DNA from: Acetobacteraceae bacterium AT-5844
GTDB taxonomy: Bacteria; Pseudomonadota; Alphaproteobacteria; Acetobacterales; Acetobacteraceae
Direction of reading: 5' to 3'
Length of the DNA stretch: 33,656 nt
NCBI GenBank assembly: GCA_000245075.1
Contig: JH599974.1
Location: forward strand, 1 to 33,656
Positions 1 to 33,656 of this stretch are shown piece after piece. The notes under the pieces are model-generated. The model saw only the letters and a program-made list of their open reading frames with translations, ran no database searches and was not told the origin of the DNA. Both the position numbers and the translations under genes were made by a program. Positions within the stretch are counted from its first letter, which is position 1. Each line of letters begins with the position of its first letter.

Positions 1-69
1 GCCGAGACCCCGGCGGAGCCGGCGCCGAGAGGGCGGCGGCTGTTCGCGCCGCGCGCCATGCCGCACTGA
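1..69 (+). CDS. C-terminal end of an upstream gene, product unknown
   Basis: The first 23 codons stay open in frame 1 and end at a TGA at 67-69. They encode a short Ala/Pro/Arg-rich tail ending in RAMPH. Eight bases later the deacetylase-like gene begins, so the two are probably co-transcribed. The piece is too short and low in complexity to assign a family. That it is a genuine gene end, rather than a chance open frame, is inferred only from the close spacing and shared strand. Confidence 0.35.
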   Translation, partial: AETPAEPAPRGRRLFAPRAMPH

Positions 70-76
70 GCGGCCC

Positions 77-850
77 ATGAAAGCCCTACCCCGCCGTTCC
101 TTGCTGGCGGCTGCGCTGGGCGCGGCTCCGGCTTTGTCCCCTGCCTTGGCGGCCCCTGCCCTGCCGCAATGCCGCGCGGGCACGCTGTACCTCACCATCG
201 ACACCGGCTGGGGGCGGGAGGCTGAGGCGATCGCTGCCGTGCTGCGCGAGCGTGAGGTGAAGGCAACGCTCTTCGTGGCGGATGAGCCTGATTTCAGAGG
301 CGGCACGACGCTCGGCCCCGGCTGGGCGACTTTCTGGCGGGACAGGGCCGCGGAGGGCCATGCCTTCGCCAGCCATACCGCCCGGCACTGGTACTTCACC
401 GGCGATGTGGGGGCGGACCGGGTGCGCTACGCTTCCCGCCGGCGTGGCGAGGGCAGCGAGGTGCTGGATGGCCCGGCACTGTGCGCGGAATTGTCGCGGC
501 CGATTGGCCTGCTGAAGCAAGCCGCCCCCGAGGCGCAGGTTCTTCCGCTGTGGCGGGCCCCTGGCGGGCGAACCACGCCGAACGCCTTGCGGCTGGCTCG
601 GGCCTGTGGGCTGCGGCACCAGGGTTGGTCCGGTAACGGCTTCCTGGGCGATGAGCTGGACAGTGCCGCCCATCCCAACAGTGCGCTGCTGGCCCAGGCG
701 CTGCGGCGCACGCGGGATGGGGAGGTGCTGATCATGCATTGGGGCGTGCGCAGCCGGCGCGAGCCCTTCGGGCTGGTCTTCGAGGATGTGGTGACTGGCC
801 TGCAGGCCAAGGGCTTCTGCTTCGCCCTGCTGCCGGCCTCCGGGAAATAG
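77..850 (+). CDS. Exported polysaccharide deacetylase (NodB-like) family protein
   Basis: 257 residues. The N-terminus has a twin-arginine-like signal (RRSLLAAALG, residues 6-15), so the protein is probably exported. The rest follows the NodB fold: motif 1 as TIDTGW (40-45), motif 2 as SHTARHW (99-105, with H100 and H104), motif 3 as RAPGGR near 160, and the closing motif LIMHWG with H221. Family members remove acetyl groups from N-acetylated sugars in peptidoglycan, chitin-like polymers or surface glycans. In the usual TFDDG motif the second Asp binds the metal; here it is Thr43. Some family branches such as PdaA also depart from Asp there, so activity is plausible but its metal use is uncertain. 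The next gene starts 11 bases downstream, which suggests an operon. Substrate unknown. Confidence 0.8.
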   Translation: MKALPRRSLLAAALGAAPALSPALAAPALPQCRAGTLYLTIDTGWGREAEAIAAVLREREVKATLFVADEPDFRGGTTLGPGWATFWRDRAAEGHAFASHTARHWYFTGDVGADRVRYASRRRGEGSEVLDGPALCAELSRPIGLLKQAAPEAQVLPLWRAPGGRTTPNALRLARACGLRHQGWSGNGFLGDELDSAAHPNSALLAQALRRTRDGEVLIMHWGVRSRREPFGLVFEDVVTGLQAKGFCFALLPASGK

Positions 851-861
851 GAACCGCCGCG

Positions 862-1815
862 ATGTTCGACGCAATTCAGGATGCCTGGAACAGCCTGAAT
901 GGCTGGCTGTTCGAAACCCTGGTGCAGCCTGCCCTCTACGCCATGGGGCTGATGGCCTGGGCGGAGGATTCCTTCGACTGGATGAACTTCCTCCTCTTCG
1001 GCCTGGTGCAGATCGCCATCGTCTATCTGGTCTGCCGCCCGCTGGAGGCGTGGAAGCCGGTGGAGGTGTGGGACGACCACCGCGATGTGCGGACGGATGT
1101 CATCTACACCATGCTCACGCGGCTCGGCATTCTGCCGCTGATCGCTTTTGTCGCCTTTTCCGCGATGAACACCTGGTTCGCCGGCTGGCTTGCGGATGTG
1201 GGGTGGATGCCGCCGACGCTGGAAATGGTGTTTCCCGTTCTGCGGGAGAACCCGTGGCTGGCCTTCATCGTCTATGTCGTCATTCTCGATTTCGGCGAGT
1301 ACTGGCGGCACCGGCTGCAGCACGCCCTGCCCTGGTGGTGGGCGCTGCATTCCATCCATCACGCCCAGCAGCAGATGACCTTCTGGACCGACGACCGGAA
1401 CCATGTGGTGGACGACATCCTGGGTGCGTTGTGGTTCGGGGGGCTGGCACTGCTAATTGGCGTGCCGCCGGAGCAGTTCCCCCTGGCCGTCACACTGCTG
1501 CGGGTGGCGGAGAGCCTGAGCCACGCCAATATTCGCCTCTCCTTCGGGCGGGTTGGAGAGCGACTGATCGTCTCTCCACGTTTTCACCGGCTGCATCACG
1601 GGGTGCTGAACCCAGGCGAGGAGGGCCGGAACTATGCTGTGCTGCTGCCGGTGTGGGACTGGATCTTCGGCACGGCGGATTTCCGGCGGGACCATTTTCC
1701 GCCCACCGGGGATGTTGAGGCACCGGAGGCGCTCTCCCATGGCGGTTGGTTACGGCAGCAGGTGGTGGGATTGCGGCGCATGGGCCTGGCCTTGATTGGC
1801 CGCTCGCCAAGTTGA
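862..1815 (+). CDS. Fatty acid hydroxylase / sterol desaturase family membrane protein
   Basis: 317 residues from the ATG at 862; the frame stays open upstream, but that part overlaps the deacetylase gene. Several hydrophobic segments (about 42-58, 88-110, 132-145, 185-202) indicate an inner-membrane protein. The histidine boxes of the di-iron fatty acid hydroxylase superfamily are present: HRLQH at 150-154, HSIHH at 163-167, H181 just after, and HRLHH near 242. Such enzymes use O2 and two iron atoms to hydroxylate or desaturate lipids (fatty acids, hopanoids, carotenoids, ornithine lipids). The sequence does not show which lipid is the substrate. It sits 11 bases after the deacetylase-like gene and is followed by a 222-base gap, so it probably ends that transcript. 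Confidence 0.85.
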   Translation: MFDAIQDAWNSLNGWLFETLVQPALYAMGLMAWAEDSFDWMNFLLFGLVQIAIVYLVCRPLEAWKPVEVWDDHRDVRTDVIYTMLTRLGILPLIAFVAFSAMNTWFAGWLADVGWMPPTLEMVFPVLRENPWLAFIVYVVILDFGEYWRHRLQHALPWWWALHSIHHAQQQMTFWTDDRNHVVDDILGALWFGGLALLIGVPPEQFPLAVTLLRVAESLSHANIRLSFGRVGERLIVSPRFHRLHHGVLNPGEEGRNYAVLLPVWDWIFGTADFRRDHFPPTGDVEAPEALSHGGWLRQQVVGLRRMGLALIGRSPS

Positions 1816-1922
1816 GCCTTGGGCGTCCAGAAAAGTGACTTTTTCTCGCTGTATACTTGGAGATGCGACGTATTTGTGACGAATTGTCAGAATGATCGCG
1901 CCGCTCGCCATGAAATGAACCG

Positions 1923-1947
1923 CTCACGAATTTGAGTTTATCGTGAG
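1923..1947. promoter_or_regulatory. Inverted repeat in the leader region upstream of kdsA
   Basis: CTCACGA (1923-1929) and TCGTGAG (1941-1947) are perfect 7-bp inverted repeats separated by 11 bases. They lie in the 222-base non-coding gap before the Kdo operon (1816-2037). The same gap contains an AT-rich patch with AAAAGTgACTTTT at 1831-1843 and a TATACT hexamer at 1852-1857 that could be a -10 element, although no matching -35 was seen. The repeat could be an operator or a weak hairpin. No regulator is identifiable. Confidence 0.3.
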
Positions 1948-2037
1948 AATGCTGCGCTGCGGTATCCGTGTTGCCAGATGTCGAGGCGCATGTCATGCAG
2001 GGCCCAGTTCAGCCCTCCAGGCGGGGAATCTCTACTA

Positions 2038-2901
2038 ATGCAGCCCAATCGCGTCGTTGAAATCGGCAAGGTTCGTTTCGGAAACGATCTTCCGATTTCC
2101 ATCATTGCCGGCCCATGCCAGCTGGAAAGCCGGGCCCATGCCCTGGAGATGGCCTCTGCCCTGAAAGAGATTTCGGAGCGGCTGGGTTTCGGATTGATCT
2201 TCAAGACCTCCTTCGACAAGGCCAATCGCACCAGCGCCAACGCGCAGCGCGGCCTTGGCCTGGAAAAGTCGCTGCCGATCTTCGCCGAGATCCGGGAAAG
2301 CCTCGGCCTGCCGACGCTGACTGACGTTCACGATGCGCACCAGTGCGCCGAAGTGGCGACGGCGGTCGATATCCTGCAGATTCCGGCCTTCCTGTGCCGG
2401 CAGACGGACCTGCTGCTGGCGGCCGCTGCCACGGGGCGGGCGATGAACATCAAGAAGGGCCAGTTCCTGGCCCCTTGGGACATGAAGAACGTGCTGGAGA
2501 AGCCGGTGAAGGCCGGTAACCCCAACGTGATGCTGTGCGAGCGTGGCACGAGCTTCGGCTATAATGCCCTGGTCTCCGACTTCCGCGGCCTCCCCATCAT
2601 GGCCGCGACGGGCGCTCCGGTGATCTTCGATGCTACCCATTCCGTGCAGCAGCCGGGCGGCCAGGGTGGCAGCACCGGCGGCCAGCGCGAGTTCGTGCCG
2701 GTGTTGGCGCGGGCTGCCGTGGCCGTGGGCGTGGCCGGCCTGTTCATCGAGACGCATGAAGATCCGGACCGCGCGCCCTCCGACGGGCCGAACATGGTGC
2801 CGCTGAAGCAGTTCGAAGGTCTGCTGCGCGATCTGATGGCGATGGACAAGCTGGCCAAGGCGCAGCAGCGCGCCCATGCCGAGGCGGAGCCCGTGGCATG
2901 A
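2038..2901 (+). CDS. kdsA: 3-deoxy-8-phosphooctulonate (Kdo-8-phosphate) synthase
   Basis: 287 residues. It condenses phosphoenolpyruvate with D-arabinose 5-phosphate to Kdo-8-phosphate, the first committed step of Kdo synthesis for lipopolysaccharide, in the cytoplasm. Diagnostic stretches are [10 protein letters not shown] (22-31), [57 protein letters not shown] and [13 protein letters not shown]. Cys27 in the GPC motif is the metal ligand of the metal-dependent class, which metal-independent enzymes such as that of E. coli replace with Asn. The start at 2038 ([10 protein letters not shown]) fits the family length; an in-frame ATG 60 bases upstream would add an unlikely leader. The stop codon overlaps the kdsB start (ATGA). 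Confidence 0.97.
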
Positions 2902-3641
2902 ATCCGGTTGTCATGATCCCCGCGCGGCTGGCGGCCTCCCGCCTGCCAAACAAGCCGCTGGCGGACCTGAATGGCGAGCCGATGATCGTCGCCGTCTGGC
3001 GCCGGGCCATGGAAGCCGATATCGCCCCCGTCTGGGTCGCCACCGATACCCAGGCCATTGCCGACGCCATCCACGCGGTTGGCGGCAAGGCGGTGCTGAC
3101 GGCCGTGGACCACCCTTCGGGTTCCGACCGGGTGTTCGAGGCGTTGGGCAAGATCGACCCCGATCGCCGCTATGACGCCCTGATCAACGTGCAGGGCGAC
3201 CTGCCGACCGTGACCCCCTCCACCATCCGGGCCTCCGCGGCGCCGCTGGTGGATGCGGAGGTCGATATCGGCACGCCGGTCGCCCCGATCCATCGGGAAG
3301 AAGAGCGCTCCGCCAGCAGCGTGGTGAAGATGGTGGGCACGCCGCTCGGCGGTGGCCGCTTCCGCGCGCTGTATTTCACCCGTGCCCAGGCGCCGTGGGG
3401 TGAGGGGCCGCTCTATCATCACATCGGCCTCTATGCGTGGCGCCGCGCCGCGCTGGAGCGCTTCGTGAAGCTCCCCCCCTCCCCGCTCGAGCTGCGGGAG
3501 AAGCTGGAGCAGCTTCGCGCACTCGAGGCCGGCATGCGCATCGATGCCATGGAGGTCTCCGAGGTGCCGCTCGGCGTGGATACGCCGGCGGATCTGGAGC
3601 GCGCGCGCGAGATGCTGTCGGCCCAGGCCGGCGTCGCCTGA
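2898..3641 (+). CDS. kdsB: 3-deoxy-manno-octulosonate cytidylyltransferase (CMP-Kdo synthetase)
   Basis: 247 residues, the usual size. It activates Kdo with CTP to CMP-Kdo, the donor used by the Kdo transferase WaaA on lipid A. The N-terminal nucleotide-binding signature [15 protein letters not shown] (residues 7-21) is characteristic, followed by VATDT, the [12 protein letters not shown] loop and INVQGDLP. Near the C-terminus [15 protein letters not shown] matches the family ending. The start ATG overlaps the kdsA stop by four bases, so translation is probably coupled. kdsD follows after 29 bases. Confidence 0.97.
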
Positions 3642-3670
3642 GACGGAACAACACGAGCAGGAGCCGCAGC

Positions 3671-4672
3671 ATGGAACTGGCTGAGATCCCCGTGGAGACC
3701 CGCACGGCCCTGGATGCCGCGCGGGAGACGATCGAGCTGGAGACGAGGGGCCTGGCTGCCCTTCGTGCCGCTCTGGATGGCGAGCTGGGCGTTGCTTTCG
3801 AGCGCGCCGTGGAAGCCATTCAGAAGGTGCAGGCACAGAACGGCCGCCTCATCGTGACCGGCATGGGCAAGTCAGGGCATGTGGGGCGGAAGATCGCCGC
3901 CTCGCTCGCCTCGACCGGCACGCCCGCCTATTTCGTGCACCCGGGTGAAGCCAGCCATGGCGATCTCGGCATGATCCGGGATGAGGATGCGGTGCTGGCG
4001 CTGTCCTGGTCCGGCGAGGCGCCGGAACTGTCGGACATCTGCTCCTACTGCACGCGTTTCAGCATCCCGCTGCTGGCCATCACCTCCCGCGAGGAGAGCG
4101 CGCTGGGCCGCGCGGCGACCCACCCGCTGGTGTTGCCGCGCCAGCCGGAGGCCTGCCCGAACGGGCTGGCGCCGACCACTTCCACGACCATGCAGCTGGC
4201 CATGGGCGATGCCCTGGCCGTGGCGCTGCTGTCGCTGAAGGGCTTCTCCGCGCAGGATTTCCGGCGCTTCCATCCGGGTGGCAAGCTCGGTGCCAAGCTG
4301 CGCAAGGCGCGGGACCTGATGCACCCGGCCGCCGAGGTGCCGCTGGTGCGCGTGGATGCCAAGCTCTCCGACGCCATCATGGAAATGACCTCGAAGCGCT
4401 TCGGCGTCACGGGCGTCGTGGACGATGCCGGGCTGCTGGTCGGCGTCATCACCGATGGCGACCTCCGCCGTTCCTTCGCGGACCGCTTCGCTGACAAGCC
4501 GGTGGCCGAGATGATGACCCGCACGCCGCGCAGCGTCGCGCCCGACATGATGGCGACGGAAGTGCTGGCGGAACTGAATGATGCCGGGATCACGACGCTC
4601 TTCGTCGTCGAGGGGCGCCGCCCGGTCGGCATTCTGCACGTGCACGATCTGCTGCGCGCCGGGGTGGTCTGA
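3671..4672 (+). CDS. kdsD: D-arabinose 5-phosphate isomerase, KpsF/GutQ family
   Basis: 333 residues from the ATG at 3671. The open frame extends upstream into kdsB, but the start used here gives the normal family length, with purine-rich GGAGC-like sequence before it. The enzyme interconverts ribulose 5-phosphate and arabinose 5-phosphate, the substrate of KdsA. An N-terminal SIS domain (about 40-190) carries VTGMGKSGHVGRKIAASLAS and LSWSGEAPELSD. Two CBS domains follow (about 210-330), with VGVITDGDLRR and VGILHVHDLLRAG. With kdsA and kdsB this operon supplies the path from ribulose 5-phosphate to CMP-Kdo except for the KdsC phosphatase, which is not present here. Confidence 0.95.
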   Translation: MELAEIPVETRTALDAARETIELETRGLAALRAALDGELGVAFERAVEAIQKVQAQNGRLIVTGMGKSGHVGRKIAASLASTGTPAYFVHPGEASHGDLGMIRDEDAVLALSWSGEAPELSDICSYCTRFSIPLLAITSREESALGRAATHPLVLPRQPEACPNGLAPTTSTTMQLAMGDALAVALLSLKGFSAQDFRRFHPGGKLGAKLRKARDLMHPAAEVPLVRVDAKLSDAIMEMTSKRFGVTGVVDDAGLLVGVITDGDLRRSFADRFADKPVAEMMTRTPRSVAPDMMATEVLAELNDAGITTLFVVEGRRPVGILHVHDLLRAGVV

Positions 4673-4680
4673 ACTGCCCC

Positions 4681-4701
4681 GCTGAGCGCCTGGCGCTCAG
4701 C
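4681..4701. terminator. Hairpin between convergent genes (kdsD and the minus-strand gene)
   Basis: GCTGAGCGCC (4681-4690) and GGCGCTCAGC (4692-4701) are perfect 10-base inverted repeats around a single T, so in RNA they form a stem of about 8 pairs with a small loop. It begins 9 bases after the kdsD stop and overlaps the stop codon of the convergent gene. No T-run follows on either side, so it is a likely bidirectional termination or 3'-end-stabilising hairpin rather than a textbook intrinsic terminator. Confidence 0.55.
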
Positions 4702-5152
4702 CTTGCAGCGTGGTGACGCTGATGGTGGAGAGAGCGAGGGAGAGGCGGCGTTCGTCCATCTCTCCTCTCTCCTTCGGACTTTGTGTCCGCACGCTGTCGA
4801 TATCCAGCCGCATGGCGCCGAGATGCGCCACCGGGCCCGGCTTCAGGCAGGCGGCGATGCGGGTGCCGCTGGCATCGCGGCACAGCGCTGCCGGCACCCA
4901 TGGGCCGCCATCCAGTGCGAGCCGTACCTCTTCCAGCACCTCCGGCACGAAAGCCGAATAGATGTGCAGCGTGACATTCAGCGTGCTGTCGGCATCCATG
5001 CCTGTATCAGGCTTGGGTAGGAACACCGTGGCGAGCGGCGATGGACCGATCCAGCGGAAGGCCGTGCCGTCGGGTGACTGCTCGGGCGGGTAGAAGCCGC
5101 CCTGGACAAGGGTGGCGTCGCAGATGAATGTCGCTGCCTGTCCGATCTCCAT
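4697..5152 (-). CDS. Uncharacterised 151-residue protein, possibly carbohydrate-related
   Basis: The frame is open further upstream, but the ATG at 5152 is preceded on the minus strand by AGGAAAGG at suitable spacing and starts a well-composed protein (MEIGQAATFI). There is no signal peptide or membrane segment. The sequence alternates short hydrophobic strands and polar turns, suggesting a beta-sandwich, with GGFYPPEQSPDGTAFRWIGP in the first third. That kind of stretch resembles accessory domains seen beside bacterial glycosyltransferases; this is recollection of a pattern, not a firm assignment. It is divergent from the plus-strand glycosyltransferase cluster, sharing its upstream region, and convergent with kdsD. 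Confidence 0.65.
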   Translation of the reverse strand: MEIGQAATFICDATLVQGGFYPPEQSPDGTAFRWIGPSPLATVFLPKPDTGMDADSTLNVTLHIYSAFVPEVLEEVRLALDGGPWVPAALCRDASGTRIAACLKPGPVAHLGAMRLDIDSVRTQSPKERGEMDERRLSLALSTISVTTLQG

Positions 5153-5289
5153 GGCTGGCCTTTCCTGGTCCTGGATGCGGCACTGTAGAGCAGATTCCGG
5201 CAGGACTGAATCCGCCGGACGGGACACGCTGCCCGCGTTCAGCGGCGGGGTTCGAGGACGGTATGCGAGGGGATGAAGCCGGAGGGGCC

Positions 5290-5769
5290 ATGGCGGAGGT
5301 GTTGGGGACGGACCTCTCCACCCTGTCCTTCGCGGAGCTGGGGCTGCGCGCACGCATCGCGCTCATGAGAACCATGACCCCGGCCGCGGCCCGCTGGATT
5401 GCCGAGGCGCCTCTGACGCTGCCCGGCCGTCCGCCGCGGCTGCCGGCCGCCGATATGAGCCATACCCTGCCCTGGGAGGGGCGAGGGCCTCGGGAGTGGC
5501 GGGTCTATACCCGCCGGCAGGTGGACCCGCGCATGCCCTTCCTGTTGCGGGCTGTGGTGCCCGATGCCCGCCCCTATGAACAGGTGGTAGATGCGGCGTT
5601 CCAGACCTTCCTGAATCGTCTGCCTGACCCTGGCAGCCGCGCTGACTACGCCCGTTCCATTGAGCGCGGCGCCTTGAGTGTCGAGGTCGTGTTGCGTGCC
5701 ATCGCTGCCTCTGCCGAGGCACAGGCGCGCGAGGAGGAGGTGCGCCTGGTATGCGCGGCCATTCCTTGA
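5290..5769 (+). CDS. Protein with DUF4214-like C-terminal region
   Basis: 159 residues from the ATG at 5290, chosen because GGAGGGG lies directly before it; an in-frame ATG at 5263 with GAGGA upstream is also possible. The N-terminal half (SFAELGLRARIALMRTMTP) is helical with no signal peptide. The C-terminal part, about residues 100-155 (AAFQTFLNRLPDPGSRADYA, then SVEVVLRAIAAS), resembles DUF4214, a short helical domain often found in surface-layer and glycosylation-related proteins. The large glycosyltransferase starts 13 bases later, so the two are surely co-transcribed and probably act in the same glycan pathway. Precise role unknown. Confidence 0.7.
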   Translation: MAEVLGTDLSTLSFAELGLRARIALMRTMTPAAARWIAEAPLTLPGRPPRLPAADMSHTLPWEGRGPREWRVYTRRQVDPRMPFLLRAVVPDARPYEQVVDAAFQTFLNRLPDPGSRADYARSIERGALSVEVVLRAIAASAEAQAREEEVRLVCAAIP

Positions 5770-5782
5770 GGCAGTCCTCGCC

Positions 5783-7924
5783 ATGAACGTGCCGTCCCTG
5801 CTGTTGTTGGCCTCGCCGGATGATGCGCAGGTGCGCGCGCTTGCGGCCTCTCTTTCTGACCGCTGGGCGGTGACCATTTGCGTGCCACGGGCTCTGGAGC
5901 AGTTCGCCGGGCCGGCAGAGGCGGTGCGGGAGCTGCGCCGACGGGCAGAGGCCAGCGCATTGGTGCTGTATCTCTCCTCCGACGGCGCGCAGGCCCTGGC
6001 GGGGCTGGAAGGGCTGGCGGAAGTCTACGCGCCGGCCGAGTTCAGCCTGTGTCGGTTGTCGCCCGAAGAGCGAACTGAGCCCGAGGCGTGGGAGGCCGTG
6101 TGGCGACGGGAGCGTGACCTGGCTCGCCGGGCGCGTTTCCTCGTGGTGGCAGATGAGGAAAAGGCCCTGAAGGCGCGCCTGTTGTATGGGGTGCCCGAGC
6201 AGCGGATACGTCGGCCAGGGGCGCTGGAGGCGGTGCTCAGCGAAGCGCTTGCCGCGCCGGACGCGCCGCAGGAACCGACCCCACGCTTTACCCTGGCTCT
6301 GAACGATTATCTTGTGGGCGGAATGCCGAGCGGCGGCGCCGTGCGGGTGTGCCAGGGGCTGGAAGCGCTGGGCGAAGACACGCTCCTGTTGTCTGCGGGT
6401 ATCCGGGGTGCCGCCGAGATGGTCGCGCCGCACGTGCTGCAACTCTCCGTTCCAAAGGGGCGGGGCCAGAAGGCGCTGGAGGCCGATTTCAGGGCATTGG
6501 CGGGCTCGGGGCTGGAGGACATCATGACCCTCCTGCATGCGCCTGCTCATCCTGTTCTCACGGCCGTGGCAGCCGATCTGGCGCAGCGGGCGCGGGTGGC
6601 GGTGTTCGAGCATTGCTACATGGCATCGCTGCTGGACGTGATGCGGGAAGCGGCGCCGGCGCTCCCGATTGTTTATGACGCGCACAATGTCGAAAGCCTG
6701 CTGAAGCGGGAGCTGCTGGCGGGTCATCCGGCGGAGGCGGTGCTGTGCCCGGTGGTGGAGGAGGTGGAGCGGCGGCTGGTGGATGCTGCCGGGCTGGTGC
6801 TGTGCTGCAGCGAGGCCGACGCCGCCGCTTTCCGCCCGCAGGCGCGCAAGGTGGTGATGATGCCGCATGGGATTGCGCTGGTGCCGCCCGCCGCCTCGCC
6901 GGAGGCGGAAGGGCCCGTACGGGTCGGTTTCCTCGGTTCCTCCCATCCTCCCAATGTCGCGGCGGCGCAGTTCATCCTTGAGCGGCTAGCGCCACTGTTT
7001 CCCCAGGTCGTCTTTGAAGTTGTAGGCAGTGTGTGCGGCAAGCTCACGGGCGCGCCGGCCAATGTGGAGTTGCGGGGGATACTGCCGGAGGCCGCCAAGA
7101 ATGCGGCACTGAGTGGATGGACCGTCGCGCTGAACCCGGTGGAAAGCGGCAGTGGTGCCAGCCTGAAGCTCGCGGATTATCTGGCTCAGGGCCTGCCGAC
7201 ACTGAACACGCCCCATGCCGCGCGGGGCTTTGAGAGGGTGGCGGCGGGCGCAGGGCTCGTGGTGCCGCTGGACGCATTCCCTCAGGCGTTGGAAAGGTTG
7301 CTGGCGGAGCCGGGCGAGGCTGAACGTCTGCGCAACGCGGCGAGGCAGGCGGCCGAGGCGCAGAGCTGGCCCGCAATGGCGGCCGAGGCGCGGAAGGCTA
7401 TCGACGCACTGGTGGGCGATTATCGGCCGGAAGTGCCCCCTGCCCTGCTGGCCATAGGTGAGTCAGCCGCGTGGAAAGGGCGGCTGGATCCGCGCTTCAG
7501 GCGCATCGACATGGTTCCAGAGAGAGACGGGCCGGACTGGCCCAACTTCGTCGACAAGGTTTTGGCCGAACCGCGCTGGGCCGCGGCACCGTGGGACGGC
7601 GCGCCGGCCAGGGCGCGGGCTTGGCTGCAGGCGCGGCCAGAGGCATGGCGGGCGGAGCAAGCGGGCTGTGCCGCCTATGGGATCGAGGCAGGCGGCGAGC
7701 GCCTTCATCCCCAGTTCGGCTTGCTGGTGGGCGCCGGAATAGAGCGCATCGCCCTGGAATGGAGAGCCCGTAAGCCCATTCAGCTGATGCTGCGCTATGG
7801 CAAGCCGGGAGGGGCCCCTGCCCTGCTGTTCGATCAGCGAGTGGAGGGAGATGTAAGGCTCGTGCTGCCCCTTCAGGCGGAAGGTCAACCGCTTACTGCT
7901 GGAAGGCGTGGTGCGGGAGGGTGA
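5783..7924 (+). CDS. GT-B type glycosyltransferase (family 4-like), C-terminus possibly frameshifted
   Basis: 713 residues from the ATG at 5783, which follows GAGG in the preceding gene's end. An N-terminal region (about 1-170) is of unknown type. The catalytic GT-B part has an acceptor-side domain with IVYDAHNVESLLKRELLAG and a donor-side domain beginning VGFLGSSHPPN (about 381), then NPVESGSGASLKLADYLAQGLP (about 452-473) and LNTPHAARGFE, the usual nucleotide-sugar binding segment of GT4 enzymes. A tail of about 130 residues after position 560 looks like a separate beta-rich domain. The frame ends in an atypical LTAGRRGAGG, while the neighbouring frame continues with good protein-like sequence. 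A one-base shift near 7877-7884 would join the two. It probably builds a surface polysaccharide; sugar unknown. Confidence 0.8.
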   Translation: MNVPSLLLLASPDDAQVRALAASLSDRWAVTICVPRALEQFAGPAEAVRELRRRAEASALVLYLSSDGAQALAGLEGLAEVYAPAEFSLCRLSPEERTEPEAWEAVWRRERDLARRARFLVVADEEKALKARLLYGVPEQRIRRPGALEAVLSEALAAPDAPQEPTPRFTLALNDYLVGGMPSGGAVRVCQGLEALGEDTLLLSAGIRGAAEMVAPHVLQLSVPKGRGQKALEADFRALAGSGLEDIMTLLHAPAHPVLTAVAADLAQRARVAVFEHCYMASLLDVMREAAPALPIVYDAHNVESLLKRELLAGHPAEAVLCPVVEEVERRLVDAAGLVLCCSEADAAAFRPQARKVVMMPHGIALVPPAASPEAEGPVRVGFLGSSHPPNVAAAQFILERLAPLFPQVVFEVVGSVCGKLTGAPANVELRGILPEAAKNAALSGWTVALNPVESGSGASLKLADYLAQGLPTLNTPHAARGFERVAAGAGLVVPLDAFPQALERLLAEPGEAERLRNAARQAAEAQSWPAMAAEARKAIDALVGDYRPEVPPALLAIGESAAWKGRLDPRFRRIDMVPERDGPDWPNFVDKVLAEPRWAAAPWDGAPARARAWLQARPEAWRAEQAGCAAYGIEAGGERLHPQFGLLVGAGIERIALEWRARKPIQLMLRYGKPGGAPALLFDQRVEGDVRLVLPLQAEGQPLTAGRRGAGG

Positions 7925-8444
7925 CGCCGCCGCGCTCTCGCTATTGAACGCGGAAGGGCTGTTGCCGGAACGGAGGGCGCTCGAGCTCTGTCGTTTGATC
8001 GTATCATATGATGATACAGAGCAAAGCCGCCTGCCCCTTCTCCAGAAGGGTGGCGAAAGCTACGGGGCCATAGTGGCAAGCGAAGGCCTGTCATCAGCGC
8101 GGCCGGAGTGGCGCACCCCGTCTGCTCTGGACGAGAACTTATCGGTGCGACGTGCCGTCGCTGCCCGATACGCTTTGGGACTGGAGAAGCCCTTCGCCTT
8201 GGTCGTGGAGGCGGCGGAGATGTTTGCCGCGCCGTATGGCCTTGCGGTGGTGCATTATGCCGACGGCCAGGCCGTGCATCAGGACGCTGACGGCGTCCTC
8301 CGCAAGGTGCATATCGCTTTGGGAAGCCTTCTCCTTTCGGCTGGTCCGCCTTGCATGCAGCTAGTGCTGTGTGGCGGAGCAGAAGGGGAGGATGGGCTGG
8401 GGCGGCTGGCTGAACTCGCGGGCGTGCGGGTACAGCACGTCTGA
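7908..8444 (+). CDS. Probable displaced C-terminal part of the glycosyltransferase, or a separate small gene
   Basis: 178 residues if read from the GTG at 7908; it overlaps the preceding frame by 17 bases and has only poor ribosome-binding sequence. Reading this frame upstream stays open to a stop at 7854 and gives KVNRLLLEGVV just before the GTG. Appended to the LVLPLQAE end of the preceding frame, this reads as one continuous beta-rich domain. That favours one extra base near 7877-7884, either a real mutation or a sequencing error. The body (ALSLLNAEGLLPERRALELC, later FALVVEAAEMFAAPYGLAVVHYADG) matches no family I recognise. No membrane segment or signal peptide is visible. A strong terminator begins 21 bases after the stop. 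Confidence 0.6.
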   Translation: MVREGDAAALSLLNAEGLLPERRALELCRLIVSYDDTEQSRLPLLQKGGESYGAIVASEGLSSARPEWRTPSALDENLSVRRAVAARYALGLEKPFALVVEAAEMFAAPYGLAVVHYADGQAVHQDADGVLRKVHIALGSLLLSAGPPCMQLVLCGGAEGEDGLGRLAELAGVRVQHV

Positions 8445-8465
8445 GGCCAGAAGGTAACGTTGAAA

Positions 8466-8494
8466 AAAGGGCCGATGATATTCATCGGCCCTTT
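8466..8494. terminator. Strong bidirectional intrinsic terminator
   Basis: A perfect 13-bp stem, AAAGGGCCGATGA / TCATCGGCCCTTT with a TAT loop, lies in the 66-base gap between convergent genes. On the minus strand the stem runs into six T residues (A-run 8463-8468), a textbook intrinsic terminator for the ParA cassette. On the plus strand it is followed by CTTTGCTTGT and would end the glycosyltransferase transcript. Confidence 0.9.
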
Positions 8495-8510
8495 GCTTGT
8501 CAGACTGTTC

Positions 8511-9269
8511 TCAGGCGGGAGTGGACGACTCGTTTTCCTCGTCCGGCCCCAGGATCTGGTCGATATGCTGCAGGCGGGTTTCGACGGCGCGAAGCTCGGC
8601 TCGTAGCTCCTCGCGCCGCCTGGCGAGGTTACGGCGCTCAGCGCGGAGTTCGCTCTCGTTCAGCCGCCCCGGCAAGGATGGCGCGCTCTTCCGCGAGATG
8701 GACGCCTCAAGCGCTTCCCGTCGCAGGGACATGATTTCCCGCCGTGTGACGTCGGGCCGGATAAGGCCGCGGTCACGCGCGATCTGCATCTGAGCATCGG
8801 ACAGCAGTGTGATTTGGTAGGCCGTGCCGTAGCTGCCCGGGCATTCTTCGCGTGGCAGCCTGCCTGAGTCGACCGCGCGCGCGATCTGGCGCAACTGGGT
8901 CGCGGTGGCATCGGAGAAGGGGAAGAGTTTTTCACTTCCCTGCCGCAGCCGCTGCCACTCCATTTTCGTCAGGGAGTATTCGAGGCTCAGCAACGCCCGG
9001 CCGATGGCCAGGAAGCTATCCCGTACGTCGCTCCATTCTTTCTGGATTTCGGAGCGGACCCGGAGGATACGGGAGACCTTGACGGGGTCGTCAGGCAGGG
9101 CGGTGCCGGCGAAGACGTCTCGGATCACCTCCAAGGCCTCACCTTCTACGGCGCCGACAGCGAGCATGGCGCTCGCCCGGGGATCTTCCGCTGGCTGGGC
9201 AATGATCTCTACCGGGTCTTCAGCCAGGAGAAAATTCTTCAAGGCGCTACGAGAACGCTTGCCGCTCAT
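8511..9269 (-). CDS. ParA-partner protein with DUF3102-like region and C-terminal coiled coil
   Basis: 252 residues from the ATG at 9269, which overlaps the parA stop (ATGA), so the two are translationally coupled; an upstream extension would lie inside parA. The middle (about 85-200) contains FLAIGRALLSLE, ATATQLRQIARAVDSG and GSYGTAYQI, then ARDRGLIRPDVTRREI. This helical arrangement resembles DUF3102 and related plasmid or phage DNA-binding proteins. The last third (ELRAERRNLARRREELRAEL and onwards) is a heptad-rich coiled coil likely to mediate dimerisation. No ParB nuclease-type box was found. Position directly after a ParA ATPase suggests the DNA-binding adaptor of a partition-like pair. 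Function inferred from context. Confidence 0.7.
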   Translation of the reverse strand: MSGKRSRSALKNFLLAEDPVEIIAQPAEDPRASAMLAVGAVEGEALEVIRDVFAGTALPDDPVKVSRILRVRSEIQKEWSDVRDSFLAIGRALLSLEYSLTKMEWQRLRQGSEKLFPFSDATATQLRQIARAVDSGRLPREECPGSYGTAYQITLLSDAQMQIARDRGLIRPDVTRREIMSLRREALEASISRKSAPSLPGRLNESELRAERRNLARRREELRAELRAVETRLQHIDQILGPDEENESSTPA

Positions 9270-9931
9270 ACCCCGACCTCCCGCCGGACATATGCCCAGA
9301 TTTCCTCGAACGGCGCGATGCCTCGGCTCTTGGAATAATCGAGAAGTGTGAGCCCTTTCACCGACGGGACGTGGATGTCCTCCAACTGCGGGATTTCGGT
9401 CGGGCATACCTGACCGGCTTTGATCAATGTGCCCCTCATCCGCCCGAAAGAGGAAGTCCGTCGGTTAGCCCGGTTCAGGATGACGGTCGCGCGGAGGCCT
9501 TTTTCTGAAAGCGCGCGGATCCAGGGCGCAACGGCTTCGACGTCGTCCTGCGTGCAAACCGAAGGCACCAGGACGAGGTCTGCGGCCAAGCCCAGCCCGT
9601 CGATCGCCGGAAGATGATCCTCGACCGAGGGAGGCGTGTCCATGATCACGAGGTCACGCCCCTCTCGCATGGTCAGGGCTCCGCGCCAGTCTTGCAGGCT
9701 CGCCGGCTGTACTGGGGCGGAGGCGAAATCCGGAAAGGCTTCACGGGTCTTCTCTCGCCGGGCTGCCCATTTGGCCAGAGTCTGCTGGCGGTCGAAGTCC
9801 AGCCCCAAGGTCTTCAGGCCAGACTGAGCAGCGCTTACCAGAAGATGGCGTGCGAGGACCGATTTACCGGAGCCGCCTTTCGGGGAGGAGATGAGTATGG
9901 TGCGGACTTTGCCGCGCGATTTGGTGGCCAC
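9266..9931 (-). CDS. parA: ParA/MinD-family ATPase
   Basis: 221 residues from a GTG at 9931, preceded on the minus strand by AAGGAGGG, a strong ribosome-binding site. The deviant Walker A motif SPKGGSGKSV is at residues 15-24, followed by GLDFDRQQTLAKWA (switch I region) and DLVIMDTPP (Walker B). Short ParA proteins of this kind lack an N-terminal DNA-binding domain and form nucleoid-bound ATP gradients that move plasmids or other cargo. The coupled downstream gene would be the partner. Both sit between a 13-bp stem terminator and an 18-bp palindrome, so the cassette looks self-contained, as in an integrated plasmid or island remnant. Whether it still partitions anything is unknown. Confidence 0.9.
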   Translation of the reverse strand: MATKSRGKVRTILISSPKGGSGKSVLARHLLVSAAQSGLKTLGLDFDRQQTLAKWAARREKTREAFPDFASAPVQPASLQDWRGALTMREGRDLVIMDTPPSVEDHLPAIDGLGLAADLVLVPSVCTQDDVEAVAPWIRALSEKGLRATVILNRANRRTSSFGRMRGTLIKAGQVCPTEIPQLEDIHVPSVKGLTLLDYSKSRGIAPFEEIWAYVRREVGV

Positions 9932-10007
9932 GCTGCCCTCCTTCCAGGATGAGGCAGCAATACAGGGAGACCTCGGTTGGTGTCCACGCCGTTAAGCTGT
10001 CGGTGGG

Positions 10008-10025
10008 AATTAGACATGTCTAATT
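10008..10025. promoter_or_regulatory. 18-bp perfect palindrome upstream of parA (operator or parS-like candidate)
   Basis: AATTAGACATGTCTAATT is fully self-complementary. It lies 76 bases upstream of the parA start, between parA and the next minus-strand gene, in an AT-richer patch than its surroundings. A half-site, TGTCTAA, recurs at 10066-10072 over the end of the upstream gene. Location and symmetry fit a dimeric regulator or a partition-protein binding site. No such binding is demonstrated. Confidence 0.6.
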
Positions 10026-10068
10026 GGCGCTAACGGAGCGTGCTAGGAGCCAGCCGGACGGGCCTTGT

Positions 10069-10731
10069 CTAACGTCTGTCCGGTCGGAGATGGGAGGGTG
10101 TCGTCGCCCAGCGAGCCGCTGTTTGCAGCATGGCGGCTTCACATTGAGAGGTTGCTGCGGACAACGAGTTGGTATGCCAATACAGGGTGGGCTCGCGGCG
10201 CAAGGCGTCTCCTTCAAGGGAGCAGGCGAAGTCCAGCATCCTTCCGCGCCGGGTCTCGCGAATGACGCATGTTTGCGCAAGGGAAAGGGTGTCGTCACGA
10301 GGGCCGTCGCTGCCATAGATGGCAGAGCAAACCCAGATGCGCGGCGTGCCCGGTAGGACAGGGGCGGCGACGAAGGCGGGGGTGACGAGCTGGGAAGGGC
10401 TTCCTTCATCGGGGCCGCGGCATGCTGCGGCGAGGCTGGCGCTGAGCGCCAGGGCAAGGTCGCGCGACTGGCCTTCCGTGATCCGCAGGGGCGTGCGGGG
10501 TGTGGCGTCTCCCATCAACTGAGTCTCGACACGCCAGTGAATGCCCTTGGCGCGAGAAAACCTGGTCGTCTCTTTCCAAAAGGCGCAGCGATGGAGATGG
10601 GTCGGGCCCCATTCGGCGCCAGGCCAGCCGGCCACTGCGGTGGTGAACGCCGCCAGCCACTGCTGCTCATCCGCATTGGGGGCGGCGAGGCTGTATAGCG
10701 CAGGCGCCAGGAAGCGAGGTGGATGCATCAC
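10069..10731 (-). CDS. Hypothetical protein upstream of the parA pair
   Basis: 220 residues from a GTG at 10731 or the ATG immediately after it. I do not recognise the family. The protein is soluble, Ala/Trp-containing and globular in composition (EQQWLAAFTTAVAGWPGAEW, PRIWVCSAIYGSDG), with no signal peptide or membrane segment. It is on the same strand as parA and ends 137 bases before it, with the 18-bp palindrome in between, so it may be a third member of the cassette. Ribosome-binding sequence before the start is weak, and other frames of similar length overlap this region, so the gene call itself is moderate. 10732-10899 upstream holds no gene I can support. Confidence 0.5.
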   Translation of the reverse strand: MMHPPRFLAPALYSLAAPNADEQQWLAAFTTAVAGWPGAEWGPTHLHRCAFWKETTRFSRAKGIHWRVETQLMGDATPRTPLRITEGQSRDLALALSASLAAACRGPDEGSPSQLVTPAFVAAPVLPGTPRIWVCSAIYGSDGPRDDTLSLAQTCVIRETRRGRMLDFACSLEGDALRREPTLYWHTNSLSAATSQCEAAMLQTAARWATTPSHLRPDRR

Positions 10732-10899
10732 GGCTCGCCGGTCCTGGCGAGCGGCATGTTTGAGATTGATCCGAGCCGCATGGCAACCTTCTCCTTCGGC
10801 AGCATTATGCCATGGGGAGGGTAGATGCTTGCGCGAGGGCGTGCCTCAAAATGCGGCCTTACGGATCGCCCTTGCACGCCTTAAGGATTTGTTCATAAT

Positions 10900-10932
10900 T
10901 GAGATAATGAACGGTTAGCGGGCATTATCTCA
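10900..10932. promoter_or_regulatory. 10-bp inverted repeat overlapping a start codon
   Basis: TGAGATAATG (10900-10909) and CATTATCTCA (10923-10932) are perfect inverted repeats separated by 13 bases. The right arm's last base is the A of the ATG at 10932. No Shine-Dalgarno-like sequence precedes that ATG. The element could be an operator that blocks transcription or an RNA hairpin that limits translation of the small gene. Which of these applies cannot be told from sequence. Confidence 0.5.
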
Positions 10933-11141
10933 TGGATCGTCAATCGCGCCGCCTCCTCCTTGGTTTAGTTGCGGCTTGTGCTTTCGGAAGTCTGGCGTTG
11001 GCTCTGACCCAGCAGTTGGCGGCCGAAGGCGCTGTCGCGGCCAGCGCGCAGTGTCAGGCAGACAATTGCATAAGCCCCGCGCATACGGCGTGGATGAAGG
11101 GCGAACGCGCACGTCGCTTCGCCAGTGTTTTCAATGAGTAG
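10932..11141 (+). CDS. Small exported or membrane-anchored protein, function unknown
   Basis: 69 residues. A positive N-terminus (MDRQSRR) is followed by one hydrophobic segment (LLLGLVAACAFGSLALAL, residues 8-25), so the protein is secreted or anchored in the inner membrane. The remainder is short, with two cysteines in CQADNC (41-46), and ends ARRFASVFNE. It resembles no family I know. The start codon sits inside an inverted repeat and lacks a clear ribosome-binding site, which lowers confidence. The 199 bases after it (11142-11340) contain only two short hairpins, TGCCCA/TGGGCA at 11161-11176 and CTTGGC/GCCAAG at 11185-11203, and presumably the promoter of the dehydrogenase operon. Confidence 0.5.
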   Translation: MDRQSRRLLLGLVAACAFGSLALALTQQLAAEGAVAASAQCQADNCISPAHTAWMKGERARRFASVFNE

Positions 11142-11340
11142 GTCGGAAGGTCAGTACTGCTGCCCAACCATGGGCAATTGTTCACTTGGCATTTGAAGCC
11201 AAGATTGGTGCCATGGCGCACCTGCCCGGCGAGTCGCAGTTGCGGCGCGCCCCTTCTGTGTTCACCCCTAAGCCTCGTTAAGAGGGCTGCGTGACTGACG
11301 CTTCGCCGGACCGGACCTGCAAGCCATGCAAGGAACGGTC

Positions 11341-12090
11341 ATGTCCGTCTTTTCTCGACGCCAGTTGCTGTCTGCTACAGCGCTGGTTGCCTTTTCCTCC
11401 TCAGCCTTAGCCCGAAATTTCTCTGGCCGCCTGCCATGGCGGCCGAACGAGGCCTACCCGCCTTCCGTCGTGCGGCCGGGCGGCTGGTATTTCCTCACCG
11501 CGGATGAAGTGGCGACGCTCGACGCCATCGTCTCCCGTCTGATCCCGGGCGATGATCTCAGCCCCAGCGGTAAGGACGCCGGCTGCACCGTCTTCATCGA
11601 CCGGCAGCTCGCGGGTCCTTACGGGACTTATGAGTGGCTCTATATGCAGGGGCCGTTTTCCAGCAAGCCGTTGCCCACGCAGGGCATTCAGTCGCCGCTG
11701 GTGCCCCAGCAGCAGTACCGGCAGGGGCTCGCCGCGCTGGCCGCTTACTGCCGGCAGAATTTCGGTGGCAAGACCTTCGAGCAGCTCGCGCCCGAGGAGC
11801 AGGATAAGCTGCTTCAGGGCATGGAGAAAGGCGAGGTGCAGTTGCCTGGCCTGGCAGCGCCGAACCTCACGACGACCATGCTGTTCAACCTGCTGCTGCA
11901 GAACACCATGGAAGGTTTTTTTGCCGACCCCATCTACGGCGGCAATAAGGACATGTGCGGCTGGCGGATGATCGGCTTCCCCGGCGTCCGCTACGATTTC
12001 CGCGATGTCCTCAACAATCCCGGCAAGCCTTACACCAAGCCGCCCGTTTCCATCATGGGCCGCCCTGACTGGAACGGAGCCCCCACATGA
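11341..12090 (+). CDS. Gluconate 2-dehydrogenase subunit 3 family protein (small subunit)
   Basis: 249 residues from the ATG at 11341, preceded by AAGGAACGG; an ATG 15 bases upstream is less well placed. The Tat-type signal FSRRQLLSATALVAF (4-18) fits this subunit class, whose export carries the flavoprotein partner across the membrane. The body matches the subunit 3 family: YFLTADEVATLDAIVSRLIPGD after the signal, and near the end the conserved DPIYGGNKDMCGWRMIGFPG. It binds and stabilises the catalytic subunit of membrane gluconate, fructose, sorbitol or glucose dehydrogenases. Its stop overlaps the next start (ATGA), the first link of a three-gene operon. Confidence 0.92.
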   Translation: MSVFSRRQLLSATALVAFSSSALARNFSGRLPWRPNEAYPPSVVRPGGWYFLTADEVATLDAIVSRLIPGDDLSPSGKDAGCTVFIDRQLAGPYGTYEWLYMQGPFSSKPLPTQGIQSPLVPQQQYRQGLAALAAYCRQNFGGKTFEQLAPEEQDKLLQGMEKGEVQLPGLAAPNLTTTMLFNLLLQNTMEGFFADPIYGGNKDMCGWRMIGFPGVRYDFRDVLNNPGKPYTKPPVSIMGRPDWNGAPT

Positions 12091-13859
12091 GCACTCGTCT
12101 TCCGCGCAAGGATGTGGTGATCGTCGGTCTTGGCTGGACAGGTTCCATCATGGCCTATGAACTGGCCAAGGCCGGGCTCGATGTCGTGGCCATTGAGCGC
12201 GGGCCGTGGCGGGACACGGCAAGCGACTACAATATCGCGACCGCCCCGGATGAGCTGCGCTATGCTGTACGTCAGGACATTTTCCTGCGTCCGGCACAGG
12301 ACACGCAGACTGCCCGCAACAATATGAGCCAGACGGCGCTGCCGATCCGGAAATACGGCTCCTACCTGCCGGGCAATGGCGTCGGTGGGGCCGGGGTGCA
12401 TTGGAACGGGCATACCTGGCGCTTCTTCCCGACCGATTTCAACCTGCGGACCCACTACACGCAGAAATACGGCGCAGGCATCATTCCGGAGGACTGCACT
12501 GTCCAGGACTGGCCCGTCAGCTACGACGAGCTGGAGCCGCATTACGATTTCTTCGAGAAGGTGTGCGGAATTTCCGGCAAGGCAGGGAATATTCGCGGCA
12601 CCATTCAGCCAGGGGGGAATCCCTTCGAGGGCTGGCGCTCCGACGAGTATCCGACCAAGCCGCTGAAGCCCAATCTGGGGCAGACAATGTTCCACAAGGC
12701 GGCGACGGAGCTGGGGCTGCATCCTTTCCCGCTGCCGTCGGCAAATATTTCCGAGGCCTATACCAATCCCTATGGCGTCCGCCTGGCGCCTTGCACCTAT
12801 TGCGGCTTCTGCGAATGGTTCGGCTGCGCCAATTATTCGAAGTCCAGCCCGCAGACCTGCGTGTTGCCGGTGCTGATGCGCCAGACGAACTTCGAGGCCC
12901 GCACGCTTTGCGAGGTGATGAAGGTCAACACGACGCCGGACGGCAAGATGGCCACCGGCGTGACTTACGTGGACAGCGCCGGGCGGGAGTGGGAGCAGCC
13001 GGCGGATATGGTGCTGCTTTGCGCCTATGCCATCTTCAACGTGCGGCTTCTGATGCTCTCCAACATCGGTACGCAGTATGACCCGGTGAACAACACCGGC
13101 ACGCTCGGCCGCAACTATGCCTATCAGACCAATGCCGGTTCCGTCGGCTGGTACGGGAAGGACGTCAACTTCAATCCTTTCGCCGGCGCGGGTTCGCTCG
13201 GCATGATGGCTGACGATTTCAACGGCGATAATTTCGACCATACCGGGCTCGGCTTCATCGGTGGTGCCAACATCGCCTGCAACACCACAGGTGGCCGGCC
13301 CATCAGCAACCGCCCGGTGCCACCGGGCACGCCGCGCTGGGGTTCGGCCTGGAAGAAGGCGACGGTCGATAATTATGGCCACTCTCAGGGCGTCGGTACG
13401 CAGGGCAGTTCCATGTCCTATCGCGATGTCTATCTGGACCTCGACCCCACCTATAAGGACCGGCTGGGTCGACCGCTGATGCGCATGACCTTCGACTTCA
13501 AGGAAAACGACCTGAAGATGTCGCGCTATGTCGTCGACCAGACGGCAAGGATCGCACGGGCGATGGGCGCCAACCAGGTCACGACCACCTATAAGCAGGC
13601 CGGCTGGAGTGTCGTGCCTTACCAGACCACGCACAACACGGGCGGCGCGGTGATGAGCAGCACGCCGCAGGACGGTGTGGTGAACCGCTACACCCAGCAC
13701 TGGGATGTCCCGAACCTGTTCGTCTCGGGGGCCTGCCTCTTCCCGCAGAATGCGGGGTACAACCCGACCGGCACGGTGGGTGCGCTGGCTTACTGGGCGC
13801 TGGATGCCATCAAGAACCAGTATCTGAAGAACCCTGGCCAGCCGATGGTGCAGGCGTGA
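12087..13859 (+). CDS. GMC-family FAD dehydrogenase, gluconate 2-dehydrogenase-type large subunit
   Basis: 590 residues. The FAD dinucleotide fold opens at VIVGLGWTGS (GxGxxG at 14-19), followed by VVAIERG. GNGVGGAGVHWNG is the typical substrate/FAD segment of this group, and the C-terminus has VPYQTTHNTGG and NAGYNPTGTVGALAYWA, the usual catalytic His and Asn regions. A cysteine cluster (C236, C239, C242, C247, C258) lies in a segment where related FAD-glucose dehydrogenase catalytic subunits carry an iron-sulfur cluster; spacing differs, so that role is inferred. There is no own signal peptide, consistent with Tat export together with the small subunit. It would oxidise a sugar, sugar acid or polyol in the periplasm and pass electrons to the cytochrome subunit. 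Substrate not determined. Confidence 0.93.
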   Translation: MSTRLPRKDVVIVGLGWTGSIMAYELAKAGLDVVAIERGPWRDTASDYNIATAPDELRYAVRQDIFLRPAQDTQTARNNMSQTALPIRKYGSYLPGNGVGGAGVHWNGHTWRFFPTDFNLRTHYTQKYGAGIIPEDCTVQDWPVSYDELEPHYDFFEKVCGISGKAGNIRGTIQPGGNPFEGWRSDEYPTKPLKPNLGQTMFHKAATELGLHPFPLPSANISEAYTNPYGVRLAPCTYCGFCEWFGCANYSKSSPQTCVLPVLMRQTNFEARTLCEVMKVNTTPDGKMATGVTYVDSAGREWEQPADMVLLCAYAIFNVRLLMLSNIGTQYDPVNNTGTLGRNYAYQTNAGSVGWYGKDVNFNPFAGAGSLGMMADDFNGDNFDHTGLGFIGGANIACNTTGGRPISNRPVPPGTPRWGSAWKKATVDNYGHSQGVGTQGSSMSYRDVYLDLDPTYKDRLGRPLMRMTFDFKENDLKMSRYVVDQTARIARAMGANQVTTTYKQAGWSVVPYQTTHNTGGAVMSSTPQDGVVNRYTQHWDVPNLFVSGACLFPQNAGYNPTGTVGALAYWALDAIKNQYLKNPGQPMVQA

Positions 13860-15091
13860 TGCGCGGCGCGATTCTCGCCACTGCCCTGACGGTGGCTGCT
13901 CTGGCTGCGGGCCCTGTGCGGGCCGAGCCGGATAACTATACCGAATCCGAGCGGGGCCGGTACCTGACCATCCTTGGCGACTGCATGGCCTGCCATATCG
14001 GGCCGGACGGACAGTCGCTCGCGGGCGGGCATCTGCTGGAAACGCCTTTCGGCAAGATCTCGGTGCCGAACATCACCCCCGATGATGAAACCGGCATCGG
14101 CCGCTGGACCGCAGACGATTTCGACCAGGCGATGCGCCATGGCGTGCGGCCAGATGGAACGCATCTTTATCCGGCCTTCCCCTACACATCCTTTACCAAG
14201 ATGTCGCGGGCGGATAACGACGCCATCTTCGCCTATCTGCGGACGCGCCCGGCGGTCGAGCACCGGGTGGACCGTGATACGCTGCCTTTCCCTTTCAACA
14301 TCCGGTTGTTGATGGCGGGCTGGAACTGGCTGAACTTCACCCCGGGTGAGTTCCAGCCGGACCCGCAGCGCTCGGCCGAATACAATCGGGGTGCCTATCT
14401 GGTGGAAGGGCCGGCGCATTGCGGCCTGTGCCATACCCCCCGCAACCTGATCGGCGGCGATCAGACGAGTGCGCATCTGGAAGGCGGGGCCCTGCAGGGC
14501 TGGTTCGCCCCGAACATCACCGCCGACAAGCGCCTCGGCATCGGCGATTGGTCGGAGGCGGAAATCATCGCCTATCTCCGCACCGGCCACACGGAACGCA
14601 GTGCTGCCAGTGGCCCGATGGCCGAGGTGGTAGCGTATTCGACCAGCCAGATGACCGAAGCCGATCTGAAGGCCATCGCCGTCTATCTGCGGGAGAGGGG
14701 GGGTGCTGGCTCCGCCGCGCCGGCACCTGTGCCGGCGGAGGACAGCCGCATGCGGGCGGGTGCCGCAATCTATGACGATACCTGCGCTGCTTGCCATGTT
14801 GGCGACGGAAGCGGGGCGACGGGCATGTTTCCGCGCCTGGCGAACAACCAGCTGATCCTACAGGACGATCCGACCGGCATTCTGCGCGTGGTGCTGCAGG
14901 GGTCACAATCTGTGGCTACGCCGCAGGCCCCCACCGCTCCGTCCATGCCCTCTTTCAGCTGGCGGCTGACGGACCAGCAGGTGGCGGATGTGGCCACTTT
15001 CATCCGCAACAGCTGGGGTAACGCCGCGCCGGCCGTCTCGGCGGAACAGGTCCGCAAGATGCGTGAACTGACGGCCGAACGCCCAGACTGA
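13859..15091 (+). CDS. Triheme cytochrome c subunit of the membrane dehydrogenase
   Basis: 410 residues from the ATG at 13859, whose A is the last base of the preceding stop; a GTG three bases earlier is possible. A Sec signal peptide (MRGAILATALTVAALAAGPVRA) leads to three c-type heme sites: CMACH (42-46), CGLCH (188-192) and CAACH (309-313). Each is followed by the usual cytochrome domain, for example MRHGVRPDGTHLYPAFPYTS after the first. This is the layout of the cytochrome subunit of gluconate, alcohol and sorbitol dehydrogenases, which transfers electrons to ubiquinone. Unlike some homologues, I see no clear C-terminal membrane anchor. Confidence 0.95.
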   Translation: MRGAILATALTVAALAAGPVRAEPDNYTESERGRYLTILGDCMACHIGPDGQSLAGGHLLETPFGKISVPNITPDDETGIGRWTADDFDQAMRHGVRPDGTHLYPAFPYTSFTKMSRADNDAIFAYLRTRPAVEHRVDRDTLPFPFNIRLLMAGWNWLNFTPGEFQPDPQRSAEYNRGAYLVEGPAHCGLCHTPRNLIGGDQTSAHLEGGALQGWFAPNITADKRLGIGDWSEAEIIAYLRTGHTERSAASGPMAEVVAYSTSQMTEADLKAIAVYLRERGGAGSAAPAPVPAEDSRMRAGAAIYDDTCAACHVGDGSGATGMFPRLANNQLILQDDPTGILRVVLQGSQSVATPQAPTAPSMPSFSWRLTDQQVADVATFIRNSWGNAAPAVSAEQVRKMRELTAERPD

Positions 15092-15115
15092 GGGGGAAGC
15101 TGACCAAGCCAAGGC

Positions 15116-15154
15116 CGTATCGCTGTGCGGGCGGGTGACCCATGCAGCGATACG
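15116..15154 (+). promoter_or_regulatory. 10-bp inverted repeat between the cytochrome and pterin-synthase-like genes
   Basis: CGTATCGCTG (15116-15125) and CAGCGATACG (15145-15154) form a perfect 10-bp stem around a 19-base loop containing GCGGGTGACCC. It starts 24 bases after the cytochrome stop and ends 88 bases before the next gene. No T-run follows, so it may be a termination/3'-end hairpin of the dehydrogenase operon or a structured leader of the next gene. It does not match a riboswitch I can name. Confidence 0.45.
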
Positions 15155-15242
15155 CGCCTTAGGCAAGTAAGATAAACTTGAAAAGCGTTAAGCCCTCATG
15201 CATGTGCTGTTAAACCAGCAGAGGGGCTTCGCCAGCAAAGCC

Positions 15243-15623
15243 ATGCTTGAGACCTTCATCGAATTCACGTTCGAGGCGGCGCACACCACGCCGCCTTATC
15301 CCCATCCCCATGGCCATACCTTCAAGGCACAGGTCATCCTGACCGGGACGCCTGACCCGTATTACGGGTGGTCGCATGATTTCCGCGATGTGGAACCGGT
15401 GGTGGAAGAGGTCCGGAAGGAACTGGACCACAAATATCTCAACGACATCGAGGGTCTCTCGATGCCGACCCTGGAGAATGTGACCCGCTGGATCTGGCAT
15501 CGGCTGGACGGCCGCATCGCCGGCCTGGACCGCGTGGTGCTGCGCCGGGGAGCAGATGGCCACGCCGAAGGTTGCTCTTATCGCGGGGCCGGCCAGACCT
15601 TCCCTGCCGCTGCCGCCGGCTGA
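15243..15623 (+). CDS. 6-pyruvoyl-tetrahydropterin synthase / QueD family protein lacking the catalytic cysteine
   Basis: 126 residues from the ATG at 15243 (MLETFIEFTFEAAH), which matches the family N-terminus; an in-frame ATG at 15198 is possible but adds an untypical leader, and neither has a strong ribosome-binding site. Zinc ligands are present (H14, and H23/H25 in HGHTF), as are DPYYGWSHDFRDV, ELDHKYLND and the closing CSYRG. Family members act on dihydroneopterin triphosphate, giving pterin or the 7-deazaguanine precursor. In QueD and classical synthases a Cys lies a few residues before HGH; here that stretch is TTPPYPHP with neither Cys nor the Glu of the PTPS-III type. The reaction is therefore uncertain. 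It lies upstream of a putative pterin-sensing pair. Confidence 0.85.
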   Translation: MLETFIEFTFEAAHTTPPYPHPHGHTFKAQVILTGTPDPYYGWSHDFRDVEPVVEEVRKELDHKYLNDIEGLSMPTLENVTRWIWHRLDGRIAGLDRVVLRRGADGHAEGCSYRGAGQTFPAAAAG

Positions 15624-15636
15624 CCTCACCTGGACC

Positions 15637-15660
15637 GCCAGCCGGGGAATGCCGGCTGGC
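15637..15660 (+). terminator. Terminator-like hairpin after the pterin-synthase-like gene
   Basis: GCCAGCCGG / CCGGCTGGC form a 9-bp GC-only stem with a six-base loop, 14 bases after the stop codon. A CTTTTTCTTG stretch lies about 20 bases further on (from 15680), too distant for a classical terminator but suggestive. The remaining gap to 15853 holds no gene I can support and probably contains the promoter of the next pair. Confidence 0.5.
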
Positions 15661-15853
15661 CCCTGGGCTGGCCGCCAATCAACTTTTTCTTGTCTCTGTT
15701 GTGGTGGTGGAGCGCTGCCAACCATTTCCGCCGGTCGGCGGCGAAGCTAAGCTCCTTGGATTGCGGGGAATGCAACGCATCTTCTTTTTAAGGAAGATGC
15801 GGGATGATCCGCCGCAATACTTCAACACTTGCCGCTGCCAGGACAGACCCCCC

Positions 15854-16390
15854 ATGACGAAACAGCTCGGTCGTCGCGCTTTCCACAGCTTGTCCCTGGG
15901 CGTTGCCATGGGAATGGGCGGAGCCCTGCTGCGGCCTGCCCCCGCCCGCGCGGAGCTGCCGAAGCCGAAGGGCGACGTTATCCTCTCCATCACCGGTCGG
16001 ATCACCCGAACCAATGCCACCGATGCGGCCGAGTTCGACCGGGACATGCTGGAAGCCATGGGCATGGCCTCTTTCACGACGAAGACACCCTGGTACCCCA
16101 ACCCGGTAACCTTTGAAGGAGTGCCGGCGCGAGCGGTGATGGAAGCGGTCGGTGCGCAGGGCACGACAGTCACTGCCGTTGCTCTTAACGACTATTCCAC
16201 CGAGATCCCGATCGCGGATTTCACCCGTTATAATGTCCTGTTCGCGCTGAAGCGGGATGGCAGCTACATGCCGGTGCGGGACAAGGGCCCCATTTTCGTC
16301 GTCTACCCTTATGACACGGACCCTATCCTTCACAGCCGCAGCTATTACGGCCGCTCGGCCTGGCAAGTGACGCGCTTGGTCATTTCCTGA
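15854..16390 (+). CDS. Periplasmic molybdopterin/SUOX-fold protein, PruR-like candidate pterin sensor
   Basis: 178 residues from the ATG at 15854. A signal with a twin-arginine-like pair (LGRRAFHSLSLGVAMGMGGALL, cut near ARA) sends it to the periplasm. The mature part is a single, small oxidoreductase molybdopterin-binding (SUOX-like) domain: GDVILSITGRI, VTFEGVPARAVMEAVGA, TAVALNDYSTEIPI and a C-terminal DKGPIFVVYPYD with SRSYYGRSAWQ. It is much shorter than real molybdoenzymes and has no visible cofactor Cys. PruR of Agrobacterium has this build and binds pterins rather than acting as an enzyme. The next gene, a membrane GGDEF-EAL protein, starts 24 bases later, the same arrangement as pruR-dcpA. 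The functional assignment rests on that parallel. Confidence 0.82.
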   Translation: MTKQLGRRAFHSLSLGVAMGMGGALLRPAPARAELPKPKGDVILSITGRITRTNATDAAEFDRDMLEAMGMASFTTKTPWYPNPVTFEGVPARAVMEAVGAQGTTVTAVALNDYSTEIPIADFTRYNVLFALKRDGSYMPVRDKGPIFVVYPYDTDPILHSRSYYGRSAWQVTRLVIS

Positions 16391-16414
16391 TCCTTGCACC
16401 CGGCGGAGGGAAGC

Positions 16415-18874
16415 GTGCTCGCGAAGAAGGGAAAGGCGCGCGCAACACCGCGCCGACGTCTTGCCATCATTCGCGCGCTTCTGGTGGTGCTGGTGGCGGG
16501 CTTCGCCACCACCTCCGTCTACGTCTCCACGCTCATTGTGCAGCGCAATGAGGCGTTGCAGCAGACCTCCCGCTACAACACCAGCTTCACGATCGGGCAG
16601 GCGGCACTGGAGATCGCGCGGCTGCAAACGATGCTGGCCTCCTACGCGCTCCGCCCTGGCCAGATGGAGGAGGAACAGGTCCGGTTATGGCATGACATTG
16701 TCGCCGGGCGCATCCCTGTGCTCGAGAGCGGCGACGTGGGTGAATTTATCCTGGCCGATCCGCGGCGCGAGGCTGTGCTGAGGGATTTCAAGGTGGTGCT
16801 GCGCGCCTCGGAGGCAATGCTGCCCCAGCTGTCCGAGCCTGGGGTGGCCATGCGCATGGTGCAGCTATGGGCCAGACTGAACGTACCGCTTACGCGGCTG
16901 ACGTCCGCCGCCCATGGCGAAGGCGGCAACCAGGTGACGGGCGACCTGCGCGAACTCAGCCGGCTGCACTGGAACTTCTCCTATCTGCTAATCGGCATGA
17001 TCGTGGCGAGCTTCGGCCTGATCGTCATGCTTGGCTGGAACAACCAGCTGTTAAGCCGCGCCTATGCGGACGTGCAGAAGCTGCTGCGGGACCTCCGGGT
17101 GGCGAGTTCCGACCTCGAGGATGCGCATGCCCGACTGGGCCGCGCGATGCTGGAATCCCAGAGCCAGAATGCGGTGCTGCGGCGCAGGGATATCGAGCTG
17201 AACACGCAGAACACGCGCTTCGACGCCGCTCTGACGAACATGTCTCAGGCGCTGTGCATGGGGGATGGGGACCAGCGGGTGATCGTCTGCAATAGCAGGT
17301 TTCTGGCGCTGTTCGGTGTTTCGCGAGAGGTGACCGAGGCCAATACGCCGATCGAGGAGCTGTTCCGGGCGATGGAGGAGCGGGGCGCTTTTGGCATCAG
17401 CGCCCTGCGCCGGGTAGAGGAAGCGCAGCGCCAGTGGGTGCGGGAGCGGGGCGCCGGTTCCCTGACCGTGGAGGACGAGAACGGACGCGCACTGGCATTG
17501 TCTCACCGGCCCATGCCGGATGGCGGTTGGGTGGCCACCTATGAAGATGTCACCGCCCAGCGCAGCGCCGAGCGCCGCATCCGTTTCCTGGCATTACACG
17601 ATGCGCTGACCTCGCTACCGAATCGCACGCTGTTCCGGGAGGCGTTGGAGAAGGCGCTGACACGGCAGGAAGCGGGCATATTGCCAGCGCTGCTCTGCCT
17701 CGACCTGGACAATTTCAAAATCGTCAACGACACGATGGGGCATCCCACGGGTGATGCCTTGCTGACCGCGGTCGCTGACAGGCTGAGCGCCTGCGTGCGG
17801 CAAGACGATATCGTCGCGCGGCTTGGCGGCGACGAGTTCGCGGTGCTGCTGGCCGATGCCTCGCTGGAAGACACCCTGGCCTTGGCGCGGCGTATCACCG
17901 AATTGCTGGGACGCCCCTATCAGATCGAGGGCCGGCATGTCGTGACAGGCGTCAGCATCGGTATCGCGCTGGCGGACCGGCCCGACATGACGGCGGATAT
18001 GCTGCACCAGAACGCCGACATGGCCCTGTATCGCGCCAAGGCGGCAGGCCGGGGCACGTGGCGCGTCTTCGCGGCGGAAATGGAGGCCGAGGTGCAGGCC
18101 CGGCTCGCCATTGAACTGGACCTACGCGAGGCGATGGCCCGGCAGGAGCTGGAGCTGTTCTACCAGCCGCAGATCGACCTGAAGAGCGGCCGCCTGGTGG
18201 GATGCGAGGCGTTGATGCGCTGGCGCCACCCCGTGCGGGGACTGGTGCCGCCGAACCGCTTCATCCCGATTGCCGAGGATCTGGGGCTGATTACCGCGAT
18301 GGGCGAATGGGCTTTGCACCGCGCCTGCGCCGATGCCGCCAAGTGGGACACAGAGGTGAAGGTTGCGGTCAACCTTTCTCCCGTGCAGTTCATGACCGGC
18401 GACGTAGTGCCGGTCGTGTCGGACGCGCTGCGACAATCTGGCCTGAGCCCGTCGCGGCTGGAACTGGAAATCACGGAATCCGTCCTGCTGCAGGATAATC
18501 AGGCGACGCTGACCACCTTGCAGGCGTTGCGTCGGCTGGGTGTGCGCATCGCGTTGGACGATTTCGGCACGGGCTACTCGTCCCTCGGCTATCTGCGGCA
18601 CTACCCCTTCGACAAGATCAAGATCGACCGTTCCTTCGTCATGGAAATCGGCACGCGCCCGGATTGCGCTGCGATTGTCGATTCCATCGCCAGTTTGGCG
18701 AGCCGCCTCGGCATGATCACGACGGCGGAGGGGGTGGAGACGGAGGAGCAGATGCGGCTGGTGAAAGAGGCCGGCTGCACCGAAGGGCAGGGCTATTACT
18801 TCGGCCAGCCGCTGCCGCTGAAAGAAATGACGTTGTTGCTCTACCCCGGTGCAAGCGCCGTGGGGGGAGCCTGA
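16415..18874 (+). CDS. Transmembrane PAS-GGDEF-EAL dual cyclic-di-GMP enzyme, DcpA-like
   Basis: 819 residues from the GTG at 16415, chosen because GGAGGGAAGC directly precedes it; a TTG at 16394 would add seven residues. Order: membrane segment (about 14-35), periplasmic helical domain (36-185), second membrane segment (about 188-208), coiled coil (about 212-265), PAS-like domain (about 266-385), GGDEF domain with an intact GGDEF at 471-475 and an RQDD inhibitory site at 462-465, and an EAL domain with EAL at 598-600, NLSP, EITES, DDFGTGYSSL, KIDRSF and EGVETEEQ. Both synthesis and degradation of cyclic-di-GMP therefore look possible. The periplasmic domain probably contacts the SUOX-fold protein encoded just upstream, switching the balance between attachment and motility. 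Confidence 0.95.
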   Translation: MLAKKGKARATPRRRLAIIRALLVVLVAGFATTSVYVSTLIVQRNEALQQTSRYNTSFTIGQAALEIARLQTMLASYALRPGQMEEEQVRLWHDIVAGRIPVLESGDVGEFILADPRREAVLRDFKVVLRASEAMLPQLSEPGVAMRMVQLWARLNVPLTRLTSAAHGEGGNQVTGDLRELSRLHWNFSYLLIGMIVASFGLIVMLGWNNQLLSRAYADVQKLLRDLRVASSDLEDAHARLGRAMLESQSQNAVLRRRDIELNTQNTRFDAALTNMSQALCMGDGDQRVIVCNSRFLALFGVSREVTEANTPIEELFRAMEERGAFGISALRRVEEAQRQWVRERGAGSLTVEDENGRALALSHRPMPDGGWVATYEDVTAQRSAERRIRFLALHDALTSLPNRTLFREALEKALTRQEAGILPALLCLDLDNFKIVNDTMGHPTGDALLTAVADRLSACVRQDDIVARLGGDEFAVLLADASLEDTLALARRITELLGRPYQIEGRHVVTGVSIGIALADRPDMTADMLHQNADMALYRAKAAGRGTWRVFAAEMEAEVQARLAIELDLREAMARQELELFYQPQIDLKSGRLVGCEALMRWRHPVRGLVPPNRFIPIAEDLGLITAMGEWALHRACADAAKWDTEVKVAVNLSPVQFMTGDVVPVVSDALRQSGLSPSRLELEITESVLLQDNQATLTTLQALRRLGVRIALDDFGTGYSSLGYLRHYPFDKIKIDRSFVMEIGTRPDCAAIVDSIASLASRLGMITTAEGVETEEQMRLVKEAGCTEGQGYYFGQPLPLKEMTLLLYPGASAVGGA

Positions 18875-18893
18875 AACAGGAGGATACGCCGCC

Positions 18894-19661
18894 ATGGGCA
18901 CTGCCACCGCCGTTCTTCCGGCCTCATTGGCCGGCAATGTGGATTTCGGCCTGCGGGGGCGCCGTGCCATCGTCACGGGCCACAGGGGCGGCATTGGGGG
19001 GGCGACGGCGGCGCTGCTGACCCAGCAGGGCGTTGAGGTGATCGGGCTGGATCTGCCGGAATTCGACCTGTCCGACACCGCCGGTATCGAGCCCGCCATG
19101 GCCGCGCTGATCGAGCGCCATGGGCCGCCGGATATCCTGGTGAACAATGCCGGAGTGACGGTGCTGGGAAGCGTGCTGGAAACATCCGTCGCGGAGATGG
19201 AGGATGTCTTCCGCGTCAACTTCACGGCGCCCTACGCCCTGATCCGTGCCGTGCTGCCTTCGATGATCGAGCGCGGGCGGGGTGTCGTCGTGAATGTGGC
19301 GAGCGACCAGGCGCTGATCGGCAAGCCTCTCAGTGCCGCCTACGGCGCCAGCAAGGCCGCCATCGCGCAGCTGACGCGTAGCGCGGCGCTCGACTGGGCG
19401 AAGCAGGGCATCCGCTTCAACTGCATTGCCCCGGGCAGCACGGATACGGCCATGCTGGGGCATGTGATTGCCCAGCTTTCCGCCCGTTTTCCCCAGCGCC
19501 TGCAAGGGCCCGCTGAGGAGGTCTACACCCAGGGCGTGCCACTCGGGCGTTTCGCGGACCCCTCGGAGATCGCGGCGGTGATCGCCTTCCTGGCGTCAGA
19601 TGCGGCTTCGTTCATTACCGGGGCGATCATCCCCGTGGATGGCGGCGGGACGGCGCAGTGA
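18894..19661 (+). CDS. SDR-family NAD(P)-dependent oxidoreductase
   Basis: 255 residues from the ATG at 18894; AGGAGG lies at 18878-18883, and the start follows the GGDEF-EAL gene by 19 bases. Classical short-chain dehydrogenase: TGHRGGIGG cofactor loop (28-36), DLPEFDLSD, NNAG, the NVASDQ serine region, catalytic Y150 and K154 in YGASK, and the C-terminal GAIIPVDGGGTAQ. DLPEFDLSD after the second strand suggests NAD rather than NADP preference. The substrate cannot be read from sequence. Its stop overlaps the start of a second SDR, and the pair opens the catabolic/uptake block. It lacks the TGxxxRxG motif of pteridine reductases, so it is probably not a PruA equivalent. Confidence 0.9.
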   Translation: MGTATAVLPASLAGNVDFGLRGRRAIVTGHRGGIGGATAALLTQQGVEVIGLDLPEFDLSDTAGIEPAMAALIERHGPPDILVNNAGVTVLGSVLETSVAEMEDVFRVNFTAPYALIRAVLPSMIERGRGVVVNVASDQALIGKPLSAAYGASKAAIAQLTRSAALDWAKQGIRFNCIAPGSTDTAMLGHVIAQLSARFPQRLQGPAEEVYTQGVPLGRFADPSEIAAVIAFLASDAASFITGAIIPVDGGGTAQ

Positions 19662-20386
19662 CGGCGTCACGCGTCGCGCTGGTCACGGGGGGTACGCGGG
19701 GGATCGGCCGGGCCATTGCCGCCCGGCTGGCCGAAGAGGGCTTCCATGTCATCGCTGTCGCCCGGAGGGTGCCGGAGGTGCTGCCGCCGCCCGGGCAGGA
19801 TTATGCTGCCTGTGATGTCGCGGACGGCGGAGCGGTGCGTGCGCTGTTTGGCTGGATAGGCGAGCGATTCGGCCGGCTCGACCTGCTGGTGAACAATGCT
19901 GGCGTCGCCGGGGCGGATGCCATGGCCCCAGAGGCTGATGATGCGCTGTGGCACAGCATCATCGGCGTGAACCTGCACGGCACCTACCATTGCTGCAAGA
20001 TGGCCTTGCCGCTGCTGCCGGATGGTACGGGGCGCATCGTCAACATTGCTTCGACGCTTGGACTGCGAGGCGTACCGGATCAGGTGGCTTACTGCGCCGC
20101 GAAACATGGTGTGGTTGGCCTGACCCGGGCGCTGGCCCTGCGGCTGGCGCCGCGCGGCATCACGGTGAACGCGCTCTGCCCGGGATGGGTGGAGACGGAG
20201 ATGGCCGAAGGCCGGTTCCAGGAGCTGGGCGTCGACAGCTCGGATATCCGCCGGACCATACCGACGGGGCAGCTGGTGCAGCCCTCCGAAGTGGCGGAGA
20301 TGGTGGCGTTTCTCGCTCGCCCGGCGGCTTGCAGCATCACCGGCCAGGCTCTGGTCGTGGACGGCGGCGGCCTGGCCTCCGCCTGA
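19658..20386 (+). CDS. SDR-family oxidoreductase (3-oxoacyl-reductase type)
   Basis: 242 residues from a GTG at 19658 that overlaps the previous stop by four bases (GTGA). The cofactor loop TGGTRGIGRAIA, VARR (an NADP-type arginine after strand two), NNAGVAGAD, NIASTLGLRG with catalytic Y145 and K149 in YCAAK, and the ending GQALVVDGGGLASA are typical classical SDR features. Two different SDRs in tandem suggest successive or reversible oxidation of a hydroxyl group of one compound, or action on the products of the amidohydrolases downstream. A 227-base gap follows, so the pair could end the upstream transcript. Confidence 0.9.
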   Translation: MTASRVALVTGGTRGIGRAIAARLAEEGFHVIAVARRVPEVLPPPGQDYAACDVADGGAVRALFGWIGERFGRLDLLVNNAGVAGADAMAPEADDALWHSIIGVNLHGTYHCCKMALPLLPDGTGRIVNIASTLGLRGVPDQVAYCAAKHGVVGLTRALALRLAPRGITVNALCPGWVETEMAEGRFQELGVDSSDIRRTIPTGQLVQPSEVAEMVAFLARPAACSITGQALVVDGGGLASA

Positions 20387-20483
20387 TCCGGCAACTGCCC
20401 AGGCAGCATGCGCCGCGCGGCATTTCTGACCGCGTGGCGTGCAGTGCAGCATCGGGAACCGCACTGGCCGATGATTCCCCCCG

Positions 20484-20512
20484 TTGACGGATGTGCCCGC
20501 GGCTGGTGACAT
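20484..20512 (+). promoter_or_regulatory. Weak sigma-70-like promoter candidate before the amidohydrolase/ABC block
   Basis: TTGACG (20484-20489) is a good -35 hexamer; 17 bases later comes TGACAT (20507-20512), a poor -10. It lies in the 227-base gap 20387-20613, the only gap over 100 bases between the SDR genes and the ABC transporter, where a promoter is expected. Low confidence. Confidence 0.25.
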
Positions 20513-20613
20513 TCCTGCAATTAAGGAACTGGGGGACTAGTCATGCATATCGCAACCTCATTGAGGTCGTATCGCCATACACCGGCGGCGCGGCCTGTGC
20601 GGAGCCATTGGGC

Positions 20614-22275
20614 ATGACTGCCGATCTCCTGATTTCCGGCGGCCGGATCTTTCTTGGTATGGACAAGGGATTCGCCGAAGCTCTGGCTGTGCGCGATGGC
20701 CGTGTCCTGGCTGCGGGTTCTGCCGACGAGGTGGCTCATCTGGTGGGTGCGGGCACGCGCCGCATCGACCTCGGGGGCCGTCTGGCGACGCCGGCGCTGA
20801 ACGAAGCGCATATGCACCTGTTGCCGTTTGGCCTGGGGCTCAGCCAGGTGAATCTGCGCGCGGAGGAGGTGCGGACGCTGGATGAAGTGCTGTCCCGCAT
20901 CGCCGCGGCGGCGAGCAACACGCCAAAGGGGCAGTGGATTCTGGGCCGTGGTTACGATCATGGCGAGCTCGATATCGGGCGCCATCCGCTGGCCGAGGAA
21001 TTGGACAAGGCCGCGCCGGACCATCCGGTTTTCATCGTCCGGACCTGCGGACATGTGGCGGTAGCCAATACGGCGGCGATCAAGCTGGCGGGTGTGAACC
21101 ACAACACGCCGGATCCGGAAGGCGGGGCGATCGAGCGCAAGAACGGCAAGCTTACCGGCCTTTTCCAAGAGCGCGCGATGCGCCTGGTGCGGGACGTGAT
21201 GCCGCCGCCCAGCGAGGCCCAGATGGTGGACGCCATCGAAGCTGCCGGGCGCGAACTGGCAAGCCTGGGCTTTGCCAGCGCCAGCGACATGAATATCGGC
21301 ATGACGGCAGGACTCGCGGAGATCGAAGCCTATCGACGTGCGGAGGCCGATGGGCGGCTGATGCAGCGCATGTGGCAGGTGCTGGCCGGCAATCCGGAAG
21401 GCATTGCCAAGGACGCCTGGGAAGCGGGCGTGCGTCCGGGAGTGGCGGCCGGAGCGACAGCGGAGTCGCTGCTCGCCTGGGGCGCGGTGAAGGTCTTCGG
21501 CGACGGTTCCGCCGGCGGGCTGACGGCGGCGTTCTTTGACCCCTATCTGGAAAGCGCCGGCGGCGGCACGGGAATCTTCTGCTTCCCGGATGAGGCGATG
21601 CAGCGGATGCTCAGCCATTACCATCGCCAGGGCTGGCAGCTGGATATCCACGCCATTGGCGACGCGGCCATCGAGCAGGTGCTGGTCGCCATGGAAATGG
21701 CCGATAGCGCGGATGCGCCGATCGGCGGACGCCGGCACCGTATCGAGCATTGTGGTTTCCTCAACGCCGATCAGCGGAAGCGCATGCTGCGCCATGGGAT
21801 CATTCCCATTCCGCAGCCGCTGTTCATGTATGAGTTCGGCGACCTCTATGTCCGCAATCTGGGCCGCGCGCGCGCGGAAGCGGCCTACCCGATGCGAACC
21901 TGGCTGGAGGAGGGGCATCACCCGGCGGCGTCCTCGGACAGCCCGGTTTGTACGGTGAACCCGTTCCCCAACCTCTACACAATGATCACGCGGAAGACGA
22001 ACCGTGGCACTGTGCTGGGCGGCAACGAGACTCTGACGGCGGAGCAGGCGCTGCACTGCTACACCTGGTGTGGCGCTTATTCGCAATTTGCCGAGGGTGA
22101 TCGCGGTACGTTGGCACCGGGCATGCAGGCCGACATCACGGTCTTCTCGCGGGATATTCTGTCCATCGCGCCGGAAGAGGTCCTGACCACCCGGGCCGAC
22201 ATCACCATCCGCGGTGGCGTGCCCATTTTCGATCGGCATGGAGAGGCGAGCGCACTGGCCGGCGCTGCGGACTAA
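20614..22275 (+). CDS. YtcJ-type metal-dependent amidohydrolase
   Basis: 553 residues from the ATG at 20614; the frame is open upstream to 20491, but this start (MTADLLISGGRIFLGM) matches the family and GGAG lies about ten bases before it. Amidohydrolase family 3 layout: an N-terminal beta-sandwich strand set, metal ligands in NEAHMHL, the conserved KVFGDGSAGGLTAAF, HAIGDAAIEQ, RIEHCGF and the late ASSDSPV Asp, then the C-terminal CYTWCGAYSQF and GTLAPGMQADITVF. Such enzymes hydrolyse amide or similar C-N bonds in small compounds. No signal peptide, so cytoplasmic. It lies four bases before a Dpp-type permease gene, implying that it acts on the imported compound. Confidence 0.9.
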   Translation: MTADLLISGGRIFLGMDKGFAEALAVRDGRVLAAGSADEVAHLVGAGTRRIDLGGRLATPALNEAHMHLLPFGLGLSQVNLRAEEVRTLDEVLSRIAAAASNTPKGQWILGRGYDHGELDIGRHPLAEELDKAAPDHPVFIVRTCGHVAVANTAAIKLAGVNHNTPDPEGGAIERKNGKLTGLFQERAMRLVRDVMPPPSEAQMVDAIEAAGRELASLGFASASDMNIGMTAGLAEIEAYRRAEADGRLMQRMWQVLAGNPEGIAKDAWEAGVRPGVAAGATAESLLAWGAVKVFGDGSAGGLTAAFFDPYLESAGGGTGIFCFPDEAMQRMLSHYHRQGWQLDIHAIGDAAIEQVLVAMEMADSADAPIGGRRHRIEHCGFLNADQRKRMLRHGIIPIPQPLFMYEFGDLYVRNLGRARAEAAYPMRTWLEEGHHPAASSDSPVCTVNPFPNLYTMITRKTNRGTVLGGNETLTAEQALHCYTWCGAYSQFAEGDRGTLAPGMQADITVFSRDILSIAPEEVLTTRADITIRGGVPIFDRHGEASALAGAAD

Positions 22276-22279
22276 GAAG

Positions 22280-23221
22280 ATGCTTCGCCACGTTCTGCAA
22301 CGTTTGCTGATGGCTGTCCCCGTTCTGTTCGGGGTGTTGCTCATCGGCTTTCTGTTGATGCAGGTGGTTCCGACCGACCCGGCGACGGTCCGGGCCGGTC
22401 CCACCGCCACGGCTGACGTCATCGCTCAGATCCGCAAGGATATGGGCCTGGACCAGCCACTCTATGTGCAATTCGGCCTCTATATGTGGCGGCTGCTGCA
22501 GGGTGATCTGGGCGTCTCCATCATCAACAATGTGCCGGTGACGCAGGAGCTGGGCGCGACAATCGGGCCGACGCTCGAACTGATGTTCGCCTCGCTGTTC
22601 TGGTCCATTCCGATCGGCATCGCCCTTGGTACGATCGCCGCTTATTGGCGCGGCTCATTGCTCGACCGCTGCGTCACGGCGCTGTCCGTGGCCGGTGGCT
22701 CCGTGCCGGTGTTCTTCCTCGGATTGATGTTGATCTGGTTCGTGGGCTTCCAATGGCAGTGGCTGCCCTTCACCGGACGAGGGGGGCCGCTCTGGAGTGT
22801 CGATGGCTGGAGATCGCTGGCGCTTCCGGCGCTGACACTGGGTGGCACCTTCATTGCCCCCGTGGCCCGCATGACGCGCACCGCTGTTCTGGAGGTGATG
22901 GGCGCGGAGCACGTGCGTACAGCGCGGGCCAAGGGCCTGGGGGAATACGCCGTGGTTCTGCACCACGCACTGCGTAATGCCATGATCCCGGTGGTTACGC
23001 TGATTGGCCTGCAGATCGGCTTCCTGTTGGGCGGCGCGGTGGTGACGGAGACGGTATTCTCCTGGCCGGGCGTGGGGCGCTTGGCCGTGGGCGCCATTCT
23101 GTCATCGGATTTCCCGATGGCGCAGGGTACCATCCTTGTTCTCTCGCTGGGCTTCATCGTCGTGAACCTGGTTGTGGACATCCTCTATGTCGCGCTTGAT
23201 CCGCGCATGCGGGGGCATTGA
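22280..23221 (+). CDS. ABC transporter permease, DppB/OppB type
   Basis: 313 residues from the ATG at 22280, four bases after the amidohydrolase stop. The N-terminus MLRHVLQRLLMAVPVLFGVLLIGFLL is typical of DppB-like permeases, as are VVPTDPA, the DMGLDQPLYVQFGLYMW segment and the periplasmic loop. Six membrane segments are predicted by eye. The coupling-helix motif is EHVRTARAKGLGEYAVVLHHALRNAMIP (about 211-238). It forms the inner-membrane channel with the following DppC-type gene. The start of that gene lies two bases after this stop. Confidence 0.93.
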   Translation: MLRHVLQRLLMAVPVLFGVLLIGFLLMQVVPTDPATVRAGPTATADVIAQIRKDMGLDQPLYVQFGLYMWRLLQGDLGVSIINNVPVTQELGATIGPTLELMFASLFWSIPIGIALGTIAAYWRGSLLDRCVTALSVAGGSVPVFFLGLMLIWFVGFQWQWLPFTGRGGPLWSVDGWRSLALPALTLGGTFIAPVARMTRTAVLEVMGAEHVRTARAKGLGEYAVVLHHALRNAMIPVVTLIGLQIGFLLGGAVVTETVFSWPGVGRLAVGAILSSDFPMAQGTILVLSLGFIVVNLVVDILYVALDPRMRGH

Positions 23222-23223
23222 TC

Positions 23224-24108
23224 ATGGCCGAAGCTTCTACCGCCGTGGCCACGCCGGTCGCTCCCTCCATGCCGAAGCGTCCGGGCACGTTGAAGCGGCT
23301 GCTGCGCGAGCCGATCGCCGCCATTGCGTTGCTGGTGGTGGTGATCCTGGTGCTGGCGGCCCTGCTGGCGCCCTGGCTCTCGCCCACGGGGCCTTACGAT
23401 AACGACCTGTCCGTGTCGCTCACGGTGCCCGGTACGCCGGGGATGATGCTCGGAGCGGATGGGCAGGGGCGCAACATGATCACGCGGCTGCTCTATGGCC
23501 TGCGCTCCACTCTGCTGATGGGTGTGGCGTCGGTGTTGCTGGGCGGTACGGTCGGCGCGCTGGTCGGCTTTGCCGCAGCCTTCTACCGCAGGGTGGACGG
23601 GCTTCTGATGCGCATCATGGACATGCTGCTGTCCTTCCCGGCCATTCTGTTTGGTTTGGCCATCGCTGCCATCATGGGGCCGGGGATCTTCACCATTATC
23701 CTGGCGCTGTCCATCGCGACGGTGCCGCTGATGGCGCGCATCGTGCGTGGCAGCGCGCTGGTGGTGATGCGGCAGGATTATATCGAGGCAGCGCGCGCCA
23801 CAGGCATGAGCGACGCCCGGCTGATTATGCGGCATCTGGCGCCCAACTGCCTTTCTCCGCTCTTCGTTTTTGCCACGCTGCGCTTCGGGCAGGTCATTCT
23901 GCTGGGATCGGCGCTGTCCTTCCTGGGCCTGGGCGCGCAGGCGCCGACGGCTGAGCTGGGAGCAATGGCATCGGAGGGGCGGGATTTCCTGTTCTTCGCG
24001 CCACATATAGCGGTGATCCCCTGCCTGGTGATCTTCACGATCGTGCTGGCCTTCAACCTGCTGGGTGATGCGTTGCGCGACGCGCTCGACCCAAGGCTTC
24101 GTGTCTGA
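23224..24108 (+). CDS. ABC transporter permease, DppC/OppC type
   Basis: 294 residues from the ATG at 23224; a TTG at 23218 overlapping the previous stop is an alternative. After a cytoplasmic N-terminal tail of about 28 residues comes the first membrane segment (AAIALLVVVILVLAALLAPWL), then the DppC signature MLGADGQGRNMITRLLYGLRSTLLMG, further membrane segments and the coupling motif DYIEAARATGMSDARLIMRHLAPN. The ending LGDALRDALDPRLRV is the family's usual C-terminus. Partner of the preceding permease. Confidence 0.94.
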   Translation: MAEASTAVATPVAPSMPKRPGTLKRLLREPIAAIALLVVVILVLAALLAPWLSPTGPYDNDLSVSLTVPGTPGMMLGADGQGRNMITRLLYGLRSTLLMGVASVLLGGTVGALVGFAAAFYRRVDGLLMRIMDMLLSFPAILFGLAIAAIMGPGIFTIILALSIATVPLMARIVRGSALVVMRQDYIEAARATGMSDARLIMRHLAPNCLSPLFVFATLRFGQVILLGSALSFLGLGAQAPTAELGAMASEGRDFLFFAPHIAVIPCLVIFTIVLAFNLLGDALRDALDPRLRV

Positions 24109-24147
24109 ACATAACAGGCCCGCACAGGGCCGTTGGGAGATGGTGAG

Positions 24148-25740
24148 ATGAAGAAGACCCTGGGTGCCGCCGTGCTGGCGCTCACAGCCGCTCTGCCTGC
24201 CAGCGGTGCGTTCGCGCAGGCCGCGCCGCGCGATACGCTGGTGGCGCTGCGTTCCATCGATGCCGACAATTACGATCCGCACCGCTCCACCGCGCGCAGC
24301 GCCGGTGAGGTGATGTATATGATGGCGGATACGTTGGTCTCGCTCGACTGGGATATGAAGACCATCAGGCCGGGCCTGGCCGAGAGCTGGTCCGTCAGCG
24401 AGGACGGCAAGACCTATACCTTCCGCCTGCGCCGCGACGTGACCTTCTGCAATGGCAAGAAGATGACGGCGGCCGATGTGGCCTACTCCATCACCCGCTG
24501 GGTGGACCCCGCGACGCGGAGCCCGGTGCGCTGGCGCGCGGGCAACGTCAAGGAAGTGCGTGCGGTCGACGACTACACGGTCGAGTACGAGCTGAACGAA
24601 CCATTCGGTGAGCTTCTGTATCAGCTGACCCTGTTCTTCGCGTCGATCATCGACAAGGATAATGTCGAGGCGCTCGGCGCCAATTTCGGCGTGCAGGGCT
24701 TCAACGGCACCGGCCCTTATTGCTGGGAATCCTGGACGCCGCGCCAGCAGCTCGTGCTGCGCCGCCATGAGGGCTACAATTGGGGCCCGCCGATCTATCA
24801 GAACCCGTCGCCGCAGATCGGGCGTGTGATCTGGCGCATCATTCCGGAATCCAATACCCGTCTCGCAGCGCTGCAGTCCGGCCAGGGCGACGTAACGCAG
24901 TACATCCCGCACATCGCCGTGGCGCAGTTGCAGCGCCTGCCGACGGTGCAGGTGACGACGCAGCCCAACTACCTCTGGGATTACTTCTTCGGCTTCAAGA
25001 TCGATAAGCCTGTCGTCAGCGACCCCGCGATCCGCCGTGCGGCGAACATGGCGGTGAACCGCGAGGCTGTGACGCGTGCTTCCTTCTTCACTGCGGCGAA
25101 GCCAATGAACAGCTACATCAACCCGGCCGCGCTGGGTTATGACGCGCAGTCGGCGAGCCTGCTGCCGGGCTTCGATCCCGACGGCGCCCGCAAGGTGCTG
25201 GATGAGGCTGGCTGGCGCGTCGGCTCCGACGGCATTCGCGTGAAAGATGGCCAGCGCGCGAGCTTCAACCTCTACGCCATCCAGGATCAGGTCAACCGCC
25301 AGATCGCCGAGGCCATCCAGGCGGATCTGCGCCGCGTTGGCATTGAGCTGAACATCCAGCTGTGGGATGCCACCGTGGCCTGGGGCAAGCTGGCGACGCA
25401 GGAGTTTGACAGCTTCATCATGTCCTACCCCTATGTCTCGGCGACGGACGGCCTGGCGCTGTATTTCGATGGCGCGAACCGCCCCACGCCGAACCGCATG
25501 AACTGGAACGACGACGCCACGAACACGGCGCTTCGCCAGGCACGCGGCGGGCTGACGCAGGACGCGCGTAACACCGCCATCGCGCAGGTGCAGCGTATCG
25601 TGACGGAGAACAACACCTGGATCCCTGTCGCGCATGAGAACCTGTATCTCGCTGCCTCGCAGCGTGTGCAGGGCGCCCGGGCCCACGGCATCTACGGCGT
25701 CGCGCTCTACAAAGGGCTCGACATCCGGTTGACTCGCTGA
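24148..25740 (+). CDS. Periplasmic substrate-binding protein, SBP family 5 (DppA/OppA type)
   Basis: 530 residues from the ATG at 24148, with GGGAGATGGTGAG before it. Signal peptide MKKTLGAAVLALTAALPASGAFAQ, cut after AQ. The mature protein has the family 5 hallmarks: YDPHRSTARSAGEVMYMMADTL, PGLAESWSVSEDGKTYTFRLR, DVTFCNGKKMTAADVAYSI and a late FDSFIMSYPY domain. It captures the compound in the periplasm and delivers it to the permease pair encoded upstream. Family members bind peptides, nickel, opines, sugars and many amine compounds, so the ligand cannot be stated; the two flanking amidohydrolases suggest one with an amide or amine bond. Confidence 0.94.
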   Translation: MKKTLGAAVLALTAALPASGAFAQAAPRDTLVALRSIDADNYDPHRSTARSAGEVMYMMADTLVSLDWDMKTIRPGLAESWSVSEDGKTYTFRLRRDVTFCNGKKMTAADVAYSITRWVDPATRSPVRWRAGNVKEVRAVDDYTVEYELNEPFGELLYQLTLFFASIIDKDNVEALGANFGVQGFNGTGPYCWESWTPRQQLVLRRHEGYNWGPPIYQNPSPQIGRVIWRIIPESNTRLAALQSGQGDVTQYIPHIAVAQLQRLPTVQVTTQPNYLWDYFFGFKIDKPVVSDPAIRRAANMAVNREAVTRASFFTAAKPMNSYINPAALGYDAQSASLLPGFDPDGARKVLDEAGWRVGSDGIRVKDGQRASFNLYAIQDQVNRQIAEAIQADLRRVGIELNIQLWDATVAWGKLATQEFDSFIMSYPYVSATDGLALYFDGANRPTPNRMNWNDDATNTALRQARGGLTQDARNTAIAQVQRIVTENNTWIPVAHENLYLAASQRVQGARAHGIYGVALYKGLDIRLTR

Positions 25741-25758
25741 GCGGGGGAGGCAGGAACG

Positions 25759-27192
25759 ATGGCCACCACCGTTATCCGCAACGCGGATCTCGTCATCGCA
25801 TGGGATGCGGCGACGAAGCAGCACATCTACCTGACGGATGCGGAGGTGGCCTATCGCGACGGGCAGATCACCTTCGTGGGCCGCGGCTATGATGGCCCGG
25901 CCGAGGAGGTGATCGATGGCAAGGGCATGATGGTCATGCCCGGCCTCGTCAACATCCACTGCCATCCGTCCAGCGAGCCGATGAACAAGGGGCTGATCGA
26001 TGAGATCGGCTCCCCCGGCCTGTATAATTCGTCACTGTATGAATACATGCCGATTTTCCGGGCGGACGCGGAGGCTGTGCCCTCCTGCGTCCGAGTGGCC
26101 TTGTCCGAGCTTCTGCTTTCCGGCGTGACGACGGTCGCCGACCTCTCCATGGCACATCCTGGATGGATGGATCTGCTGGCGGAGAGCGGCATGCGGGTGT
26201 GCATCGCGCCCATGTTCCGCTCCGCCCGTTGGTTCACCAAGAACGGCCATGTCGTCGAGTATGAGTGGGATGAGGCCGCCGGCGAGAAGTCGATGGCCGA
26301 GGCGCTCAATCTCATCGAGCGCGCCGAGCAGCATGAATCGGGGCGGCTGTTCGGCATGGTCGTGCCGGCGCAGATCGATACCTGCTCCGAGAGCCTGCTG
26401 CGGGAAAGCTTCGAGGAAGCCACGAAGCGTGGTGTCGCATGGCAGATTCATGCGGCCCAGAGCGTCGTGGAGTTCCACGAGATCACTCGCCGCAGCGGGC
26501 ACACGCCTATCGGCTGGCTGGACAGCATGGGCCTGCTCTCTGAGCGCTCCATTATCGGCCACGGCATCTTTCTCGATGACCATCCGAGCACGCGCTGGCA
26601 CACGGAGAACGACCTCGACCGGCTGGCGGCGACGGGCACGACTGTCGCGCACTGCCCCACCGTGTTTGCCCGGCGAGGCATTACGCTCAAGCATTTCGGC
26701 CGGTACCGGAAGCGGGGCGTGAATATGGGTATCGGCACGGATACCTACCCGCACAACATGCTGGATGAGCTTCGGCTGGTCTCCTACCTGGCACGTACGC
26801 AATCGGGCGATCCGCGCAGCCTGACCTCCACCGATTTGTTCGACGCGGCGACCATCGGCGGCGCGCAGGCGCTGGGGCGCGACGATATCGGGCGGTTGGC
26901 CGCTGGGTGCCGCGCGGATTTCGTCATGGTGGATGTCACGCATCCGATGATGCGCCCGGCGCGCGACCCGATGCGCAGTCTCATCTATGCCGCCGGCGAT
27001 CGTGCCATCCGCTCCGTGCATGTCGATGGCCAGCAGGTGGTCAAGGATGGCCGCGTGCTGACCATGGATTATGAAGGTGCGGCGGCGCATCTTCATGAAG
27101 CGCAGAAGCGCATCGTGGATCGGGCGCCGCAGCAGGACTGGGCCCATCGCCCGGTGGAGAAGATTTCTCCCCCAACCTTCCGGTGGGCGTGA
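25759..27192 (+). CDS. Amidohydrolase of the AtzA/TrzN/cytosine-deaminase-like group, with Gln at the usual Glu position
   Basis: 477 residues from the ATG at 25759, 18 bases after the binding-protein gene. The metal site is recognisable: H67 and H69 in NIHCHP, H231 in QIHAAQS, H268 in IIGHGIF and D328 in GTDTYPHNM. The C-terminal [19 protein letters not shown] is the usual amidohydrolase ending. In deaminases of this group the third motif is HxxE, with Glu as proton carrier; here residue 234 is Gln, so either chemistry differs (as in some hydrolases acting on triazine-like leaving groups) or another residue serves. Inserted between the binding protein and the ATPase genes of the importer, it must act on the imported compound or its product. 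Cytoplasmic. Confidence 0.92.
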
Positions 27193-28193
27193 TGCAGCAG
27201 GATCTCTTGCGCGTCGAAGGGCTGAGGACGGTCTTCAAGACCTCCTCGGGTCTCGTGCGCGCGGTGGATGGGGTGGACCTTTCCGTCGCGCGTGGACGGA
27301 CGCTCGGCATTGTGGGCGAGAGCGGCTGCGGCAAATCCATGCTGTCTCTCTCCATCATGCGCCTGGTGCCGCCGCCGGGGCGCACGGTAGACGGTAAGGT
27401 TCTGCTGGACGGCAAGGATATCCTGGAGCTTTCCGCCACGGAGATGCGGCAGGTGCGTGGCGGGCAGATCGCCATGATCTTCCAGGAGCCGATGACCAGC
27501 CTGAACCCGGTGCATACCGTGGGGTGGCAGCTCGTCGAAGCCATGCGGGTGCATTCACCGAAGGAAAGCGCGGCCTCGCTGAAGGAACAGGCGATCGCGG
27601 CGTTGAAGCGGGTGCGTATTCCATCGCCGGAGCGCCGCTTCGATGAGTATCCGCACCAGCTTTCCGGTGGCATGCGGCAGCGCGTGATGATCGCCATGGC
27701 GTTGGCCTGCCGCCCGCGCCTGCTGATCGCCGACGAGCCAACCACCGCCCTCGATGTGACGGTGCAGGCGCAGATCCTGGATCTGTTGCGGGAGTTGCAG
27801 GCGGAAACGGGCATGTCCATCATCCTCATCACCCACGATCTTGGGGTGGTGGCGGAGATGGCCGACGACGTGGCCGTCATGTATGCCGGCAAGGTCGTGG
27901 AGCGCACCAGCGCCCGCGCCTTGTTCGAGGATCCGCAGCACCCTTATACGCTCGGCCTTCTGGGTTCGGTGCCGCGGCTGGATGAGGACAGGGACCGGCT
28001 TTTGGCCATTGATGGTGCGGTGCCGCCTCCCTTTGCCTTTCCGGAAGGGTGTAGGTTCAATCCGCGCTGCCCCTTCGCCATCGCACCGTGCCGGACCGAA
28101 CTGCCCCCATTGCGGGAGGTGGCGCCCGGGCATGAGGTGGCTTGCCTGCGCGCTCCCATCGAGGATGCGTTGGCCATGGAGAATGCGGCATGA
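27192..28193 (+). CDS. ABC transporter ATP-binding protein, DppD/OppD type
   Basis: 333 residues from the ATG at 27192, sharing one base with the preceding stop (TGATG). Walker [10 protein letters not shown] (about residues 41-49), Q-loop [11 protein letters not shown], signature LSGGMRQRV, Walker [13 protein letters not shown] and the switch histidine ITHDLGVV are all intact. The C-terminal [15 protein letters not shown] belongs to the oligopeptide-transporter ATPase extension, whose cysteines bind an iron-sulfur cluster in some members. It pairs with the next ATPase to energise import. Confidence 0.95.
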
Positions 28194-29254
28194 GCGCGTT
28201 GCTCGAAGTCTCAGGCCTCGCCAAGCATTACCCCGTGAAGAAGGGGATCATCCTGCAGAAGCAGGTAGGCGCGGTGCGTGCGGTAGATGGCGTGTCCTTC
28301 ACACTGCAGCGCGGTGAGACCCTGGCGCTGGTAGGGGAGTCCGGCTGTGGGAAATCCACCACGGCCCGCCTGGTGCTGCGCCTGATCGAGCCCTCGGCCG
28401 GGACAGTCCGCTTCGATGGGCAGGATGTGACGCGGCTGGATGATGGCGGCATGCGCAGCCTGCGCCGCAGGATGCAGATCGTCTTCCAGGACCCTTATGC
28501 CAGCCTCAATCCGCGCCTGACGGTGGGTGATGCCATCGCAGAGCCGATGGCGGTGCACGGCATTGGCAATGATGCCAGCCGCCGCGCCAAGGTTCAGGAA
28601 CTGCTCGCTCTGGTTGGGTTGCGCCCCTTCCATGCGGAACGTTATCCGCATGAGTTCTCGGGCGGCCAGCGCCAGCGTATCGGCATTGCTCGTGCGCTGG
28701 CGGTGGAGCCGGATCTCGTGGTGTGCGATGAACCGGTTTCGGCACTGGATGTCTCGATCCAGGCGCAGGTCGTGAATCTGATGAAGGATCTGCAGGCGCG
28801 GCTGGGCCTCTCCTACCTCTTCATCGCGCATGACCTGGCGGTTGTGAAGCACATGGCCGACCGCATCGCCGTCATGTATCTGGGCGCGATGATGGAGGTG
28901 GGCACCAAGGCCGAGTTGTTCGCCAGGCCGCGGCATCCCTATACGCGGGCGCTCCTTTCGGCCATTCCGCACCCCGATCCGTCCCTGCGCGGCAGTGTCA
29001 CACCTTTGGGTGGCGATGTGCCGAGCCCGCTGGCAGTGCCGCCCGGCTGCCGTTTCCACACCCGCTGTCCCTTCGCGCAGGAGCGTTGCCGGAGCGAAGC
29101 GCCGGAACTGCGTGAGATCGCGCCCGGCCAACAGGTGGCGTGTCATTTCTCGGAAAGCCTGCCGGAAGTGGCAAGCGCTCAGGTGGGCGGGCTGTCGGCC
29201 GTGGCTGCACGCCGACTGGCCCTGTACGATGCGGCACGGCGAAAAGCGGCATAG
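28190..29254 (+). CDS. ABC transporter ATP-binding protein, DppF/OppF type
   Basis: 354 residues from the ATG at 28190, overlapping the dppD-type stop (ATGA). N-terminal [28 protein letters not shown] is the OppF/DppF hallmark. Walker [11 protein letters not shown]-loop [15 protein letters not shown], signature [15 protein letters not shown], Walker [13 protein letters not shown] and the switch histidine IAHDLAVV are intact. C-terminal oligopeptide extension [15 protein letters not shown] is present. The tail is followed by a strong hairpin, so this is the last gene of the import block. Confidence 0.95.
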
Positions 29255-29271
29255 GGCAGGCACCACATTAT

Positions 29272-29295
29272 GGGGCATGGCGCTGGCCATGCCCC
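29272..29295 (+). terminator. Hairpin terminating the ABC/amidohydrolase operon
   Basis: GGGGCATGGC / GCCATGCCCC form a perfect 10-bp stem with a GCTG loop, 17 bases after the last ATPase gene. No T-run follows, so it may act as a Rho-associated or stabilising hairpin. The rest of the 136-base gap to 29390 holds only a 30-codon open frame (29277-29369) that I do not call. Confidence 0.6.
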
Positions 29296-29390
29296 TGAGC
29301 GCCTCTTCGGCGGAACGTGATAAAGTGACCATTGCCGAGCCCCTGAAGCTGGCGCTAGCTGCGCGTTGAGGAAAACGCAGGCACAGCGAC

Positions 29391-30971
29391 ATGGCGCGCG
29401 ACAAGACAATTCGACTTTCCACGGCCAGGCGAGCAGGGCCCCTGCTGGTCACGATAGCCGCGCTGGCCTGGAGCATGCCCGGCTCCGCCCAGGCGCAGGG
29501 TGATTCAAAGCGGCCTGCCGGCGGTTCCAGCAACTCCTGCCAGAGTAATGTCCGCCTGGCCTACCGCGCGGCGGATGCTGCGTCGGCGCCGCCCCTGCGG
29601 CCGGACCGAGCCGTGTGCGTGCGGCTACGGGCGGGGCAATCCGCCTATTTCCGTGTCGCGAGCGAGGCAGGGAGCCATTACGCTATCCGCACCCGGCGGC
29701 TGGAGGGCGACACCGACACGGTCATCGCCGTGCTGGACGGGCAGGGGCGGCCCGTGATGGAGGACGATGATGGCGGCCCGGAGCCGCTGGCGTCGCTGGT
29801 GGAGGTTGGCCCGGAAGCCCGCGCAGCATTGATCCGCATCGGGACACTGGAGAGTGCGGGTGGTTCCTTCGAGGTGGTTCTCGCCCGCCAGGCGCCGCCT
29901 CCGCCGGTGGATTTCCCGCTCTCGCTACAGGATGCGCGGGGTCAGCTGCTGGAAGCCGGGGCCACGAGGCGTATCGAGCTGCGGCGGCATCAGAGCGCCT
30001 ATTTCGCTCTGCCGGAAGCGCGGGACAACCTCGTTGTGGCTACGCGGAACCTGCGCGATGGCACGGATACGGTGCTGACGGTGGTTGACGCCGAGGGCCG
30101 CACCCTGGCTGAGGATGATGATGGCGGTGATGGCTTTGCCTCCGAGTTGCCGCTGAACGGTCTGCCGGCCGGCACGCTGTTTCTGCGCGCCAGCACGCTG
30201 GACGGTGCCGCAGGCGCATTCGACGTCGAAATGCGGCAGGAGGCGCCGCGTTCACCGCCGGATTTCCCGACCAGCATCGAGGCGGCGCGAGCGCGTGGCC
30301 CGCTTGCCGCCGATGCGCACCTCCCGATCGTGTTGCGGCGACGCGAGGTGGCGATCTTCGCGCTGCCAGAGGGGCAGGACGTAATCGTTCAGACCCGCAA
30401 TCTGGCGCGCGACACCGATACCGAACTGGCGCTGCTCGACGCCGACGGCCAGGTTCTGGCTGAGGATGACGATGGCGGCGGAGGCTTTGCCTCGCGCGTC
30501 AGCACTCGTTCCTTGCGAGGGCGGGCGGCGTTCCTGCGCGCGCGGACTCTGGACGGGCGCCCCGGCCAATTCGATCTCGCGCTGCGGCCCTTGGGTGGAC
30601 AGGGCACTTCGCCGGGAGGAACCAAGGACGGGCTGGCAGGCTCGATCGAGGAGGCGCGGCAGCAACCGGCGCCGCCTGTTGGCGAAGCCATCCCTGTGGT
30701 TCTGGAGGAAGGACAGGCAGCGATTTGGCCGTTGCCGGAAGCGCCGTCCCCTCTGATCGCCATGACCTTCGACCTCGGCGCCGGGGTCGATACGGTTCTG
30801 GAGTTGCTTGATGCCGATGGGACAGTCCTGGACACAAACGACGATGTCAGCAGCGGATTGTCGTCGCTGCTGGAAATCGGCGCGTCGCCGAGGCCGGCCT
30901 TCCTTCGTGCCCGGCAACTCAATGATGCCGCCGGCGAGTTTCAGCTCGTGTTGATCCGCCCCGCCCGCTGA
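29391..30971 (+). CDS. Exported protein of four PPC-like beta-sandwich repeats
   Basis: 526 residues. Signal peptide RRAGPLLVTIAALAWSMPGSAQA (about 13-35). The mature protein is four tandem repeats of about 80-110 residues: 80-165, 195-282, 315-399 and 440-524. Each has an exposed-strand opening (YF/IF/IW), an R.L.DTDT.L motif, then a loop DDDGG (125-129, 242-246, 359-363; the fourth is degenerate, NDDVSSG) and a closing FLRA-TLDG segment. This is the pattern of bacterial pre-peptidase C-terminal (PPC) domains, which often bind calcium through the Asp loop. No protease or other catalytic domain is present, so it is probably a secreted or surface adhesion/scaffold protein. Two cysteines (C50, C76) could pair. 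Single transcription unit, hairpin after. Confidence 0.82.
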   Translation: MARDKTIRLSTARRAGPLLVTIAALAWSMPGSAQAQGDSKRPAGGSSNSCQSNVRLAYRAADAASAPPLRPDRAVCVRLRAGQSAYFRVASEAGSHYAIRTRRLEGDTDTVIAVLDGQGRPVMEDDDGGPEPLASLVEVGPEARAALIRIGTLESAGGSFEVVLARQAPPPPVDFPLSLQDARGQLLEAGATRRIELRRHQSAYFALPEARDNLVVATRNLRDGTDTVLTVVDAEGRTLAEDDDGGDGFASELPLNGLPAGTLFLRASTLDGAAGAFDVEMRQEAPRSPPDFPTSIEAARARGPLAADAHLPIVLRRREVAIFALPEGQDVIVQTRNLARDTDTELALLDADGQVLAEDDDGGGGFASRVSTRSLRGRAAFLRARTLDGRPGQFDLALRPLGGQGTSPGGTKDGLAGSIEEARQQPAPPVGEAIPVVLEEGQAAIWPLPEAPSPLIAMTFDLGAGVDTVLELLDADGTVLDTNDDVSSGLSSLLEIGASPRPAFLRARQLNDAAGEFQLVLIRPAR

Positions 30972-30986
30972 AGACATTTGGGCGAC

Positions 30987-31008
30987 GCCGGAGGGGTACC
31001 CCTCCGGC
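30987..31008. terminator. Bidirectional hairpin between convergent genes
   Basis: GCCGGAGGGG / CCCCTCCGGC are perfect inverted repeats around TA, giving a GC-rich stem of about 8 pairs. It lies between the stops of the PPC-repeat gene and the minus-strand aldehyde dehydrogenase and can serve both. No T-run is present. Confidence 0.65.
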
Positions 31009-31016
31009 GCCATGGA

Positions 31017-32444
31017 TCATGCGGCGGCGTAGCCGATGATAGCCTTGGTCTCGAGGAACTCCTCCAGGCCAAAGGCGCTGTATTCGCGTCCATTGCCGGA
31101 CTGCTTGTAGCCGCCGAACGGCGCGCCCCAGTCCCAGGCGGGGTAGTTGATGCGCACATCGCCGGCACGCATCTGCGCCGCAACCTTGCGCGCCTTCTCC
31201 AGATCGGCCGACTGCACGTAGGAGGAAAGGCCGTAGACGGTGTCATTCGCCATGCGGACCACCTCTTCCTCGCTGGAGTAAGGAAGAATGGAGAGCACTG
31301 GGCCGAAGATTTCCTCGCGTGCGATGCGCATGTCCGGGCGGACATTCGCGAAGATGGTGGGACGGACGAAGTAGCCGCGATTCAACCCTTCCGGCAGGCC
31401 GGTGCCGCCGGTGACCAGCTCGGCGCCCTCATCGATGCCGGACTGGATGAGGTCCTGGATCTTGTCGTACTGCACCTTGCTGACCACCGGGCCCAGCTTG
31501 GTGTCGGCAGCCCGCGGGTCGCCCACCTTGAAGGTTTCGGCGGCTGCCTTGGCATAGCCCTTCACCTCGTCCATCCGGTCGGCGGGCACGAACATGCGCG
31601 TCGGCGCATTGCAGGACTGGCCGCTATTGCCGAAGCAGCCTGCCACGCCCTTGGTGACGGCCGTCTTGAAGTCCACGTCCGGCAGCAGGATGTTCGCGGA
31701 CTTCCCGCCCAGCTCCTGCGAGACGCGCTTCACCGTGTCGGCGGCTGCCTTCGCGACGAGGATGCCGGCGCGGGTGGAGCCGGTGAAGGACATCATATCC
31801 ACATCGGGGTGTGCGGAAAGCGCGGCGCCAACGCTCGGCCCGTCGCCATTGACGAGGTTGAAGACGCCCTTTGGCACGCCTGCTTCATGCAGGACTTCCG
31901 CGAACAGCAAGGCGTCGATGGGCGCGATCTCGCTCGGCTTCAGCACCATGGTACAGCCGGCGGCGAGCGCCGGGCCGACCTTGCAGGCGATCTGGTTGAT
32001 CGGCCAGTTCCAGGGGGTGATCAGGCCGCAGACGCCGATCGGCTCCCGCACGATCATGGTGGAGCCGCGCAGCTCCTCGAATTCATAAGTCTCCAGCGTG
32101 CGGATCAGCTCGCGCAGATGGCCGGGGCCCATGGCCGCCTGCGCATCCCGGGCCAGGGAGAGGGGGGCACCCATTTCCTGGCTGATGGCGTGCACGAATT
32201 CATCGTAGCGGCGTTCGTAGATCTCGACGATCTTGCGCAGCAGGGCGATGCGCTCGGCGCGGCTGGTGGTGGAGTAGGAGGGGAAGGCGGCCTTCGCCGC
32301 GGCCACGGCCTTGTCCACATCGGCGGGGCTGCCGATGGCGATGCGCGTATAGGCTTCTTCCGTGGAAGGGTCGATGACGTCGAGGAATTTCGGCGTCACC
32401 GGGTCCACCCAGGCGCCGTTGATGTAGAATTTTTCGTTGTTCAT
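31017..32444 (-). CDS. NAD(P)-dependent aldehyde dehydrogenase
   Basis: 475 residues from the ATG at 32444, with AGGAGG ten bases before it on the minus strand; the frame is open upstream, but this start fits the family (MNNEKFYINGAWVDP). It oxidises an aldehyde to the acid in the cytoplasm. Catalytic residues are intact: C278 in GNSGQSCNA, E244 in ELGGKSANI and N146 in TPWNWP; FTGSTRAG is the cofactor loop and PFGGYKQSGNGRE the usual late motif. The substrate cannot be inferred from sequence. It faces away from the ABC block and is convergent with the PPC-repeat gene, so it is probably a separate transcript. Confidence 0.95.
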   Translation of the reverse strand: MNNEKFYINGAWVDPVTPKFLDVIDPSTEEAYTRIAIGSPADVDKAVAAAKAAFPSYSTTSRAERIALLRKIVEIYERRYDEFVHAISQEMGAPLSLARDAQAAMGPGHLRELIRTLETYEFEELRGSTMIVREPIGVCGLITPWNWPINQIACKVGPALAAGCTMVLKPSEIAPIDALLFAEVLHEAGVPKGVFNLVNGDGPSVGAALSAHPDVDMMSFTGSTRAGILVAKAAADTVKRVSQELGGKSANILLPDVDFKTAVTKGVAGCFGNSGQSCNAPTRMFVPADRMDEVKGYAKAAAETFKVGDPRAADTKLGPVVSKVQYDKIQDLIQSGIDEGAELVTGGTGLPEGLNRGYFVRPTIFANVRPDMRIAREEIFGPVLSILPYSSEEEVVRMANDTVYGLSSYVQSADLEKARKVAAQMRAGDVRINYPAWDWGAPFGGYKQSGNGREYSAFGLEEFLETKAIIGYAAA

Positions 32445-32463
32445 GACCGGCCATCCTCCTGAT

Positions 32464-32502
32464 GCATGGCGGCGGGCGTCCTTGCAGCCGCCGCCGCCAT
32501 GC
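32464..32502 (-). promoter_or_regulatory. 12-bp inverted repeat in the leader of the aldehyde dehydrogenase gene
   Basis: GCATGGCGGCGG (32464-32475) and CCGCCGCCATGC (32491-32502) form a perfect GC-rich stem around 15 bases, directly upstream of the ribosome-binding site (minus-strand AGGAGG near 32454-32459). It could be an attenuating leader hairpin or an operator. The rest of the 294-base divergent gap (32445-32738) must hold both promoters. Confidence 0.4.
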
Positions 32503-32694
32503 GGTTGCAAATCGCTCTCAATCCTGGCCTTGGCGGGCGGGCACGTAAAGGTGCGGCATGGGAGTTATGGCCGGCGAGGGCGGCGGGACATGGCTTCACG
32601 CAGTGCGGCATGACGCTATCGTGAAGTCCACGCTTCGCAGAAAAGCCCCCAACGGGCACAGGCGTGGCGCTTCCAGCGGGGCGCGGGAACGCGC

Positions 32695-32700
32695 TAGAAT
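32695..32700 (+). promoter_or_regulatory. Candidate -10 element of the OmpA-family gene
   Basis: TAGAAT lies 38 bases before the start codon in an otherwise GC-rich gap. The matching -35 (TTCCAG at 32671-32676, 18-base spacing) is weak. Position alone makes this a reasonable but unproven promoter. Confidence 0.25.
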
Positions 32701-32738
32701 ACTTTCCGCGAATACAACCATTATGAGGGGCGGAGAGT

Positions 32739-33656
32739 ATGAGGCTCAGGACAAGCCTGCTGGCGGCGACGATGCTGGCGTTGCCGTTGGCAGCCCAGGC
32801 GCAGCCGGTGAACGGCGTGTATATCGGTGCGGGCGCCGGTGTGAATTTTCTGCAGGGGACGGATATCGACGTCCAGGGCGGCGCGGCCAATTTCCTCCGC
32901 GCCAATGGCGTCAGCCCCTCCGGCAAGGCTGATTTCGATGTCGGCTTCGCGGGCGTGCTGTCGGTCGGCTATGGCTTCGGGAACGGCTTCCGCATCGAGG
33001 CGGAGGGCAACTTCCGCACCAATGATGTGGACAAGCTGTCCGGCTACCGTGGCTTCGGCCCGCTCCGCAGCGCCGGCACCGTCCGCTCCTATGGCGTGAT
33101 GGCCAACACCTTTTACGACTTCAATGTGGGCTGGCCCGTGGTGCCCTATGTGGGCGTCGGCGCCGGTTACGTGTGGACCGAGTATGACGATGTCCGCGCC
33201 ACGGCTGCCAATGGCGGCAATATCCGCATCGACGGCGATGACGGGCAGTTCGCCTACCAGGCCATTGCAGGCCTGAGCCTGCCGATCTCGGCCGTGCCGG
33301 GTCTCGCTATCACCGCCGAGTATCGCTTCCTCGGGACGTTGCAGCCGGAGATCAGCTCCGAGATCCGCTTCGGCAGCACTACGGTCGCCCGTGGCAAGGT
33401 GGAAGCGGATAACTACAATCATTCCATCATGCTGGGCCTGCGCTATGCGCTGTACACCCCGCCGCCGCCGGCCCCGCCGGCTCCGGTCGCTCCGGCTCCG
33501 GCCGCTGCCCCGGCTCCGGCCCGCACCTACCTGGTGTTCTTCGACTGGGATCGCGCTGACCTGACGGACCGTGCCCGCCAGATCATCGCGGAAGCCGCCC
33601 AGAACAGCACCCGCGTTCAGGCGACCCGCATCGAAGTGGCCGGCCACGCCGACCGC
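32739..33656 (+). CDS. OmpA-family outer-membrane protein (C-terminus cut by window end)
   Basis: 306 residues are visible and the frame is still open at the last base. Signal peptide MRLRTSLLAATMLALPLAAQAQ. The next 220 residues form an OmpA-like eight-stranded barrel, with alternating strands beginning GVYIGAGAGVNFLQG, GVLSVGYGFGNGFRIEAEGNF and VVPYVGVGAGYVWTEYD. A Pro/Ala-rich linker (about 243-264) leads to the periplasmic OmpA C-terminal domain, which starts YLVFFDWDRADLT and ends here at VAGHADR; that domain binds peptidoglycan. The start at 32739 follows GCGGAGAGT. It likely anchors the outer membrane to the wall and may be a major surface antigen. Confidence 0.92.
   Translation, partial: MRLRTSLLAATMLALPLAAQAQPVNGVYIGAGAGVNFLQGTDIDVQGGAANFLRANGVSPSGKADFDVGFAGVLSVGYGFGNGFRIEAEGNFRTNDVDKLSGYRGFGPLRSAGTVRSYGVMANTFYDFNVGWPVVPYVGVGAGYVWTEYDDVRATAANGGNIRIDGDDGQFAYQAIAGLSLPISAVPGLAITAEYRFLGTLQPEISSEIRFGSTTVARGKVEADNYNHSIMLGLRYALYTPPPPAPPAPVAPAPAAAPAPARTYLVFFDWDRADLTDRARQIIAEAAQNSTRVQATRIEVAGHADR

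Follow-up and report, generated by a model that had tools for sequence, protein, structure and literature searches.

PruR of Agrobacterium tumefaciens binds reduced pterins and controls DcpA. According to the available text of a review, in which the PDB entry 7kos is named as this PruR, tetrahydromonapterin is its best ligand in vitro, the ligand needs PruA, and no pterin-synthesis gene is named at the locus, which is here compared by its description. A WX7E motif in the periplasmic domain is a feature of the vast majority of PruR-partner pairs, and pteridine reductases have the motif TGx3RxG (PMC13259868). For the 6-pyruvoyl-tetrahydropterin synthase (PTPS) family, the motif of PTPS-I/QueD is CxxxHGH (PMC5041015), and those published for PTPS-II and PTPS-III are CxxxxxHGH and ExxHGH.

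The window, i.e., the whole stretch of 33,656 nucleotides from Acetobacteraceae bacterium AT-5844 that was analysed, contains the following features:

15243-15623 (+): PTPS-family gene of a Cys-less, short-loop type, 126 aa (ORF, Pfam)
15624-15853 (+): gap of 230 bases between the PTPS gene and pruR
15854-16390 (+): pruR, SUOX fold, periplasmic and pterin-binding by homology, 178 aa (ORF, phmmer)
16394..18874 (+): DcpA-like gene, TM-periplasmic domain-TM-PAS-GGDEF-EAL, start at GTG 16415 or TTG 16394
16586-16612 (+): FTIGQAALE, periplasmic, at the place of the DcpA WX7E, with Phe for Trp

The initial annotation had described a SUOX-fold gene followed after 24 bases by a GGDEF-EAL gene, and a PTPS-family gene upstream on the same strand. 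The open reading frames agree with this arrangement when the GTG start is used, while the in-frame TTG leaves 3 bases after the pruR stop. The PTPS gene has an alternative in-frame ATG at 15198, 45 nt upstream of 15243. No FolE match was found in the window, and one FolE is present in the genome. A riboswitch or promoter in the gap between the PTPS gene and pruR was considered and discarded, as Rfam gave no matches in the window, gap included, and a consensus scan of 15050-16420 found neither a sigma-70-type promoter nor a terminator. The gap is also poorly conserved relative to the closest relative.

PruR and its DcpA-like partner

Judged by its sequence, the 178-aa protein is PruR, a putative periplasmic pterin binder. 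Its best PDB sequence match by phmmer is 7kos (7kos/7kou, E 1.9e-55), and it is 58% identical to A. tumefaciens PruR over 143 columns. Pfam Oxidored_molyb (PF00174) matches the longer ORF 15572-16387 with E 1.3e-5, the Mo-ligating Cys is absent, and the whole protein has no Cys. The N-terminus resembles a Tat signal when judged by eye (GRRAFHSLS...ARA/ELP). The initial annotation had named the pocket residues as a check on the homology, and all three are present: N112, Y114 and W170 align with N102, Y104 and W160 of A. tumefaciens, and the N/Y/W residues are kept in 63/63 PTPS-linked PruR rows.

The partner protein contains PAS_7 (E 1.9e-28), GGDEF (E 1.6e-43) and EAL (E 1.8e-78) domains in Pfam, and its hydropathy profile has two hydrophobic segments, at residues ~21-50 and ~193-217. 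The two membrane segments, both catalytic motifs and the RxxD site proposed previously are thus all present, with RxxD (RQDD) at 17798, GGDEF at 17825 and EAL at 18203. As in A. tumefaciens, a TM-periplasm-TM sensor with GGDEF and EAL is encoded 3' of pruR. The WX7E motif differs, as Trp is replaced by Phe and only the Glu is kept, and we therefore file the partner as DcpA-like. Searched with one pattern, the 62 PTPS-linked effectors read W in 44 and F/Y in 11, with no match in seven, of which L104 and L053 read FVASLAPVE by eye and L099 is a misread frame; the 94 unlinked effectors read W in 59, F/Y in six and L in six, with no match in 23. The proposed homology to the PruR-DcpA system consequently holds for the identity of PruR, its pocket and the gene order, but not for the Trp of the partner's WX7E.

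A PTPS-family protein without the catalytic cysteine

The PTPS protein scores 83.3 bits against Pfam PF01242, where the gathering score is 22.4 (E 1.7e-23). Its AlphaFold model has a pLDDT of 91.7 and is closest in the PDB to 2oba (TM 0.83/0.87; Foldseek E 5.7e-13). His14, His23, His25, Asp62, His63, Glu78 and Glu109 are kept, residues that, from the QueD/PTPS literature, we take to have roles in zinc and pterin binding. Like QueD and PTPS-I/II/III (COG0720), the protein thus has the fold, the AAH and HGH histidines and the Asp-His pair. However, there is no Cys at the catalytic position (the sole Cys is C111), and a six-residue loop is deleted. The sequence reads PPYPHPHGH where PTPS-I/QueD has CxxxHGH, Pro stands at the Cys position of the PTPS-II motif, and Pro also replaces the Glu of PTPS-III, where other aligned types have Ser/Thr. 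Additionally, the C-terminal ETC of QueD is RGxxGxxEG here, and the neighbor is PruR and not queC/queE. The best NCBIfam model is QueD TIGR03367, yet the score of 70.1 bits lies below the cut-off of 89.25.

Since the catalytic Cys and the loop are missing, the protein falls outside the published PTPS-I/II/III motifs. Having neither the PTPS-I/II Cys nor the PTPS-III Glu, it would not be expected to carry out the usual synthase reaction. The earlier assignment to the 6-pyruvoyl-tetrahydropterin synthase family therefore stands for family and fold, but the protein does not belong to the canonical 6-pyruvoyl- or 6-carboxy-tetrahydropterin synthases. The gene is under purifying selection, with a dN/dS against the nearest relative of 0.07, compared to 0.15 for pruR and 0.19 for the DcpA-like gene, at synonymous sites near saturation.

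Linkage of PTPS-family genes to pruR

The linkage between PTPS and PruR is beyond chance. We searched genome contigs with a profile from the Cys-less PTPS alignment and kept the best 80 loci with flanks of up to 8 kb on each side. Among these, the best 31 (E <= 1e-36) are all Cys-less and PruR adjoins in 31/31, while the other 49, which are QueD-like (E >= 5e-30), have PruR in 0/49 within the flanks. The co-occurrence that the initial annotation had looked to related genomes for is thereby borne out among the matches listed. In plasmid records, seven of 37 PTPS matches are at least 52% identical (six Aminobacter, one Paroceanicella), and all seven have a PruR match ~330-360 bases away, two confirmed by annotation.

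Searching from PruR, a PTPS-family gene lies within 3 kb of 32/42 close PruRs (phmmer E < 1e-48, a bin chosen post hoc with the data already seen) and of 0/96 more distant ones; eight incomplete rows were dropped from this count, one of which (L120) is linked, and in 12/106 unlinked rows the DNA to one side is shorter than 1.5 kb. The loci examined do not include hits in the range E 2e-5 to 8e-4, nor four other weak ones (E 2e-10 to 4e-9). Five same-genus loci of the distant type with short flanks (L043, L045, L047, L048, L049) were kept outside the counts, and neither PTPS nor FolE was found in those flanks. In a tree of 119 PruR rows, a single group of 45 rows (support 80) takes in all 41 linked ones, and one of the four unlinked members ends at a contig end. 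The adjacency occurs in many Acetobacteraceae genera as well as in Hyphomicrobiales and Rhodobacterales, but among 79 PruR loci of other alphaproteobacterial families only two are linked (L207, L208), with PTPS not found in the flanking DNA of the other 77. The new local arrangement suggested earlier therefore does recur in relatives, but at clade level only. At least 12 linked genomes have a further PTPS paralog on another contig or ~400 kb away.

The neighboring enzyme is not always of the same type. Of the 31 linked loci in the first set, 15 have the Cys-less enzyme, 12 a b-type that carries a Cys and four a short c-type, and FolE is found in 12/31 (one a weak fragment), 10/31 and 1/2 of the linked loci in our three sets. 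The b-type keeps its Cys (SHCxLxHGY or close) and has FolE alongside in 8/12 loci (one weak). This suggests that a single PruR group has come to be combined with more than one kind of pterin enzyme. The FolE and PTPS-fold adjacency in some loci resembles the tetrahydrobiopterin pathway (GTP cyclohydrolase I, PTPS, SDR), from which the loci differ in that the relatives examined have no linked SDR and that the context here is a receptor. Elsewhere in the class, the b-type was seen in 1/289 genomes, with PruR absent by eye from the 1.5-kb flanks. On plasmids it occurs in 11 records, and of the three regions viewed, Aminobacter pSR3 has pruR ~5 kb off and two are apparent small-molecule clusters, one in Rhizobium rhizogenes that includes folE and a gene for a condensation domain, the other in Streptomyces with NRPS genes. 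The fetched alphaproteobacterial loci had no FkbM near PruR and a single FolE2 (L276).

The PTPS linkage is independent of the output domain, which is either GGDEF-EAL or a histidine kinase (L095, L100, L101, L103, L108, L207, L208, L137). PruR-DTB systems, which signal through a histidine kinase, share the same PruR group and the PTPS neighbors, and differ from the window in output.

The source of the PruR ligand

We consider it probable that the locus encodes a PruR-DcpA switch from pterin to cyclic-di-GMP which, in this PruR subclade, comes with its own pterin-making or -tailoring enzyme; relative to the A. tumefaciens pair, the window adds the PTPS-family gene, and some relatives add FolE. 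In the cytoplasm, the Cys-less PTPS would act on a GTP-derived pterin, either 7,8-dihydroneopterin triphosphate as made by FolE or a pterin further along the pathway, and an adjacent FolE could feed the substrate in some related loci. The product would reach the periplasm and the PruR pocket (Asn112/Tyr114/Trp170), and loaded PruR would dock on the DcpA-like partner in the periplasm, at its periplasmic domain, and alter how far it makes or degrades cyclic-di-GMP. That the PTPS makes the PruR ligand is inferred, and so are which ligand this is and which way the output goes. The PTPS product is thus a candidate PruR ligand, from a subfamily found beside PruR whenever retrieved and at times beside GTP cyclohydrolase. 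In print sources other than the primary PruR papers, we found no mention of a PTPS-linked PruR-DcpA variant.

Several observations count against this explanation. The PTPS protein has lost the catalytic Cys, the window has PTPS, PruR and output without the FolE that would complete the cassette, the PTPS gene and pruR, being 230 bases apart, may not share one transcript, and the Phe in WX7E departs from the usual partner motif. For ten of the 42 close PruRs no PTPS neighbor was found, nine of them away from a contig end, and none was found beside close PruRs on Phyllobacterium and Pseudochrobactrum plasmids. In addition, the genome encodes a PruA-like reductase away from the locus (TGGARRLG and YTVSK), which may make the route known from A. 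tumefaciens sufficient, and a role of the window PTPS as a substitute for a missing PruA is not supported. The reductase model NF006598 does not discriminate on its own, as it matches in all 58 genomes searched and never above its cut-off. Among the 30 best loci, 28 have TGx3RxG and YxxxK, that of the AT-5844 genome included, while L326 has TGx3GxG and the short L301 has neither motif.

More tentatively, the Cys-less PTPS might be a new enzyme class dedicated to an extracellular pterin signal and the locus, in some relatives together with FolE, a complete send-and-receive unit. For example, the enzyme could tautomerise or epimerise dihydroneopterin triphosphate instead of removing the side chain, given that tetrahydromonapterin is the best PruR ligand in vitro. 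If so, the locus would be to pterins what a synthase and its receptor are in quorum sensing, and the product of the enzyme would identify the PruR ligand.

It is rather unlikely that the Cys-less PTPS is instead a cytoplasmic pterin-binding protein which buffers, sequesters or delivers a ligand made elsewhere, by FolE or the PruA-like reductase, and so sets the amount reaching the periplasm. The presence of a PruA-like enzyme fits such a role, as does the loss of Cys and loop in 31/31 listed members, which retain HGH and the pocket-side Glu. However, the Cys-keeping b-type occupies the same place in other loci, mostly with FolE, which favors chemistry over binding, and it also occurs in the apparent small-molecule clusters on plasmids.

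It is very unlikely that the three genes are part of the neighboring operons (GMC/cytochrome c upstream; SDR-SDR-amidohydrolase-ABC downstream) with the SDRs as pterin reductases. SDR1 starts 19 bases past the DcpA-like stop, the gene order is identical in Pseudoroseomonas aerophila, and pteridine reductases are SDRs, as is sepiapterin reductase. Against this, the flanks of L053 and L054 differ, in the remaining linked loci of the first set the effector is followed by no SDR1/SDR2 match, and SDR1 relatives with 60-69% identity in four other genomes are on contigs without a PruR match. Both SDRs also carry the general TGx3GxG (TGHRGGIG in SDR1, TGGTRGIG in SDR2) and not TGx3RxG. With the wrong motif and no linkage in the other loci of that set, they are rejected both as PruA and as parts of the module.

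That the PTPS gene is the QueD (queuosine) of the genome, near pruR by accident, is extremely improbable: QueD is its best NCBIfam model and the genome lacks the longer PTPS type that adjoins a queE-like gene in relatives, but the score, the motif and the PruR linkage among the listed matches reject it, and L079, L110 and L111 carry a separate QueD-type gene as well. The annotation as 6-carboxytetrahydropterin synthase (queuosine) in Aminobacter and Paroceanicella records, which agrees with QueD, is suggested to cover signalling genes, and likewise for their relatives in Roseomonas, Nitratireductor and Mesorhizobium.

Composition of the locus, its receptor and its partner

The locus represents a genuine variant of PruR-DcpA signalling, specific to its clade, whose gene order ties the receptor to a distinct PTPS subfamily. 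The window (G000, contig C65, 1-33656) lies in a genome of the same genus as Pseudoroseomonas aerophila (G004), presently named Teichococcus aerophilus (Roseomonadaceae) at NCBI. The gene row is as follows:

11326-15091, plus strand: gluconate-dehydrogenase-subunit-3, GMC and cytochrome c set (ORFs, domain matches)
15243-15623, plus strand: PTPS-family gene (ORF, PF01242)
15854-16390, plus strand: pruR (ORF, PDB sequence match to PruR)
stop at 18874, plus strand: DcpA-like gene (PAS, GGDEF and EAL domains)
3' of the DcpA-like gene, plus strand: two SDR genes (SDR1, SDR2) and an amidohydrolase gene (ORFs, domain matches)
beyond the amidohydrolase gene: putative peptide ABC transporter genes (look of the sequence)

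The initial annotation took the 178-residue SUOX-fold protein for a PruR homologue, and the searches bear this out. In the PDB it matches A. tumefaciens PruR (7kos) with an E-value of 1.9e-55 and 58% identity over 143 columns, as well as three further pterin-binding-protein sequences. The pocket residues N102, Y104 and W160, as given in a review (PMC13259868), correspond to N112, Y114 and W170 in the window's PruR, which contains no Cys in the whole protein. This triad is conserved in all 63 PTPS-linked PruR rows; among 106 unlinked rows, N102 is replaced by Asp in 19, Y104 is changed in 5, and W160 is changed or absent in 8.

The partner was likewise described correctly, with PAS, GGDEF and EAL domains, the RxxD, GGDEF and EAL motifs, and two hydrophobic segments. 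According to the same review, the periplasmic domains of DcpA/DTB proteins in their great majority share a WX7E motif (PMC13259868). At this position the window protein reads FTIGQAALE, i.e., the Glu is retained and the Trp is Phe, and we therefore call it DcpA-like. By a single crude pattern, linked effectors (n = 62) have Trp in 44 cases and Phe or Tyr in 11, with 7 unmatched, while unlinked effectors (n = 94) have Trp in 59, Phe or Tyr in 6 and Leu in 6, with 23 unmatched.

A PTPS-family protein without the catalytic Cys

Upstream of pruR, a 6-pyruvoyl-tetrahydropterin-synthase-family protein had been proposed; family membership and fold stand, while the canonical motifs and the catalytic Cys are absent. 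The protein scores 83.3 bits on PF01242 and 70.1 bits on the QueD model, below its cut-off of 89.25. Structural matches to an AlphaFold model (29-row alignment, pLDDT 91.7) include 2oba, the PTPS of P. aeruginosa, and the QueD of E. coli, with TM 0.82-0.90. The QueD-type AAHRLPxVPxGHKCxRLHGH is replaced by AAHTTPPYPHPHGH, and a six-residue loop including the Cys is absent. We take this Cys to be the catalytic Cys of QueD/PTPS, in agreement with published PTPS motifs. In the available portion of PMC5041015 these are CxxxHGH (PTPS-I), CxxxxxHGH (PTPS-II) and ExxHGH (PTPS-III), none of which matches the window protein; the comparison covered these three among the types named there, which include PTPS-IV, -V and -VI. 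An 11-row alignment has His14, His23, His25, Asp62, Glu78 and Glu109 invariant, and the C-terminal ETC of QueD becomes RGxxGxxEG. With synonymous sites near saturation, dN/dS between the window and G004 is 0.07 for the PTPS gene, below 0.15 for PruR and 0.19 for the DcpA-like gene; the PTPS gene is thus not decaying.

Linkage of PTPS and PruR

Searches for PruR gave matches in 65 of the 249 genomes of the family at E <= 0.001, and in 67 of the 385 genomes of the class at E <= 1e-8. The first PruR set comprised the window, L052-L060 and L070-L125 (family matches with E ~1e-18 or better, G001, and two G055 loci outside the family), and the second comprised 79 loci outside the family. A PTPS-family gene neighbours PruR at 31 first-set loci and at two of the 79 second-set loci. 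It lies within 3 kb of 32 of the 42 PruRs close to the window's and of none of the 96 more distant ones, where the close bin (E < 1e-48) was chosen after the data were seen; eight truncated rows, one of them (L120) linked, are left out of this count. One of the ten close but unlinked PruRs, L105, is at a contig end. Most of these genomes hold one to three PTPS genes per ~4 Mb, so that the estimated number of chance neighbours among the 42 is far below one. In a tree of 119 PruR rows, a single group (45 members; support 80, not starred) contains all 41 linked rows. The tree, which has few columns and many weak forks, was built from the first set, 9 of the 31 scan rows, and those rows of the second set with E <= 1e-30. 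The unlinked members of this group are L105, L075, L055 and L098, and the linked/unlinked character requires five changes on the tree.

A profile from 11 Cys-less PTPS found at least 590 stretches in the genome contigs, and 80 loci were retained. The best 31 of these 80 (E 3e-76 to 1e-36) are all Cys-less and all adjoin a PruR, with a GGDEF-EAL output in 30 and a histidine kinase in one (L137), so that the three genes do co-occur in relatives. Two organisms contribute two loci apiece, and 11 or more of the 31 lie on contigs that also belong to the first PruR set. Genera among them are Roseomonas, Pseudoroseomonas, Siccirubricoccus, Crenalkalicoccus, Paeniroseomonas, Pararoseomonas and Belnapia. 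Outside the Roseomonas-type group, Cys-less loci occur in Aminobacter, Nitratireductor, Mesorhizobium, a Roseiarcaceae and a Hyphomicrobiaceae bacterium. The remaining 49 loci (E 5e-30 and worse) are QueD-like and mostly Cys-bearing; L162 and L166 lack the Cys and retain the loop length. None of the 49 has a PruR nearby (up to 8 kb per side, many contigs being shorter), although they are an imperfect control, coming mostly from other classes or phyla. A better control is that at least 12 trio genomes hold another PTPS paralog on another contig or ~400 kb distant. The counter-case is a QueD-type gene ~1.3 kb from the Cys-less PTPS in L079, L110 and L111. L110 (the same as L130) is Roseomonas mucosa and the other two are its relatives; here the QueD-type gene near the PruR-adjoining Cys-less PTPS is the longer type. 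In plasmid records, 7 of 37 PTPS matches were at least 52% identical, and PruR, looked for beside these, has a match ~330-360 bases away in all seven (annotation confirmed two).

SDR1 and SDR2 were rejected as module members, as both lack the Arg of the pteridine-reductase motif TGx3RxG (PMC13259868). Elsewhere in the first set, no linked locus has a match to either SDR 3' of its effector, and SDR1 relatives at 60-69% identity in four other genomes are on contigs without a PruR match.

Possible role of the PTPS and related neighbourhoods

By best phmmer match, the PTPS at the 31 linked loci of the first set is Cys-less in 15, b-type (SHC ahead of HGY) in 12 and c-type (Cys-less, shorter still) in 4. 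PTPS and PruR genes are codirectional in 22 and divergent in 9. FolE is found within 3 kb in 12 (only a weak fragment in L095) and between PTPS and pruR in L053, L081 and L109. Outputs beside linked PruRs are GGDEF-EAL or histidine kinase proteins, and since both occur, the pterin enzyme tracks the receptor group and not the output. A PTPS-type protein is retained at PruR despite these changes of kind and orientation, as expected of an enzyme serving the receptor's ligand. Judged from linkage, ligand synthesis by the PTPS is likely but unproven.

The main alternative is that the Cys-less PTPS is a pterin binding or delivery protein and not a synthase, which would fit the missing catalytic residue. 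A simple synthase is also disfavoured by the absence of FolE from the window, the genome having one elsewhere, and tetrahydropterins can arise by another route because the genome has a PruA-like SDR (TGGARRLG and YTVSK). However, the b-type in the same position retains a Cys, and its plasmid neighbours favour chemistry. In the three plasmid regions viewed, these were FolE and a condensation-domain gene in Rhizobium rhizogenes, NRPS genes in Streptomyces, and flanking queE and queC in Aminobacter pSR3. No title or abstract linking PTPS or FolE to PruR was found, a novelty claim limited by the two primary PruR papers being outside that scope. The accessible text of the review PMC13259868 has no 'pyruvoyl' and names folE only as a general first step.

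Several related arrangements were observed. L104 (8014-18597) has two PruR/GGDEF-EAL loci ~8 kb apart on one contig, one with a b-type and the other with a Cys-less PTPS. On pSR3 of Aminobacter sp. SR38 (L330, 1-11025), pruR and its EAL partner have an AHL-synthase/autoinducer-binding pair on one side and the row queE, b-type PTPS, queC on the other, beyond which is a further autoinducer-binding gene. FolE2 (GTP cyclohydrolase IB) is directly upstream of pruR in Paracoccus liaowanqingii (L292, 3699-4751), and L276 (2498-3604) has a FolE2 match ~3.5 kb from PruR, another pterin-pathway gene near the receptor.

In plasmids from Phyllobacterium, Pseudochrobactrum and Paracoccus, the gene after pruR-dcpA encodes a methyltransferase of the FkbM family (L286, 7554-8261; L289, 7501-8214; L292, 7419-8105). 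By coordinates, PruR is within ~3 kb in at least 9 of 17 plasmid records with an FkbM at least 50% identical, PruR matches being listed for 60 of 634 records. The ligand proposed for A. tumefaciens PruR is reportedly 2'-O-methylmonapterin, and the plasmid FkbM is therefore a candidate that could be the missing O-methyltransferase of such a ligand. Mesorhizobium, Chelativorans and Aquibium plasmids (L293-L296, ~4366-7514) carry the row response regulator, FkbM relative, hypothetical protein (182 residues in L293, without a Pfam match) and histidine kinase, with secretion-system or repABC genes nearby in three of four viewed.

A PTPS match of some type is present in each of the 16 same-genus genomes searched. 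The second PTPS of the window genome has HGA in place of HGH and lies in the row glycosyltransferase, PTPS, dehydrogenase-like, RibD_C-like (L061, 5065-7815, contig C41), which may serve a pterin glycoside pathway or a related one.
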